Origin: Spinactinospora alkalitolerans
GTDB lineage: Bacteria; Actinomycetota; Actinomycetes; Streptosporangiales; Streptosporangiaceae
NCBI RefSeq assembly: GCF_013408795.1
Contig: NZ_JACCCC010000001.1
Location: 3,596,001 to 3,660,000 of the forward strand
Direction: 5' to 3'
Length of the DNA stretch: 64,000 nt
Part shown: piece by piece, positions 1 through 64,000 of the stretch
Layout of the letters: every line of letters begins with the position of its first letter
Position numbering within the stretch: position 1 is the first letter of the stretch
The notes under the pieces: generated by a model
What the model was told of the DNA's origin: nothing
What the model saw: only the letters and a program-made list of their open reading frames with translations
Databases searched by the model: none
Made by a program: the position numbers and the translations under genes

Positions 1-849
1 CCGCATCCGCGCGTGGCGGATGCGGGAGTTGCGCAGGTACCGGGCGTTGGAACGCTCCTCGTCCAGCAGGTCGGGCGCGAGATAGTGGTTGGAGTGCGCC
101 AGCAGGGCGTCCTCCGGGGGCAGCAGCGCGCTTCGCCGCGGCGTGTTCTCGAAGTCGACCGCCGTCCCGGCCGCGTCCAGCAGGACCAGGTTGCGCGAGG
201 ACGCCCGCGGCAGGTCGCGCAGCGCCGAGCACGCCTGGGCGACGCCGGCGTGGTGCATGGCGAAGCGGCTCAGCAGGTAGCGGGGGAATCCGCGCCGCCA
301 GCCTTCGCAGTTCAGGAAGTTCGCGAACACCGCCATACCCGTGCTGCTGATCCCGATGTAGGAGACCTGGCCCGCGGGGGTGGCCATGAGGATCTCCGGT
401 CCGTCGTCGGGTTCGATGTGGACGACGATCATCAGCCCGGCGTAGAGGTCCGGCAGGTCGGCGTTCTGCCCGGCCAGGCCGGTCCCGGTGGCCGTGGCCT
501 CCGGCAGGGCCGCGAAGGTCGTGCACTCGTTGGCGGTGGCCGGCGAACCCAGCACGTCGGCGTAGACCTCGGCGCGCAGCTGCAGCAGGTAGGCCTCGGC
601 CAGGGTGATCCCGGCCCCCTCGGCGATCCCGGCGATCTCCTCGTCCAGATGCCCGGCGTACTCCTGGACGAACGGCCGGTACTCCGCGGCGACCGCGGTG
701 GCGGTCGCGCGATCGACGCCGGCGCTCGCGAGCCGGGCCAATGCCAGGTCCAGGTGCTCGGCCACGAGGTCGGCGCACGCCGTGCCGTGCTGGCGCCCTA
801 TCGAGCGGTGGGAACCGCGGAAACGGTGGAGTTCAAGGATCTGCGGCAC
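1..849 (-). CDS. C45 family autoproteolytic acyltransferase/hydrolase (partial)
   Basis: Runs off the left edge; about 283 N-terminal residues are present. The protein reads MPQILELHRFRGSHRSIG and continues with helices followed by NECTTFAALPEA, where Cys109 is the expected nucleophile exposed by self-cleavage in the C45 (acyl-CoA:6-aminopenicillanate acyltransferase) family. Downstream LAGQNADL and the SYIGISSTGMAVFAN block also fit that family. The GTG start has an AGGAGG four bases upstream, a tight spacing. It lies 52 bases after the last ABC ATPase gene on the same strand, so it is probably the last gene of the peptide-import operon and would act in the cytoplasm on the imported amide or acylated substrate. 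The true substrate cannot be read from the sequence. The C-terminus is outside the window. Confidence 0.75.
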   Translation of the reverse strand, partial: MPQILELHRFRGSHRSIGRQHGTACADLVAEHLDLALARLASAGVDRATATAVAAEYRPFVQEYAGHLDEEIAGIAEGAGITLAEAYLLQLRAEVYADVLGSPATANECTTFAALPEATATGTGLAGQNADLPDLYAGLMIVVHIEPDDGPEILMATPAGQVSYIGISSTGMAVFANFLNCEGWRRGFPRYLLSRFAMHHAGVAQACSALRDLPRASSRNLVLLDAAGTAVDFENTPRRSALLPPEDALLAHSNHYLAPDLLDEERSNARYLRNSRIRHARMR

Positions 850-901
850 AGGACCTCCTGGGTCGTTCTCGTCGGGTGCATCGTCTACTCGGGCGCGGTG
901 G

Positions 902-1915
902 TCAGGCGTCCGCGGGGGTCGGCGGCGAATCGAGGCGTCCGGCGTGGTGGCAGGCGACCTCGCCGCCGTGTTCACCGTGCAGGAGCTCGGGCTCGGACTC
1001 GCGGCAGATCCGGGTGGCGTACGGGCAGCGAGTGCTGAACCGGCACCCGGGCGGCGGGTCGGCGGGACTGGGAATCTCGCCGCGCAGGATGACGCGCCGA
1101 CGCGTGGCCTCGCGCACCGGGTCGGCCACCGGCACGGCCGACAGCAGCGCCCGGGTGTAGGGATGGCGCGGGTGCGCGGTCACGCGCTCGGCGTCGCCGA
1201 CCTCGACGACCCTGCCGAGGTAGAGCACGGCGATCCGGTCGCAGACGTGCCGGGCCATGGCCAGGTCATGGGTGATGAACAGGTAGGTGAGCGCCAGTTC
1301 CTGCTGGAGGTCGAGTAGCAGGTTGACGATCTGGGCCTGGATGGAGACATCCAGCGCCGCGATGGCCTCGTCGGCCACGATGAACTCCGGATCGCAGGCC
1401 AATGCGCGGGCGATGCCCACACGCTGCCGCTGGCCACCGGAGAGTTCATGCGGGAGCCGGTCCATCAGCCTCCGGTCCAGGTGCACGAGATCGAACAGCT
1501 CCTCGACCCGGGTCCTGCGCCCGGCCGCGGTGCCGACACCGTTGAGGTCGAGGGGCTCGCGCACGGCCGCGCCGACCGGCAGCCGCGGGGTCAGCGAGGA
1601 GTAGGAGTCCTGGAAGACCATCTGCAGCCGGGGCCGGAGTTCGCGCAGCGGCCGCTGGTCCAGCGCCGTGATGTCGCGGCCGCGGAAGCGGACGCTGCCC
1701 GATGTGGGCTCGGTCAGCCGCAGCAGAACGCGGCCGATCGTGGACTTCCCCGAGCCGCTCTCTCCCACCAGCCCCAGCGTCTCGCCGCGGCGCACGGTGA
1801 AGCTCACGCCGTCCACGGCCCGGACCGTGCCGACCGTACGGCGCAGCACGCCGCGCCTGATCGGGAAGTGCTTGGCCAGGTTCTCGGCTTCCACGAGTGC
1901 CTGCCGCTCGCTCAC
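902..1915 (-). CDS. Oligopeptide/dipeptide ABC transporter ATP-binding protein (OppF/DppF type)
   Basis: Cytoplasmic ATPase (337 aa) of a peptide-type importer. It has Walker [10 protein letters not shown], signature LSGGQRQR, Walker B followed by DEAIAALD, and the C-terminal oligopeptide-transporter domain with HPRHPYTRALL and a Cys cluster (CRFSTRCPYATRIC) typical of OppD/OppF pairs. The GTG start overlaps the stop of the preceding ATPase gene in a GTGA, so the two are translationally coupled. A longer reading upstream of this start is only the antisense-like frame of the neighbour. The alanine in DEAIAALD, where DEP is usual, is common in OppF and not a sign of damage. Confidence 0.93.
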   Translation of the reverse strand: MSERQALVEAENLAKHFPIRRGVLRRTVGTVRAVDGVSFTVRRGETLGLVGESGSGKSTIGRVLLRLTEPTSGSVRFRGRDITALDQRPLRELRPRLQMVFQDSYSSLTPRLPVGAAVREPLDLNGVGTAAGRRTRVEELFDLVHLDRRLMDRLPHELSGGQRQRVGIARALACDPEFIVADEAIAALDVSIQAQIVNLLLDLQQELALTYLFITHDLAMARHVCDRIAVLYLGRVVEVGDAERVTAHPRHPYTRALLSAVPVADPVREATRRRVILRGEIPSPADPPPGCRFSTRCPYATRICRESEPELLHGEHGGEVACHHAGRLDSPPTPADA

Positions 1916-2946
1916 TGTCCGTCTCCTTCCGCCGCGGCCGGTGCCGGTGGGGTGCGGCCGGCCCCGGCGGCGACCTCGTCGGTGCGCAGGCACGCGGCCT
2001 CGTGCGCCTCCCTGACCGGGAGGAGCTCGGGGACCGAGTGCAGGCATTCCGGGACGGCGTGCTCACAGCGCGGCGCGAACGCGCAGTGCTCGATCGGCCG
2101 TGTGAGGTCGGGCAGTCCTCCGGGGATCGGGACGAGCCGCCGCCGGGGCCCGTCCAGCCCGGGCAGCGACCGCAGCAGCCCGGCGGTGTAGGGATGCCGG
2201 GGCTGCGCGAACAACGCGCGCACGGGCGCGCGCTCGACGATCCGCCCGGCATACATCACCGCCACACTGTCCACCAGGCCGGCGACGACGCCGAGGTCGT
2301 GGGTGATCCACATGACGGCCATGCCCAGCTCGGCACGCAGCCGCGCCACCAGTTCGATGATCTGCGCCTGGACGGTGACGTCCAGTGCCGTCGTGGGCTC
2401 ATCGGCGATGAGCAGCCGGGGCTCGCAGGCCAGGGCGAGCCCGATCAGGACACGCTGGCGCTGGCCGCCGGAGAGCTGGTGCGGGTAGCTGCCGAGGCGC
2501 GCGCGGGGATCGGGGATACCGACCAGCTCCAGCAGCTCGGCCGCCCGGGACAGGGCGGCGGTCCGGGAGCCGCCCCGATGGTTGCGCACGACCTGGGCGA
2601 TCTGGCGGCCGACCGTCATCGACGGATTGAGCGACGCCATCGAATCCTGGTAGATCATCGACAGTTCACGACCCCCCAACGCACGGCGCCGTTTCGGGTC
2701 GAGGTCCAGCAGTTCGGTGCCCCTGTAGCGGATCCGGCCGCGCTCGACGCGGGCGGGCGGCGCGGCGAGGAGGCCCATGACGGCCAGCGCGGTCACGGAC
2801 TTGCCCGAACCGCTCTCCCCGACCACGGCCGCCGCCTCGCCCTCGCGCACGGTCAGCGAGACGCCGTCCACCGCACGCAAAGTGCCGTCCTCCGTGTCGA
2901 AGGCGACAGCGAGGTCCTCGATCTCCAGGAGAGGGGATGCGCTCAT
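1912..2946 (-). CDS. Oligopeptide/dipeptide ABC transporter ATP-binding protein (OppD/DppD type)
   Basis: Second ATPase (344 aa) of the importer, starting [16 protein letters not shown]. Walker [10 protein letters not shown], signature LSGGQRQR, Walker [13 protein letters not shown] and the C-terminal Cys motif [14 protein letters not shown] are intact. It begins with an ATG that overlaps the stop of the permease gene (ATGA) and ends in the GTGA start of the OppF-type gene, so the ATPase pair is made from one transcript. OppD and OppF work as a heterodimer on the inner face of the membrane. Confidence 0.93.
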
Positions 2947-3860
2947 TTCTTCCTCCTGCGCGGCTCGAAGGCGTCGCTGAGGCCGTCGCCGACGTAGTTC
3001 ACGGCCAGGACGACGATGAAGAGCATCGCCCCGGGGAAGAAGCCCCGCCACCAGTGCCCGAGTGCGATCACCGGACGCTGGGCCTCGTACAGCAGGCCGC
3101 CCCACGTGGCCTCCGGCGGCTGAAAGCCCAGCCCGAGGAAGGACAGGGCCGACTCGGTCAGGATCGCGGTGGCGACGCCGAGCGTCGCGGTCACGATGAT
3201 CGGGCCGAGCGCACCCGGCAGGATGTGCCGCACGGCGATGCGGAGGTGGCCGGCGCCGATGCCGCGCGCAGCCTCCACGAACTCCTTCTCCTTCAGGGAC
3301 AGGTAGCTGGCGCGGACCAGCCGGGCGGTGTTCATCCAGCTGAACATCGCCACAGCGGCGATGATCGGCCCGAACCCCGGACCGACCAGGGTCACCAGCA
3401 GGATCACCACGAACAGGGCCGGCAGCGAGTAGAAGACGTCCACAACGCGCATCAGCACGTTGTCGACGGGTCCGCCGAAGTAGCCGGCCACCGCTCCGAC
3501 GAGCACCCCGACGACGAGCGAGCAGCCGACGGCGGCGAACGCGACGCTCAAGGTCAGCCGGCCGCCCACGAGGATCCGCACCAGCAGGTCGCGGCCGAGG
3601 TCGTCGGTGCCCATCGGGTGCGCCGGGGACGGCGGCTGGTCCTTGCCGGCCATCGAGACCTCCTCGGGGCCGTAACCGATCACCGCCGGTCCGATCACGA
3701 CCGCCAGGATGACGGCGCCGAGGACGGCCAGGCTGACGGCGGCCGGGCGGTGCCGGAGGAAGCGGCGCCACGCGCCGCCGCCGGCGCGCGCGGCGGGCTC
3801 GGGTTCGGCCGCCGTTGGCGGTGCGGCCGGACGCCCGGTCGGGGGCGCGGCGTCACTCAT
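2943..3860 (-). CDS. ABC transporter permease (OppC/DppC type)
   Basis: Inner-membrane permease of 305 aa with a Pro/Ala-rich cytoplasmic N-terminus, a first membrane helix near residues 38-60 (AVSLAVLGAVILAVVIGPAV), the OppC N-terminal domain and a BPD_transp_1 core with five further helices. The EAA loop reads EAARGIGAGHLRIAVRHILP, the site that docks on the ATPases. The PAHPMGTDDLGRD segment is a hallmark of DppC/OppC proteins. It overlaps the upstream permease gene by eight bases and the downstream ATPase gene by four. Confidence 0.92.
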   Translation of the reverse strand: MSDAAPPTGRPAAPPTAAEPEPAARAGGGAWRRFLRHRPAAVSLAVLGAVILAVVIGPAVIGYGPEEVSMAGKDQPPSPAHPMGTDDLGRDLLVRILVGGRLTLSVAFAAVGCSLVVGVLVGAVAGYFGGPVDNVLMRVVDVFYSLPALFVVILLVTLVGPGFGPIIAAVAMFSWMNTARLVRASYLSLKEKEFVEAARGIGAGHLRIAVRHILPGALGPIIVTATLGVATAILTESALSFLGLGFQPPEATWGGLLYEAQRPVIALGHWWRGFFPGAMLFIVVLAVNYVGDGLSDAFEPRRRKK

Positions 3861-4821
3861 AGCTGATCCTCGGGTCGAGTCGGCTGTAGACGATGTCGGC
3901 GAACAGATTGGCGAGGACCACCAGGAGCGCGGCGATGATCAGGATCCCCAGCAGCACCGGGTAGTCGCGCAGCTGGGCGGACTCGACGAACAGGCGGCCC
4001 ATGCCGGGCAGGCCGAAGATCGTCTCGGTGATGACGGCGCCCAGGAACAGCTCCGGTATCGACAGCACGGCGACGGTGACGACCGGGATGGAGGCGTTCT
4101 TCAGCGCGTGGCCCAGAACCACGGTGCGCTCGGGCAGTCCGCTGCCGCGGGCCGTCCTGATGTAGTCCTGTCCCAGGACCTCCAGCATCGACGACCGGAC
4201 GTAGCGGATCAGGCTCGCCAGCGACACCAGCGACAGCACGGCCACCGGCAGGATCAGGTGCCGGGCCCGGTCGACGATCGCCGCGACGCCCTCGTACTGC
4301 GCCCGCAGATCGGTCAGTCCCGCCGATGGCAGCCAGCCCAGCTGGAACGAGAAGACATAGAGCAGCATCAGCCCGAACCAGAAGCTCGGCATCGCGAGCC
4401 CGGCGAAGGACAGCCCGGTGGAGAGGTGGTCGAAGGCCGAATGCCGACGCACCGCCGCGACGGTCCCGACGGCCAGGGCGAGCAGGACCGACACGGTGAA
4501 CGACACCCCGGTCAGCAGGAGAGTGGTCGGGATGCGCTCGCCGATGGCCTCCAGCACGGGGCGCCCGGTGTTGAACGATGCGCCCCAGTCGCCGGTCAGC
4601 ATCCCGCCGAGCCAGCGCAGGTACTGGATCCAGATGGGGTCGTCCAGTCCGTAGCGGCCGCGGAGCCGCTCGATCTGGGCGGCGCTGGCCTGGCTGCCGG
4701 CGCCTTCCCCGGCCGCCATGGGGCCGCCCGGCGTCATCTGGAGCAGCGCGAAGACGATGACGCTGATGCCCAGCAGCAGGGGGACCGCCTGCAGGCAGCG
4801 CCGCACCAGATAGGAGGTCAT
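3853..4821 (-). CDS. ABC transporter permease (OppB/DppB type)
   Basis: Inner-membrane permease of 322 aa starting MTSYLVRRCLQAVPLLLGIS, with the first helix at the N-terminus followed by a periplasmic segment and five more helices. The EAA-type loop is DYIRTARGSGLPERTVVLGH and the C-terminus carries FADIVYSRLDPRISYE, both characteristic of OppB/DppB. Its ATG overlaps the stop of the binding-protein gene in an ATGA, and its end overlaps the OppC-type gene. It pairs with that protein to form the channel. Confidence 0.93.
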   Translation of the reverse strand: MTSYLVRRCLQAVPLLLGISVIVFALLQMTPGGPMAAGEGAGSQASAAQIERLRGRYGLDDPIWIQYLRWLGGMLTGDWGASFNTGRPVLEAIGERIPTTLLLTGVSFTVSVLLALAVGTVAAVRRHSAFDHLSTGLSFAGLAMPSFWFGLMLLYVFSFQLGWLPSAGLTDLRAQYEGVAAIVDRARHLILPVAVLSLVSLASLIRYVRSSMLEVLGQDYIRTARGSGLPERTVVLGHALKNASIPVVTVAVLSIPELFLGAVITETIFGLPGMGRLFVESAQLRDYPVLLGILIIAALLVVLANLFADIVYSRLDPRISYE

Positions 4822-6533
4822 CCGCCGGCCCCCTCCGCGGACCCGAGCGTCCAGCCGGCGCTGCTGGCCGTGGTCCACATGCCGTCCCAGTAATCGATCT
4901 CGACACCGTCCAGGCCGGTGTTCCACGCGTAGCCGACGGCGGAGGCGTAGACCGGGATGGCGACGCGGTCCTCCGTGAAGATGCGGTCGGCTTCGCGCAG
5001 GGCCTCCTTGCGCGCCTCCGGGTCCATGGTCGTGGCGGCTTCGCGCTCCAGCGCGTCGAACTCGTCGTCGGACCAATGGGAGTAGGAGAAGCCGACGGGG
5101 TTCTCTTCGGTGGGGATGTAGCCGGTGGTGAAGACCTCCATCCAGATGGCGGGGTCGGGGAAGTGCCCGTCGCGGCTCATCGCGATGTCGAAGTCGCCGG
5201 TGGCGAGCAGACCGCCCTTGTCCCGGCTGTCGAACAGCGAGTTGGACGGAACGTTCTCGATGACCAGCTCGATCCCGATGTCCTTCATGTCCTGCTGGAT
5301 GGTCTGCTGGTAGAGGGCGCGCGTCTGGTCGCCGGAGATCGTCTGGAACGTCAGCCGGGCGGGCACTCCGTCCTTTTCGCGGATGCCGCCGTCGCCGACC
5401 TCCCACCCCGCGTCGTCGAGCACGGCACGCGCCTCGTCGGGGTCGTGGGGAGAGGGCTCCCGGTGGGCCGAGCCGAAACCGGCGTAGAGGAAGGACCCGC
5501 TGAGGGTGCCGAACCCGCCCAGCACGTCGTCGATGATCGACCGGCGGTCCAGTCCCAGGTCGATGGCCTCGCGAACGGCGGGGTCACCGAGGACCGGGTG
5601 CGGTTCGTCGAGGTCGCCGCCGTCGGAGTGGTTCAGCCACAGCCATTCCACGATTCCGGTCGTCTCCGGCTGTGTGGCGACCGTGACGGGCGCGCCCGCC
5701 TCCTCGGCTTCGCTCAGCTCGGCCAGGTCGCCCGCGGTGAAGAAGAAGACACTGTCGTACTGACCGCTGGTGAAGCCGCTGAGCGCGGCCTGCTTGTCCG
5801 GGGTGATCTTGAGGGTGACCCCGTCCAGTGCGGGCTGTTCGGGATCGCGCCAGTAGTCGTCGTTGGCCGTCAGCGTGATCTGGTTGCCCGACTGCCAGTC
5901 CTCGTACGCGAACGGCCCGGTGCCCAGGGGCAGCCGCGCCTGGGGGTCGTCGGTCCGGACCGCGCTGGACTCGAACATGTGCTCGGGGAGGACCTGCTGG
6001 AAGAGGTTGAGGTAGCCGGGCTGCGGCTCCTTCATCGTCACCTCCAGCGTCAGTTCGTCCACCACCTCGGTGGAGTCGATGGACGCGTACTCCGGGTCGG
6101 GGAACGCGGCCGCGTCGGGATCCTGCGCGACCTCTGCGGTGAACGCCAGGTCGTCGGCCGTCAGCGCTTCGCCGTCGGACCAGGTGATCCCTTCGCGCAG
6201 GGTGTAGGTCACGGTGAGTCCGTCCTGGCTGACCCCGCCGTTGTCGGCGGTGGGGACCGTCTCGGCGAGGAGCGGCTCGTGGGTGCCGTCGGCCTTGATC
6301 AGGAACAGCGGTTCCACCACGAACGCATCGGAGATGTCGGATCCGCTCTGGTTGCTGAACATCGGGCTGAGGACGCCCGGTTCCTGGATGAGGGCGATGA
6401 CGGCCGTGGAACCGGGGGAGCCCGCTCCTCCCGGCGCGCAGCCGGCCGCGGTGAGGACGAGCGCGCCGACGGCCGCGGACACCGCGCGTGCGGGCAATGG
6501 GAAGAGTCGTGATGGTCGCTGCCGTGCTGACAT
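4818..6533 (-). CDS. Substrate-binding lipoprotein of peptide-type ABC transporter (SBP family 5)
   Basis: Extracellular binding protein of 571 aa. A signal peptide ends in the lipobox LTAAGC, with lipidated Cys32. The body is family-5 (OppA/DppA-like), with EPLFLIKADGTHEPLLAE, TYTLREGITWSDGEALTADD and a C-terminal YAWNTGLDGVEIDYWDGMWT block. An AGGAGG sits before the ATG. It lies 140 bases after the amidase gene and overlaps the first permease gene, so it is the first transporter gene of the operon. Family-5 proteins bind peptides, opines or nickel; the amidase and the C45 acylase around it suggest an amide or acylated ligand, which is inference. Confidence 0.92.
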   Translation of the reverse strand: MSARQRPSRLFPLPARAVSAAVGALVLTAAGCAPGGAGSPGSTAVIALIQEPGVLSPMFSNQSGSDISDAFVVEPLFLIKADGTHEPLLAETVPTADNGGVSQDGLTVTYTLREGITWSDGEALTADDLAFTAEVAQDPDAAAFPDPEYASIDSTEVVDELTLEVTMKEPQPGYLNLFQQVLPEHMFESSAVRTDDPQARLPLGTGPFAYEDWQSGNQITLTANDDYWRDPEQPALDGVTLKITPDKQAALSGFTSGQYDSVFFFTAGDLAELSEAEEAGAPVTVATQPETTGIVEWLWLNHSDGGDLDEPHPVLGDPAVREAIDLGLDRRSIIDDVLGGFGTLSGSFLYAGFGSAHREPSPHDPDEARAVLDDAGWEVGDGGIREKDGVPARLTFQTISGDQTRALYQQTIQQDMKDIGIELVIENVPSNSLFDSRDKGGLLATGDFDIAMSRDGHFPDPAIWMEVFTTGYIPTEENPVGFSYSHWSDDEFDALEREAATTMDPEARKEALREADRIFTEDRVAIPVYASAVGYAWNTGLDGVEIDYWDGMWTTASSAGWTLGSAEGAGG

Positions 6534-6673
6534 GGCGAACCTCCTGGTGGTGCGGCACGGGGGAATCGGCCGTCGGGACGGCCGGAGGGCGCCGATTCGC
6601 TATCGGTCGGCGGGGTGGGGAGCGGTCGCACCAGGTGATGCGTTGTCGGCGCCGGGGCGTCGCTCCGGTCGGC

Positions 6674-8143
6674 CTACCTCGGGGGCCGGATCGACTGGGG
6701 TGTCCAGGCGTCGTCGCGGTACCAGGGGCGGGCGGTCTCGACGGCGTGGGCGACGCGGGCGGCGAGCCGCTCGGCGTAGGCCGGCGCGGCGACCTGCACC
6801 GAGGTCGGTACGCCGGTCGCGGCGATCCCGCTCTGAACGGCGAAGACGGGGAGACGGCTCGCCATGTTGAACGGGATGGTCAGCGGGATCTGCAGGTGGT
6901 GCACGAGGTCGACGGCGGTGCCGTCCACGTCGACGCTGAGATCCGTGTAGTCGTTGTCCGCCTCGAGGGCGGGGATCATGGACGAGGGGCAGATCAGGGC
7001 GTCCACGCGGGTGAACGCTTCGGCGAAGTCCTCCTGGACCCGGGTCTCGGCCAGAACGGCCGCATAGGTGCCGACCTCGGCCAGGCAGCGCTCGGCGACG
7101 GCGACGAAGTCGCGCGTGTAGGACTGCGCTTCGGCGAACCGGTCCCCGAACAGCTGCCTGACCATCGGCGCCATGACGGTCCCGTAGTGGGCGAAGGCCG
7201 CCCGGGTGAGTTCGCCGGTCGACCAGTCGAACCCGAGGTCGACGGTTTCGGCGCCGCGCACCCGCAGCGCTTCGGCGGCCTGTTCGAGGCCGCGGGCGAC
7301 ATCGGCGGCGACGGGGTGCTCGCCCAGGGTGCGCGCAACGCCCACGGTGAGCCCGGCGAGGTCGCCGTCGCCGATCCCGCCGATCGCCGCTCCGGGCACG
7401 CTCACCATGTCGTGGCTCCACTGGCCCGCGATGGCATCGTGCAGTAGGACGCAGTCCTGCACCGTTCGGGCCATGGCCCCGTCGTGGCAGTAGGTGTCGA
7501 GGTTCATCGGCGCCGGCGCCGGGACCCGGCCGTAGGGGGCCTTGTATCCGACGACGCCGTTGAACGCGGCCGGAATCCGGATGGAGCCGGCGATGTCGGA
7601 TCCGGTGGCCAGCGTCGTCATGCCCGCCGCGAGGGCCGCACCCGACCCGCCGGAGGAACCGCCGCTGGAGTAGGCCGTGTTCCAGGGGGAGCGGGTCACT
7701 CCCCACAGATCCGACCGGGTGTATCCCGCGCAGCACAGTTCGGGGGTCGTGGTGCGCAGGTGGACGACCGCGCCGGCCGCCTGGATGCGGTCGACGATCG
7801 GGTGCCCCGCGGAGGGGATCTCGGGCACCAGCACCGTGGAGCCGAGTCGCAGCGGCTCACCGGCGACGGGGTGCTCCTCCTTGAGGGCGACCGTGATCCC
7901 CTCCAGCGGGCGCTGCGTGCCCGCGGCGTAGCGCGCGTCGGATTCGGCCGCGGCCGCGCGCGCCTGGCCGTAATGCCGGTCGGCGACCGCGCCGACCGCT
8001 CCGTTGAGTTCCTCGGTCCGGGCGATCTGTGCTTCGAGCACGTCACTGGGCGCAAGGGCGCCGGACCGGTAGTGCGCCAGCAGGTCGCTCACAGGGAGGT
8101 AGCAGATCTCCTGCGCGGTAAGGCCCTGCGCGGCTGTGTCCAT
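6674..8143 (-). CDS. Amidase signature family enzyme
   Basis: Cytoplasmic amidohydrolase of 489 aa. The Ser-cisSer-Lys triad is visible: Lys88 in TVALKEEHPV, cis-Ser163 in SSGGSSGGSG and nucleophile Ser187 in TGSDIAGSIRIP. The Lys to cis-Ser and cis-Ser to Ser spacings of 75 and 24 residues match those known for fatty acid amide hydrolase, so the enzyme should be active. It is the first gene of the minus-strand operon that continues with the ABC importer and the C45 acylase, so it probably hydrolyses the imported substrate. A 16-bp inverted repeat lies 40 bases upstream of its ATG and is a good operator candidate. Confidence 0.92.
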   Translation of the reverse strand: MDTAAQGLTAQEICYLPVSDLLAHYRSGALAPSDVLEAQIARTEELNGAVGAVADRHYGQARAAAAESDARYAAGTQRPLEGITVALKEEHPVAGEPLRLGSTVLVPEIPSAGHPIVDRIQAAGAVVHLRTTTPELCCAGYTRSDLWGVTRSPWNTAYSSGGSSGGSGAALAAGMTTLATGSDIAGSIRIPAAFNGVVGYKAPYGRVPAPAPMNLDTYCHDGAMARTVQDCVLLHDAIAGQWSHDMVSVPGAAIGGIGDGDLAGLTVGVARTLGEHPVAADVARGLEQAAEALRVRGAETVDLGFDWSTGELTRAAFAHYGTVMAPMVRQLFGDRFAEAQSYTRDFVAVAERCLAEVGTYAAVLAETRVQEDFAEAFTRVDALICPSSMIPALEADNDYTDLSVDVDGTAVDLVHHLQIPLTIPFNMASRLPVFAVQSGIAATGVPTSVQVAAPAYAERLAARVAHAVETARPWYRDDAWTPQSIRPPR

Positions 8144-8182
8144 GCCTCACTCCGAACGTCGTGTTCATTACAAAGTGAAGAT

Positions 8183-8198
8183 TGTTGTGTGTACAACA
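8183..8198. promoter_or_regulatory. Candidate operator of the amidase/ABC operon
   Basis: Inverted repeat TGTTGT-GTGT-ACAACA, six-base perfect arms, 40-55 bases before the amidase start on the minus strand. A TTGACA lies just upstream in the direction of transcription (8217-8222, minus strand), so the repeat falls around the expected -10 position. The TGT-ACA pattern resembles operators of GntR-family repressors, but no GntR gene lies in the window, so the regulator is unknown. Confidence 0.45.
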
Positions 8199-8374
8199 CA
8201 CCATGGCCGGCCGCGGTGTCAATAGCGCAATCGAAGATTCACACGCTGCAACGGCCCCGGAACGGCGCTGCTACGCCGGCGGCCATCCGCACGCGGTCCC
8301 GGGTGGCGCGCTAGAGTCCGACCGCGGGCGGTGCGCCCGCACCCTCCGCCGCCGAGCACGAGCACTGGTCCCAC

Positions 8375-9952
8375 ATGCCGCCGCACATCGCTCCCCTACC
8401 GATTCTCCGGCGCCTGCGCGCGCTGCTGCCCGCCGCGGTCCTCGCCGCGACCGCGCTCGCTCCCGCCGCCGCCTCCGCCTCCGAGGAGCGCGTCACCTCC
8501 TACGCGGCCGACGCCGAGGTCCGGCGCGACGGCTCCATGCGCGTCACCGAGCGGATCACCTACGACTTCACCCAGGCCCCCGACCGGCACGGACCGGTGC
8601 GGCTGCTGCCGCGCGAGCGCGGCGGCGGCACCTTCGAGCGCGAGTCGTTCTCCTACAGCGACATCGAGGTGCAGAGTCCCGACGCGCCCGCCGCCGTCGA
8701 GACCGAGGACGACGGGCACGACCTCACGCTGCGCATCGGCGATCCCGGCACGGAGGTGACCGGCGTCCACGACTACGTCATCTCCTACGTGGTCACCGGG
8801 GCGCTCGACCACGCCGACACCGGGCAGGGAGTCGAGCTCGACTGGAACTTCATCGGCGACGAGTGGGACGCTCCCGTGGAGCGCGCCGAGATCACGGTGC
8901 GCACCCCGACTCCCGTCACCGACGTGCGCTGCGGCGGTCACGAGGACCACTGCCGGGCCTCTTCGGCCGACCGCGCCGCCAGGGTCGTGTGGCACGACAT
9001 CGACGGATGGCCGGGCACGCCGGTCGTGCTCGGCCTGTCCGAGGGCCCGATCGACGAGGCCGGGCTCGGAACGGCGAGCCCGTACACCCCCACCCTGTGG
9101 GGGTCGGCCATCGCGGTGGTGCTCCTGCTGCCGCTGCCCCTCCTGCCGCTGGCCACTCGGCCTCGGGGCGGTGGCGGCAGCGGGTCCGTGGCGGTGCACG
9201 CCCTCCCGCCGGCGGTCGCCGCCGCCGTGGCCACCCGGGGGGCGCAAAGCACCGGTCAGGCCCGCCGCATCACCGTGGCCACCCTGGTGGACCTGCACAT
9301 GCGCGGGTTGCTGCGGATCGAGCGCCGTGGGCCGGACTGGTGGATCGAGCCGGGCCCCGACCACTCCGAGGAGGCGTCCACCCGGATGGCGGGCTTCGAG
9401 CGCCTGCTGGTGGAGCACGTCACCGAGTCTGCGGGAGGAGGGGACGGAGACGGCGAGGCCGAGCCCGGATGCTTCCTCGGCTCCCTGGGGACGCCGCGGA
9501 TGCTCTCGAGGACGGTGGCCGACGCGGCGCGCGAGGAGGCCGTGAAATACGGACTGCTCCACTCCGCGACCTCGCCGATGCGGCCCTGGATCGTCGCCGT
9601 CGGGGCCGTCGGCTGGATCGGCAGCGGCGCCTGCCTGCTGTCCATGCTCGGCCCCCAGCCGTGGCCGCTCCTGGACGGCGCGGCGTACGCGTTCGCGGCC
9701 GCCGCGCTGACCGGCACCCTCGCCGGGGCGGTGACCAAGCGCTCCCCGCTCACCCCGGAGGGCGAGCTGGTGCGGCGCCGGGTACACGAGCGCATCAAGG
9801 GCATCGGCTCCGATCCCGACACCGGCTTCTACGATCCGGCGCTGCGCGCGGCCTTCGGTCTCCGCGGCATCCAGCCCCACGACATTGACGACTTCACCCG
9901 CGCCGCCCGCAAGGCCTTCGAGCCGCCCCGCTCCCCTTCCCACCCGTCTTGA
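8375..9952 (+). CDS. DUF2207 family membrane protein
   Basis: Secreted-then-anchored protein of 525 aa. A signal peptide ends near ALAPAAASASEE, followed by a DUF2207 beta-rich extracellular domain (SYAADAEVRRDGSMRVTERI to about residue 220), a membrane helix (IAVVLLLPLPLLPLATRP, about residues 247-265), a cytoplasmic stretch with a winged-helix-like segment, and a second hydrophobic region (about 405-450). The family has no established function. No strong ribosome site precedes the ATG, but the signal peptide begins properly there. It stands alone, divergent from the amidase operon, with intergenic repeat copy A downstream. Confidence 0.8.
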   Translation: MPPHIAPLPILRRLRALLPAAVLAATALAPAAASASEERVTSYAADAEVRRDGSMRVTERITYDFTQAPDRHGPVRLLPRERGGGTFERESFSYSDIEVQSPDAPAAVETEDDGHDLTLRIGDPGTEVTGVHDYVISYVVTGALDHADTGQGVELDWNFIGDEWDAPVERAEITVRTPTPVTDVRCGGHEDHCRASSADRAARVVWHDIDGWPGTPVVLGLSEGPIDEAGLGTASPYTPTLWGSAIAVVLLLPLPLLPLATRPRGGGGSGSVAVHALPPAVAAAVATRGAQSTGQARRITVATLVDLHMRGLLRIERRGPDWWIEPGPDHSEEASTRMAGFERLLVEHVTESAGGGDGDGEAEPGCFLGSLGTPRMLSRTVADAAREEAVKYGLLHSATSPMRPWIVAVGAVGWIGSGACLLSMLGPQPWPLLDGAAYAFAAAALTGTLAGAVTKRSPLTPEGELVRRRVHERIKGIGSDPDTGFYDPALRAAFGLRGIQPHDIDDFTRAARKAFEPPRSPSHPS

Positions 9953-10092
9953 GGCCGTACCGAGGTCTGCGGAAGTCAGGTGGAGCCTGGATCTTCGGCG
10001 GACGGGCGGCAACGGTCTGCTGTGCGGTGGCTCCCGCGCCGATCTTGAGGTTGCCGGGGTTATCGCAACGTTTTCATGTCCCACAAGGTCGA

Positions 10093-10260
10093 CGTGAGTT
10101 TTGACCTCGGCCCCGGGGCGGAGTAGGCGCGCGGGTGGGTCCCCTCCACCTCGACTCCAGGGGGTCGTGAAGGCCCGCCCCAGGAGGGATCGCCCGGCCA
10201 CCGCGGATCCCTGCTTCGGCTGAGCTTCACACCCCCCGGTGGCCGAGGTTGAAACTCAAG
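10093..10260. repeat. Intergenic inverted-end repeat, copy A (168 bp)
   Basis: Shortest of three related intergenic elements. The left end is CGTGAGTTTTGACCTCG (10093-10109) and the right end CGAGGTTGAAACTCAAG (10244-10260); the right end is the inverse of the left end of copy B with one mismatch. The 34-base block at 10187-10220 matches 57627-57660 of copy C with two mismatches, and the CAGGGGGTCGTGAAGGCCCG block matches copy B near 44890. No ORF is supported. It fills most of the 406-base gap between the DUF2207 gene and the TetR gene. Confidence 0.8.
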
Positions 10261-10319
10261 GCCGAGATCGCCGAAAGCGCGCCGCCCCTGCCGCCGGGTC
10301 GGGCGGGCTCGCGTTATGA

Positions 10320-10348
10320 TTGGTCAGTCGCCCAGTGCAGTCGACCAA
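10320..10348. promoter_or_regulatory. Candidate TetR operator and promoter
   Basis: TTGGTC and GACCAA form perfect six-base arms separated by 17 bases, directly before the ribosome site of the TetR gene. A TATGAT at 10315-10320 is a plausible -10 box, which would put the repeat over the transcription start, as expected for autorepression. Confidence 0.4.
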
Positions 10349-10358
10349 GGAGGAGTGG

Positions 10359-10961
10359 ATGACACCGCCGACCCCCGCTGAACGCGGCCGCGAGGTGCGG
10401 GAGAAGCTGCTGGCCGCGGCCCGAGCGCTGATCGGCGAGCTCGGCTGGAACGCCGTGAGCACCCGGATCCTGGCCCAGCGGGCCGGGGTGCGCCCCGGCC
10501 TGGTGCACTACCACTTCGAGTCGCTCCCGGCCCTGCTGCGCCGGGCCGCGCTGGACGCGATGCGCCGCACCCTGGACGACACCGCCGCGGTGCTCGCCGG
10601 GGCGGCCACCCCGGCCGACGGCGTCGACGCGATGCTGTCCTTCCTGGACCACTACACCGGGCGCGACCCCGAGTCCCTGCTCTTCAGCGAGGCCTACCTG
10701 GTCGCCACCCGCGACGAGGAACTGCGCGCCCGGATGAGCGAGCTGATCGCGGACTTCCACGGCGACCTCGCCGAACGCCTGGCCCGGGCCGGGCACCACG
10801 CGCCCGAGGACGCGGCGACCCTGCTCATGGCCGTCCTCGACGGCTTCGTGCTCCACAAGGGGCTGGATCCCGGGCTCTCGGCCGCGCGGATCGCCCCGCT
10901 CGTACGCGACATCGTCACCGCCCGAGGAGAAGGAGAGGGAGAGAAGGGAGAGAACCGATGA
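10359..10961 (+). CDS. TetR family transcriptional regulator
   Basis: Repressor-type protein of 200 aa. The N-terminal helix-turn-helix is ILAQRAGVRPGLVHYHFESL, typical of TetR proteins, with a ligand-binding C-terminal domain. The ATG at 10359 is chosen over one 39 bases upstream because AAGGAGGAGTGG precedes it. Its stop overlaps the start of the broken FAD monooxygenase gene (ATGA), so the two were once one operon and the regulator probably controlled that enzyme. A candidate operator lies just upstream. Confidence 0.88.
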   Translation: MTPPTPAERGREVREKLLAAARALIGELGWNAVSTRILAQRAGVRPGLVHYHFESLPALLRRAALDAMRRTLDDTAAVLAGAATPADGVDAMLSFLDHYTGRDPESLLFSEAYLVATRDEELRARMSELIADFHGDLAERLARAGHHAPEDAATLLMAVLDGFVLHKGLDPGLSAARIAPLVRDIVTARGEGEGEKGENR

Positions 10962-11290
10962 GAGCGGTCGTCTGCGGCGCGGGCATCGCCGGTCTGGCCC
11001 TGGCCCGCCGGCTCCGCCACCACGGCTGGGAGGTGTGCGTCGTGGCCAAGGCCCCGGTCCGCGGACCCAGGGGTACATGATCGACTTCTTCGGCCCCGGC
11101 TTCGAGGCCCTGAGCGCGATGGGCCTGCTGCCGCGGCTGAGGGAGCTCGGCCACCGGGCCGCGGAGTTCCGCTACGTGGACGAGCGGGGGCGCAAGAGGG
11201 CCGGCATCGACTACGCCCTCTTCGAGAAGGCCGCGCAGGGGGCCATCGTGAACATCATGCGCCCCGACCTGGAGCGGCTGCACGCGGGCA
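10958..11290 (+). pseudogene. FAD-dependent monooxygenase fragment (frameshifted and truncated)
   Basis: The N-terminus MRAVVCGAGIAGLALARRLR is a Rossmann FAD-binding start (GxGxxG), but the frame runs into a stop 40 codons in. A shift near 11051-11057 (one base missing) restores GPRTQGYMIDFFGPGFEALS and later NIMRPDLERLHAG, both typical of aromatic-ring FAD hydroxylases. Similarity stops near 11290, about 110 codons in, where around 390 are usual, just before the end of the opposite-strand TetR gene. Two independent lesions make this a dead gene. It overlaps the upstream TetR gene by four bases. Confidence 0.85.
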
Positions 11291-11329
11291 CCGCTCGCAG
11301 CACGCGCGGCACGCGACCGAACGCCCGCG

Positions 11330-11968
11330 TCAGTCGGCCGGCGATGCTCCGAGGACCCGGGTCAGGTAGTCGACGAGCAGGGTGTGCAGCTCGCGTTCGA
11401 ACCGGGCCCCTTCGGCGGGCCCGCCGCCGACGATGAGCGGCATGAGGGCCTTGACCAGTTGGATCGCGACGACGGCTGCGTGCCGCAGGTCCTCGGGGGC
11501 CCGCTCGGGCGCGCGCACGGCGAAGAGGGCGGTGACGCGCTGCAGCATCGCCTCGTGCAGCGGCGCGGTGGCCTCGGTGAGCGCCGGCGGCAGGTCGGTG
11601 CGCGCGAAGAGCACCTTGAATCCCCGGTGCTCCCGGTTGAAGCGGATCAGCGGGCCGAGCACCCGGCGCACGAGCGACTCGGTCGGCAGTGCGGCGAGGT
11701 CGTCCCCCTCGAAGGCTGCGGCGTGCGCCCCCGCGAGCTCACCGGCGTAGCGCTCCGCCAGCGCGCGGACGATGTCGTCCTTGTTGCCGAAGAACTGGTA
11801 GAGCGAGCCGGGGGAGATCCCGGCACGGGCCGCGATCGCGTTGGTCGTCGCCGCCTCGTAGCCGGCCTCGGCGAACACCTCGGTCGCGGCTCCGAGGATC
11901 TGCCCGATCCGGCGCTCGCCGCGCGCCTGCCGCTTCGGCGCCCGCTGTGCCCTCTCCCCGGTGGCCAT
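11330..11968 (-). CDS. TetR family transcriptional regulator of the MMPL gene
   Basis: Repressor of 212 aa (217 from an ATG five codons upstream). The helix-turn-helix is TTNAIAARAGISPGSLYQFF near residues 40-60, followed by a TetR C-terminal domain. The inner ATG is preferred because AAGGA lies seven bases before it. The gene is divergent from an MMPL transporter gene and separated from it by 113 bases that hold a perfect palindrome between -35 and -10 boxes, so it very likely represses the transporter and perhaps itself. Its 3' end abuts the truncated monooxygenase. Confidence 0.9.
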   Translation of the reverse strand: MATGERAQRAPKRQARGERRIGQILGAATEVFAEAGYEAATTNAIAARAGISPGSLYQFFGNKDDIVRALAERYAGELAGAHAAAFEGDDLAALPTESLVRRVLGPLIRFNREHRGFKVLFARTDLPPALTEATAPLHEAMLQRVTALFAVRAPERAPEDLRHAAVVAIQLVKALMPLIVGGGPAEGARFERELHTLLVDYLTRVLGASPAD

Positions 11969-11990
11969 GCTCACATCCTTCATCCGCCGC

Positions 11991-12019
11991 TAGACAATAC
12001 GAGCAAGTGCTCGTAATCT
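11991..12019 (+). promoter_or_regulatory. Promoter of the MMPL gene with embedded TetR operator
   Basis: TAGACA (11991-11996), a 17-base spacer and TAATCT (12014-12019) form a good vegetative promoter toward the MMPL gene. The perfect palindrome TACGAGCA-AG-TGCTCGTA (11998-12015) fills the spacer, so a bound TetR dimer would block RNA polymerase. A related half site, CGCTCGTG, lies near 12045. Confidence 0.75.
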
Positions 12020-12081
12020 CGGCCGCACCAAGAACGCGACCAATCGCTCGTGTTCGTCGTACGCTAACAGAAGGGCGGCCC

Positions 12082-14295
12082 ATGATCGGGCGTCTCGCCA
12101 CCCGCTTCCCAGGCCGGGTACTCCTCATCGCCGGTCTGGTGTTCGCCGGTCTCGGCGTACTGGCGGCGGGCGCCGTCGACGCGCTGTCCCTCAACCGCTA
12201 CGAGGCCCCCGGCTCGGAGTCGCTCGCGGCCCGCTCCGTGCTGGCCGAGCGGTTCGACACCGGCAGCCCGAACGTGGCCGTGCTGGTCACCGCGGTCGAC
12301 GGCACCGTCGACGACGCCGATGTCGCCGCGGCCGGGCGCGGGCTCGCCGACCGGTTGTCGGGCCATCCCGGCGTGCGGGACGTCTGGTCGTACTGGAGCG
12401 CGGACGCGCCGCGCACGCTGGCCAGCGAGGACGCCCGGCACGCCCTGGTGCTGGCCTGGGTGCCCGGGGACGCCGACCACGTGCGCGGCACGGTGCTGCC
12501 CGGCATCGAGGCCGACGTGGTGGCGCCCGCGGACGGCGGGCCGATCGCCGTCCAACTCGGCGGCGGCGACGAGGTCTTCCGCGTGGTCGCCGAGCAGGCC
12601 CGGACCGACTTCCTGCAGGCCGAGCTGATCATCCTGCCGCTGGTGGCGCTGCTGCTGTGGGCGGTCTACCGCCGGATCGCGCCCGCGCTCGCCACGCTCG
12701 CGATCGGGGTGTTCTCCGTCGTCGGCACGCTGGGCATCCTGCGCGTGGTCGCGCTGTTCACCGAGATCTCCACGTTCGCGTCGAACATCGCGCTGGTCAT
12801 GGGTATCGGCCTCGGCGTCGACTACGGCCTGTTCGTCACCTACCGCTACCGCGAGGAGCTGGCCGCGGGGCGGACGGTCGAGACCGCGGTGCGGCGCGCC
12901 GTCGGCGTCGCGGGCCGCACCGTGGTCTTCAGCGGGGTCACCGTCGCCGCGTCGCTGGCGGTGCTGCTGGTGTTCCCCTTCCCGTTCCTGTCGTCGTTCG
13001 CCTACGCCGGCATCGCGGTGGTGCTGACCGCCGTCGCCGGAGCGGTGGTGGTCCTGCCCGCCGCACTGCGGCTGCTCGGTCACCGCGCCGCCCGTCGGCG
13101 CCCGGCCGCGTCGGACGGCGGGGTGTGGCTGCGGACCGCCCGGTTGGTGATGCGCCGCCCGGTGGCGGGCGGCGGCGCCGCCGTGCTGGTCCTGGTACTG
13201 CTCGGGGCCCCGGCCCTCGGAGCGGAGTTCGGCGCCCCGGACGACCGGGTGCTGCCGGCGAGCCAGCCCGTCCGCGGCATGTACGACACGGTCCGCACCG
13301 GGTTCGCCACCGAGGACGCCGACGCGATCCGGGTGGTCGCCCCGGAGCTTGCGGCCACGGACCCGGCCCTGGCCGACTACGCCGAACGGCTGTCCACGCT
13401 CGACGGCGTGGCGCGGGTCGACACGGCGGCCGGCGCGTTCGCCGACGGCGCGCGGGTCGGCGAGTCCGGCCCGGACGGCCCCGCTCGCTACACCCCCGCC
13501 GACGAGGGCGCGGGGACGTGGCTCGCCGTGCTGCCCACCGGTGAGCGGCTCGCCGGCGACCCGACCGGACTCGTCGCCGAGGTCCGGGCGCTGCCCGCCC
13601 CCGGTGACGCGCTCGTCGGCGGCTACCCGGCCGAACTCGCCGACTACCGCGACGGCGTGGTCGAGCGGATTCCGCTGGTCGGCGCGCTCATCGTCGTGGT
13701 CACGTTCGTCGTGCTGTTCCTGATGACCGGCTCGGTCATCGCCCCGCTGAAGGCGTCGGTGCTCAACCTGCTCTCGCTGACGGTGATGTTCGGCGTGCTC
13801 GTGTGGGGCTTCCAGGACGGCGCGCTCGCCGGACCGCTCGGGTTCACCCCCACCGGGGTGATCGAGCCGAGCATCCCGCTGCTCATGTTCTGCATCGCCT
13901 ACGGGCTGTCCATGGACTACGAGGTGTTCCTGCTCGCCCGGATCAAGGCCGACTACGACCGCACCGGCGACGTCGTCGGCTCGGTCCCGCGGGGGATCGC
14001 CCGGTCCGCGCCGCTCGTGAGCGCGGCCGCGCTCATCCTCGCCGTCTCGTTCGCCGTCTACGCGACCAGCGAGGTCACCTTCCTGCAGCAGCTCGGGATC
14101 GGGATGGCGCTGGCCGTCCTCGTCGACGCCACGATCATCCGCGGCGTGCTCCTGCCCGCGGCGATGCGCCTCGCCGGCCCGCTCAACTGGTGGGCCCCCG
14201 CGCCGCTGCGCCGGCTGCACCGGCGGATCGGGCTGCGCGAGGACACCGCCGATCCCGCACCCGCACGTCCCGACACCGCGCTCGCCCACCGATGA
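12082..14295 (+). CDS. MMPL family RND-type transporter
   Basis: Membrane protein of 737 aa with two halves, each having one N-terminal helix, a large extracellular domain and a cluster of five helices, giving about 12 helices in all. The conserved motifs MGIGLGVDYGLFVTYRYREE (about residue 240) and AYGLSMDYEVFLLARIKADY (about 600) carry the Asp-Tyr pairs used for proton relay in MmpL proteins. It probably exports lipids or a toxic compound. The ATG at 12082 begins the natural N-terminus MIGRLATRFPGRVLL. Control by the divergent TetR is indicated by the operator. A broken SDR gene follows 11 bases later. Confidence 0.92.
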   Translation: MIGRLATRFPGRVLLIAGLVFAGLGVLAAGAVDALSLNRYEAPGSESLAARSVLAERFDTGSPNVAVLVTAVDGTVDDADVAAAGRGLADRLSGHPGVRDVWSYWSADAPRTLASEDARHALVLAWVPGDADHVRGTVLPGIEADVVAPADGGPIAVQLGGGDEVFRVVAEQARTDFLQAELIILPLVALLLWAVYRRIAPALATLAIGVFSVVGTLGILRVVALFTEISTFASNIALVMGIGLGVDYGLFVTYRYREELAAGRTVETAVRRAVGVAGRTVVFSGVTVAASLAVLLVFPFPFLSSFAYAGIAVVLTAVAGAVVVLPAALRLLGHRAARRRPAASDGGVWLRTARLVMRRPVAGGGAAVLVLVLLGAPALGAEFGAPDDRVLPASQPVRGMYDTVRTGFATEDADAIRVVAPELAATDPALADYAERLSTLDGVARVDTAAGAFADGARVGESGPDGPARYTPADEGAGTWLAVLPTGERLAGDPTGLVAEVRALPAPGDALVGGYPAELADYRDGVVERIPLVGALIVVVTFVVLFLMTGSVIAPLKASVLNLLSLTVMFGVLVWGFQDGALAGPLGFTPTGVIEPSIPLLMFCIAYGLSMDYEVFLLARIKADYDRTGDVVGSVPRGIARSAPLVSAAALILAVSFAVYATSEVTFLQQLGIGMALAVLVDATIIRGVLLPAAMRLAGPLNWWAPAPLRRLHRRIGLREDTADPAPARPDTALAHR

Positions 14296-14306
14296 GGGGA
14301 ACGCGC

Positions 14307-14525
14307 ATGCCGCGATACAGCGTGCTGACCACCGGAGCGGCCGGCGGCATCGGCGGCGCAACCGTCCGCCTGCTCGCCGAGCGCGGTCACCGCGTCTTCG
14401 CCGACGTCCGGCCGGGCAGGCCCGCACCGATGACGGCGGCCGCGATCGCGGCGACCAGCAGGATCACCGCGGCGTACCCGCCGAGGTCCGCACCGCGTTC
14501 GGGGTCGTGGGGGCACGGCCGGTGA
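14307..14525 (+). pseudogene. Short-chain dehydrogenase/reductase fragment
   Basis: Starts MPRYSVLTTGAAGGIGGATV with the TGxxxGIG NAD(P)-binding motif and continues LLAERGHRVFADV, but similarity ends at about residue 35 and the rest, to a stop at residue 73, is unrelated low-complexity sequence. SDR enzymes are about 250 aa, so this is a truncated remnant. It sits 11 bases after the MMPL gene, so it was once in that operon. A strong hairpin follows immediately. Confidence 0.75.
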
Positions 14526-14569
14526 CCGCGCGGCCGCCCTCGGGCGGGCCTTCGCGTGGGCCGCGCGGT
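14525..14569. terminator. GC-rich inverted repeat between convergent genes
   Basis: ACCGCGCGGCC (14525-14535) and GGCCGCGCGGT (14559-14569) are perfect 11-base arms with a 23-base loop that can itself fold. It lies exactly between the convergent MMPL/SDR unit and the MerT-like gene, so a bidirectional terminator role is likely. Confidence 0.5.
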
Positions 14570-14965
14570 TCAGGCGAAGGTTCCCAGCCACGTGGTGAGG
14601 GCGTACAGCGCGGCGTAGGTCGTGACGGCGACCGCCAGGACGGCGGCGAGCCGCCAACGGATCTTGCGCGCACCCGCCACCGAGCACTGCCCGCGGCGGC
14701 GCAGCGACCACCACACCAGAGCCGCGGTCGTGCCCAGTCCGGCGAGACGGAACCACCACGCGTAGCCGTCGTAGAGGTCGGTCGCCCACGCGAACGCGGT
14801 TCCCGCGCCGACGACGCCGAGCAGCGCGAGCGCGGTGGGGCCGACGCAGCACAGCATCCCCACCGCGCCGCCCGCGACCCCGATCCGCAGGACGGGCAGC
14901 CGTCCGGGGGAGCCTTCCGTGCTCCCGGCGGTGATGAACTCCCGATCGGGGCGGATGAGGTTCAC
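14570..14965 (-). CDS. Small MerT-like four-helix membrane protein
   Basis: Protein of 131 aa starting VNLIRPDREF, with about four hydrophobic helices. Near residue 35 it has VGMLCCVGPTALALLGVVGA; a Cys pair followed by GP at the end of the first helix is the hallmark of mercury-transport MerT proteins. A third Cys occurs in RRRGQCSVAG. A metal or thiol role is possible, but no mer operon genes are nearby. The GTG start overlaps the stop of the DUF427 gene (GTGA), so the two are co-translated. Confidence 0.65.
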   Translation of the reverse strand: MNLIRPDREFITAGSTEGSPGRLPVLRIGVAGGAVGMLCCVGPTALALLGVVGAGTAFAWATDLYDGYAWWFRLAGLGTTAALVWWSLRRRGQCSVAGARKIRWRLAAVLAVAVTTYAALYALTTWLGTFA

Positions 14966-15306
14966 GCTCCTCCCTCCCGCAGGGACTTGCGGCGGCCGGG
15001 CTCCGGCGCCTCCGCCCGCTCGGTCTCTTCGATCCTGACTCCGGGCCAGAACGCGACGTGGCCCTTGATCCTCCGGGCGAGGAAGGTCGGCCTGGGGTAG
15101 TACCAGGCGGCGTCGGGGTGGGTCTGCCCGTCCACCGTGAGGCTGTAGTAGCGGGCGACGCCCTTCCACGGGCACAGCGTGCGCGTCGGGGAGTCGGTGA
15201 AACACCCCCGGTTGAGGGAGTCGGGCGGGAAGTAGTGGTTCCCCTCGACCGTGGCGGTGTGCTCGGCCTCGGCCAGTACGGTGTCGTTCCACACGGCGCG
15301 GATCAT
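14962..15306 (-). CDS. DUF427 domain-containing protein
   Basis: Soluble protein of 114 aa beginning MIRAVWNDTVLAEAEHTATV. The family pattern is clear: a Glu-Gly-Asn-His segment (VEGNHYFPPDSL), the CPWKGVARYYSL motif, and HPDAAWYYPRPTFLARRIKG. The function is unknown; the fold is a small beta barrel. It is first in a two-gene operon with the MerT-like membrane protein, which starts within its stop codon. Confidence 0.88.
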   Translation of the reverse strand: MIRAVWNDTVLAEAEHTATVEGNHYFPPDSLNRGCFTDSPTRTLCPWKGVARYYSLTVDGQTHPDAAWYYPRPTFLARRIKGHVAFWPGVRIEETERAEAPEPGRRKSLREGGA

Positions 15307-15654
15307 CGGTGACGCCTCTTCTCCCTCTCGTTTTCGGACGGCCGCCGGCCGGCGGTGGGCACGCCCACGGGGTCGCGGACGTGCCCTCTTCCCCCTACCC
15401 GAGTACGCCGTATCCCGGCCGCACGCGGAGAAAGAGTGTCAGCGATGCGACAGGAGTCCGCCCGCGCGGCGCTGGAGCGGCGTACCAAGGAGTATGCGGA
15501 CACGGTCGAGTCGGCTCCCTCTCCGGTGGCGGGGCGAAGGAGCGGGCCGCCATCGGGCGACCGCGGGTGCCCGCAGCGGAGGCGCCCGCAGCGAGGCCGG
15601 CCGCAGGTCACGTCCGCAGGGCGCGGACGCGACGCCGATGTGGAGGTGGATGTC
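15307..15654. other. Intergenic region between DUF427 and the small membrane protein
   Basis: Divergent promoter region of about 350 bases. An ATG at 15445 is in frame with the downstream gene and would add 70 residues, of which the latter half is a low-complexity PQRRRPQRGRPQ-type run; it lacks a well-spaced ribosome site. No clear promoter boxes or repeats were recognised. Confidence 0.4.
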
Positions 15655-16089
15655 ATGTCCACGATCGCTCATGCCCGGTCCCACGCGGTGACCCACGCCT
15701 GGAGGGGCGTGGTGGCCGGCATCGCCGGTGGAATCGTATTCGGAATCCTCATGGCGATGATGGGCATGCTGACGACGATCGCCATGCTCGTGGGCGGTGG
15801 CGGCGCCGTGGTGGGCGGGCTGGTCCACCTGGTCATCTCGGCCGGAATCGGGCTGGTGTTCGGGCTCCTCGCCGGATCCTTCGCCGACCGGCTCTGGCCG
15901 GTGCTGGGAGCGGGTCTCGTCTACGGCCTGGCGTGGTGGGTGCTGGGCGGTCTCGTGCTGATGCCCGCCATGCTCGGCATGCCGATGTTCCAGCTGAACC
16001 AGGCCGCGATGATGAGCCTCGTGGGCCACGCCGTCTACGGGCTGGTCGCCGCCGGCGCGCTGTACGGCCTGAGCCGGCGCGAGGTCTGA
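15655..16089 (+). CDS. Small four-helix membrane protein of unknown function
   Basis: Protein of 144 aa with four hydrophobic segments: GVVAGIAGGIVFGILMAMMG, the LTTIAMLVGGGGAVVGGLVH region, a long Gly-rich pair around residues 60-95, and a C-terminal helix ending YGLVAAGALYGLSRREV. It is rich in Met and Gly. The start at 15655 is chosen because GGAGG lies eight bases upstream. No catalytic motif is visible and the family was not recognised. A perfect hairpin terminator follows five bases after the stop. Confidence 0.7.
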   Translation: MSTIAHARSHAVTHAWRGVVAGIAGGIVFGILMAMMGMLTTIAMLVGGGGAVVGGLVHLVISAGIGLVFGLLAGSFADRLWPVLGAGLVYGLAWWVLGGLVLMPAMLGMPMFQLNQAAMMSLVGHAVYGLVAAGALYGLSRREV

Positions 16090-16094
16090 ACACG

Positions 16095-16125
16095 CGGGCC
16101 CATGAGCTCGGAGCTCATGGGCCCG
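16095..16125. terminator. Perfect palindromic terminator
   Basis: CGGGCCCATGAGCTC and GAGCTCATGGGCCCG are 15-base perfect arms around a single central base, between the convergent small membrane protein and the methyltransferase genes. It has no U-tract, as is usual for actinomycete terminators, and should work in both directions. Confidence 0.75.
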
Positions 16126-16153
16126 TGTCGCGGGCGCTCGCCGCACCCGGTCC

Positions 16154-16930
16154 TCATGCGGCGCGGGCGACGACGCGCCTGAGCGGGAGCGGGAGGCGAC
16201 GCCCCGGACGCACCCAGGAGGCGGCGAGGGAGCGCCGGGCCGATCGGAGGCGCTCGTCGTCGACGCCCGGCAGGTAGAGGCTCTCCAACAGCAGCGATGC
16301 GTCCGCGGAGGTCTCCATACCCAGCCGGAAGACGCGCCGCTCGTCCGAGAGGACCGTGAAGCCGTGCGACCGCAGTACCCCCGCCGCACCGTCGCAGGCC
16401 TCCGGGTTGGGCCACGGCAGCCGGAGGGTGCCCACGGAGCCCAGCACGCGCGCCCAGTCGAGCATCCCGGAGGGGGACCATCCCAGGCCGGCCGGTGTCA
16501 GCGACGCGATCACCGCACCGGGCCGCAGAACCCGTTTCACCTCGTCCAGCACGGCATCGAGCGGGGTCACGACCTGCAGGCACATCGCGGCGCACACCGC
16601 AGCCACCGTCGCGTCGGCGAAGGGCAGCGCGGCCGCGTCGCCGAGGACGAGGGGCCGCCGCCCGCCGGCGGCGGCGCACGCGAGCTCCGCCGCGGAGGAG
16701 TCCACCCCCGCCCAGCGGGGCGCGGACGGCTCGCCCCGCGCGCCGAATTCGCCGCGGGTGGGGGCCGACCCGCAGGCCAGATCGAGGACCACGCCGGGAG
16801 TACGACGGAGCGGCTCCGCGAGCCACGTGTAGGGGGACGCGTCGGCGCGGCGGAGCAGGCGTTCGGTCACGGCGGTTCGCGAACCGTGGAACTCCGCCAG
16901 GAAACGCCGCCATTCGTTCTCGCTCGGCAC
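16154..16930 (-). CDS. Class I SAM-dependent methyltransferase
   Basis: Cytoplasmic enzyme of 258 aa. The SAM-binding motif I is VVLDLACGSAPTRGEF (about residue 47), motif II acidic residue in WAGVDSSAAEL, and the methyltransferase-11 pattern LVLGDAAALPFADATVAAVC, with VLRPGAVIASLTP later. The C-terminal third is Arg- and Leu-rich with no recognised substrate domain. It lies downstream of the Crp-type gene on the same strand with 72 bases between, so they may be co-transcribed. The substrate is unknown; a second methyltransferase lies in the radical SAM operon nearby. Confidence 0.85.
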   Translation of the reverse strand: MPSENEWRRFLAEFHGSRTAVTERLLRRADASPYTWLAEPLRRTPGVVLDLACGSAPTRGEFGARGEPSAPRWAGVDSSAAELACAAAGGRRPLVLGDAAALPFADATVAAVCAAMCLQVVTPLDAVLDEVKRVLRPGAVIASLTPAGLGWSPSGMLDWARVLGSVGTLRLPWPNPEACDGAAGVLRSHGFTVLSDERRVFRLGMETSADASLLLESLYLPGVDDERLRSARRSLAASWVRPGRRLPLPLRRVVARAA

Positions 16931-17002
16931 CCCGGCTCCCTTCGTCGTTATCGCCGCGTCCCGGCGCGACCGCGGGCGGTGCCGCGGACGGCGGGGCTGA
17001 GG

Positions 17003-17716
17003 CTATCCGGCCCGCCGCGCCAGCGCCGCGCGGTCGACGATGTCGATCGCGGAGTAGCGCAGCGCGATCAGCCCGTCCTTCTCCAGCTCCTTGAGCACCT
17101 TGTTCAACGAGGGGCGCCGGACGCCGAGCATCGCGGCCAGCGTCCGCTGCGGGAGGGCGACGCCCTGCTCGCTCTCCTCGTCCAGCAGGAGCTGCGCGGC
17201 CTGCTGGACGAGGGAGCGGCCGAGCAGGCCGATGATCCGCATGTGGCTGGTGTTCAACCGCTGGGCCACGCTGGACAGCCAGCGCCGGGCGATCGGGGGG
17301 CGGGTGGCCAGCAGCCGCTCGAAGTCCTCGCGTTCGAGGTGCAGCAGTTCCACGTCGTCCAGGGCCCGGGCGGTGTAGGGCAGGGGCATGTCGAGCAGCA
17401 GCTGGATGTCGCCGTCGACGTCTCCGTCGTGCAGGATCTGCACGACCACGCGCCTGGCCCCGGATCCCGCGAGCAGTTCCAGCCGTCCCGAGCGCACGAT
17501 CCACACGCTCGGCCGGGTGCGCCCGTCGCCGTAGGCCACCGCGCCGCGCGGGACGGTCCGGCGGTGCAGGGTCGCGGCGAGGGCCGAGACGTCCTCGGGG
17601 GCGAGCGGAGCGGACTCCCCCCGCCCGACGCAGCGGGCCACCCAAGCCGCCTCCTGCAACCGGAAATCGCCGTCCCCGCGGCCCAAGAGGTGCAGGGCCC
17701 GTTCCACCGCCGACAT
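17003..17716 (-). CDS. Crp/Fnr family transcriptional regulator
   Basis: Regulator of 237 aa. A cyclic-nucleotide-binding-type beta-barrel covers about residues 45-150 (WIVRSGRLELLAGSGARRVV, ILHDGDVDGDIQLLLDMPLP), a dimer helix follows, and the C-terminal winged helix contains RTLAAMLGVRRPSLNKVLKE. There is no N-terminal Cys cluster as in Fnr, so it is not an obvious iron-sulfur oxygen sensor. It is divergent from the VKOR-like/radical SAM genes and is a good candidate regulator for them. The ATG at 17716 follows GGGGAGGCGG. Confidence 0.88.
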   Translation of the reverse strand: MSAVERALHLLGRGDGDFRLQEAAWVARCVGRGESAPLAPEDVSALAATLHRRTVPRGAVAYGDGRTRPSVWIVRSGRLELLAGSGARRVVVQILHDGDVDGDIQLLLDMPLPYTARALDDVELLHLEREDFERLLATRPPIARRWLSSVAQRLNTSHMRIIGLLGRSLVQQAAQLLLDEESEQGVALPQRTLAAMLGVRRPSLNKVLKELEKDGLIALRYSAIDIVDRAALARRAG

Positions 17717-17958
17717 CCGCCTCCCCTTCCCCTGCTTCGTCCCGCCGCCGCGCCCATCGTCCCTGCGGCGCCCTCGGGCCTGCCTCGGCGCGCAGTCCCC
17801 GCGTCCCCGCGGGGAACCCGCTCGTGCCCAGAACCTACTCGACGGCCCGCCCTCCGGGGGGACGAAGCGCCCGGTCCGCCCGGACCGACCGCATCGGATG
17901 CCCGATGCATGTCGGCGCGCTCGTGATGGGCGGGGCGCGCTGGGTAGGCGCACACGCC

Positions 17959-18567
17959 ATGGGACGACACAAGAGCAGAGGCATCCGGGCGCATCAGGTC
18001 CGTCCACGTTTCGGCGGGGTGGGCCGGGACGCGCCCCCGCGCGCCGAGCGGCTCAGCGACGAACTGCGGCTGGGAGCGAGCCGCTCCGTCGTGCGCCGCC
18101 GCCGGATCGCCGGGCTGACCCTGGTTTCGGCGCTGGCCTACGGGGTGGTCGGCGCCTACCAGTTCGGGCTGGCGCCCGCGGTGCCCGAGCCGCCGCTTCC
18201 GTTGTTCGACGCCGACCGCGTGGACGCCAGCGGTGAGGCCTACGCGGTTCTGGACACGCCGGACGCGGCTCTGGGGCTCACCAGCGCGGGGATCACACTC
18301 GTGCTGGCCGGTATGAGCGGTGAGCGCCGACGGGCCGAGCGGCCGTGGTTGACGCTGCTGTTCACCGGCAAGGTCGCGGCCGACGCCGCGGGGGCCGCCT
18401 ACCTCTTCGCCGAACAGGCCACCAGGCATCGGCGGTTGTGCTCCTGGTGCACCCTCGCCGCGGTCGCCAACATCGCGGCGCTGCCCATCGCCCTGGCGGA
18501 GGCGCGGGCCGCTCTCGGCGCGCTCCGCGGACGCGGTGCGCGCACGGCACGTTCCGGCGGGGAATGA
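17959..18567 (+). CDS. VKOR-like four-helix membrane protein with CxxC
   Basis: Membrane protein of about 203 aa (start uncertain; ATGs also at 17824, 17905 and 17926). Four helices are visible: IAGLTLVSALAYGVVGAYQF, ALGLTSAGITLVLAG, LLFTGKVAADAAGAAYLFAE and LAAVANIAALPIALAEA. The last is preceded by RRLCSWCTLAA, where CxxC sits at the membrane face as in vitamin K epoxide reductase/DsbB-type thiol oxidoreductases. The separate loop Cys pair of bacterial VKORs is not seen, so it may be a divergent relative. It lies 196 bases before the radical SAM gene on the same strand. Confidence 0.6.
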   Translation: MGRHKSRGIRAHQVRPRFGGVGRDAPPRAERLSDELRLGASRSVVRRRRIAGLTLVSALAYGVVGAYQFGLAPAVPEPPLPLFDADRVDASGEAYAVLDTPDAALGLTSAGITLVLAGMSGERRRAERPWLTLLFTGKVAADAAGAAYLFAEQATRHRRLCSWCTLAAVANIAALPIALAEARAALGALRGRGARTARSGGE

Positions 18568-18763
18568 ATGTCACCGGGCGGACAATCCCGTCCGCCCCCC
18601 GGTCGCCGGTGCGGTGGACTCGGCGCATCCGTGCGGACGGGCGCCCCTTGGCGCGGCCGTGCCCGCAGGAGAACGGGGACGGGGCACCGCGCGCCGGAGA
18701 CGGGGCTGCGAGGACGGTTGCCGAGGGACGTCGAAGACGGTGAGGCCGAGAGGCGGAGAGGCG

Positions 18764-20596
18764 GTGCACGTGGTCCAGGGAGAACGCGATCGCGACGAGG
18801 TGTTCGTCGAGTACACCAAGAGCGTCTGCCCGATGTGCAAGGTCGTGGTGGACGCGCAGGTCAACATCAGGGACAACAAGGTTTACCTGCGCAAGCGGTG
18901 CAGGGAGCACGGCTGGTTCGAGGCGCTGGTCTACGGCGACGCGCAGGCCTACACGGAGCTGTCGCGGTTCAACAAGCCGGGCACGCTCCCGCTGGCGTTC
19001 CAGACCGAGGTCAGGGACGGCTGCCCGTCGGACTGCGGGCTGTGCCCGGAGCACAAGCAGCACGCCTGCCTGGGCATCATCGAGGTCAACACCGGCTGCA
19101 ACCTGGACTGCCCGATCTGCTTCGCCGATTCGGGGCATCAGGGAGGCACCGCGGCGCGCAGCGCCTCGGTTGAGGGTGGTGGTGGGCGACGGGCAGAAGA
19201 GGCGGCGGCGCGCAGCGCCTCGGTTGAGGGTGGTGGTGGGCGACGGGCAGAAGAGGCGGCGGCGCGCAGCGCCTCGGTTGAGGGTGGTGGTGGGCGACGG
19301 GCAGAAGAGGCGGCGGCGCGCAGCGCCTCGGTTGAGGGTGGTGGTGGGCGACGGGCGGGCTATTCGATCACCCACCAGCAGTGCGAGCTGATGCTCGACA
19401 CCTTCGTGGCGGCCGAGGGCGAACCCGAGGTGGTGATGTTCTCCGGCGGGGAGCCGACCATCCACAAGAACATCCTGGACTTCATCGACCTCGCCCAGCA
19501 GCGCCCGATCAAGGTCGTCAACCTCAACACCAACGGCATCCGGCTGGCCACCGACGAGCGCTTCGTCGCCGCGCTCGGCGAGCGCAACGGCCGCAACGGC
19601 ACCTCGGTCAACGTCTACCTGCAGTTCGACGGCTTCGACGAGGCCACCCACCGCGCCATCCGCGGCAGGGACCTGCGCGAGCACAAGCGGCGGGCGCTGG
19701 ACAACTGCGCCGAGGCCGGGCTCACGGTCACCCTGGTCGCCGCCGTCGAGCGCGGCCTCAACGACCACGAGGTCGGCGACATCATCCGCTTCGGCATCGA
19801 CCATCCGGCGGTGCGGTCGGTGTCCTTCCAGCCGGTCACCCACTCCGGGCGGCACGTGGAGTTCGACCCGCTCACCCGGCTGACCAACTCCGACGTGATC
19901 GAACTGGTCAACGAGCAGTGCCCCGACTGGTTCCGGCCCGGCGACTTCTTCCCCGTGCCCTGCTGCTTCCCGACCTGCCGCTCCATCACCTACCTCCTGG
20001 TGGACCGCAAGCCCGAGCGGACCGACGTGGTGCCGATCCCGCGGCTGATCGACATCGACGACCACCTCGACTACGTCAGCAACCGCGTCCTGCCCGACCC
20101 GGGGCTGCGCTCCGCCCTGGAGAAGCTGTGGAGCGCGTCGGCTTTCATGGGCGCCCCCGCCACCATGGCGAGCCTGGAGACCGCCACCGCGGCGGCCGAG
20201 TGCGAGGCGTGCGGGATCGATCTGCCCGAGGCGGCCAAGGACCTCGGGGACCGGGCGTTCATGATCGTCGTCCAGGACTTCCTGGATCCCTACACGCTCA
20301 ACGTCAAGCAGCTCATGAAGTGCTGCGTCGAGGAGATCACCCCGGACGGCAGGATCATCCCCTTCTGCGCCTACAACTCGGTGGGCTACCGCGAGCAGGT
20401 GCGCGCGCAGATGTCGGGCGTGGAGGTCGCCGACGTCGTCCCCAACGCCCGCGAGTTGGCCGATGTGACCGTCGAGTCGCCGTACGGGTCGCGCATCGCC
20501 CGGAACGCCCTCGACGGGGACGGAGCGGGCGCCTCCGGCGGCACCGGCATCGCACCGGATTCCACCAACGTGGGCGGGAAGGCGGTGGAGCCGTGA
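18764..20596 (+). CDS. Radical SAM protein of the COG1964 (Tes-like) group with internal tandem repeat
   Basis: Enzyme of 610 aa. An N-terminal zinc-ribbon-like part has VCPMCKVVV and RCREHGWFEAL; a Cys-rich bridge CGLCPEHKQHAC precedes the 4Fe-4S motif CNLDCPIC (Cys112, 116, 119), followed by VVMFSGGEPT, the SAM-binding GGE motif. C-terminal Cys motifs include CEACGID and LMKCCVEEI. This architecture matches COG1964 proteins, which include the archaeal tetraether synthase Tes; the bacterial reaction is not established. Between the cluster and GYSITHQQCE lies a 69-residue in-frame repeat (19148-19354). The GTG start follows GGAGAGG. The next gene starts in its stop codon (GTGA). Confidence 0.85.
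   Translation: MHVVQGERDRDEVFVEYTKSVCPMCKVVVDAQVNIRDNKVYLRKRCREHGWFEALVYGDAQAYTELSRFNKPGTLPLAFQTEVRDGCPSDCGLCPEHKQHACLGIIEVNTGCNLDCPICFADSGHQGGTAARSASVEGGGGRRAEEAAARSASVEGGGGRRAEEAAARSASVEGGGGRRAEEAAARSASVEGGGGRRAGYSITHQQCELMLDTFVAAEGEPEVVMFSGGEPTIHKNILDFIDLAQQRPIKVVNLNTNGIRLATDERFVAALGERNGRNGTSVNVYLQFDGFDEATHRAIRGRDLREHKRRALDNCAEAGLTVTLVAAVERGLNDHEVGDIIRFGIDHPAVRSVSFQPVTHSGRHVEFDPLTRLTNSDVIELVNEQCPDWFRPGDFFPVPCCFPTCRSITYLLVDRKPERTDVVPIPRLIDIDDHLDYVSNRVLPDPGLRSALEKLWSASAFMGAPATMASLETATAAAECEACGIDLPEAAKDLGDRAFMIVVQDFLDPYTLNVKQLMKCCVEEITPDGRIIPFCAYNSVGYREQVRAQMSGVEVADVVPNARELADVTVESPYGSRIARNALDGDGAGASGGTGIAPDSTNVGGKAVEP
19148..19354 (+). repeat. 54-bp in-frame tandem repeat inside the radical SAM gene (3.8 copies)
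   Basis: Copies begin at 19148, 19202, 19256 and 19310; the period is exactly 54 bases and the copies are essentially identical, apart from the first codon of copy 1 (ACC for GCG) and truncation of copy 4 after 45 bases. Each encodes AAARSASVEGGGGRRAEE. The period is a multiple of three, so the frame survives any number of copies. There are no spacers, so it is not a CRISPR. It lies 29 codons after the last cluster cysteine. Confidence 0.95.
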
Positions 20597-21414
20597 GCAC
20601 CGGTCCCCTCTCCCCCGTCCCCGCCGACCCCGACGAGGTCAAATCCTGCTGCACGGCCGCCTACGGCGGCGACGCCGTCGCACTGCTGCTCGGGGACTCC
20701 TACCACCCGGGCGGCCTCGCGCTCACCCGTCGGCTCGCCGACGCCCTGGCGCTGGCCGGGGACCGGACGGTGCTCGACGTCGCCTCGGGGCCGGGGGCCA
20801 CGGCGCGGCTCCTGGCGATCGAACACGGCGTGCTGGTCCACGGCGTGGACCTCGGCGAGGAGACGCTGCGGGCGGCCCGGGCGAGGACCGCCGAAGCGGG
20901 CCTGTCGGACCGGGTCCGCTTCCACCTCGGTGACGCCGAGCGCCTGCCGCTCCCCGACGCCGCCTGCGACGCGCTGGTCTGCGAGTGCGCCTTCTGCACC
21001 TTCCCCGACAAGGCCGCCGCGGCGGCGGAGTTCGCCCGCGTACTGCGCCCCGGCGGCCGCGTCGGCATCACCGATGTCACCGTCTCCCCCGGCGGCCTCC
21101 CCGATGAGCTGGCGGGGATCGCCGGATGGGTGGCCTGCATCGCCGACGCCCGGCCGGCCGCCGACTACGGCCGGCTGCTGGAGGGCGCGGGCCTGCGGCC
21201 GATCCGCGAGGAGCGGCACGACGCCGCGGTCGCCCGGATGATCGACCAGATCGACGCCCGGATGCGGGTGCTCGCCATGACCGCCCCGGACCGGCTGTCG
21301 GCGGCCGGGGTCGTCCCCGACGCGGTCGGCCCGTACCTGGAGGCCGCCCGCCGCGCGGTGGAGGAGGGGGCGATCGGCTACGCGCTGCTGGTCGCGGAGA
21401 AGCCCGCGGGGTGA
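20593..21414 (+). CDS. Class I SAM-dependent methyltransferase coupled to the radical SAM gene
   Basis: Enzyme of 273 aa. SAM-binding motif TVLDVASGPGATARLLA (about residue 62), acidic VHGVDLGEETL, and LGDAERLPLPDAACDALVCE. Two cysteine sites stand out: KSCCTAAYGG near the N-terminus and CECAFCTFPDK after motif IV, a distribution reminiscent of ArsM-type arsenite methyltransferases, although the third conserved cysteine site of that family is not clear. The GTG overlaps the radical SAM stop (GTGA), so the proteins are made together and probably act on the same molecule. It ends 13 bases from the convergent DUF1989 gene. Confidence 0.85.
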   Translation: MSTGPLSPVPADPDEVKSCCTAAYGGDAVALLLGDSYHPGGLALTRRLADALALAGDRTVLDVASGPGATARLLAIEHGVLVHGVDLGEETLRAARARTAEAGLSDRVRFHLGDAERLPLPDAACDALVCECAFCTFPDKAAAAAEFARVLRPGGRVGITDVTVSPGGLPDELAGIAGWVACIADARPAADYGRLLEGAGLRPIREERHDAAVARMIDQIDARMRVLAMTAPDRLSAAGVVPDAVGPYLEAARRAVEEGAIGYALLVAEKPAG

Positions 21415-21427
21415 GCCGCCGCAGGAC

Positions 21428-22279
21428 TCAGGAGGACCGGTCGGCCCATTCGGGGCGGTGGATGCCGTGCAGGCCGGCGTAGGCGGCGCGGGCCGGCGGG
21501 GCCCACCCCTCCAGCAGCTCCGGCGCGGGCCGGTGGACCTCGACGGCCAGGGGGCGGCACACCTCCAGGGGGTCGCGGGCGTCGGGGCCCCACAGGTCGA
21601 CCGACAGGTCGCCGCCCGGGCAGGTGGACAGCGCCATCAGCAGGTCGATCTCGGCGAAGAACTCGATGTGGTCGCCGGGACGGGCCGGGCTGGCCTTCAT
21701 GAAGTAGCGGTCCTCGTCGTTGAGGCCGGTGCACTGGAAGACGTTGAGCACGTCGTGCACGTCGAACTCGGTCAGCCCGTAGGGCAGGACCGCGCGGGTG
21801 AGGTTGGAGTGGCAGTGGAAGTCGAAGTCCTCGCCGGTGAGCATCCGGTTGACGTAGGGGTCGCAGCGGGTGCCGAGCAGGTCGTGCACCCGGCCGCCCC
21901 GGTCGTCGACCCCGTAGTCGGCCAGCGAGTCGGCGGTGATGGTGGCCATGGGCCGCAGGAACGGCAGCGTGGACCACAGCCGGTCGAACGTGCTGACGTG
22001 CGCGGCCTGGAGCTGGCGGGTGCGCGAGGCCCACATGCGCTCGCGGGGGTCGTGCCGGTTCCACATGTTCAGGTCGCCCACCTGCGGGCCCTCGGGGGTG
22101 CGGATGCGGCACAGGTGGCCGGCCGGGACCTCCCAGGCGCGGCCGGAGCGGATGGGGACGGTGAAGCTCTGCACGAGTTCGCGTTCGCCGGTCGCCGCGC
22201 CCAGGCGCCGGTAGAAGTCGCGGTCGACGTCGAGCGCGCCGCCGGGGGCGGCCCGGTAGGCCGCGGCCGGTGTTCCCAT
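21428..22279 (-). CDS. DUF1989 (urea carboxylase-associated family) protein
   Basis: Protein of 283 aa with the DUF1989 pattern: VPAGHLCRIRTPEGPQVGDL, LWSTLPFLRPMATITADSL, HDLLGTRCDPYVNRML, NLTRAVLPYGL and FDVHDVLNVFQCTG, ending with LDLLMALSTCPGGDLS-like residues. Conserved Cys and His residues suggest a metal site. Relatives sit beside urea carboxylase or in amino-acid-derived pathways, but this one has no such partner here. AGGAG lies ten bases before the ATG. It converges on the methyltransferase gene with a 13-base gap. Confidence 0.85.
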   Translation of the reverse strand: MGTPAAAYRAAPGGALDVDRDFYRRLGAATGERELVQSFTVPIRSGRAWEVPAGHLCRIRTPEGPQVGDLNMWNRHDPRERMWASRTRQLQAAHVSTFDRLWSTLPFLRPMATITADSLADYGVDDRGGRVHDLLGTRCDPYVNRMLTGEDFDFHCHSNLTRAVLPYGLTEFDVHDVLNVFQCTGLNDEDRYFMKASPARPGDHIEFFAEIDLLMALSTCPGGDLSVDLWGPDARDPLEVCRPLAVEVHRPAPELLEGWAPPARAAYAGLHGIHRPEWADRSS

Positions 22280-22443
22280 GATCGATCAGCTCCTGTTCCG
22301 GGGCGGGTCCTGGCAACCGCTCCCTGTTGTACTCCGGTCGTGCTCCGCGTGCCACCCGCCTACCGGGGCTTGCGGGAGTTGCGTGGGAACGGCAGGCGGC
22401 TCGGGCCTGCTGCGGGGCGCGGTCGTCCGCGGTGCCGACGGGG

Positions 22444-23475
22444 TCAGGGCGGGTCGGCCGCGGCGATCCCGCGGTCGGCGAGGTAGGTCGCGATGGTCGT
22501 GCTGCTGAAGGGGGTCTCCGGCTCGCGGATGCGGCGGAAGAGCAGCTCGGCGGCGAACCGGCCCAGCGACGGGGTGTCGTAGCCGACCACCGTGACCGGG
22601 TAGGGCAGCAGGTGGGCGAACTCGAAGTCGTCGAACCCCGTCAGGCGCACCCGCGCGCCGCGCCGGACCACCTCGCCCACGGCGCCCGAGAGGATCCGGT
22701 TGTTGCCGCAGAGGACCGCCGTGGGCGGCGAGGCCGCGTCGAGCATGCGCGCGACGGCCTCGCCGGCCACATCGGGGGCGTCGAAGGGGGCCTCGACGAA
22801 CAGCGCCCGATCGGCCAGGCCCGCGGCTTCCAGCTCCTCGTGGGCGCCGATGCGGCGTTCGCGCATCGTCCAGGCGTTCAGCGAGTCGGTGACGATGCCG
22901 ATGCGGCTGTGCCCTTCGGCCAGCAGCCGCCGCACGGCCGTGCGCGCGCCTCCCCGGTTGTCGATGAGCACGGAGTCGCCGCCGAGGCCGGTCGGCGGCC
23001 GGTCGACGAACACCGCGGGGGTTCCCTGGTCGATCTCGGCGCGCAGGTAGGACTGGTCTTCGCCGGTGGGGACGATGATCAGGCCGTCGACCCGCCGCTG
23101 GCACAGGTCCGCCACGATCTCGGACTCCCGCCGGGCGTCCCAGCCCGAGCTGGCGGTGAAGAGCTGGGTGTCGAAGCGCTGGGCGACCCGGGCGGCGGCT
23201 GCGGCGATGGTGGAGTAGAACGGGTTGGCCAGGTCCAGGATGACGAGCCCGATCGTGGCGGTGCTGCGGCCGCTGCGCAGGCTCGCGGCCACGCTGTTGC
23301 GCCGGAACCCCAGCTCCCGCATTGCCGCCCCGACCCGCTCGGCCAGCTCCGGGTCCACCGTGGAGACCCCGTTGGCGACGCGGGACACGGTCTTGATGCT
23401 CACGCCCGCCGAGCGTGCGACGTCGACCATGGTGGGTCGGCGCGTGCGCCTGGGTGCGGGGTCTCGGTCGTTCAT
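22444..23475 (-). CDS. LacI family transcriptional regulator
   Basis: Repressor of 343 aa. The N-terminal helix-turn-helix reads TMVDVARSAGVSIKTVSRVA with the hinge ASLRSGRSTATIGLV, followed by a periplasmic-binding-type effector domain (DLANPFYSTIAAAAARVAQR, IIVPTGEDQ, GFDDFEFAHLLPYPVTVV). It is divergent from manA and the sugar ABC operon. Two LacI-type palindromes centred on AACGTT lie in the 284-base gap, so it likely represses both itself and that operon, with a sugar as effector. Confidence 0.92.
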   Translation of the reverse strand: MNDRDPAPRRTRRPTMVDVARSAGVSIKTVSRVANGVSTVDPELAERVGAAMRELGFRRNSVAASLRSGRSTATIGLVILDLANPFYSTIAAAAARVAQRFDTQLFTASSGWDARRESEIVADLCQRRVDGLIIVPTGEDQSYLRAEIDQGTPAVFVDRPPTGLGGDSVLIDNRGGARTAVRRLLAEGHSRIGIVTDSLNAWTMRERRIGAHEELEAAGLADRALFVEAPFDAPDVAGEAVARMLDAASPPTAVLCGNNRILSGAVGEVVRRGARVRLTGFDDFEFAHLLPYPVTVVGYDTPSLGRFAAELLFRRIREPETPFSSTTIATYLADRGIAAADPP

Positions 23476-23562
23476 GGGATGGCTCCCTGTCCCTGGAGTG
23501 GTGCGCCGGCACGTTGCCTCCGGCCGGCCGGCGCCCCGCCGCCGAGCCCTCCGGTTCCCGCG

Positions 23563-23576
23563 AAATAACGTTGTCT
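23563..23576. promoter_or_regulatory. LacI operator, site 1
   Basis: AAATAACGTTGTCT, an imperfect palindrome around AACGTT, 87-100 bases upstream of the lacI start on its own side. It shares the run AACGTTGTCT with site 2. Confidence 0.6.
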
Positions 23577-23671
23577 CAGCTTATCCCGGAATCCGCGCAC
23601 CGGGCGGGTCTCGCGCGCGGGCGCGTCCGGAACATCCGCTCATTTGCGCAGTTGGGTATTGACTTTCCGCC

Positions 23672-23685
23672 GTGATGTGGATCAC
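23672..23685. promoter_or_regulatory. Crp-like binding site upstream of manA
   Basis: GTGATGTGGATCAC has the GTGA-N6-TCAC symmetry of a Crp site. It follows TTGACT (23659-23664) and precedes LacI site 2, so activation or catabolite control of the sugar operon is plausible. The Crp-type regulator at 17.0-17.7 kb is one candidate, unproven. Confidence 0.4.
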
Positions 23686-23692
23686 TCTGGCG

Positions 23693-23706
23693 AGGCAACG
23701 TTGTCT
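23693..23706. promoter_or_regulatory. LacI operator, site 2
   Basis: AGGCAACGTTGTCT, six of seven base pairs symmetric around CAACGTTG, 54-67 bases before the manA ATG. It is the better of the two matching sites and lies where it would block transcription of manA and the transporter genes. Confidence 0.65.
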
Positions 23707-23759
23707 TACGGTCGCCCATTAGCGGCCCAGTGGTCGTCTCGCAACGTGGAGGTTCGGGC

Positions 23760-24806
23760 ATGCGCCCAGTCCATCTGCCGGTCAGTGTGCTGGAGCACTT
23801 CTACCGCGGTGGGGCCGCGATCGCGGAGCTGCGGGGCGGTCCGCCGCGATGTGAACGCTCACCCGAGGAGTGGCTCGGGTCGGTGACCACCCGCTTCGGC
23901 GCGTCCACCGACGGACTGAGCCGCCTGCCCGGCGGGACGCTGCTGCGCGACGCCGTGGCGGCCGACCCGCAGGCGTGGCTGGGCCCGGAGCACCGCGAAC
24001 GGCTGGGCGACGAGACCGCGCTCCTGGTCAAGCTGATCGACGCCGGCGAGCGCCTGCCGGTGCACCTCCACCCCGACCGGGGCTTCGCGCAGCGGCACCT
24101 GTCGTGCCGCCACGGCAAGACCGAGGCGTGGATGGTGCTCGACGCGGAACCGGGGACGACCGCCCACGTGGGCTTCTCCCGCCCCGTCGGCCGCGGCGAG
24201 CTCGCCGACCTGGTGGCGCGCCAGGACACCGACGGCCTGCTCGCCCGGATGCACGAGTTCACCCTGCACCCCGGCGACGCGGTCCTCGTCCCCGCCGGCC
24301 TGCCGCACGCCCTGGGCGCCGGAGCCTTCGTGGCCGAGGTGCAGGAGCCCACCGACTTCTCCATCCTGCTGGACTGGCAGGGCTTCGCCGTGGACGGTCC
24401 GGTCGAGGGGCACCTGGGCCTGGGGTTCGACGTCGCCCTGGAGGCCGTCCGCCGCGACGCGCTGCCCCGCTCCGAGGCCGAGGAACTGGTACGCCGCAGC
24501 GCCCTGGACGCGCCCGCAGCGGACCGGCCCCGCGCCCTCCTCCCCGCGGCCGCGGCCCCCTACTTCCGCGCCGAACTGCTGCGGCCCGCCCGGGGCCTCC
24601 CCGTCCCGCAGGGGTTCGCCGCCCTCCTCGTCCTCGACGGCCGGGGGACGCTGCGCCCGCGCACCGGTGCGGACGTCGCCCTACGGCGCGGCGACGCCCT
24701 GGTGCTGCCGCACGCCGCCGGGCCCCACACCCTCAACGGGGACCTGCGCGCCCTGCTCTTCCGACCGCCCGGCCCCGACCACGGGACCGGATCCCCCACT
24801 CCGTGA
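23760..24806 (+). CDS. manA: Mannose-6-phosphate isomerase, class I
   Basis: Cytoplasmic zinc isomerase of 348 aa interconverting mannose 6-phosphate and fructose 6-phosphate. The zinc ligands lie in LPVHLHPDRGFAQ and in the KTEAWMVLDAEP segment; the late PAGLPHALGAGAFVAEVQEP block completes the cupin site. The start at 23760 is chosen because TGGAGG sits seven bases before it. It is the first gene of a likely operon with a sugar ABC importer (51 bases to the next gene) under the divergent LacI regulator, suggesting the imported sugar enters via mannose/fructose phosphates. Confidence 0.88.
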   Translation: MRPVHLPVSVLEHFYRGGAAIAELRGGPPRCERSPEEWLGSVTTRFGASTDGLSRLPGGTLLRDAVAADPQAWLGPEHRERLGDETALLVKLIDAGERLPVHLHPDRGFAQRHLSCRHGKTEAWMVLDAEPGTTAHVGFSRPVGRGELADLVARQDTDGLLARMHEFTLHPGDAVLVPAGLPHALGAGAFVAEVQEPTDFSILLDWQGFAVDGPVEGHLGLGFDVALEAVRRDALPRSEAEELVRRSALDAPAADRPRALLPAAAAPYFRAELLRPARGLPVPQGFAALLVLDGRGTLRPRTGADVALRRGDALVLPHAAGPHTLNGDLRALLFRPPGPDHGTGSPTP

Positions 24807-24857
24807 ACCGCGCTCCCAGCGAAAAGCGGCGACCACTCGTTCGAGAGGAATCCAGGC

Positions 24858-25822
24858 ATGCCGAACCACCGCAGGCCCACCAAGGCGATCACGATGCTGT
24901 CCATCGGTGTTCTGGCCCTCGCCGGCTGCAGCGAGGAGCCCATGGGCGTCGGGCAGGACGCCGCCGACGACGGCGGCGAGGTGCAGACCGTGGGGCTGAT
25001 GGTCCAGGACCTCAGCAACCCGTTCTTCACCTCCATGCAGGAGGGCGTCGAGGAGGCCGCCGAGGAGATGGGCGCCACCGTCATCACCGAGGACGGCCGC
25101 CAGGACCTCGGCGCCCAGAACGCCCACATCGACTCATTCGTCCAGCAGCAGATCGACGTCCTGCTGATCAACCCGGTCGACTCCGAGGGGATCGCCCCAG
25201 CCGTGCAGCGGGCCGTGGACGCCGGCATCACCGTGGTCGCCGTGGACGTCACCGCTGAAGGCGCCCAGGCCACCATCACCTCCGACAACGTCCAGGCCGG
25301 CGAGCAGGTCTGCACGCACCTGTTCGAGGAGATGGGCGGCGAGGGCGACATCCTCATCGTCGACGGCACCCCGATCTCCTCCATCCAGGACCGGGTGGAG
25401 GGCTGCGAGAACGTCCTGGAGGACTATCCCGACATCGAGGTGGTCGGCCACCAGAACGGCGACAACAACCGCAGCGAGGCGCTGGACATCGCCACCGACA
25501 TGCTCACGGCCAGTCCCGACGTCGACGGAATCTTCGCCGTCAACGACCCCACGGCACTGGGCGCGGCGCTGGCCGCCGAGCAGGCCGGCCTGGACGACCT
25601 GAAGATCGTCGGCGTCGACGGCGCGCCCGAGGCCGAGGAGGAGATGGCCGAGGAGGACTCGATGCTCATCGCGACCGCGGCGCAGGATCCCGAGCTGCTG
25701 GGCGTGCGCGGACTGGAGATGGCCGCGGACCTGCGCGCCGGTGAGGAGCTGGAGGAGGACACCATCCTCGTCGAGACCACCCTGGTCACCCCCGGCGACC
25801 TCGCCGACTACGAGGGGTGGCG

Positions 25823-25826
<4 letters not shown>
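24858..25826 (+). CDS. Sugar ABC transporter substrate-binding lipoprotein (RbsB type)
   Basis: Extracellular binding protein of 322 aa with lipobox LALAGC (Cys24), then a periplasmic-binding-protein-4 fold: VGLMVQDLSNPFFTSMQEGV, DVLLINPVDSEGIAPAVQRA, FAVNDPTALGAALAAEQAGL. This is the ribose/galactose/fructose class. It is unusually acidic. The stop overlaps the ATPase start (GTGA). The ligand cannot be assigned; manA alongside favours a hexose. Confidence 0.9.
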
Positions 25827-27357
<1,531 letters not shown>

Positions 27358-27361
<4 letters not shown>

Positions 27362-28365
27362 TCGGGACGAGTCGCTCCACACCGGCGCAGAACCCCTCCG
27401 CCGGCGGCCCCGCGGGAGCCCGGCCGGGGCGGCCCAGGACCGCGGTGCTGTGGGACCGCTACGGCATCCTCGGCGTGCTGGTGCTGCTGGTCGCCCTCAT
27501 GGCCGTCATCGCGCCGAACTTCTTCACCCTCGGCAACGCCTTCAACATCGCCAGGGCGACGTCGATCAACGCCATCCTGGCCGCGGGGATGACCCTGGTC
27601 ATCCTCACCCGCGGCATCGACCTGTCGGTGGGCTCCAACCTCGCGGTCAGCGGCGTCGTCTCGGTGCTGCTGTGGACCGCGGGCATGCCCGCCCCGGTGT
27701 GCGTGCTGGTCGGCATCCTCGTCGGGGCGCTGTTCGGCCTGGTCAACGGGGCCCTGGTGGCCTACCTGGCCCTGCCGGCCTTCATCGTCACGCTGGGCGG
27801 GCTGACCTACCTGCGCGGAACCGCCTACCTGCTGACCGACGGCCGCCCGCTCATCGCCGACGACCTGGGATTCCACCTCATGGGCAACGGGTTCATCGTG
27901 GCGGTCCCGGTGCCCGTGGTGATCATGCTCGGGGTCTTCCTGGCGCTGTGGTTCCTGCTGCGCTTCACCCGGTTCGGCACCGAGGTCTACGCCATCGGCG
28001 GCAACCCCGAGGCGGCGCGCCTGGCCGGGATCAGGGTCAAGTGGACCCTGGTGAAGGTCTACGTCATCGCGGGCGCCTGCGCCGGCCTGGCCGGCGTGCT
28101 GTTCTCGGCGCGGGTGATGTCGGGTCAGCCCACCGCCGGCGAGACCTACGAGCTCGACGCGATCGCCGCGGTGGTCCTGGGCGGCACCAGCCTCCTGGGC
28201 GGGGTCGGCACGGTGCAGCGGACCCTGATCGGCGCGATGATCATGGGCGTGCTCAGCAACGGCCTGCTGCTGATGAACGTGCCGTTCTTCTACCAGCTGA
28301 TCATCAAAGGCGGCGTGATCGTCCTCGCCGTGGCGATCGACGGCTTGAAGAACTGGAAGCGCTGA
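27358..28365 (+). CDS. Sugar ABC transporter permease (RbsC type)
   Basis: Membrane protein of 335 aa with about nine to ten helices after a Pro/Arg-rich cytoplasmic N-terminus. Family motifs are LTRGIDLSVGSNLAVSGVVS, TLGGLTYLRGTAYLLTDGRP, YAIGGNPEAARLAGIRVKWT and the C-terminal GTSLLGGVGTVQRTLIGAMI with NVPFFYQLIIKGGVIVLAV. It starts inside the ATPase stop codon and completes the SBP-ATPase-permease set. Confidence 0.93.
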
Positions 28366-28401
28366 GCGCCACGGCGGGGACGGCCGGTCGGACGGCGGTG
28401 C

Positions 28402-28848
28402 TCACCCGGGGCGGGGTGAGGCGTGGGCCGGAGCGGGGGCGTCATCGTCGCGGAGGCGACGGACGGCCGAGTCCAGGGACCAGCTCCCCGGCCCCAGCAC
28501 GGCGATGAGCAGGAACGCCCAGCAGTACATCGCCGCCAGCTCACCGCCGTTGTTCAGTGGCAGCAGCGCTTCGGGCTGGTGGGACATGAAGTAGGCGTAG
28601 GCCATCGAGCCGGACGCGAGCGTCGCGCAGGGACGGCTGAGCAACCCGACGAGGACGAGCACGCCGCAGACCAGTTGGATCAGCGCGGCCCACCAGCCGG
28701 GCCAGAGGCCGAACTCCAAGGCCTGCCCGGTGCCGCGGCTGCCGCCGAACACGCCGAACAGGGAGGCCATTCCGTGCAGCAGGAACATCAATGCCGTCAC
28801 GGCGCGAAACAGTGAGAGCACCGATTCGCGGAATTGGTTCATGTTCAT
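28402..28848 (-). CDS. DoxX family membrane protein
   Basis: Protein of 148 aa with four membrane helices: LFRAVTALMFLLHGMASLFG, AALIQLVCGVLVLVGLLSRP, CATLASGSMAYAYFM and MYCWAFLLIAVLGPG. The helix 1 Leu-His-Gly pattern and the SMAYAYFMSHQPEALLPLNN segment are DoxX hallmarks. These proteins are linked to redox or quinone-related membrane functions, not precisely known. The ATG at 28848 has AAGGTG upstream. It converges on the permease gene with 36 bases between. Confidence 0.85.
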   Translation of the reverse strand: MNMNQFRESVLSLFRAVTALMFLLHGMASLFGVFGGSRGTGQALEFGLWPGWWAALIQLVCGVLVLVGLLSRPCATLASGSMAYAYFMSHQPEALLPLNNGGELAAMYCWAFLLIAVLGPGSWSLDSAVRRLRDDDAPAPAHASPRPG

Positions 28849-29501
28849 GGGGGGACACCTTGCAGAAGTGATGGTCGGCGGGAACGCCGGGGCGGGTACG
28901 GGCCACACCGGGTCATCGGCGGTGTCTCCCCCTCAGGGCACGCCGAATCAATGGCGGATCGCTTCCGATCCGCCCGTTCCCCGGGAAAATCCCAGGTGCG
29001 GGCAGGGAAAAGGGACGGACTCGCTGAGAAACGGTCCGATCGTGCGGTCAGGGAATGGTGATTCCAGACGCCATCGACTCTGACAGCTACTTACTTGCCT
29101 GCTCAGGCACTGTTTCGAACACGGTGGGACCGTGTTCGCCGCCAATCCGGCGATGTTCTTCCCCACTGCGGGCGGACCCGGATATGGATCGGCGGACGGC
29201 CGCCCGCGATCCCCGCAGCCGGACGTATCGCATTCTCACGAGGTGGCTGATGGACCGATCGAATGTGATCAATTCACTGGAATACCTCAGCGCGGCTTTT
29301 CACAGTAGAGTGGCGCTTGACGCATAAAATGTCAACACGCGGTAGACAGGAACGGCCGCATCGGCCGTGTTTCGGGGCCGGGGAGCCGAACGGGGCCGCT
29401 CCACGGCGGCGGCCGTTTCGGTCGTCCGAATACGGCACCGCGTCGCCCCGGTCACCCGTGTCGGCTCCGCGCAACGACGTCGGGTGTGCCAAGATCCCCA
29501 C
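28849..29501. other. Gene-free region of about 650 bases with an inverted repeat
   Basis: No ORF with actinomycete codon bias is seen. It is less GC-rich than its surroundings. GAACACGGT-GGG-ACCGTGTTC (29117-29137) is a perfect nine-base inverted repeat that could be an operator or a small hairpin. TTGACGCATAAAATGTCAA near 29310-29330 is a five-base inverted repeat containing promoter-like TTGAC sequences on both strands. It holds the promoters of the DoxX gene and of the downstream esterase gene. Confidence 0.5.
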
Positions 29502-30683
29502 ATGTCGATGACAACCCTGAGTAATCGAAGCATCGCACTGGGCTCTGCGATGCTGGTCTCCGCGGCCCTGATCGCCGGAGGCGCCGCGACCGGCACCGCC
29601 CACGCCGAAGCGCCCGGAGTCCGGCTGATCGGGGTGCACGACCTGCCCCGCGACCTCACCGTCGACGGGACCACCGTCGGCGGCCTCTCCGGCATCGACC
29701 GGCATCCGCGCACCGGCGAGTACCTGATGATCAGTGACGACCGCTCGACCATCGGACCGGCCCGCTACTACACCGCCGACATCGAGATCTCCGCCGACGG
29801 CGTCGACGCCGTCGACCTGACCTCGGTCACCGAGCTCACCAGGGCCGACGGCAGCGCCTACCCGCCCTACAAGGAGTCCGTCGACAACCCCTGCACCGCG
29901 CCCCAGGCGGTCTGCGACCGCAACGGGGCCGTCGACCCCGAAGAGCTGCGCGTCGACCCCGTCAGCGGGCGGGTGTGGTGGAGCACCGAAGGCACCTTCA
30001 AGGGCGAGACGCTGCTCAACCCGGCCCTGCGCGTGTCCGGCGACGGCCGCACCGTCCGCACGTTCCCGCTGCCCGAGAGTTTCCGGTTCGATCCGGAGGG
30101 CCGCAGCGGTCCCCGGGGCAACCTCACCCTGGAGGCGTTCACCTTCATCGACGGCGGCGCGCGCGTCACCACCGCGCTCGAAGGCCCGCTGATTCAGGAC
30201 GGGCCCGAGCCCACTCCGCAGCACGGCGCGCTCACCAGGATCACCGAGCACGCCCGGTCCGGTGCCGTGACCGCGCAGTACGCCTACCCGCTCGACCCCG
30301 TGTTCGCCGAGCCCACGGCGCAGGACTACATGGACAACGGGGTCCCCGCGATCCTGTCCACCGGCGAGGACGGGCACTACCTGGTGCTGGAGCGCGGCTA
30401 CTCCGACGGCAACGGCTACAGCATCCGGCTGTTCGCCGTCGACACCGCAGGGGCCGACGACATCCGCGACGTGGCGGCGCTGGCCGGGTCCCCCGAGGTC
30501 GAGCCGGTGCGCAAGACCCTGATCGCCGACCTCGGGGACCTGGGCGTCGACCCGGTCTTCAACGTCGAAGGCATGACCTGGGGCCCGGAGCGGCCCAACG
30601 GCGACCGCACCCTGGTCATGGTCGTCGACGACAACTTCTCCGACGAGGAGAGGACCCAGGTCATCGCGCTCGCCATCGCATAG
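29502..30683 (+). CDS. Secreted esterase-like phytase-domain protein
   Basis: Exported protein of 393 aa. The signal peptide IALGSAMLVSAALIAGGAAT ends near TAHAEA. The body matches the 'esterase-like activity of phytase' beta-propeller domain: GGLSGIDRHPRTGEYLMISD, NLTLEAFTFIDGG, AILSTGEDGHYLVLERGYS and FNVEGMTWGPERPNGDRTLV. It likely hydrolyses a phosphate or carboxyl ester outside the cell. It stands alone, with a perfect hairpin terminator 14 bases after the stop. The ATG has a weak ribosome site. Confidence 0.85.
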   Translation: MSMTTLSNRSIALGSAMLVSAALIAGGAATGTAHAEAPGVRLIGVHDLPRDLTVDGTTVGGLSGIDRHPRTGEYLMISDDRSTIGPARYYTADIEISADGVDAVDLTSVTELTRADGSAYPPYKESVDNPCTAPQAVCDRNGAVDPEELRVDPVSGRVWWSTEGTFKGETLLNPALRVSGDGRTVRTFPLPESFRFDPEGRSGPRGNLTLEAFTFIDGGARVTTALEGPLIQDGPEPTPQHGALTRITEHARSGAVTAQYAYPLDPVFAEPTAQDYMDNGVPAILSTGEDGHYLVLERGYSDGNGYSIRLFAVDTAGADDIRDVAALAGSPEVEPVRKTLIADLGDLGVDPVFNVEGMTWGPERPNGDRTLVMVVDDNFSDEERTQVIALAIA

Positions 30684-30696
30684 TCCGCCGCAGGGC

Positions 30697-30724
30697 GCGG
30701 CCTCCGGCATCCGCCGGAGGCCGC
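30697..30724 (+). terminator. Hairpin terminator of the esterase gene
   Basis: GCGGCCTCCGGC and GCCGGAGGCCGC form a perfect 12-base stem with loop ATCC, starting 14 bases after the stop codon. No U-tract follows. Confidence 0.8.
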
Positions 30725-30824
30725 GAAGCGGCCGCGCCGTCCCCGCCGGCGACTCCCGTACCACGGTGGTCACTGCGCCGGCTCCGGCCGAACAGAACCG
30801 AACACCGTTAGGGGACGCTGGTCT

Positions 30825-30838
30825 ACCGACCGGTCGGT
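30825..30838. promoter_or_regulatory. TetR-type operator upstream of the alcohol dehydrogenase gene
   Basis: ACCGACCGGTCGGT is a perfect 14-base palindrome of the kind bound by TetR regulators of lipid and fatty-acid genes. TATAGG (30841-30846) right after it is a plausible -10 box about 40 bases before the dehydrogenase ATG. No TetR gene adjoins, so a regulator elsewhere is implied. Confidence 0.6.
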
Positions 30839-30885
30839 CTTATAGGGTCGCGTCAACTCCGATCCACCGTGCGCTGGGAGAGACG

Positions 30886-31983
30886 ATGACCACGACCGTC
30901 CAGGCTGTCGTTCTGCCGAAGGCGGGAACACCGCCCCACATCGGCGAACTGCTCTTGCCCGCCCCCGGGCCCGGCGAGGTCAGGGTCAGGCTCGCGGCAG
31001 CGGGGGTGTGCCACTCCGACCTCTCCCTGGCCAACGGCACGCTCCCCCAGCCGGCCCCGGCCGTGCTCGGGCACGAGGGGGCGGGCACCGTGGTCGAGGT
31101 GGGCCCGGAGGTGAGCGGCGTGGCCCCGGGGCAGCGGGTCATCCTGAACTGGGCCCCGGCCTGCCGCGCGTGCTGGTTCTGCCGCCATGACGAGCCCTAC
31201 CTGTGCGAGCACGCCCTCGACGGCGGCCGGCGCTCCTACGCCACGCTGTCCGACGGCACCCCGGTCCACCCGGGGCTGGGCGTCGGCACGTTCGCCGAGG
31301 AGACGGTGGTCCCCGAGAACGCCGTGGTGCCGCTGCCCGACGGCATCCCGCTGCACACGGCCGCGCTGCTGGGGTGCGCGGTGCTCACCGGCGTGGGCGC
31401 CGTGGCCAACTCCGCGCGCGTGCGCCCCGGCGAGTCCGTCGCCGTCGTCGGCCTGGGCGGCGTCGGCCTGGCCGTCCTGCAGGGGGCGCGGCTGGCCGGA
31501 GCCGGCCCGATCATCGCCGTGGACGTCTCCGAGGCCAAGAAGGACCTGGCCCTGGAGCTGGGGGCGACCCACTTCGTGCCGGTCACCGACGACCTGGGCA
31601 CGGAGGTCCGGGCGCTCACCGAGGGCCGGGGCGCCGACCACGCCTTCGAGGTCGTCGGTTCCAGCGCGGCCATCCGCTCGGCCTGGAGCGTGACCCGGCG
31701 CGGCGGGACGACCACCGTCGTGGGCGCCGGGGCAAAGGACGACCTGCTGCACCTCAGCGCGCTGGAGATCTTCCACTTCGCGCGCACCCTGCGCGGATGC
31801 GTGTACGGCTCCTGCGACCCCGAACGCGACGTCCCCGTTCTGGCCGGCCACGTCCGGGACGGAGCGATCGACCTGGGCACGATGGTGACCGATGAGATCA
31901 CCCTGGGCGAGGTGCCCGACGCGTTCCAGCGGATGCTGGAGGGCAGGGGCGCCCGCTCGCTCATCCGGTTCGACCGTTCCTAG
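30886..31983 (+). CDS. Zinc-dependent alcohol dehydrogenase
   Basis: Medium-chain dehydrogenase of 365 aa. Catalytic zinc site: Cys and Asp/Ser in AAGVCHSDLSLANG, GHEGAGTVVEVG, and a late Cys in GCAVLTGVGAV. Structural zinc site: CRACWFCRHDEPYLC. NAD-binding GLGGVGLAVLQGA. It resembles class III-like alcohol dehydrogenases of lipid-degrading actinobacteria. It is the first gene of a likely pair with the acyl-CoA synthetase 168 bases downstream, converting an alcohol to an aldehyde/acid that is then activated. A TetR-type palindrome overlaps its promoter. Confidence 0.9.
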   Translation: MTTTVQAVVLPKAGTPPHIGELLLPAPGPGEVRVRLAAAGVCHSDLSLANGTLPQPAPAVLGHEGAGTVVEVGPEVSGVAPGQRVILNWAPACRACWFCRHDEPYLCEHALDGGRRSYATLSDGTPVHPGLGVGTFAEETVVPENAVVPLPDGIPLHTAALLGCAVLTGVGAVANSARVRPGESVAVVGLGGVGLAVLQGARLAGAGPIIAVDVSEAKKDLALELGATHFVPVTDDLGTEVRALTEGRGADHAFEVVGSSAAIRSAWSVTRRGGTTTVVGAGAKDDLLHLSALEIFHFARTLRGCVYGSCDPERDVPVLAGHVRDGAIDLGTMVTDEITLGEVPDAFQRMLEGRGARSLIRFDRS

Positions 31984-32151
31984 GGCCCGGGGCGGCTCGG
32001 CCGCGTCCCGGCGCCCCGACCCCCTCGGCGCGAGCCGGGAGCACCCGGTCTCCTTCGGCCTCCCCTCCCGCCGTCTTCCGCCTTGAAGGAGCACTCCAGC
32101 GACGCCCGACCCGCCCGGCGCCGTCCGGGCCCCGACCGATTCGGAGCAGCC

Positions 32152-33882
32152 ATGACAGACCCCACCCCGCGCCCCCTGCGTTCGATGGCCGCGGTCACCG
32201 CCCAGCTCCTCACCGCCGGCAGTCCCTTCGAAATGGAGCGCGTCCCGGTCGCGGGCACGCCGACCCGCGTCTGGAAGCAGGCGCCACCGCACATGCGGGC
32301 CGTGCTGGAGGGCAGCCTCCAGCACGGCGACCGCCCGGCGCTCGTCTACGGCGACGAGCGGATCTCGCACGCCGAGTACTTCCGGCGGGCCGCGACGCTG
32401 GCCCGGCGGCTGGCCGACGACTACGGCGTGGTCAAGGGCGACCGAGTGGCGATCGCCATGCGCAACTACCCCGAGTGGGTGGTCTCGTTCTTCGCCGCGG
32501 CGAGCATCGGCGCGATCGTGGTCCCGTTGAACGCCTGGTGGGTCGCGAGCGAGCTGGAATTCGGGCTGAGCGACAGCGGGGCCAAGGTGCTCATCGCCGA
32601 CGGCGAGCGGCTGGAGGCCCTGGCCGACGTGCTGCCCGGCCTCGACGTCGCGACGATCGCGGCGCGCTGCGACACCGAACCGCCGGCCGGGGTACGGACG
32701 TGGTGCGAGGTGCTGGGCGAGGTCTCCGAGGACGCGGCACTGCCCGATGTCGAACTGCACCCCGACGACCCCGCGACGATCTTCTACACCTCCGGCACCA
32801 CCGGCCTGCCCAAGGGCGCGCTGGGGTCGCACCGCAACCTGGTCTCCAACATCGTCTCGGCCTCCTACGTCCGGGCCCGCACCTTCATGCGCGTCGGCTT
32901 CGAGTTCGACGACGTCCTGGCCCTGGCCGACCAGCTACCGCCCTCGGTGATCCTGTGCGTGGTGCCGCTGTTCCACGCCACCGGAGCCCAGACCGTCATG
33001 CTGCCCACGTTCGCCGGGGGCGGCACCCTGGTGCTGATGTACAGGTGGAACGCCGAGAAGGCGCTGGAGCTGGTCGAGCGCGAGCAGGTCACCGGCATCA
33101 CGGGCGTGCCCTCGATGCTGTCGGAGATGCTGGCCTCCCCCAGGCTGGCCGAGCACGACGTCTCCAGCCTCACCACGCTGGGCAGCGGCGGCGCTCCGGC
33201 CGCACCGGCGCTGGTGGCGCGGGCCCAGGAGCGGCTGCACGAGTCGCTGCTGCTGGGGTCGGGCTACGGGCTCACCGAGTGCTCGGCGCTGGCGACCACC
33301 AACGGGGGCCCCGACTACCTGCTGCGACCCGACAGCGTCGGCGTCCCGGTGGCCGTGGTCGACATCAAGATCGTCGACCCCGTGGGAACCGAGCTGCCGC
33401 CCGGCGAGGTGGGCGAGGTGTGGATCCGCGGCCCGGGCATCGTGCACGGGTACTGGAACCGGCCCGACGCCTCGGCCGAGGCCATCACCGACGGCTGGCT
33501 GCACACCGGCGACCTGGGGCGTCTCGACGAGGAGGGGTTCGTCTACATCGTCGACCGCGCCAAGGACATGATCATCCGCGGCGGGGAGAACGTCTACTGC
33601 GCCGAGGTCGAGGCGGCGATCCACGAGCACCCGGCGGTCGCCGACGTGGCCGTGGTCGGCGTGGCGCACGAGGTGCTGGGCGAGGAGGTCGGCGCGGTGG
33701 TGCGGCTGCTGCCGGACGGCTCGCTGGAGGAGGCGGAGCTGCGCGCGTTCCTGGCCGGGCGGCTGGCCGCGTTCAAGATCCCCGCGCACATCCGCATGAG
33801 CGACTCCGACCTCCCCCGCAACGCGGCCGGCAAGCTGCTGAAGAAGCAGTTGCGGGAGACGTTCCGGGTCCCCGCTCCCTGA
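32152..33882 (+). CDS. Long/medium-chain acyl-CoA synthetase (AMP-binding)
   Basis: Enzyme of 576 aa. The AMP-binding P-loop is IFYTSGTTGLPKGALG, adenine region GYGLTECSALATTNGG, the TGDLGRLDEEGFVYIVDR block, and the C-terminal lysine in PRNAAGKLLKK. It activates a carboxylic acid to its CoA thioester with ATP. ATG at 32152 follows GGAG. It probably follows the alcohol dehydrogenase on one transcript. Convergent with the PKS, only 29 bases apart, which hints at but does not prove a shared role in acyl supply. Confidence 0.9.
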   Translation: MTDPTPRPLRSMAAVTAQLLTAGSPFEMERVPVAGTPTRVWKQAPPHMRAVLEGSLQHGDRPALVYGDERISHAEYFRRAATLARRLADDYGVVKGDRVAIAMRNYPEWVVSFFAAASIGAIVVPLNAWWVASELEFGLSDSGAKVLIADGERLEALADVLPGLDVATIAARCDTEPPAGVRTWCEVLGEVSEDAALPDVELHPDDPATIFYTSGTTGLPKGALGSHRNLVSNIVSASYVRARTFMRVGFEFDDVLALADQLPPSVILCVVPLFHATGAQTVMLPTFAGGGTLVLMYRWNAEKALELVEREQVTGITGVPSMLSEMLASPRLAEHDVSSLTTLGSGGAPAAPALVARAQERLHESLLLGSGYGLTECSALATTNGGPDYLLRPDSVGVPVAVVDIKIVDPVGTELPPGEVGEVWIRGPGIVHGYWNRPDASAEAITDGWLHTGDLGRLDEEGFVYIVDRAKDMIIRGGENVYCAEVEAAIHEHPAVADVAVVGVAHEVLGEEVGAVVRLLPDGSLEEAELRAFLAGRLAAFKIPAHIRMSDSDLPRNAAGKLLKKQLRETFRVPAP

Positions 33883-35875
33883 CCTCCTGCGGAGTCCCCG
33901 CGCATCGGTCGTCAGCGGACGGTTCCCGAGAGCCACGCGTGCAGGGTCCGGGCGGTCGCATCGGCGTGCTCCTCCATCATGGTGAAGTGGTCCCCGGGGA
34001 CGTCCAGCCGGACGTGCGGCCGCTCCCACGCGGGCCGGCCGCCGCCGGCCTCCGGCTCGCCGATGACGGATCGCGCGGGGCGGACCAGCACGGTCGGGGT
34101 GGTGATCGGTCGCGGAGCCCAGTCGGCGAACAGGCGGAGGTAGCCGCCCATCGCGGTCACCGCCGCGGCGTCGACGATCCCGAACTCCCGCTCCCTGTCG
34201 GTGATCCCGGCCTGGAGGAGCGGAAGGACCGCGGCGTCCCCCGGGAGCGGGGTGTCCAGCAGCACCAGCGCGCTCGGGGCGGCGCCCAGGTCTTCGAGAC
34301 GGGCGGTCACGGCATGGGCGATCCAGCCGCCGGAGGAGCGCCCGACCAGGGCGAACCGGCCGCCGGCGCGGCTCCGCAGGACGACTTCGGCCTGCATGTC
34401 CACGACGGCGTCCACGGTGGCGGGCAGCGGCTCCCCCTCGGCGAACCCCGGTTCCGGCAGGACCGAGACGTCGCGCAGGCCGCGCAGGCCCGTGGCGAAC
34501 CTGGTGAACTCCTGGACGCCGGAGATCATCGTCAGCGAGGGGAAGCAGATGAGTTCCGGCGCGTCGGACCCGTGTGAGAGCCGGACCGGGTCGGCCGGCT
34601 CGCCGTACTCCTCGGCCGTGCCGAACCCGGGGCGCAGCCGGGCCGCCGTCTCCGCCAGCCGGATGCCCTCCTCGGTCCTGCCCATGCGGCAGGCCCGGCG
34701 GAACAGCGAGACGATCCCGTCCTCCGACGGGCGCGCCGGCTCCGGCCGCTCGTCCGGGCCGTCGGCGTGCGGGGTCGGCAGCAGTGTCCCGATGTGGCGG
34801 GCGAGCGCCGCGGGGGTCGAGTGGGTGAAGACCAGGGCGGCGGGGAGCCGGAGTCCGGTGGCGGCGTTGAGGCGGTTGCGGAGTTCGACGGCGGTGAGCG
34901 AGTCGAACCCGAGCTCCAGGAATCCACGGTCGGCCTCGACGGCGTCGGGCGTGGAATGGCCCAGCACGTCGGCCGCCTGCGCGCGCACCAGGTCGAGCAG
35001 GGCGGGTCCGCGCCGGGCGCCGGGCGGCTCGGTGCGGCTCCGGAGCGGCCCGTCTCCCGCCGAGCCGGCGTCGGGGCCGGCCGCGGCCCTGCGGGGCGGC
35101 CGGACGAGTTCCCTGAACAGCGGCGGGACGGCGTCGGCCGTGCGGGCGCGCAGTGCGGGAAGGTCCAGGGGCAGCGGCAGCACGTGGGGCTCCTCGCCGT
35201 CCACCGCGGCGTCGAAGAGCTCCAGCCCCTCGTCGGCGGTGAGCGCGGCGGCCATCCCCATGCGGCGCATGCGGGTCAGGTCGGTTCGGTCGAGGTGGCC
35301 GGTCATGCCACTGCGCCGCTCCCACAACCCCCACGCCAGCGAGACCCCGGGCAGCCCACGCGCCCGCCGATAGTGGGCCAACCCGTCCAGGAACGCGTTG
35401 GCCGCGGCGTAGTTGCCCTGCCCCGGATTGCCCAGCGTGCCCGCTGCCGAGGAGAACAGCACGAACGCCGCCAGGTCCATCTGCTCGGTGAGCTCATGCA
35501 GATACCAGGCCGCATCAACCTTGGGACGCAACACGGCATCGACCCGCTCAGGAGTCAGCGACGTGACCACACCATCGTCCAACACACCCGCGGCATGCAC
35601 CACCGCAGTCAGCGGGCGGTCGTCGGGGATCGCCTTCAGCACCGCGGCCAGCGCGTCGCGGTCAGCCACATCACAGGCCCGCACCTCGACCTCGGCTCCG
35701 GCCCCCTCCAACTCCGCCACCAGCCCCGCCGCACCACCGACCCCACCCCGGCCCACCAACAGCAGACGGCGCACCCCGTGCACCGCGACCAGATGCCGAG
35801 CCACCAACCCACCCAACACCCCCGTACCACCCGTGACCAGCACCGTCCCACAAGGATCCACACGCCGCGGCACCC

Positions 35876-38017
<2,142 letters not shown>

Positions 38018-38525
38018 CGTGTTCTCCCCCTCCTCGCGCCTCCGACGGGACCGGAAAACGCGCCTCTTCACAAACGGCCTGAATTCGCTCTCGCGGTGCC
38101 CGGCCGTCCGAGTGGACCGGAATCGGCCCCGGTACGGTCCGATTTCGCGCCCTTCCACCACTCACTCCAGAGGCCTCCGAGTACGCTCCGCTCCGGAGGA
38201 AGGCACCGGCGAACGGCCGTTCTCGCGGCACGGCGGGACCGGGGAAAGAGGCAGGGAACACCCTCTGATCACAATTCGGGGACGAGGATCATCACGGACG
38301 GCAAATGCCGCAGAACATCACAGACACCACTTAGCGGAACCAAGGCCACGAAGAGCGTAATCTCCCGCTTCAGCACCTGACAATGATCAATTTCTTTTCG
38401 GACACGCCTTCCGTGTTTACAGGTCGGAAGAAAACCGGCAATCACCCCGGAAAACATCCGTGGCCTGGGTGTTCTCCGGAGAACACCCAGGCCACGGATC
38501 GATTATCGGACTTCTGTGCCGGCCT
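38018..38525. other. Intergenic region between the monooxygenase gene and the PKS gene
   Basis: About 500 bases, less GC-rich than the genes. The monooxygenase terminator (38456-38499) lies at one end, so the PKS must have its own promoter within 38018-38455. TTGTCA on the minus strand near 38370-38385 is a weak -35 candidate. No ORF is supported. Confidence 0.4.
38456..38499. terminator. 44-bp perfect palindrome, terminator of the monooxygenase gene
   Basis: Arms of 22 bases, ATCCGTGGCCTGGGTGTTCT continuing to CC, and the exact inverse, with no spacer, 27-70 bases after the monooxygenase stop on the minus strand. A transcript would fold into a very stable hairpin. It separates the cvn/monooxygenase operon from the PKS. 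Confidence 0.85.
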
Positions 38526-39782
38526 TCACGAACCGTGCGAGGCTCTGACCTTGGCCAGGTACTCCCGCGCCAGGGCGGGGTCGAAGAGCCAGTTCGCGTA
38601 GTCCGGCGGGTAGTCCCACCCCTGGATCCAGCGGTCGCCGACCTCCGCGTACTCCAAGGCGCCGGCGAGCACCTCCTGGAAGTGGTCGGGGAGCCCGGTG
38701 TCCCACATCGTGGAGAGCGCCTCCGCCCAGAGCTGCACCGGGTGCCCGTACTCCCAGAACCTCTCGAACATGCCCTCCAGGAACTCCCGGTCGAAGGGCC
38801 GGTCGCCGCGCTCGAGGATGCCGCCCAGGTAGCTCATCGCGCATCGGGTGGAGTTGTTCCAGCCCTGCCCGCTGAAGGGGTCCATCGTGATGACGACATC
38901 GGCGATGCCCAGGACGAGTCCGCCCGAGGGCAGCACCCCCACCGGATTGCGCACCTGCGGGATGAGCCGCTCCCTCAGCGTGCTGCGGCCGTCGACCAGC
39001 AGCGCGTCCTTGCAGCGCTCGTAGTAGTCCGGCGCGTAGGCCCGGAGCAGCTCCTTCATCCGGTGCAGCTGGTCCTCCGGTTTGAGCTTCTCCGGCCAGG
39101 CGTCCATCGGACCGCCCCGCTTCTCGACCATGACCAGGGAGTGGCAGGGCCCCTGCGGGGTGAGGACCGGGGGGAAGATGATGTTGCCGCCGTCGGCCGC
39201 GGAGGCCGCCCAGCCGATGTCCTCGTCCTCCACGGGGTCGGCGGCGACGTCGTAGACGTTGGCCTGTGCGATCACCCGCCCGCGCGCGCCGCTGAAGCGG
39301 CTCGTGTCGGAGTCGAACAGGGCCCCCAGCTCCCCGTGTCCCACCGCGACGACGATGAGGTCGAACATCCGGGAGAAGTAGTCGAGGTCGGTGACCGTGA
39401 CGCCGTGGATGACGACCTTGCCGCCGCGGTCCTCGAAGTACTCCAGCCAGTCGGCGATCTTGACCCGGCGGTCGACCGACTGGGTGTAGCGCCCTTCGCC
39501 GCCGGTCCTGCCCTGCAGGACCAGGGGAGGCTCCCCCGAAGGATAGAGGTGAATCTTGAACTTCTCGATCTGCGGTGCCGCGGCGCTCCAGAAGTCGAGG
39601 TGCTGCTCGCGCTCGTACTCCAGCACGGTCGGGAACGTGAGCTGGGCGATCGAGGGCCGTCCGGTGCGGATTTCGGTGGAGGTCTGCCCGGTGATCAAGG
39701 TGACGTCGTATCCGTGGCTCAGCAGGCTGTGGGCCAGATGGAGGCCCGACTGCCCTGCACCGACGATGAGGATCTTGCGCAT
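38526..39782 (-). CDS. FAD-dependent monooxygenase, styrene/indole monooxygenase (StyA) family
   Basis: Enzyme of 418 aa starting MRKILIVGAGQSGLHLAHSL, with GxGxxG FAD binding. The StyA-type pattern is clear: FHIHLYPSG-like KFKIHLYPSGEPPLVLQGRT, RVKIADWLEYFEDRGG, LIVVAVGHGELG and the C-terminal DPFSGQGWNNSTRCAMSYLG, where the flavin is bound. These enzymes need a separate flavin reductase, not seen nearby. It follows cvnD by 69 bases on the same strand and so takes the place of the cytochrome P450 gene found after other conservons. It ends at a 44-bp palindromic terminator. Confidence 0.87.
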   Translation of the reverse strand: MRKILIVGAGQSGLHLAHSLLSHGYDVTLITGQTSTEIRTGRPSIAQLTFPTVLEYEREQHLDFWSAAAPQIEKFKIHLYPSGEPPLVLQGRTGGEGRYTQSVDRRVKIADWLEYFEDRGGKVVIHGVTVTDLDYFSRMFDLIVVAVGHGELGALFDSDTSRFSGARGRVIAQANVYDVAADPVEDEDIGWAASAADGGNIIFPPVLTPQGPCHSLVMVEKRGGPMDAWPEKLKPEDQLHRMKELLRAYAPDYYERCKDALLVDGRSTLRERLIPQVRNPVGVLPSGGLVLGIADVVITMDPFSGQGWNNSTRCAMSYLGGILERGDRPFDREFLEGMFERFWEYGHPVQLWAEALSTMWDTGLPDHFQEVLAGALEYAEVGDRWIQGWDYPPDYANWLFDPALAREYLAKVRASHGS

Positions 39783-39851
39783 CCTGTTTTACTCTCCGAG
39801 GACGGTCGAAGGAAATGGTCACGGTCCCGGCCGCCGGGGCCGGATCGCCCG

Positions 39852-40448
39852 TCAACCGACGGGCTGGGCGTCCCTGTCGCTGTCCAGGGCGTAGCGCAGC
39901 AGCGTCTTGAGCACCGCGCCCGTGGAGGGGCGCCGCCGGGCGTCGAAGTCGACGACGGGGACTCCCCGGCCGATCTCCAGCGCCTCGCGGACCTCGTCCG
40001 CGGTGTAGTGGAGCTGGTCGTCGAACCTGTTCAGCGCCACGACGTAGGGGACGCGGCGGTTCGTCTCGAAGTAGTCGACCGCGTCGAAGCTGTCGATGAG
40101 CCTGCGGCAGTCCACCACCACGACGGCGCCGACGGCGCCGCGGACCAGGTCGTCCCACATGAACCAGAACCGCGACTGCCCCGGCGTGCCGAAGAGGTAC
40201 ATGATGAGCCGCTCGTCGACGGTTATGCGGCCGAAGTCCATGGCGACCGTGGTGGTCGTCTTGTCCGGGGTCCCGGTCGTGTCGTCGTGGTCGACGCTCG
40301 CCTCGGTCATGACCGCCTCGGTGGTCACCGGGGGGATCTCGGAGACGGAACCGACCAGGGTCGTCTTCCCCGCGCCGAAACCGCCCGCGATGACGATCTT
40401 GGTCGAGGTCTTCGACCTGGTGTCACTGGAAAAGTCGTTCGAGACCAC
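39852..40448 (-). CDS. cvnD: CvnD-type small GTP-binding protein of a conservon
   Basis: Ras-like protein of 198 aa. P-loop AGGFGAGKTTLVGS (Lys28), switch-region MDFGRITVDERLI, LFGTPGQSRFWFMW (the DxxG region changed to GTPGQ, typical of CvnD), and VVALNRFDD for base recognition. In studied conservons CvnD cycles between GDP and GTP at the membrane and interacts with CvnA-C. The GTG start overlaps cvnC by 26 bases. It is the fourth gene of the cvnABCD order. Confidence 0.92.
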   Translation of the reverse strand: MVSNDFSSDTRSKTSTKIVIAGGFGAGKTTLVGSVSEIPPVTTEAVMTEASVDHDDTTGTPDKTTTTVAMDFGRITVDERLIMYLFGTPGQSRFWFMWDDLVRGAVGAVVVVDCRRLIDSFDAVDYFETNRRVPYVVALNRFDDQLHYTADEVREALEIGRGVPVVDFDARRRPSTGAVLKTLLRYALDSDRDAQPVG

Positions 40449-40782
40449 GGAGCGCCCTCTCGAGAACCCGGTTGTCCGCCGGGCTGTTGCCGGTGATGGT
40501 CGGATGGATGTAGACGAGGCCCTGGTCCGCGAGGTCGCTCAGCAGCACCTGGACGACGCCCACGGGGATTCGCAGCTTCGCCGATATCTCGGCGACGGAA
40601 CCGGACTCCCGGCACAGCAGGCAGATGTCCTGCGATTCGGGCATCAGGTTCTGCGGCGGGCCGCCGCTCGGATCCATGGTGGAGACGAGCGTCTGCAGCA
40701 TGAGCGGATGCCGCGATCTGGTCCGCCCCCCCGTGAAGGTGTAGGGGCGGATCCGTATGCTCCTTCGCCTGCGGTAGCTCAT
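40423..40782 (-). CDS. cvnC: CvnC-type DUF742 protein
   Basis: Protein of 119 aa with the DUF742 pattern: RIRPYTFTGGRTRSRHPLML at the start, a winged-helix-like SVAEISAKLRIPVGVVQVLL and DLADQGLVYIH, and a C-terminal helix VLERALRGLERL. In other conservons this protein belongs to the CvnA-D signalling complex. It lies 51 bases after cvnB and overlaps cvnD. Confidence 0.9.
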   Translation of the reverse strand: MSYRRRRSIRIRPYTFTGGRTRSRHPLMLQTLVSTMDPSGGPPQNLMPESQDICLLCRESGSVAEISAKLRIPVGVVQVLLSDLADQGLVYIHPTITGNSPADNRVLERALRGLERLFQ

Positions 40783-40833
40783 TGGTATGGCAACCTCTTC
40801 GTCGGTCGGGTCAAGGGCCGTTGGGCCACCGGG

Positions 40834-41259
40834 TCAGTTCCCGAGCACTTCGCGGAGCTGGGAGCGGAGTTGCGGCGTGAGCGCGTGGGCCGCGTTCTCC
40901 ACGAGCCGCGTCATCTGGTAGGCGACGACCTTCATGTCCGCGTCGACGGAGGTGAGCACCGCGAGGCACGAGCCGTCGCTGATCGACATCACGAACAGGT
41001 GGCCGTGTCTCATGCGGACGATGAGCTGCTCGCACTCCGCCTTGGCGAACAGCTTGGCGCCGCCCACGGCGAGGCTGTGCAGTCCGCTGGCGATCGCCGC
41101 GAGCTGTTCGGCGTGCTCCGCGGGGAAGCCGTCGGAGGAGGCCAGGAGTAGTCCGTCGGAGGAGACCACGATCGCGTGTTCGACCCCGTGCACGTCGCCA
41201 ACGAAGTTGGAGATGAGCCAGGTGAAGTTCTTCGCGTCCTCACTCAACTGGTTGTTCAT
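40834..41259 (-). CDS. cvnB: CvnB-type roadblock/LC7 domain protein
   Basis: Protein of 141 aa, a single roadblock/LC7 fold: NFTWLISNFVGDVHGVEHAI, VVSSDGLLLASSDGFPAEHA, EQLAAIASGLHSLAVGGAKL, LVENAAHALTP near the end. Roadblock proteins act as regulators of small GTPases, here of CvnD. The ATG start gives the usual N-terminus MNNQLSEDAKN. Gap to cvnA is 239 bases, larger than usual and without a recognised feature. Confidence 0.9.
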   Translation of the reverse strand: MNNQLSEDAKNFTWLISNFVGDVHGVEHAIVVSSDGLLLASSDGFPAEHAEQLAAIASGLHSLAVGGAKLFAKAECEQLIVRMRHGHLFVMSISDGSCLAVLTSVDADMKVVAYQMTRLVENAAHALTPQLRSQLREVLGN

Positions 41260-41498
41260 GGGGGTTTCCGGCTTCTTGTGCTGGACGTCTGAAGGGGGGA
41301 GGGTGCTGATCGGGCTCTGACTGCCGCGTTCGCGGGGTGGGGGCGGGATCTCCGGGGCCCGGGCCTGCCGTGCCGCCGGCGCCGCGCGCACCGCGGCGGC
41401 CGGCCCCCTGCGCGAACGCGATCGTCGGACATCAGCGAGCTGGTCCGGTGCCGGGGGCCGCGGCGGGAGCGCGCGGGGCCGCGCCGCGGACATCCGGG

Positions 41499-42755
41499 TC
41501 ATTCGTTCTCCGTCGTCGCGGCCCGCTCGCCCTGGAGGAAGCCGTCGAGGTCCGCGCGGATCCGGGCGGCCCTGTCGACCGGCTCGTCGGCGGGGCGGGG
41601 CGCGTACTCGCCGCGCTCCGGGGGCGGCGTCAGCGGTGCCGGGGCGGAGCGGTGGGCGCTGCGGCGCGGCAGTCCGGCCGCGGTGACGGCCGACTGCGGC
41701 GTGCCGCCGTCGCGGGGTTCGGGCCGACTCGGCGGAACGGGCGCGGGGGCGGGCGCGGACCGCGTTATCGGGGGCATGGGACGGGTGAGCGCCGAGTCGG
41801 CCTCGGGCAGCGGGCCGGAGTCGCGCAGCAGTGCGGCCGGGACGACGGCGTAGGCGCTCATGCCGCGGAACGCGCGGGCCTCCAGCCGGACCAGGAGCCC
41901 GTGCCGTTGGGCGATGCGGCTGGCGACGTAGAGCCCCATGTGCCGGATGACCCGCTCGTCCAGTACGGAGTCGCCGCTCAGCCGCGCGTTGAGGTCGGCG
42001 ATCTGCTCCCGGGGGATGCCGATCCCCTCGTCCTCGACGATGAACAGCAGTCCGCCGTCGGCCGTGGGCTGCCCGCTGATGACGACCTGGGCGTGGTCCG
42101 GGGAGTGCGCGGTGGCGTTGTCGAGCAGCTCGGCGAGCAGGTGGCTGACGTCGTCGGCCGCGGCCCCGGTGAGGGACCCCTCCGGCAGGCGCCCGATATG
42201 CACCCGGTTGTAGTCCCTGATCTCCGAGGTCGCGGCGCGCGCCACGTCGAGGAGGGGGACGGGGTCGGTGTTGGGGTCGCCGCCCTCCTGGCCGGCGAGC
42301 ACCAGGAGGTTCTCGCCGTTGCGGCGCATGCGGGTGGCGAGGTTGTCGATCTTGAACAGTCTGGACAGCAGCTCGGGGTCCTCGGCGGTGTCCTCCAACT
42401 GCTCGACGACGGCCAGCAGCGAGTCGACCAGCGTGAGGTCGCGCATCGCCAGGCTGGCCAGCGCATCGGTCATCAGCCGCGGCTGCGCGGCGGGGGCCGC
42501 TTCGGCCGACGCGGCGGTCCGCGGCGCCGGCGCCGGTACCGGCGCCATGGGCACGGGCGCGGGTGCCATGGGTGCGGGTGCCACGGGCACCGCCGACGGC
42601 GGGGGCCCGGGCCGCGCCGCCGGCCGCCTGGCGAGTCCGAGGCGGGACATGGCCCGCCGGAACCGGCCGGGCTCGGCGGGCCGGGCGCGCTCCGCCGGTG
42701 TCATCTGCCTCTGGGGGTAGCCATCGCGACCGATCGGTGACGGCGCATGTGCCAC
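41499..42755 (-). CDS. cvnA: CvnA-type histidine kinase-like ATPase lacking membrane sensor
   Basis: Protein of 418 aa. After a Pro/Ala-rich N-terminus (about residues 40-90) comes the helical region LFKIDNLATRMRRNGENLLV and an HATPase domain with LLAELLDNATAHSPD (N box) and VEDEGIGIPREQI (G1 box). Related CvnA proteins have two membrane helices with an extracellular sensor before this part and read LDHLATR at the helix; here the histidine is Asn and the sensor is absent. The GTG start at 42755 has AGGAG seven bases upstream. It is the first gene of the conservon. Confidence 0.85.
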   Translation of the reverse strand: MAHAPSPIGRDGYPQRQMTPAERARPAEPGRFRRAMSRLGLARRPAARPGPPPSAVPVAPAPMAPAPVPMAPVPAPAPRTAASAEAAPAAQPRLMTDALASLAMRDLTLVDSLLAVVEQLEDTAEDPELLSRLFKIDNLATRMRRNGENLLVLAGQEGGDPNTDPVPLLDVARAATSEIRDYNRVHIGRLPEGSLTGAAADDVSHLLAELLDNATAHSPDHAQVVISGQPTADGGLLFIVEDEGIGIPREQIADLNARLSGDSVLDERVIRHMGLYVASRIAQRHGLLVRLEARAFRGMSAYAVVPAALLRDSGPLPEADSALTRPMPPITRSAPAPAPVPPSRPEPRDGGTPQSAVTAAGLPRRSAHRSAPAPLTPPPERGEYAPRPADEPVDRAARIRADLDGFLQGERAATTENE

Positions 42756-43416
42756 AACACGTCTCCTCATTGAGGTGGGGAACAACAGTGGTGAATCCGA
42801 GAGGCGCACCGGTGCGGCAACGGACGCGGTCCCGGACCGCCCGGAGTCCGCATACCGCTTCGGACGCCGACGGGGCCGGAAACGCCGAATCTATCCCGCG
42901 AAGGCGCACGGCACCCCGGATTCTTCGGAAAACGCGAAAAGAATCGTGTGCGCATGCGCCCCGGAGAGAGAATTCCTCCCGCCATCTCGGGTTATTCGCG
43001 TGTTCGTATTTCAGTGGAGCCGAATGGGAATCGCCGATTCGGGCGTCAGCCTAGCAAAGGGATTCCGCCTCGACAGGAGATTCGGCATATCGGCGAAACC
43101 GGCGGAGAATAAGGGGGAATCGAAGAGAACGCCCCGCCGTCGCACCCGAACGCACCGATACGAGAACCCCGACCGCTTTGCGCGCAACGCCCCGTTCGTC
43201 CGGTGCTGCGCGGGCGTTTCGGCGCGGACACCGGCGGCGGAGCCGCGGAGGTCCTGCTCGCCGCCCGCGGGAGCACCGGACCGCGCGCCGCCCGGACCCC
43301 GCAGTGGGTACGTTCGTAGCGGACACGTGGAGTGAAGGCGAGGGGGGACCCGCGATGAAGGCGACCACCGACGGTCCGTCCGGCACGTCCGCGGCCGGGC
43401 AGTGAGGGCCGGGCCG
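42756..43416. other. Divergent promoter region of cvnA and the FGGY kinase gene
   Basis: About 660 bases without a supported gene. On the minus strand TGC-TAGGCT (-10 at 43048-43053) resembles an extended actinomycete -10 box about 290 bases before cvnA, which would give a long leader. Long readings on both strands here lack domain similarity and have poor codon bias. The last 100 bases before the kinase are very GC-rich. Confidence 0.4.
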
Positions 43417-44850
43417 ATGGAGGCGCTCCTCGGCATCGATCTGGGCACGAGCGGGGTCAAGGCGCTCGTGCTCGCCCGCGACGGCACCGTGCTCGGCGAG
43501 GCCGAGGCCGACCACCCGGTGGACTCGCCCCGGCCGGGGTGGGCCGAGACCGATCCCGGGCGGTGGTGGTCGGCGGCCGTGCGCGCCGTCGGCGACGCGC
43601 TGGCGCGGGCCGAGGCCGGCACCGCGGGAGGGGTCGAGGTCGCGGGGGTCGGGCTCGACGGGCAGATGCACGGGCTGGTCCTGGCCGAAGCCGACGGCAC
43701 CCCGGTGCGCCCGGCGCTGCTGTGGGCCGACCAGCGCGCGGCCGGGCCGGTGGCGCGCTGGTCGGAACTGGCCCGCGGCGAGCGCGACCGGCTGGCCAAT
43801 CCGCCGGCGCCCGGCATGACCGGGCCGCTGCTGCGCTGGATCACCGAGCACGAGCCCGCCGCGGCACGGCGCGCGCGATGGGCGCTGCTACCCAAGGACT
43901 GGCTGCGGCTGCGGCTCACCGGCCGCGCCTCGACCGAACCCTCCGACGCCTCGGCCACCCTGCTGTGGGACATGCCGGCCGGAACCTGGTCGGGCGCCGC
44001 CCTCGCGGCCGCGGGCGCGTCCGGGGCGCTGCTGCCGCCGGTGGTGCGCTCCGGGGCCGCCGCGGGCACGCTCACCGGACCGGCCGCGGCCGCGCTGGGC
44101 CTCGCGGCCGGCGTCCCCGTCGCCGGCGGCGCGGGCGACACTCCGGCGGCGCTGCTGGCGACCGGGCTGAGGCCCGGCCAGGCGCAGGTGACGGTGGGCA
44201 GCGGCGCGCAGATCGTCACGCCGGCCGAGGAGCCGACGCCGGTGCCGGGCGTGCACGTCTACCGCACCGCCGAGGACGCGGGCTGGTACCGGATGGCGGC
44301 GGTGCAGAACGCCGGGCTCGCGCTGAACTGGGTCCGCGGCCTGCTCGGGGCCGACTGGGCGGAGCTGTACGGGAGCTGCCGGAACGGGGAGCCGGGGGCC
44401 GGCGGCGTCACGTTCGTGCCGCACCTGACCGGTGAGCGCACCCCCGTGCTGGACGCCTCGGCCACCGGGACGCTGTCGGGGCTGCGGCTGGCCAGCGGCC
44501 GTACCGCGCTCCTGCGGGCGGCCGCGGAGGGGGTGGCGCTGTCGCTTCGGCACGCGGCGACGGCGCTGCCGGGAGGACTGCCCGAGAGCGTGCGGCTCCT
44601 CGGCGGCGGAACGCGCGACCCCGCGTTTCGCCAACTGCTCGCCGACGTGCTGGGAGTGCGCCTGGTACCGACCGGGCTGCGCAGCGCGTCGGCGCTGGGC
44701 GCCGCCGTCCTGGCCGCCCGCGCCGCGGGCCTGCCGGACCCGCGGATCGCACCGGCCGAGGAACCGGCCGTGCCGCCGGGCGAGCACGCCGCGGCCTACG
44801 GCGAGGTCTTCGAACGCTACCTGGCCCTGCTGCCCGCCTCCTCCCGCTGA
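43417..44850 (+). CDS. xylB: FGGY family carbohydrate kinase (xylulokinase-like)
   Basis: Sugar kinase of 477 aa. N-terminal ATPase motif LLGIDLGTSGVKALVLARDG, substrate part GVGLDGQMHGLVLAE with catalytic-loop residues, LWADQRA, and C-terminal RLLGGGTRDPAFRQLLADVL with SALGAAVLAARAAG. The DGQMHG wording is typical of xylulokinase, phosphorylating D-xylulose to the 5-phosphate. The ATG at 43417 is chosen over a GTG 15 bases upstream. No xylose isomerase or transporter adjoins, so the substrate is likely but unproven. Repeat copy B follows 20 bases after the stop. Confidence 0.82.
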   Translation: MEALLGIDLGTSGVKALVLARDGTVLGEAEADHPVDSPRPGWAETDPGRWWSAAVRAVGDALARAEAGTAGGVEVAGVGLDGQMHGLVLAEADGTPVRPALLWADQRAAGPVARWSELARGERDRLANPPAPGMTGPLLRWITEHEPAAARRARWALLPKDWLRLRLTGRASTEPSDASATLLWDMPAGTWSGAALAAAGASGALLPPVVRSGAAAGTLTGPAAAALGLAAGVPVAGGAGDTPAALLATGLRPGQAQVTVGSGAQIVTPAEEPTPVPGVHVYRTAEDAGWYRMAAVQNAGLALNWVRGLLGADWAELYGSCRNGEPGAGGVTFVPHLTGERTPVLDASATGTLSGLRLASGRTALLRAAAEGVALSLRHAATALPGGLPESVRLLGGGTRDPAFRQLLADVLGVRLVPTGLRSASALGAAVLAARAAGLPDPRIAPAEEPAVPPGEHAAAYGEVFERYLALLPASSR

Positions 44851-44869
44851 AGCCCCCGGCGGTCTCGAC

Positions 44870-45187
44870 CTTGAGTTTCGACCTCGACCTCAGGGGGTTG
44901 TAAGGCCCGCCCCAAGCCGAAGCAGGCGTGCGGGCGGGCCATTCTCTCGTGTGGCCGAAGGCCCGGAAAAGGAATTGACCACCCGCGCGCGAAGCAGACC
45001 TCTTGCTTTGGGTGCGTACCGAAACCATGGTTTCGGTCTGGTGCCCAAGGCGGCGGCGTGGGCGGCGCGGCGCCGGTGCGATCCCTATGAAGGGCCCTCT
45101 GCCGCACGAGGGGATCGCCCAGTCACCGCGAAGCTCCATCCTTGGGCCGAGGTTCACGGCCCCCGATGGCCGAGGTTAAAACCCAAG
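44870..45187. repeat. Intergenic inverted-end repeat, copy B (318 bp)
   Basis: Left end CTTGAGTTTCGACCTCG (44870-44886), right end CGAGGTTAAAACCCAAG (45171-45187). It shares CAGGGGGT and AAGGCCCGCCCCA with copy A, and an exactly identical 35-base block with copy C (45052-45086 against 57568-57602). It contains one internal unit beginning GGTTTCGGTC (45029-45060) that occurs twice in copy C. It fills the gap between the convergent kinase and TPP-enzyme genes. Confidence 0.85.
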
Positions 45188-45215
45188 TGAAGACGCGCAC
45201 CCTAAAAGCCACCGG

Positions 45216-47009
45216 TCAGCGCGAGCGTCCCCCCGGGATGAACTCCTGGGCCTTGGTCTTGACGCCTTCCTTGACCACCGACCACGCGTCGGGGTCGCCC
45301 TTGATCAGCGCCGCCGCCGTGCTCTCCATCTGCTCCAGCGTCGCGTGCGGCGGGATGGGCGGGACGGCCGGGTCGGTGACGAACTCGACCACGCAGGGCC
45401 GGTCCGCCGCCAGCGCCCGCTGCCAGGCGCCCTCGATCTGCCCCGGATCCTCGACCTTGATCCCCATCAGCCCGATGCTCTCGGCGAACCCGGCGTAGGG
45501 GAAGTCCGGCACCCTCTGCGACGGCAGGAACTGCGGGGCCCCGCCCATCGCGCGCAGCTCCCAGGTCACCTGGTTCAGGTCGCCGTTGTTGAGGACGGTG
45601 AAGACGACCCGGGGGTCGGACCACTCCTTGTAGTACTGGGCGATGGTGATCAGCTCGTTGATGCCGTTCATCTGCATCGTTCCGTCACCCACCACGACGA
45701 TCGCCGGCCGGTCCGGGTGGGCGAACTTCGCGCCCGTGGCGTAGGGCGGGCCGGGGCACATCGTGGCCAGCGTCCCCGAGAGCGAACCGCGCATGCCCGG
45801 CCGGAACTTCAGGTACCGCGCGTACCAGTTGGTCCCCGACCCGGAGTCGGAGGTGACCATCACGTTGTCGGGCAGCAGCGGCGACAGCTCGTGGAAGACC
45901 CGCTCGGGGTTGATCGGGTCGGCGTCGACGTACGCCCGCCGGTCCAGTACCTCCCACCAGCGGCTGACGTTGCCCTCGATCGTCTCCCGCCACGAGCGGT
46001 CGGCCTTGCGCTCCAGTAGCGGCAGCAGCGTCCGCAGCGTCTCGGCGGCGTCGCCGGCCAGGTTGCACTCGAACGGGTAGCGCATGCCCAGCATGGTCGG
46101 GTCGATGTCGATCTGGATGGCGCGGGCCTGCCCGAACTCGGGCAGGAACTGGCTGTAGGGGAAGTTGGAGCCGACGACGAGCAGCGTGTCGCAGTCGCGC
46201 ATCAGCTCATAAGAGGGCCGGGTGCCCAGCAGGCCGATGGAGCCGGTCACGAAGGGCAGGTCGTCGGGCAGCACGTCCTTGCCCAGCAGCGCCTTGGCCA
46301 CCCCGGCGCCGAGCACGTCGGCGACCTCGGTCAGTTCGTTCGCCGCGTTGCGGGCGCCCTGGCCGGCCAGGACGGCGACGCGCTCGCCGGCGTTGAGGAT
46401 CTCCGCGGCCTGGGCCAGCCCTTCGGCGGAGGGCGTGATCTGCGGCTGCGCAGCCCCGAGGCTGGAGGGCACCATCTTGAACTCGTGCTTGGGCGGGGAG
46501 TACTCCAGGTCCTGGACGTCGGCGGGGATGATGACCGCGGTGACGGTGCGCCGCGCGATCGACGTGCGGAACGCGCGGTCCAGCACGTTGGGCAGCTGCT
46601 CGGGGACGGTGACCATCTGCACGTAGTCGCCCGCCACGTCCTTGTAGAGGGAGATCAGGTCGATCTCCTGCTGGTAGGAGCCGCCCATGGCGCTGCGCGC
46701 GGTCTGGCCGATGATCGCGACCACCGGGACGTGGTCGAGTTTGGCGTCGTAGAGCCCGTTGAGCAGGTGGATGGCCCCCGGCCCCGATGTCGCCGCGCAG
46801 ACTCCGACCCGGCCGGAGAACTTCGCGTACCCGGTCGCCTCGAACGCCGCCAGCTCCTCGTGCCGCGACTGGATGAACCGCGGCTTGTTGTCGGCGCGAT
46901 CCCAAGCGGCGAGCAGGCCGTTGATCCCGTCGCCCGCGTAAGAGAAGACGTGTTCGACCTTCCACTCCCGCAGGCGTTTGAGCACGTAGTCGGAGACCAG
47001 TTCCGCCAT
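45216..47009 (-). CDS. Thiamine-diphosphate-dependent pyruvate oxidase/dehydrogenase-like enzyme (PoxB family)
   Basis: Enzyme of 597 aa with the three-domain TPP fold. The catalytic Glu lies in IQSRHEELAAFEATGYAK; the central domain has LGTRPSYELMRDCDTLLVVG; the C-terminal TPP motif runs from VVVGDGTMQMNGINEL to FTVLNNGDLNQV. It is closest in wording to quinone-linked pyruvate oxidase-like proteins. The inner ATG is preferred because AAGGA lies six bases before it. It is divergent from the antiporter gene across 302 bases. Membrane-binding C-terminal residues as in E. coli PoxB are not obvious. Confidence 0.88.
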   Translation of the reverse strand: MAELVSDYVLKRLREWKVEHVFSYAGDGINGLLAAWDRADNKPRFIQSRHEELAAFEATGYAKFSGRVGVCAATSGPGAIHLLNGLYDAKLDHVPVVAIIGQTARSAMGGSYQQEIDLISLYKDVAGDYVQMVTVPEQLPNVLDRAFRTSIARRTVTAVIIPADVQDLEYSPPKHEFKMVPSSLGAAQPQITPSAEGLAQAAEILNAGERVAVLAGQGARNAANELTEVADVLGAGVAKALLGKDVLPDDLPFVTGSIGLLGTRPSYELMRDCDTLLVVGSNFPYSQFLPEFGQARAIQIDIDPTMLGMRYPFECNLAGDAAETLRTLLPLLERKADRSWRETIEGNVSRWWEVLDRRAYVDADPINPERVFHELSPLLPDNVMVTSDSGSGTNWYARYLKFRPGMRGSLSGTLATMCPGPPYATGAKFAHPDRPAIVVVGDGTMQMNGINELITIAQYYKEWSDPRVVFTVLNNGDLNQVTWELRAMGGAPQFLPSQRVPDFPYAGFAESIGLMGIKVEDPGQIEGAWQRALAADRPCVVEFVTDPAVPPIPPHATLEQMESTAAALIKGDPDAWSVVKEGVKTKAQEFIPGGRSR

Positions 47010-47311
47010 GACCATTCCTTTCCTCGGACCCGTGCGCCGCAGCGGCGCTTCGCGCGGGTTCTCCTCACGTTCGGCGCCGGCGCGCTCCTCGGGAGCGGCG
47101 GGCGCGTTCGCCGGGCGCCGCTACCCAGCGCACCCGAACACATTCGCCCGTTGCGGCGATTGCGGCGATCCGCGTGCGGTGATTGCCGCGCCGGTGTCGG
47201 GGTAGGCGGCCGAGGACGTCCGGCCGGTCCGGCTCCGGCAGCGCCCGACCGGGCCCAGGCTTCGAACGGGACCGCACGCGGTCTGCGCCGACCGAGGAAC
47301 GAAGGGCCCCG
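47010..47311. other. Divergent promoter region, TPP enzyme and antiporter
   Basis: About 300 bases of very GC-rich sequence between divergent genes. It must hold both promoters. No convincing boxes, repeats or ORF were found. Confidence 0.4.
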
Positions 47312-48571
47312 ATGGCTGTGGTGCTCGCTTTCGCCGTGGTGCTGTTCGCCGCGGTGCTGGTCTCGGAGATCGCCCACCGGACCGTGCTGTCCACGGCGGT
47401 GCTCTTCCTGGTCGCCGGGTTCGTGCTCGGGGACGGGGTCCTGGGGTTCATCCCGCTGTCCCAGGGCACCGAGACGGTGCGGCAACTGGCCGAGTTCGCC
47501 CTGTTCGCCGTGCTGTTCACCGACGGGATGCGGTTGAACTTCAAGCAGTTGCGGACTCAGTGGCGACTGCCGGGCCGGGCGCTGGGCATCGGGATGCCGA
47601 TCACCTTCGCGCTGATCGCGCTGCTGGCCCACTACCTCGTGGGACTGAACTGGCTGGAGGCGTTCCTGATCGCGGCCGTGCTCTCGCCCACCGACCCGGT
47701 GTTCGCCGCGGCCCTGGTGTCGCGCGAGAAGGTGCCGCAGCGGGTCCGGCACCTGCTCAACGTGGAGTCCGGCCTCAACGACGGGCTGGCGCTACCCGTG
47801 GTCCTGGTGCTGCTCGCGCTGGCCGCGAACGAGTCGCCGCACCCGGCGGCTCTGGCCGGCGAACTGGCCCTGGGCATCGCCGTCGGGGTCGGCCTCTCCT
47901 ACCTGGCGATCGTGGTGCAGCGCCTGCCGCTCTTGAGCGCCACGGCGCGCTACGGACCGCTGGGCGCGTTCGCCATCGGGCTGGCGGTGCTGGGGCTGTG
48001 CTCCCTGACCCACGCCAACATGTTCCTCGGCGCGTTCACCGCCGGGGTCACGATCGCCACCGCCAGCGAGGAGACCAAGGCCGCCTTCGACCACTTCGGC
48101 GAGCTGGTCGCGGAGCTGCTGAAGCTTGCGGCGCTGCTGGTCTTCGGCGCGGTGATGTCGCCGGCCTTCCTCGCCGACATCCCGCTCAGCGGCTGGGTCT
48201 TCGCCGTGCTCGTGCTCGTCCTGGCCCGGCCGGTCGCCCTGCTCACGGCCCTGGTGGGCAGCGATCTGGGACGGGACGAACGGCTGGCGGTCGCCTGGTT
48301 CGGGCCCAAGGGGTTCGCCTCGGTGGTCTACGGCCTGCTGGTGCTGCACTCCGGCCTGGCGGCCAGCAACGAGGTGTTCCACCTCGTCGCGCTGGCCATC
48401 GCCATCTCCATCCTCGCCCACTCCTCCACCGACATCCTCATCGTGCGCAGGTTCGAATCGGCCGCCGGTTCCGGCGGTTCCGGCGGCTCGGCGGCCGGAG
48501 CAGGCGGCGGCTCGTCCGCGGCCGACCCCTCCCGGCCCGACGCGTTCGGCCGGGACGGGGAGCAGCGCTGA
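47312..48571 (+). CDS. CPA1-type cation:proton antiporter
   Basis: Membrane protein of 419 aa with 12-13 helices. The transport motif is VLSPTDPVFAAALVSREKVP followed by LLNVESGLNDGLALPVVLVL, the ND pair of NhaP/CPA1 exchangers, and WFGPKGFASVVYGLLVL near the C-terminus. It ends with a Gly/Ser-rich hydrophilic tail of about 40 residues. It exchanges Na+ or K+ for H+. The ATG follows GAAGGG. Confidence 0.9.
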   Translation: MAVVLAFAVVLFAAVLVSEIAHRTVLSTAVLFLVAGFVLGDGVLGFIPLSQGTETVRQLAEFALFAVLFTDGMRLNFKQLRTQWRLPGRALGIGMPITFALIALLAHYLVGLNWLEAFLIAAVLSPTDPVFAAALVSREKVPQRVRHLLNVESGLNDGLALPVVLVLLALAANESPHPAALAGELALGIAVGVGLSYLAIVVQRLPLLSATARYGPLGAFAIGLAVLGLCSLTHANMFLGAFTAGVTIATASEETKAAFDHFGELVAELLKLAALLVFGAVMSPAFLADIPLSGWVFAVLVLVLARPVALLTALVGSDLGRDERLAVAWFGPKGFASVVYGLLVLHSGLAASNEVFHLVALAIAISILAHSSTDILIVRRFESAAGSGGSGGSAAGAGGGSSAADPSRPDAFGRDGEQR

Positions 48572-48787
48572 CGCGGCGCCGGTGGCCGGTTCCGGGTCCC
48601 GGCCACCGGCGCCGCACCGCGACGGAGGCCCGGACAGGTCCACGTTTGCCCTCTGCCGGAACGGGTTAGCGGCCGGTGCGTGGTGCGCGCACCGCCTGCA
48701 TGCCGCCGCCCGCGCAGACCGCCGGGCCGACACCGCGGCCGCGCCGCCGATGCCGCAGCAGTGCTCCGAGGGGACGGAAGAACCGAC

Positions 48788-51700
48788 ATGACCGTGGACC
48801 TGCCCGCACCGACCTCCCACCGGGACGCCCCACCGCTCGTCGACGTCGACGCGCTGATCCGGGACCTCACCGCGCGGGTGGACGGCGAGATCCGCTTCGA
48901 CACGGGCTCGCGGGCCGCCTACGCCACCACGGGCTCCAACTACCGCCAGGTGCCGATCGGGGTGGTCGTGCCGCGCACCGTCGAAGCCGGCGCCGAGGCG
49001 GTCGCGGTGTGCCGCGAGCACGACGCACCCGTGCTGTCGCGGGGCGGGGGCACCAGCCTGGCCGGGCAGTGCTGCAACGTCGCGGTCGTGATCGACTGGA
49101 CCAAGTACTGCAACCGCGTGCTGGAGGTCGACGCCGACGCGCGCACCGCCGTCGTGGAGCCGGGCATCGTGCTCGACGTGCTCAACGCGCGCCTAAGCGA
49201 GGAGGCCGGGCTGATCTTCGGCCCCAAGCCCTCCACGCACGGCCAGTGCGCCATCGGCGGCATGATCGGCAACAACTCCTGCGGCTCCACCGCGCAGGCC
49301 TACGGCAAGACCGTGGACAACGTGGTGCGGCTGGAGGTTCTCACCTACGACGGGTGCCGGATGTGGGTCGGGGCGACCTCGGAGGAGGAGTGCGAGCGCA
49401 TCATCGCGGCCGGCGGGCGCCGCGCCGAGATCTACCGCGGCCTGCGCGAGCTGCGCGACCGCCACGCCATGGCCGTGCGGCGCCGGTTCCCCGACATCCC
49501 GCGCAGGGTGTCGGGCTACAACCTCGACTCGCTGCTGCCGGAGAACGGCTTCGACCTGGCCGGAGCGCTCGTCGGCTCCGAGGGCACCCTGGTGACGGTG
49601 CTGCGCGCGGAGCTGCGGCTGGTCTCCGAACCCGCGGCCAAGGCGCTGGTGCTGTGCGGCTACCCCGACATCTTCACCGCGGCCGACGCCGTCCCCGAGG
49701 TCGCCGAGCACCGGCCGTTCGCGCTGGAGGGGATGGACGACAAGCTGATCGGCTACGAGCGGCGCAAGCACCTCAACCCCGAGGCGCTGAAGTGGCTGCC
49801 CGAGGGCTCGGGGTGGCTGATGGTGCAGTTCGGCGGCGACGACCGGGACGAGGCGTGCGAGCAGGCGCGCGGGTTCATGGACGCCGTCTCCGGCTCCGAG
49901 CACGCGCCGACCACGCGGTTCTACGACGATCCGGCCGAACAGGAGCAGTTGTGGCAGGTGCGCGAGGCGGGGCTGGGCGCGACGGCCCGCGTCCCCGCTG
50001 AGGCCGACACCTGGGAGGGCTGGGAGGACTCCGCCGTCCCGCCGGAGAGGTTCGGCGACTACCTGCGGGACCTGCACGCGCTGATGGAGGAGTTCGACTA
50101 CGCCGAGAGGTCCTCGCTGTACGGGCACTTCGGGCACGGCTGCCTGCACACGCGCATCCCCTTCGACCTGATCACGACGGAGGGGATCGCGAACTACCGC
50201 GCCTTCGTCGAGCGCGCCGCCGACCTGGTGGTGTCCTACGGCGGCTCGTTCTCCGGCGAGCACGGCGACGGGCAGTCGCGCGCCGAGCTGTGGCCGAAGA
50301 TGTTCGGCGAGGAGCTCATGCCGGCCTTCGCCGAGTTCAAGCGGATCTTCGACCCCAAGGACCGGATGAACCCCGGCAAGCTCATCGCCCCCGACGGCGA
50401 CGGACCGAACCGGCTCGACGAGAACCTGCGGCTGGGCACCGACTACCGGCCCGCGACCCCCGACACCTACTTCGGCTACCCCCACGACGACGGCAGCGTG
50501 GCCAGGGCCGCGCTGCGCTGCGTGAGCGTGGGCAAGTGCCGCCAGGAGAGCGGCGGGGTGATGTGCCCCAGCTACCGCGTCACCCGCGAGGAGGAGCACT
50601 CCACCCGCGGCCGGGCCCGGCTGCTGTTCGAGATGCTGCGGGGCGACGCGATCGGCGACGGCTGGCGCTCCCGCGAGGTCAACGACGCCCTGGACCTGTG
50701 CCTGGCCTGCAAGGGATGCAAGACCGACTGCCCCGTCAACGTCGACATGGCCACCTACAAGGCGGAGTTCCTGGCCCATCACTACGCCGGCCGGCTGCGG
50801 CCCGCCGCGCACTACGCGATGGGCTGGCTCCCGGTGTGGGCCAGGGCCGCGTCCCTGGCCCCGGGCGCGGTCAACGCGCTGAGCGGCCGACCGTCCCTGG
50901 CCCGCGCCGGCAAGCGGATCGGCGGCGTGGCGCGGGAGCGGCCGATACCGGCGTTCTCCCCGGTGCGCTTCAGCGACGCCTTCCGCAGGCGCGGCCCGCG
51001 GGGCGACGGCGAGCGGGGCGAGGTCGTCCTGTGGCCCGACACCTTCACCGACAACTTCCATCCGGCGGTCGGCGCCGCGGCCGTGCGCATCCTGGAGTCG
51101 GCGGGGTTCCGGGTCCGGGTGCCGCGGCGGACCCTGTGCTGCGGGCTGACCTGGATCTCCACCGGCCAGCTCGGCACGGCGCGCAGGGTGCTGCAGCGCA
51201 CCGTCACCGCGTTGCGCGACGACATCCGATCCGGGACCCCGATCGTGGGGCTGGAGCCGTCGTGCACGTCGGTCTTCCGCGCCGACGCCCCCGAATTGTT
51301 CCCGCACGACCGGGACGTCGACCGGCTGCGGAACCAGACGTTCACCCTGGCCGAGTTCCTCAACCGGCGCGCGCCCGACTGGGAGCCGCCGCGACTGGAG
51401 CGCGCCGCCGTCGCCCAGCCGCACTGCCACCAGCACGCCGTCCTGGGCTTCGACGAGGACGCCGCACTGCTGGAGCGCACGGGGGCGCAGGTGGACGTGC
51501 TCGACGCCGGCTGCTGCGGCCTGGCCGGCAACTTCGGCTTCGAGGACGGCCACTACGCGGTGTCGATGGCCTGCGCCGAGGACGGGCTGCTGCCGGCCGT
51601 GCGCGGGGCGGATCCCGAGGCGTTCGTGCTGGCCGACGGGTTCAGCTGCCGCACCCAGATCGAGCACGCCGGCGTCGGCCGCGAGGCGGTGCACCTCGCC

Positions 51701-51880
51701 GAGGCCCTCGACCTGGCGCTGCGGGGGGCGGCGCCGCGGCGCGCCCCCGAGCGGGCGGCGACCCGGTTCGCGCCGCCGCGCCGGGCGCCCCGCTACGACC
51801 TGCAGGAGCTGCGCGAGGAGGCGATGGAGGCCGGCCGCCCCCGGCGCAGCGGGACGCACACCGGCCGGGCGCACTCGTGA
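48788..51880 (+). CDS. Fused FAD-linked oxidase and Fe-S oxidoreductase (D-lactate dehydrogenase-like)
   Basis: Enzyme of 1030 aa. Residues 1-about 560: FAD_binding_4 domain with PVLSRGGGTSLAGQCCNV, GMIGNNSCGSTAQAYGKT, and a C-terminal FAD-oxidase domain with YGHFGHGCLHTRIPFDL and GSFSGEHGDGQSRAEL. Residues about 560-680: 4Fe-4S part with CVSVGKCRQESGGVMCPSY and CLACKGCKTDCPVNVDM. The rest has two CCG-type repeats (TLCCGLTW, DAGCCGLAGNFGF). This layout oxidises a D-2-hydroxyacid and passes electrons to quinone. It overlaps the enolase-superfamily gene by GTGA. Confidence 0.92.
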   Translation: MTVDLPAPTSHRDAPPLVDVDALIRDLTARVDGEIRFDTGSRAAYATTGSNYRQVPIGVVVPRTVEAGAEAVAVCREHDAPVLSRGGGTSLAGQCCNVAVVIDWTKYCNRVLEVDADARTAVVEPGIVLDVLNARLSEEAGLIFGPKPSTHGQCAIGGMIGNNSCGSTAQAYGKTVDNVVRLEVLTYDGCRMWVGATSEEECERIIAAGGRRAEIYRGLRELRDRHAMAVRRRFPDIPRRVSGYNLDSLLPENGFDLAGALVGSEGTLVTVLRAELRLVSEPAAKALVLCGYPDIFTAADAVPEVAEHRPFALEGMDDKLIGYERRKHLNPEALKWLPEGSGWLMVQFGGDDRDEACEQARGFMDAVSGSEHAPTTRFYDDPAEQEQLWQVREAGLGATARVPAEADTWEGWEDSAVPPERFGDYLRDLHALMEEFDYAERSSLYGHFGHGCLHTRIPFDLITTEGIANYRAFVERAADLVVSYGGSFSGEHGDGQSRAELWPKMFGEELMPAFAEFKRIFDPKDRMNPGKLIAPDGDGPNRLDENLRLGTDYRPATPDTYFGYPHDDGSVARAALRCVSVGKCRQESGGVMCPSYRVTREEEHSTRGRARLLFEMLRGDAIGDGWRSREVNDALDLCLACKGCKTDCPVNVDMATYKAEFLAHHYAGRLRPAAHYAMGWLPVWARAASLAPGAVNALSGRPSLARAGKRIGGVARERPIPAFSPVRFSDAFRRRGPRGDGERGEVVLWPDTFTDNFHPAVGAAAVRILESAGFRVRVPRRTLCCGLTWISTGQLGTARRVLQRTVTALRDDIRSGTPIVGLEPSCTSVFRADAPELFPHDRDVDRLRNQTFTLAEFLNRRAPDWEPPRLERAAVAQPHCHQHAVLGFDEDAALLERTGAQVDVLDAGCCGLAGNFGFEDGHYAVSMACAEDGLLPAVRGADPEAFVLADGFSCRTQIEHAGVGREAVHLAEALDLALRGAAPRRAPERAATRFAPPRRAPRYDLQELREEAMEAGRPRRSGTHTGRAHS

Positions 51881-52989
51881 GCGCCCCCGCGGACCCGGCG
51901 GTCGCCGGGCTGGAGACGGCCGTCTACACCGTGCCCACCGACCGCCCCTCGGGAGACGGCACACTGACCTGGGACTCCACCACGATGGTGCTGGTCCGCG
52001 CGACGGGCGGCGGACTGGAGGGGCTGGGCTGGACCTACGGCCCGCCCGCCTGCGCCTCGATCGTGCGCGATCTGCTCGTCCCGCACGTCGAGGGCCGCCC
52101 TGCGCTGGACGTGCCGGCCGCGCTGGAGGCCATGGTGCGCGCCGTGCGCAACGCCGGGCGGCCCGGCGCGGCCGGCTATGCCGTCTCCGCCGTCGAGACC
52201 GCGCTGTGGGACCTGAAGGCGCGTCTGCTCGGCCTGCCGCTGCACCGGCTGCTCGGCGCCGTGCGCGACGCCGCTCCGCTGTACGGCAGCGGCGGCCTGA
52301 CCACCTACGACGACGCCGACCTTCGCGCCCAGCTCGCCCGCTGGGTGCACGACGAGGGGTTCAAGCGGGTCAAGATCAAGATCGGGGAGTCGTGGGGGCG
52401 GCGCGAGGACCGCGACCTCGCGCGGCTGCGGCTGGCCCGCGAGGTCATCGGGCCAGGGGCCGAGCTCTACGCCGACGCCAACGGCGGCTACACCGCCAAG
52501 CAGGCGGTCCGCGTCGGGGGCCCGATGAGCGAGCTGGGCGTCCGCTGGTTCGAGGAACCCGTCTCCTCCGACGACCTCGCAGGGCTGCGGCTGGTCCGCG
52601 AGGCCCTGGCGATCGACGTGGCCGCCGGCGAGTACGGCTTCGACCTGCCCTACTTCCAGCGGATGTGCGCGGCCGGCTCGGTGGACTGCCTGCAGATCGA
52701 CGTCACCCGCTGCGGCGGGATCCTGGAGTTCCAGCGCGCCGCCACCGTGGCGGCGGCCCACGGCCTGGAGGTGTCGGGACACTGCGCCCCGTTCCTGCAC
52801 CGGCACGTCGCCATGGCCGTTCCCGGCCTGCGCCACCTGGAGTGGTTCCACGACCACGTGCGCATCGAGACCCTGTTCTTCGACGGCGCGGCTCCCCCGT
52901 CCGACGGCCGCCTGCGGCCCGACCCCGACCGCCCGGGCCACGGACTCGCCCTCAAGGCCGCCGACGCCGCCCCCTACCGCACCGGCTGA
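51877..52989 (+). CDS. Mandelate racemase/muconate lactonizing enzyme family protein (likely sugar-acid dehydratase)
   Basis: Enolase-superfamily protein of 370 aa. Lys-x-Lys in FKRVKIKIGE, metal ligands in LYADANGGY, WFEEPVSSDDL and AGEYGF, the QIDVTRCGG acid, and the base His in VSGHCAPFLH. The Lys and His bases with this order suit the mandelate-racemase subgroup, which includes acid sugar dehydratases. It starts within the stop of the FAD/Fe-S gene, so both proteins probably serve one pathway, for example a hydroxyacid oxidised before or after dehydration. Confidence 0.9.
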   Translation: MSAPADPAVAGLETAVYTVPTDRPSGDGTLTWDSTTMVLVRATGGGLEGLGWTYGPPACASIVRDLLVPHVEGRPALDVPAALEAMVRAVRNAGRPGAAGYAVSAVETALWDLKARLLGLPLHRLLGAVRDAAPLYGSGGLTTYDDADLRAQLARWVHDEGFKRVKIKIGESWGRREDRDLARLRLAREVIGPGAELYADANGGYTAKQAVRVGGPMSELGVRWFEEPVSSDDLAGLRLVREALAIDVAAGEYGFDLPYFQRMCAAGSVDCLQIDVTRCGGILEFQRAATVAAAHGLEVSGHCAPFLHRHVAMAVPGLRHLEWFHDHVRIETLFFDGAAPPSDGRLRPDPDRPGHGLALKAADAAPYRTG

Positions 52990-53030
52990 GGAGCCGGCCG
53001 CCCCGTCCGATCCCTTCCGGCCGCCGCACG

Positions 53031-53477
53031 TCAGTCCGCGGCGGCCTCGTCGCCGAGGAGCACGCGCCCGGTGCCGTCAACGCTCCACCAGGGGTTGTGG
53101 CAGATCTCCCAGATGACCCCGTTGGGGTCGGCGAAGTGGCCGTGGTAGCCGCCGAACGCGGCGCGCTGCGGCGGTTTGACCAGCTCGGCCCCTGCCCGCA
53201 CCGCGGCCTCCAGCACCGCGTCGACCGCCTCGGGGCCGTCCACGTTGTGGGACAGCGTCACGCCCGCGATGCCGGTGTCGGAGACGGCGCCGGCGAGGTC
53301 CTCGCGGAACTTCCGGGCGTCGAAGAGCCCGAGGACCAGCCCGGGGGCCGTCTGGAAGAAGATGATCTCTCCGGCGACATCGGCCAGCGGCTCCCAGCCC
53401 AGTCCGTCGCGGTAGAAGGCGCGCGAGGCGTCGAGGTCCGGCGTCGCGAACGTGATGAAGTGAATCCGAGGGTCCAT
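53031..53477 (-). CDS. VOC family (glyoxalase/bleomycin-resistance) protein
   Basis: Protein of 148 aa with two beta-alpha-beta-beta-beta units: ITFATPDLDASRAFYRDGLG, GIAGVTLSHNVDGPEAVDA, and GGYHGHFADPNGVIWEICHN, the usual metal-ligand Glu near the end. The substrate is unknown. The ATG at 53477 is chosen as the natural N-terminus MDPRIHFITFA. It converges on the enolase-family gene, with 41 bases between. Confidence 0.87.
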   Translation of the reverse strand: MDPRIHFITFATPDLDASRAFYRDGLGWEPLADVAGEIIFFQTAPGLVLGLFDARKFREDLAGAVSDTGIAGVTLSHNVDGPEAVDAVLEAAVRAGAELVKPPQRAAFGGYHGHFADPNGVIWEICHNPWWSVDGTGRVLLGDEAAAD

Positions 53478-53764
53478 ATCGGGAGTCTGGCATCGGAGGG
53501 CGCCCGACGCCTTGAACGAAACGGACGCCGCCGCGTACGTCCGCACCGCCGCCCGCACGCCCGGCCGGGAGCTCGGGAAGGCGCCTCAGATCGTTGGCGG
53601 GGGAAGGCGGGGACCGCCTCCAGGCCTTGGCCGGGCCCGTGGTGACCTGGTGGGGCTGTCGTCGGGCGCGAAGCGTCCGCCGGCGCGCCGACGGCAGCCT
53701 TCCCAGGTCATGCGGTGGTGCACGAAAGAACCGCGACCCCGGCTCTCCACTCCCGTCAACGACC

Positions 53765-54154
53765 TCAGGGGCCGACCGGTGCGGGGGGCAGGGTCTCCAG
53801 GGCGGCCACCAGGGGGGCCAGTTCCGGATTCCCGGCGGCCTCGTCCAGCGCCGCGCGCAGGGTCGCGTTGCGGGTGGGCCGGGCCCGCGCCAGGAGCTCG
53901 CGGCCGGCGGCGTTGAGCCGCTTGTTGTACCCGGACTGCTGGGGCAGGCCGGGAAACAGCCCGCGCAGATGGCGGTGGGCGTAGCGGATCCAGTGCCGGG
54001 CGGAGGGAAAGCCGAGCAGGACCTGGGCCATGGCCAGGCACACCAGCTCGGCGTCGCTCAGCTTGGGCGGGCGGCCGATCCTGCGGGGCTCGATGACGTG
54101 GTCGTCGCAGAACACATAGAGTGCGGTCAGAAGGGTGTCCGGGTTTCGTGTCAC
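53765..54154 (-). pseudogene. IS982 family transposase fragment
   Basis: The N-terminal about 95 residues match IS982-type transposases: DTLLTALYVFCDDHVIEPRR, PPKLSDAELVCLAMAQVLLG, SARHWIRYAHRHLRGLFPGL and SGYNKRLNAAGREL. Then it loses similarity and stops at about 130 residues, where a full transposase is near 300; the DDE catalytic part is missing. No inverted ends could be identified. It is a dead remnant left in an intergenic spot. Confidence 0.8.
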
Positions 54155-54216
54155 GACTTGACCATCGGGCACCCTTCGCCATGTCCGCCACCTCCTCAAA
54201 CATCGGACTCACTCAT

Positions 54217-55590
54217 CTAGCCGATGGCTACGGCCCCGGGGCCGTAGGCGTTCGAGGGAAGCACGTGGATGCGGTGGTCGCGCCAGATCAGGGCCGCGTC
54301 CTCGACGGCCGGACCGATGTCGGGCTCCTCAAGGGGAGGGCTGAGCGGTTCGAGTTCGCCACCGGAGACGGGGGCCGTGTAGAGCTGCGGGGCGCGCGTG
54401 GAGAAGCAGATGGCCTCCTTGCCCCGGGCCATCAGGATCAGCCGGTCGTCCTCGACCGCGACCACCCGCACCTGGCCCGCGGGCGACCCTTCCACCTCGC
54501 GTTCCTTCTCGCCCGAGCGCAGGTCGTAGCCGAACACGGTGCTGGTGCAGTCTCCGCTGTTCTCGACCACCCACAGCAGCCCGTTCTCGACCAGCGTATC
54601 GGGGCGGTTGTCGGAGAACGTCGTGCCCCGGACACTGTCAGGACGCAGGTTCGCACCGTCGACGACGAAGCGGCGGGTCCCGTCGTCGTCGAAGCCGGCG
54701 ATCTCCACATCGCTCAGGTCCGTCATCACTCCGAGGACGATCGGGTCGGTGGCCAGCACGGTCGAGTACTGGCCGGCCTCCTGGCGCGTCTCGGGGCGCT
54801 CGACGCGGAACGCCCCGGTTTCGCGGCCCTCCTCGGCATCGATCAGCCGAACGCCGAGGGGGCCGGTCCCGATTCCGCAGTCGGCCACGGCGACGACGGT
54901 CTCCCCGTCTCGGGCACGCACGTCGCCGACCGGGCACCGCCGGGCACCGGTGCCCTCGACCTCGAATCCGCCGCGTTCCCACCTGGTGCGGCCTGAGTGC
55001 AGGTCCAGTGCCACGAGCTCACCCACGACGGCCACGACCACGCTCGATCCCGCGACGGCCGGATGCGACTCCATGGGCTCCTTCTCCGTGACGCCTTCGC
55101 CGAGCAGGTGCCTTCGAGTCCACAGCCGCTCGCCGTTGCGCAGGTCGACGCCCACGGCCGTGTCGCACGGCCGGTCGGTCCCGTGTGCGGGCCCTTCGGA
55201 TGCGCTGTACGACGCATCGCTGCGGACCATCACCACGCCGACCCCTTCGGAGGTCTCCTCGCTCATGGCGCACAGACCGTCCTCCGTCGGCATCGACCAC
55301 CGCACCGCGCCGTCATCGGCGGCATAGCCGAACAGGCCGTTCACATCGACGCGCACGATCAGCCCGTCCATCACCCACGATCCGACGAGGTCCGATGGCT
55401 CCGTGCCGTCCTCCGGGGCCTCACTGCGCCACACCACGCGTCCGTCGACCTCCGGAGAGGACACGTACTCGCCGCTGCGCACCCCCACCGCGGCGACCAC
55501 GCCGACGACGGCCAACGGCACGACCAGGCAGCCGATGATCCCGCACGTGACCGCGCCTCCTCTTCTGTCGGTCCCCGTCTCCTCGCCCAT
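54217..55590 (-). CDS. Membrane-anchored PQQ-like beta-propeller protein
   Basis: Protein of 457 aa. A single N-terminal membrane helix (CGIIGCLVVPLAVVGVVAAV, about residues 16-36) leads to an extracellular domain with repeated propeller blades: GLFGYAADDGAVRWSMPTED, TAVGVDLRNGERLWTRRHLL, ELVALDLHSGRTRWERGG, VFGYDLRSGEKEREVEG. These W-containing blades fit the PQQ-binding-like superfamily, but the residues needed for PQQ itself are not evident. The role is unknown; possibly a cell-surface sensor or assembly protein. ATG at 55590. Confidence 0.8.
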   Translation of the reverse strand: MGEETGTDRRGGAVTCGIIGCLVVPLAVVGVVAAVGVRSGEYVSSPEVDGRVVWRSEAPEDGTEPSDLVGSWVMDGLIVRVDVNGLFGYAADDGAVRWSMPTEDGLCAMSEETSEGVGVVMVRSDASYSASEGPAHGTDRPCDTAVGVDLRNGERLWTRRHLLGEGVTEKEPMESHPAVAGSSVVVAVVGELVALDLHSGRTRWERGGFEVEGTGARRCPVGDVRARDGETVVAVADCGIGTGPLGVRLIDAEEGRETGAFRVERPETRQEAGQYSTVLATDPIVLGVMTDLSDVEIAGFDDDGTRRFVVDGANLRPDSVRGTTFSDNRPDTLVENGLLWVVENSGDCTSTVFGYDLRSGEKEREVEGSPAGQVRVVAVEDDRLILMARGKEAICFSTRAPQLYTAPVSGGELEPLSPPLEEPDIGPAVEDAALIWRDHRIHVLPSNAYGPGAVAIG

Positions 55591-55757
55591 GGCTCTCCCT
55601 CGGTCGTCGCGTGCTGCGAAGTCGATTCCAGCAGACTCCAGCAGACGAGGAGGCGGGCGGCATCCGACTGGATACCCAATCGGGGGAGGCGGGAGTACTC
55701 AGTGGCGCGGCGGTCCCGCCCGCACACCGTCCGGCACGGCGGAGTCGCACCCTGCCG

Positions 55758-57227
55758 CTAGCAGCGGGTCTTCTCCGCTTCCGCCGGGTGCGGGGCCGAC
55801 TCCTCGGCGGCGCGGTCCGGACGGGCCCGCACCAGCGGCACCAGGAGCAGGGCGAGGACCCCGAGCAGCGCGCTCACGCCGAAGTCGGCCACGAACGCCC
55901 CCCGCACCGGGTAGAGCTCCCCCGCCGGCGTCCCCAGGACCAGCACGGCCGCCGCCACCTGCGCCGCGACCGCCATGGAGATGTGGCGGACGATGGTGTT
56001 GACGCCGTTGGCCGCGCCCAGGTCCCGCACCGGAACGGCCTCGGAGATGAGCATCGGCAGCACGGCGAACGCGGTGCCGCCGCCGATGCCCATGACCGCG
56101 GCGCCCACCAGGATCGCGACCGGCTGCGCACCGCCGGCGGCCAGCACCACCAGGCCCGCGGCCGTCGCGACCGCGCCCACCACGAGCGGGGGCCGCATCC
56201 CGAACCGGGCGACGGCGCGGCCGGTCAGCGGGCCGGCGAGCATGGTGGCGATCGCGGCGGGCAGCATGAACAGCCCTGCCTGGGAGACGCCGACGCCCAG
56301 GCCGACGCCGCCCTCGGCCGGCATCTGCACGACCTGCGGGATGAGCAGGAACGACGTCGCCTGACCCACGGTCACCAGGCAGGCCGTCAGGTTGGCCACC
56401 CAGACGTTGCGCCGGCGCATCAGCGCCAGGTCGATCAGCGGATCGCGGATCCGCTGCTCGACCAGCACCAGGACCACCAGGGCCAGGACACCCGCACCGA
56501 ACAGCCCCAGGACCGGAGCCGAGGCCCAGCCCCAGTCCGCGCCCTTGCTGATCGCGGTGAGCATCCCGCCCAGGGAGGCGGCCAGCAGCAGCGCGCCGCC
56601 CCAGTCGACCCGGCCCGAGCCGCTGCCCAGGGTGCCGGGCACGAAGACCGCGATGCCGACCAGCGAGACGACCGTCATGCCCGCCGTGCCCCAGAAGAGG
56701 CCCTGGTAGCCCAGGTGGTCGGCCACCAGCCCGCCCACCGGCAGGCCCAGCGCGCCGCCGAGCCCGAACATGGAGCTGATCAGCCCCATCCCGAACGCGG
56801 CCCGGTCGCGCGGGAGGTGCTGGCCGAGGATGGCGAAGGACAACGGGAAGACCCCGCCGGCCGTGCCCATGATCACCCGCCCGGCGACGACCGCGCCCAG
56901 CGAGCCGCCGACCGCCGCGACCACCGAGCCGACCCCGAACAGCGCGAGCACCGCGAGGAGCACCGGCTTCTTGCCGAAGAGGTCCCCCAGCCTGCCCGCC
57001 ACCACGGTCAGCGCGGCCGAGGAGACGAAGAATCCGGTGATCACCCAGGTCACATCGCCTGCGTCGGCACCGGTGGCCGCCTGGATCTGCGGCACGACCG
57101 GGACGATGGTGGTCTGGGCCACGGCATAGGTCAGCCCGCCGAAGACCAGCGGGGCGATGACGCGGGCCGAGGAAGAGGTGGTGGAACCGCCGGAGGTGGT
57201 GGTGGGACTGTCGGAAGATGGCGACAC
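55758..57227 (-). CDS. MFS transporter, DHA2 type (drug:H+ antiporter, 14 helices)
   Basis: Membrane protein of 489 aa starting VSPSSDSPTTTSGGS. Early helices contain VTWVITGFFVSSAALTVVAG and LGDLFGKKPVLLAVLALFGV (motif A), and VIMGTAGGVFPLSFAILGQH. About 14 helices are visible with the extra central pair of DHA2 proteins. GTG at 57227 follows AGGAG with a 4-5 base gap. A 15-bp repeat upstream (57257-57271) resembles operators of TetR-type drug-efflux repressors. Confidence 0.87.
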   Translation of the reverse strand: MSPSSDSPTTTSGGSTTSSSARVIAPLVFGGLTYAVAQTTIVPVVPQIQAATGADAGDVTWVITGFFVSSAALTVVAGRLGDLFGKKPVLLAVLALFGVGSVVAAVGGSLGAVVAGRVIMGTAGGVFPLSFAILGQHLPRDRAAFGMGLISSMFGLGGALGLPVGGLVADHLGYQGLFWGTAGMTVVSLVGIAVFVPGTLGSGSGRVDWGGALLLAASLGGMLTAISKGADWGWASAPVLGLFGAGVLALVVLVLVEQRIRDPLIDLALMRRRNVWVANLTACLVTVGQATSFLLIPQVVQMPAEGGVGLGVGVSQAGLFMLPAAIATMLAGPLTGRAVARFGMRPPLVVGAVATAAGLVVLAAGGAQPVAILVGAAVMGIGGGTAFAVLPMLISEAVPVRDLGAANGVNTIVRHISMAVAAQVAAAVLVLGTPAGELYPVRGAFVADFGVSALLGVLALLLVPLVRARPDRAAEESAPHPAEAEKTRC

Positions 57228-57256
57228 GCCGCTCCTGCTCTTTCGTCGCGCCGGAA

Positions 57257-57271
57257 GTAAACAATGCTTAC
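57257..57271. promoter_or_regulatory. Candidate operator of the MFS exporter gene
   Basis: GTAAACAATGCTTAC, with six of seven pairs symmetric, 30-44 bases before the GTG start of the exporter gene. Similar AT-rich palindromes control DHA2 exporters through TetR proteins; no TetR gene adjoins here. Confidence 0.5.
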
Positions 57272-57399
57272 ATCCTCTCAATGGATGAAAGCCGACGCAC
57301 ATCCGGCTGCCGATCTCCGGAAGCGGAACGGACGCCGATCGGTCACGGCCGGTAGCGTGGCGGCATGCGTACGGTGACGCCGTGAACGCGGGACGGCAC

Positions 57400-57701
57400 C
57401 GCGGTTTCGGTCCGGCGCTCAAGGCGGCGGCGTGCGTTCAGTCTTTGGATTGGGGCTCAAACCCTGTGGCCGGTGTCTCACGCCCTCGGTGGCCGGGATG
57501 CCTGGGCGCGGTGGCCCGCCGCCTTGGGCGCGCGCCGAAACCCCGGTTGCGTCCTGGCGCCCGCGGTGGCGGCGTGGGCGGCGCGGCGCCGGTGCGATCC
57601 CTGTGGGGGCCTTCGGCCACGCGAGAGGATCGCCCGGTCACCGCGGATCCCTCCTTCGGCCGGGGCCACAAGACCCCCGGTGGCCGAGGGTAAAACTCAA
57701 G
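57400..57701. repeat. Intergenic inverted-end repeat, copy C (about 300 bp)
   Basis: Right end CGAGGGTAAAACTCAAG (57685-57701) matches copies A and B; the left end is diverged and not certain. A 35-base block (57568-57602) is identical to copy B, and a 34-base block (57627-57660) matches copy A with two mismatches. It contains two internal GGTT-GGTC-type units (57403-57434 and 57545-57576), of which copy B has one. It lies between the exporter start and the end of the LysR gene. Confidence 0.8.
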
Positions 57702-57756
57702 ATCAAGATCGGCGAGAAAACCACCGCCCGCCCGACACGGCTTCTGCAGACCTCGG

Positions 57757-58680
57757 TCAGACCCACCGGACGTCGTCGGGCAGGGGGCGGTCGTCGGCCT
57801 TGAGCCCGCGCAGCAGGTCGAGGAAGCGGGCGGCGGCGGGGGTCGGGCTGCGGTGCGCCGGCAGCACCACGCTGAGCCGCCGGTCGACGACCGGGTCGGT
57901 GAGCGGGAGGTGGGCGTGGTCGGCGAAGCTCATCAGCACCCGGACCAGCGCGGGCAGCGCCGAGACGCCCAACCCGGCGGCCAGCAGGCCGCCGACGGTG
58001 GAGACGTTGCCCGCCTCGATGACCCCGGCGGGGCGCACGTCGGCCGCAGCGAACGCGCGGTCGGTGAGGGTGCGGACGCTGGAGTCGGCGCCGATGGCGA
58101 TGAACTGCAGCCCGTCAAAGTCCGACCAGCGGAGGGCCGGGTCGCCGGCGCGGGCGTGCCGGGCGGGCAGCACGGCGAAGAACCGGTCCTCGACCAGCGG
58201 CCACGACCGCAGGCCGCCGGGGAGGCGGTGCGCGATCGTGATGGCGAGGTCGGCCGCGCCCGACTCGACCCGCCGCAGCGCGAGGTCGGACATCCCGTCC
58301 AGGATGCGCACGCCGATGCCGGGTTGGCGGGCGCGGAACTCGGCGATGACCGGCGGCAGCAGCACGGCGGCGATCGAGGGCAGCGTCGCTACGGTCACGC
58401 CGCCCCGCTCACCGGCGAGGTAGCGCTCCAGCCGGGTCATCTCGGCGCGGTGCGCCGTGAGCACCCGCTCGGCGACCAGCAGCAGTTCCTCGCCCTCGGG
58501 CGTGCGCCGGATGCTGCGGGTGGTGCGGTCGAACAGCCGGACGCCGAGGATCCGCTCCAGTTCCAGCACGGTCCGGCTGAGCGAGGACTGCGCCACCCGC
58601 AGCTCGCGCGCTGCCGCCGTGAAGCTCTCCGCCCGGGCGACGGCGGCGTAGGCCTCCAGTTGGCGCAGCGACAGATTCAT
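57757..58680 (-). CDS. LysR family transcriptional regulator
   Basis: Regulator of 307 aa. The N-terminal winged helix reads LRQLEAYAAVARAESFTAAA and RVAQSSLSRTVLELERILGV, followed by an effector-binding domain (TVATLPSIAAVLLPPVIAEF). The start MNLSLRQLEA at 58680 is the usual LysR N-terminus. It is divergent from the CitMHS-AtuA operon, and the shared region contains a nine-base inverted repeat, so it most likely activates that operon in response to its organic-acid substrate. Confidence 0.9.
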   Translation of the reverse strand: MNLSLRQLEAYAAVARAESFTAAARELRVAQSSLSRTVLELERILGVRLFDRTTRSIRRTPEGEELLLVAERVLTAHRAEMTRLERYLAGERGGVTVATLPSIAAVLLPPVIAEFRARQPGIGVRILDGMSDLALRRVESGAADLAITIAHRLPGGLRSWPLVEDRFFAVLPARHARAGDPALRWSDFDGLQFIAIGADSSVRTLTDRAFAAADVRPAGVIEAGNVSTVGGLLAAGLGVSALPALVRVLMSFADHAHLPLTDPVVDRRLSVVLPAHRSPTPAAARFLDLLRGLKADDRPLPDDVRWV

Positions 58681-58694
58681 GCGATCAGAGCATA

Positions 58695-58730
58695 GTTTAT
58701 TGCGATATCGATGTTGGACAAGCAATAAAC
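58695..58730. promoter_or_regulatory. Candidate LysR binding site in the divergent promoter
   Basis: GTTTATTGC (58695-58703) and GCAATAAAC (58722-58730) are perfect nine-base arms 18 bases apart, with a central CGATATCG palindrome (58703-58710). This lies 15-50 bases before lysR and 83-118 before the transporter gene. The spread-out symmetry fits a LysR tetramer site. Confidence 0.65.
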
Positions 58731-58812
58731 AACGGCGGCAGCATGGACGGCCAACGGCCCCGTGATCCGGCTCACACCCCAGGGCCGGCCCGTCCTACGG
58801 AGGAGGATGCCG

Positions 58813-60174
58813 ATGCTGACCGTCATGGGATTCGCGACGATCGTCGCCGTGCTGGGCCTGCTGCTGTCCAACCGGGTCAGCGCGGTGGTCGCGCTCATCG
58901 GCGTCCCCGTGCTGGCCGCGTTCGCCGCAGGCTTCTCCCCGGCCGAGGTCGGCGAGTTCGTCGGCGCGGGCCTGAGTGGTGTGGCCGGGACGGCGGCGAT
59001 GTTCGTCTTCGCCATCCTCTACTTCGGCGTCATGCGCGACGCCGGCCTGTTCGACCCGATCATCCGGCGCGTGCTGGGGTTCGCTGGGAGCAACCCGGTG
59101 ACGATCGCGATCGCCACGGTGGTACTGGCCATGGCCGCCCACCTGGACGGCGCCGGCGCCACCACCTTCCTCATCACCATCCCGGCCATGATCCCCCTCT
59201 ACGACGCCCTCGGGATGCGCCGGCTGGTGCTGGCGGCCCTGACCGGTCTGGGTGCGGGCATCATGAACCTGGTGCCGTGGGGCGGCCCGACCGCCCGCGC
59301 CGCGACCGCGACGGGCATCGACGCCAACGAGATCTGGGTGCCGCTGATACCGGCCCAGGCGGTCGGCGCCGTCGCCTGCGTCGCGATCGCCTACCTCCTG
59401 GGCCGGCGCGAGAAGGCGCGGATCGCCGGCGCCAGGCCCGTCGCCGCCACCGCGGGAGGGGGCGGCGTCGGGCGCGCCGACGCGATCGCCTCCCCCGGTG
59501 CGGCCTCGTCCGATGCCGGCGGCGCCCCCGACGAGGGGCTGCGCCGGCCCGGACTGTTCTGGGTGAACGTCGCGCTGACGCTGGCCGCCGTCGCCGTGCT
59601 GATCTCCGGGCTGCTGCCGCCGGAGCTGGTGTTCATGCTGGCGCTGGTGGTCGCGCTGGTGGTCAACTATCCCGGTCTGAAGAACCAGACCGACCGCGTC
59701 AACGCCCACGCCCAGGGCGCGATCCTCATGGCCAGCACCCTGCTCGCCGCCGGCGTGTTCCTCGGCATCATGGAGGAGAGCGGCATGATCGACGGCATGG
59801 CCCGGGCCATGACCGCCGCCATGCCCGACGCGCTCGGCCCCGGGCTGCCCCTGCTCGTCGGCGTCCTGGCGGTTCCGCTGAGCCTGCTGTTCGGCCCGGA
59901 CGCCTACTACTTCGCCGTTCTGCCGGTGCTGACCGCGGTCGGGGACGCGTTCGGCGTCTCGTCGCTGAGCCTCGCCCAGGCCTCGGTGGTGGGCGAGGAG
60001 ACGGTCGGCTTCCCGATCAGCCCGCTCACCGGTTCGTTCTACCTGCTCACCGGCTTGTCCGGGGTGTCGATCGGATCGCACATCCGGTTCCTGCTGCCGT
60101 GGGCCTGGCTGGTGAGCCTGGTGGTGCTGGCCGCCGCCGCACTGACCGGGGCCATACCGCTGTGGGCCGGCTGA
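58813..60174 (+). CDS. CitMHS family citrate-type transporter
   Basis: Membrane protein of 453 aa with about 11-12 helices. The family block LAMAAHLDGAGATTFLITIP and NLVPWGGPTARAATATGID, with LLFGPDAYYFAVLPVLTAVG and VGEETVGFPISPLTGSFYLL near the C-terminus. CitMHS proteins import metal-citrate or related organic acids with protons. A Gly/Ala-rich loop near residues 210-240 is hydrophilic. ATG at 58813 has GGAGGAGG six bases upstream. It is the first gene of the operon with two AtuA-type genes. Confidence 0.9.
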   Translation: MLTVMGFATIVAVLGLLLSNRVSAVVALIGVPVLAAFAAGFSPAEVGEFVGAGLSGVAGTAAMFVFAILYFGVMRDAGLFDPIIRRVLGFAGSNPVTIAIATVVLAMAAHLDGAGATTFLITIPAMIPLYDALGMRRLVLAALTGLGAGIMNLVPWGGPTARAATATGIDANEIWVPLIPAQAVGAVACVAIAYLLGRREKARIAGARPVAATAGGGGVGRADAIASPGAASSDAGGAPDEGLRRPGLFWVNVALTLAAVAVLISGLLPPELVFMLALVVALVVNYPGLKNQTDRVNAHAQGAILMASTLLAAGVFLGIMEESGMIDGMARAMTAAMPDALGPGLPLLVGVLAVPLSLLFGPDAYYFAVLPVLTAVGDAFGVSSLSLAQASVVGEETVGFPISPLTGSFYLLTGLSGVSIGSHIRFLLPWAWLVSLVVLAAAALTGAIPLWAG

Positions 60175-60217
60175 GCCCGCCCGCAGCACCGCATCGATCA
60201 TCTTGGAGGAATGAGCA

Positions 60218-61570
60218 TTGAACACGACGGGGGCCCGGATCGGCTGCGGAGCGGGGTTCGCGGCCGACCGGATAGAGCCGGCGGTCGACCTGGTCGAGCG
60301 CGGGCGGCTGAACGCCATCGCACTGGAGTGCCTGGGCGAACGCACCGTTTCCCTGGCCGCCCTGCGGCGGCTGGCCGATCCCGGCGGCGGCTTCGACCCG
60401 ATGCTGGCCAAACGGGTGCGGCCGCTGCTGGAGCCGCTGGCCCGCACCGGCACCCGGCTCGTCACCAACGCCGGCGCGGCCAACCCGCTGGCCGCGGCCC
60501 GCATGGTGCGCGGCCTCGGCGCGGACTCGGGGGTCCGCACGTCCGTGGCCGCCGTGGTCGGTGACGACGTCCTCGACCGCCTCGACCTGTCCGCGCCCGC
60601 GTGGGAGGACGGCCGGCCGCTGCGGGAGCACGGCGAGATCGTGTCGGCCAACGCCTACATCGGCGTCGACGCGATCCTGCCGGCCCTGGAGACCGGTGCC
60701 GGGGTCGTCATCACGGGGCGGGCGGCCGATCCCTCCCTGTTCCTCGCGCCCCTCATGCACGAGCTGGGCTGGGACCCCGCGGACCGGGACCGCATGGCGG
60801 CCGGGACGCTCATCGGGCACCTGCTGGAGTGCGCGGGCCAGGTGACCGGCGGCTACTTCGCCGATCCCGGGCCCAAGCCGGTGCCCGGCCTGGCCCGCCT
60901 GGGCTACCCGCTGGCCGAGGTCGGCGCCGACGGCACCGCCGTCATCACCAAACTGCCCGGCACCGGGGGCCGGGTCGACCGCATGACCGTGGTCGAGCAG
61001 TTGACCTACGAGGTGACCGACCCGCACGCCTACCTCACCCCCGACGTGGCGCTGGACATGACCGGCGTCGGCGTCACCGATCTGGGCGGCGACCGGGTCG
61101 GCGTGGGCGGGGCGCGCGGCCGCGCCCGCCCCGAGCGGCTCAAGGTCAGTGTCGGCTACCGGGCCGGCTTCCGCGGGGAGGGCGAGATCTCCTACGCGGG
61201 TCGGGGTGCGCTGGAACGCGCCCGGCTCGCCGCCGACGTGGTCCGCGAACGCCTCTCCGGCGCGCTCCCCCGGCTGCGCGTGGACATAGCCGGCCTGAAC
61301 TCCCTGCACGGCGACGCGCTCGCCGAAGGCGGCGAGCCCTACGAATGCCGGCTGCGGGTGGCCGGGCTGGCCGGCGACCTCGCCACGGCCGAGATCGTCG
61401 GCGAGGAGGTCAGCGCGCTCTACACCTCCGGCCCGGCCGGCGGCGGCGGGGTGCGGGCGGCCGCCACCGAGGTCATCGGGGTGCTCTCCAGCACCGTCGC
61501 CCGGGAGCAGGTGCACACCGAGGTCGTGGTCATGGACGACACGGACGACAGGGAGGAGCAGGGCGCATGA
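60218..61570 (+). CDS. AtuA family (DUF1446) protein
   Basis: Protein of 450 aa starting with TTG after GGAGGAATG; the ATG seven bases upstream is out of frame. DUF1446 pattern: IGCGAGFAADRIEPAVDLVE, TNAGAANPLAAARMVRGL, SANAYIGVDAILPALETGAG, VITGRAADPSLFLAPLMHEL, ending VGVGGARGRARP and SLHGDALA. The name comes from acyclic terpene utilization, but most members sit in organic-acid clusters and their reaction is unknown. The stop overlaps the ATG of the next gene (ATGA). Confidence 0.88.
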   Translation: MNTTGARIGCGAGFAADRIEPAVDLVERGRLNAIALECLGERTVSLAALRRLADPGGGFDPMLAKRVRPLLEPLARTGTRLVTNAGAANPLAAARMVRGLGADSGVRTSVAAVVGDDVLDRLDLSAPAWEDGRPLREHGEIVSANAYIGVDAILPALETGAGVVITGRAADPSLFLAPLMHELGWDPADRDRMAAGTLIGHLLECAGQVTGGYFADPGPKPVPGLARLGYPLAEVGADGTAVITKLPGTGGRVDRMTVVEQLTYEVTDPHAYLTPDVALDMTGVGVTDLGGDRVGVGGARGRARPERLKVSVGYRAGFRGEGEISYAGRGALERARLAADVVRERLSGALPRLRVDIAGLNSLHGDALAEGGEPYECRLRVAGLAGDLATAEIVGEEVSALYTSGPAGGGGVRAAATEVIGVLSSTVAREQVHTEVVVMDDTDDREEQGA

Positions 61571-61911
61571 AGGTCCGGCTGTACGACATCGCCCACGCCC
61601 GCGCCGGCGACAAGGGCAACCTCAACACCATCGCCCTCATCCCCTACGACCCCGCGTGGTATCCGGCGCTGTGCGCGGCCGTGACCCCGCGGCGCGTCGC
61701 CGAGCACCTGTCCGACCGCGTCTCCGGCGAGGTGGTCCGGCACCGCCTCGACAACGTGCACGCGCTGATCTTCGTCTGCCCGCGCGCCGGCGACGACACG
61801 GTCACCACCTCGCTGCACCTGGACACCCACGGCAAGAGCCTGGGGTCGGCGCTGCTGGAGCTGACCATCGAGACCGCCGGCCCGGCCGACGGAACCGCCG
61901 GTTCCCGCTGA
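61567..61911 (+). CDS. AtuA-like C-terminal domain protein
   Basis: Small protein of 114 aa beginning MKVRLYDIAHARAGDKGN, with GNLNTIALIPYDPAWYPAL and DTHGKSLGSALLELTIE. This is the small domain that in some relatives is fused to the C-terminus of AtuA; here it is a separate coupled gene. It probably forms a complex with the 450-aa protein. A hairpin terminator lies 19 bases after the stop. Confidence 0.85.
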   Translation: MKVRLYDIAHARAGDKGNLNTIALIPYDPAWYPALCAAVTPRRVAEHLSDRVSGEVVRHRLDNVHALIFVCPRAGDDTVTTSLHLDTHGKSLGSALLELTIETAGPADGTAGSR

Positions 61912-61929
61912 CGCCGGTCCGGCACCGCC

Positions 61930-61958
61930 GCGGGGCCGCCCGATCGCGGCGGCCCCGC
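61930..61958 (+). terminator. Hairpin terminator of the AtuA operon
   Basis: GCGGGGCCGCC and GGCGGCCCCGC are perfect 11-base arms with a seven-base loop, starting 19 bases after the AtuA-like stop. Confidence 0.75.
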
Positions 61959-62214
61959 TGCCCGCCGTCCGGAGAGCGGGGCCGCGCGGCCGCCGGTCGC
62001 GGCCGGTGTGCGCGCGGAGCCGGACGGGTTTCTTCGTTTCCGGCGGTTCTTCACCCGGAAGGCCGGGATCGGCAAAGGGAGTCCCAGGTACGGCCGACAC
62101 GCGAAGGGCCCTTGCAATTTCGGGTTGATTTCTGAAAGTTTCCTTCTAAGTGAGACGTGGCTCACATGGCCCCACCGCCTTCCAAGAGCCCGCACACCTC
62201 GGAAGGGACCTGCG
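61959..62214. other. Leader region of the glycosidase gene
   Basis: After the terminator no gene is seen. TTGATT (62125-62130) is a possible -35 box. GAAAGTTTC (62134-62142) and GTGAG-N6-CTCAC (62150-62165) are symmetrical sites close to it. Together these suggest a regulated promoter about 50-90 bases before the glycosidase start. Confidence 0.4.
62134..62165. promoter_or_regulatory. Two candidate operator sites before the glycosidase gene
   Basis: GAAAGTTTC (62134-62142) is a nine-base palindrome about a central G, and GTGAG-ACGTGG-CTCAC (62150-62165) has five-base perfect arms. They lie 50-80 bases upstream of the TTG start. GAAA-N-TTTC elements are seen before cell-wall-sugar genes of actinomycetes, but no regulator can be named. 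Confidence 0.35.
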
Positions 62215-63885
62215 TTGACCAGACACCGCCGAGAACCCGGAGCCCCGCCGGCTCCGGGCCACACCCCCCACCCGACCCCCAGGACGACCGGACCCCGCCG
62301 GATGCTGCGCGCGCTCTCGGGCGCGCTGGCCGCGCTGCTCGCCGGATCGCTGGTCACCGCGCCGCCGGCGCGGGCGGCATCGGCCGAGGCGCCCGAGTCC
62401 GCCCCCGAGCGGTGCGCCCCCGACCGCGGGATGCCCGACAAGCGGCAGATGCGCGCGGTGTGGATCGCCGGCGTGGTGAACATCGACTGGCCCAGCGCCA
62501 AGGGCCTCGACGTCCAGACCCAGAAGGCCGAGCTGACCAGGCTCTACGACGAGGCCGTCGCCCACGGCCTGAACGCGGTCTTCGTGCAGATCCGCCCGAC
62601 CGCCGACGCGTTCTGGCCCTCTCCCTACGAGCCGTGGTCGGAATGGCTCACCGGCAGGCAGGGCGCCGATCCCGGCTACGACCCGCTGGAGTTCGCGATC
62701 GCCGAGGCCCATAAGCGCAACCTGGAGTTCCACGGCTGGTTCAACCCCTACCGGGTGGCGATGCACGGCGACCCCGGCCGGCTGGTCCGCGACCACCCGG
62801 CCCGGCGCAACCCCGACTGGACCTTCGAATACGGCGGGCGCCTCTACTACGACCCGGGCATCCCGGAGGCCCGCTCCTTCGTGCAGGACGCGATGATGCA
62901 CGCGGTCGAGAACTACGACATGGACGGCGTGCACTTCGACGACTACTTCTACCCCTATCCGGTGAGCGGCGAGGCGATACCGGACCGCGACACCTACGCC
63001 GCCCACGGGGGCGGCTTCGACGACATCGGCGACTGGCGCCGCAACAACGTCAACCTCCTGGTCAAGGAGATGGGCGAGCGGATCGAGGCCGTCAAGCCGC
63101 ACGTGAAGTTCGGGATCAGCCCGTTCGGGATCTGGCGCAACGCCGACAGCGACCCGCGCGGCTCCGACACCGGTGGCCTGGAGTCCTACGACGACATCTA
63201 CGCCGACTCCCGCAAGTGGGTGCGCGAGGGGTGGCTGGACTACATCAACCCGCAGGTCTACTGGGAGATCGGCCTGAAGGTCGCCGACTACGCCGAACTC
63301 GTCCCGTGGTGGGCCGACGTGGTCGAGGGTACCGGCGTGCACCTCTACATCGGGCAGGCCGCCTACAAGGTGGGCAACCCGGGCGCGTGGTCGGACCCGC
63401 GGGAGCTGAGCAGGCACCTCACCTTCAACCGCGACCACCCCGAGGTCGACGGCGACGTCTACTTCAGCGCGACCCCGCTGCGGACCAACGCGGCCGGGGC
63501 GATGCGGATCGTGACCGAGGACCACTACGCCCACCCGGCCCTGGTCCCGGTCAAGGACGACCTCGGCGGCAGCGCGCCGCCGGCGCCGGTGATCACCGGC
63601 GCCGCGCGCACCGACGGCGGCACGGAGCTGCGGATCCGCGCGCGGCCGGGCGACGAGCCGACCTACTACGCGGTGTACCGGTTCGACGGCGCGCCCGACC
63701 CGCGGCGGCAGTTGTGCGGGCTGGGCGACCCGCGCACCATGGTGGGAACGGTGCGCGTCGACGGCACGGTGACCTCGTTCACCGACACCGGCGCCGACGC
63801 CTCCGATCCGCACACCTACTACGTCACCGCGCTGGACCGGCTGCACCACGAGAGCCGCCCGAGTCCGCCGCGCCACCTGCGCTGA
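62215..63885 (+). CDS. Secreted GHL10-type (DUF187/YngK family) glycoside hydrolase
   Basis: Exported protein of 556 aa (start uncertain). A signal peptide around MLRALSGALAALLAGSLVTA ends near PARAAS. The body has the GHL10/YngK pattern: MRAVWIAGVVNIDWPS, NAVFVQIRPTADAFWPS, GWFNPYRVAM, VHFDDYFYPYPVSGEA, GISPFGIWRN and DYINPQVYWEIG, whose Asp and Glu residues suit catalysis. The last about 100 residues are fibronectin-III-like. TTG at 62215 has GGAAGGG seven bases upstream; an ATG about 87 bases later, at the signal peptide, is the alternative. These enzymes are thought to act on cell-wall or related glycans. Confidence 0.88.
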   Translation: MTRHRREPGAPPAPGHTPHPTPRTTGPRRMLRALSGALAALLAGSLVTAPPARAASAEAPESAPERCAPDRGMPDKRQMRAVWIAGVVNIDWPSAKGLDVQTQKAELTRLYDEAVAHGLNAVFVQIRPTADAFWPSPYEPWSEWLTGRQGADPGYDPLEFAIAEAHKRNLEFHGWFNPYRVAMHGDPGRLVRDHPARRNPDWTFEYGGRLYYDPGIPEARSFVQDAMMHAVENYDMDGVHFDDYFYPYPVSGEAIPDRDTYAAHGGGFDDIGDWRRNNVNLLVKEMGERIEAVKPHVKFGISPFGIWRNADSDPRGSDTGGLESYDDIYADSRKWVREGWLDYINPQVYWEIGLKVADYAELVPWWADVVEGTGVHLYIGQAAYKVGNPGAWSDPRELSRHLTFNRDHPEVDGDVYFSATPLRTNAAGAMRIVTEDHYAHPALVPVKDDLGGSAPPAPVITGAARTDGGTELRIRARPGDEPTYYAVYRFDGAPDPRRQLCGLGDPRTMVGTVRVDGTVTSFTDTGADASDPHTYYVTALDRLHHESRPSPPRHLR

Positions 63886-63897
63886 ACGGAGGCGACG

Positions 63898-64000
63898 ATG
63901 AGCACGGTCCACCTCGTGGCGACCGGCGGCACCATCGCCAGCCGCAGCGGGAGCGGCGGCCGCCGCGCGGCGGTGCCGGGGGCCGAGCTGCTCGCCCGGA
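63898..64000 (+). CDS. L-asparaginase (partial)
   Basis: Only the first 34 codons are inside the window: MSTVHLVATGGTIASRSGSG, with the TGGTIAS motif whose Thr is the first catalytic threonine of type I/II asparaginases. GGAGG precedes the ATG. It begins 12 bases after the glycosidase gene on the same strand, so it may share its transcript. Confidence 0.85.
   Translation, partial: MSTVHLVATGGTIASRSGSGGRRAAVPGAELLAR

Follow-up and report, generated by a model that had tools for sequence, protein, structure and literature searches.

The carrier gene and its tandem array

Within the window, the 64-kb stretch of DNA analysed here, the forward-strand gene at 18764–20596 encodes a radical SAM protein with an HMPTM-type zinc ribbon that is related to the tetraether lipid synthase Tes, as judged from Pfam, NCBIfam and the PDB. 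Its Pfam domains are PF04055 (radical SAM) and PF23545 (HMPTM zinc ribbon), and the closest solved structure is that of a tetraether synthase (PDB 7tol, E 1e-71). The best NCBIfam matches, Tes (NF045702, 308 bits, cut-off 450) and TrsS (NF045646, 315 bits, cut-off 490), both score under the curated cut-off, so the protein does not qualify as an equivalog of either. The cluster motif CNLDCPIC, seen in the translation and in an alignment of homologues, lies at 19097–19120 on the forward strand, and its three Cys residues are invariant across that alignment. Downstream, a methyltransferase gene (20593–21414) apparently overlaps the radical SAM gene by a few bases, and the two may form a small pathway together with upstream VKOR-family and Crp-like genes.

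The gene is interrupted by a tandem array at 19151–19356 on the forward strand, detected by TRF and a repeat search, for which TRF reports a period of 54, 3.8 copies and 100% matches. Three full units (19151–19204, 19205–19258 and 19259–19312) are followed by a partial fourth starting at 19313. The original prediction had described a 54-bp in-frame repeat at 19148–19354 made of four nearly identical copies; tandem arrangement, period and frame stand, whereas the ends were 2–3 bases off and the copies number 3.8 and are fully identical. The frame is open through every unit, from the GTG at 18764 to the stop at 20594–20596, just as the argument that the period preserves the frame had anticipated, and translation also bears out the placement of the repeat between CNLDCPIC and GYSITHQQCE: the inserted residues have CNLDCPICFADSGHQ upstream and GYSITHQQCE downstream. 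Aligned with homologues, the forward-strand stretch that is additional to the empty orthologues spans ~19142–19357, with 72 codons replacing the two for Pro-Asp or its equivalent. A CRISPR array was ruled out, as the three linkers between the units are all identical and thus do not constitute unique spacers.

Perfectly identical units are also what an assembly error that inflated one copy to four would leave behind. We regard such an error as extremely unlikely, given that the 206-bp array sits in a single 6.68-Mb contig, can be spanned by ordinary long reads and has similar counterparts in other genomes.

Anatomy of the repeated element

The core of the unit, ~47 bp in length, is a dispersed element that is tied to no single enzyme. 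Copies were made non-redundant by their flanks (263 reduced to 204), and the 147 copies standing last in their array were used for a consensus, including two that score as likely chance matches and were retained. The element consists of a hairpin, a three-base gap and a G-tract tail that stops abruptly on its 3′ side after GGGCGGG; in the 147 copies, the tail block GTTGAGGGYGGTGGYGGGYGACGGGCGGG is highly conserved and conservation is at background within two bases 3′ of it. In the window, on the forward strand, the hairpin of unit 1 (GGCGC-GCA-GCGCC) occupies 19153–19165 and recurs every 54 bp, reaching 19315–19327 in unit 4. The consensus places the G-tract tail of unit 1 (GTTGAGGGTGGTGGTGGGCGACGGG) at 19169–19193 and, together with G-quadruplex motif statistics, that of the last unit at 19331–19359, including the terminal GGG at 19357–19359 that is typical of single and array-last copies. 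With an element profile, the four units score 57.8–66.6; no site in the rest of the window exceeds 8, and none in five shuffles of the window exceeds 0.

Evidence for the hairpin comes from covariation of the stem and from loop statistics. Four stem pairs are Watson–Crick in 111–124 of the 147 copies against shuffle means of 69–91, each exceeding the maximum of 1000 shuffles. The loop-closing pair, in comparison, reaches 100 against a shuffle mean of 93 and a maximum of 106 (113 if the partner is slid by two), and neither the next pair below the stem nor a possible second hairpin (CTC..GAG) covaries above shuffles. If any register is allowed, 99 of the 147 copies have a GNA loop on a stem of at least 4 bp (34 GCA, 34 GAA, 20 GGA and 11 GTA; shuffle mean 1.1), and the other 48 lack one. 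Flank controls gave 26 such hairpins on the left, probably due to preceding array copies, and one on the right. For 91 of the 99, the gap between hairpin and tail block is exactly three bases. As single-stranded DNA, C-GNA-G triloops show exceptional stability. When the whole unit was folded as DNA, the window copy came out no better than shuffles (z −0.67) and the hairpin was not chosen; the copy in the nearest orthologue (G021, see below) gave a z of +0.53.

The tail carries a G-quadruplex motif in 135 of the 147 copies and in none of the left or right flank controls. Its G-tracts are conserved and the spacers between them vary, one spacer position being T in 21% of copies; as this T yields a TGA stop in the main frame, the element family overall is not maintained as coding sequence.

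Dispersal in Actinomycetes

Searching the genome for the unit, one of the checks proposed at the outset, revealed six further copies at five loci beyond the array. The core pattern recovered those at 908091, 5456183, 5646390, 5652853 and 5652904, and a slightly wider pattern added 5637516. The copy at 5456183 lies in frame within the gene for the RNA-repair methyltransferase Hen1, and the one at 908091 within a PspC-domain histidine kinase gene, where it is read from the opposite strand. Three of the five other loci (L262, L012 and L002) fall within 16 kb, at 5637516–5652936, each as a pair of copies.

Beyond this genome, matches were obtained in 16 of 200 genomes of the same family (own included) and, with a stricter pattern, in 29 of 394 genomes across the class, all within two families. 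When named genomes were scanned for one exact pattern, 59 stretches emerged in Streptomyces, Streptantibioticus, Amycolatopsis, Kitasatospora, Nocardiopsis and Allosalinactinospora; the Amycolatopsis copies imply that the class sample misses some carriers. Copy counts in 12 of the named carrier genomes range from 1 to 61, with tens in some Nocardiopsis and Streptantibioticus genomes and fewer in Streptomyces and Amycolatopsis; the count is 61 in Nocardiopsis lucentensis and 54 in Streptantibioticus ferralitis. A reversed pattern served as control and matched nothing throughout the genomes surveyed by pattern. Overall, the element is patchily present, on both strands and in unrelated genes. A search of phages gave no match, and one of plasmids a single match (82%) in a 2.8-Mb Streptomyces record. 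Near a gene that we take to be thiolase-like, two genera carry a copy at the same place and a third has the same neighbouring genes (L056, L061 and L247), so some insertions may be old.

These distributions bear on the simplest explanation of the array, namely that a Gly/Arg linker arose and grew by replication slippage in this gene alone, likeness elsewhere being a chance product of GC-rich sequence. The units are identical, their period is a multiple of three, and their multiplication in the window gene may well be due to slippage. As a full account, however, a private slippage repeat is contradicted by the dispersed copies—the core occurs at five other loci of its own genome and in other families, the reversed pattern has no match in the genomes surveyed by pattern, and the hairpin covaries across loci—and we consider it very unlikely.

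Insertion within genes

Whether copies lie in coding sequence was called from GC content by codon position rather than from annotation, using 300-bp flanks at 139 distinct loci, all of which were drawn from genomes already known as carriers. At 41 of these loci both sides are coding on one strand: 35 are in phase without stops and six are out of phase, against a one-third expectation for phase keeping (P 9e-12). The 35 include two sites that appear twice, namely the radical SAM gene (two genera) and a Streptomyces gene, presumably SseB-like (two genomes). The remaining loci are coding on neither side (54 of 139), on one side (40) or on opposite strands (four).

At the 35 in-phase loci, the encoded peptide is SVEGGGGRRAG or a variant in 19 cases, RPSPTTTLN-like in ten—the other strand read in the same codon register—and derived from other frames in six, and the stop-bearing frame is never used. 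This register bias (29 of 35; P 2.5e-7 under equal use of the five open frames) may stem from a preference for certain targets or from what is tolerated.

Orthologues of three carrier genes (radical SAM, Hen1 and SseB-like) provide both filled and empty sites. In 20 Hen1 sequences, the distance from KHYWV to RYL is 52 residues in the window genome, 35 in 18 of the 19 others and 61 in one, whose insert is unrelated to the element. The Hen1 gene of G006, a genome of another genus, has an unrelated 26-residue insert exactly at the site of the element (L284), so this site may be an insertion hot spot. The SseB-like gene has matches in 197 of 199 Streptomyces-group genomes searched. Among the best 30 of the matched loci, four have clear copies (L173–L176), seven degenerate versions (L179, L181–L184, L186 and L189), one another repeat and 18 none, three of the latter (L185, L188 and L193) having a few other residues instead. 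Match lengths of 381 and 333 correspond to a net gain of 48 bases. A different, longer in-frame repeat occupies the linker used by the element in the SseB-like gene of G317 (L190). At all three filled/empty junctions, targets are GG-rich and no unambiguous target duplication is readable. Together, dispersed copies, filled and empty sites and phase keeping support the early guess that the unit is a mobile repeat that tolerates insertion in genes.

Probable history of the insertion in the radical SAM gene

The nearest orthologue of the carrier gene, in G021 (same family, other genus), is 86–88% identical and has a single, diverged copy at the matching position. Distant orthologues outside the family (L016, L017 and L018) have no insert and show GRQPDG, GHQPDG or GHQDDG instead, and the insert is absent from the five remote homologues in the alignment as well. 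Comparison of homologues for the presence of the loop, as had been suggested, thus finds it partly represented: one orthologue has a single diverged copy and the other eight have none. A protein search of G091, the second genome of the G021 genus, gave no match.

The relatives therefore do not share a repeat of equal length, with one copy in G021 and none in L016–L018. Identical units, a closest orthologue with one diverged copy and three empty orthologues outside the family support the recent expansion that had been proposed. Since the G021 copy is single, diverged and at the same place, the array probably grew out of an older single insertion. Relative to the window unit, one stem pair of this copy is changed on both sides (GCCGC..GCGGC versus GGCGC..GCGCC), which may represent compensating changes inside a coding region or else replacement by, or separate insertion of, another copy. 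The copies in the window gene and in G021 could likewise derive from two insertions at one hot spot. We conclude that a dispersed, apparently mobile repeat with a hairpin inserted here at an earlier time and was amplified locally only recently.

Outside the insert, dN/dS between the carrier and its G021 orthologue is 0.19, so the gene looks functional in both genomes despite the insert. An AlphaFold model of the carrier is poor (mean pLDDT 55), and the insert, with residues at ~30, is modelled as disordered; that the loop would be near the active site follows from its place in the sequence alone. The suggestion that the repeat tunes the enzyme found no support: the insert is missing from the eight other aligned homologues, scores a pLDDT of ~30 in that poor model, and its peptide recurs, with variants, in unrelated proteins. 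More generally, copy number might set enzyme activity, or the repeat might be a selected RNA or protein-binding signal, in keeping with copies that two genera retain at one shared site and with G-tracts that are conserved while spacers vary. Patchy presence on both strands and in unrelated genes, the many copies for which neither side was called coding and the predicted disorder in the poor model all argue against such a functional repeat, as does Rfam, which yielded no family over threshold (and one sub-threshold match) for 18.7–19.7 kb. We deem it unlikely.

Tandem arrays elsewhere

Head-to-tail arrays are present at 50 loci and provide 93 spacings of 49–57 bp, 51 of which are exactly 54. 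The 54-bp spacing is retained even between neighbours that are just 60–70% alike (L044, L058, L163, L206 and L239), while other arrays of unlike neighbours depart from it (L093 at 49, L251 at 52–54). Spacings are multiples of three in 20 of 20 cases in in-phase coding arrays, in 17 of 31 where neither side is coding, in 24 of 37 with one coding side and in two of five out of phase. Most single copies (87 of 92) and most of those that close an array (50 of 55) carry the terminal GGG, as against 26 of 93 internal copies, the internal set not being deduplicated by flank. As the GGG is mostly missing internally, we infer that the 3′ junction is left intact when units are added.

Known systems and a putative mobilizing enzyme

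Short hairpins dispersed in many copies, as seen here, are a hallmark of REPs, which are small, clustered and occasionally inserted in frame (PMC3733652, partial text). The element resembles the REP/BIME systems with their RAYT transposases in its small hairpin, dispersal, clustering and sometimes intragenic position (PMC3733652, partial text), and these likenesses speak for a REP-type identity, with mobilization by a Y1 transposase (RAYT/TnpA-REP). It differs from REP/BIME in lacking a GTAG or CGTC tag, in its head-to-tail arrays with a 54-bp mode and in its conserved 29-base tail. Tags at the hairpin foot are indeed rare (GTAG/GTGG in 1 of 99, CGTC/GACG in 2 of 99); searches with PF01797 (Y1) left 10 of 19 element-bearing genomes unmatched, one of them with 54 copies; and none of the 19 Y1 loci, read ~1.5 kb to each side, holds the element, two chance-like matches at 6 mismatches apart. 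For the Actinobacteridae in its sample, one survey moreover reports subclass 1.1 as the sole subclass of these transposase genes (PMC6006769, partial text), which we take to be the IS200 type. Membership in the RAYT/REP family was rejected on the absent foot tags, the PF01797 gaps and the element-free Y1 loci, and mobilization by a Y1 enzyme appears improbable.

Among recurrent neighbouring genes (open frames of at least 120 aa at 151 loci), no group listed looks like a transposase; the largest groups are orthologous loci, and the rest of those listed, with 3–4 loci each, resemble common families by eye.

Rickettsia palindromic elements are dispersed short repeats found in frame in unrelated conserved genes as well as between genes (PMC2229807, partial text), and the present element shares both locations, including in-frame insertions in unrelated genes whose relatives are empty, as expected of RPEs or MITEs. 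RPEs, however, measure 105–146 bp and have terminal inverted repeats (PMC2229807, partial text), whereas the element is ~47 bp long and shows none: no inverted pair of at least 12 nt exists within 19000–19500, and the consensus ends are unlike each other. Its one-sided hairpin, G-tract tail and Actinomycetes hosts set it apart further.

MIRU-VNTRs are dispersed units of ~50 bp in variable tandem arrays. By description, the element, with its 50 arrays, is similar in this respect and differs in its hairpin and G-tract architecture and its frequent intragenic copies. Very small mobile dispersed repeats are known in cyanobacteria; the likeness is again by description, and the phylum is another. 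By analogy, the element would work like a REP or a Rickettsia palindromic element, yet it fails the REP tests done. Among the titles and abstracts listed in a literature search that lacks most subscription papers, none describes an actinobacterial element like this one, and two peptide and three DNA strings of the element, looked up as text in the literature, gave no match.

A proposed origin and its implications

Taken together, the array probably derives by local amplification from one copy of a non-autonomous mobile element that is dispersed among Actinomycetes. A single insertion would have entered the gene at an Asp-Gly or Glu-Gly position before the genus of the window genome and that of G021 split. 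An enzyme acting in trans would place the copy after recognizing the hairpin, probably in single-stranded form. In the window lineage, slippage or unequal exchange between units would then have turned this copy into four, and the array would persist because steps of 18 residues of a Gly/Arg/Ser-rich linker are tolerated, without being needed by the enzyme.

Far more tentatively, the element might represent a new minimal class of mobile DNA in Actinomycetes: a single-stranded DNA of ~50 nt with a GNA-triloop hairpin and a G-quadruplex-type tail, moved in trans by a non-Y1 enzyme. Such an element would also add copies beside itself at a preferred distance of ~54 nt, thereby giving rise to in-frame coding minisatellites in a wide range of proteins.

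If this is true, Streptomyces, Nocardiopsis and their relatives would gain small in-frame protein insertions and coding minisatellites from the element. For this group of hosts, one survey reported no subclass of REP-type transposases (PMC6006769, partial text), subclass 1.1 being taken as IS200 type as above. The element's sharply defined hairpin would offer a handle for finding the enzyme that moves it, and the natural pairs of filled and empty genes would provide material for studying how proteins tolerate linkers. In annotation, the SVEGGGGRRAG stretch would then no longer be taken as a property of each host protein in its own right.
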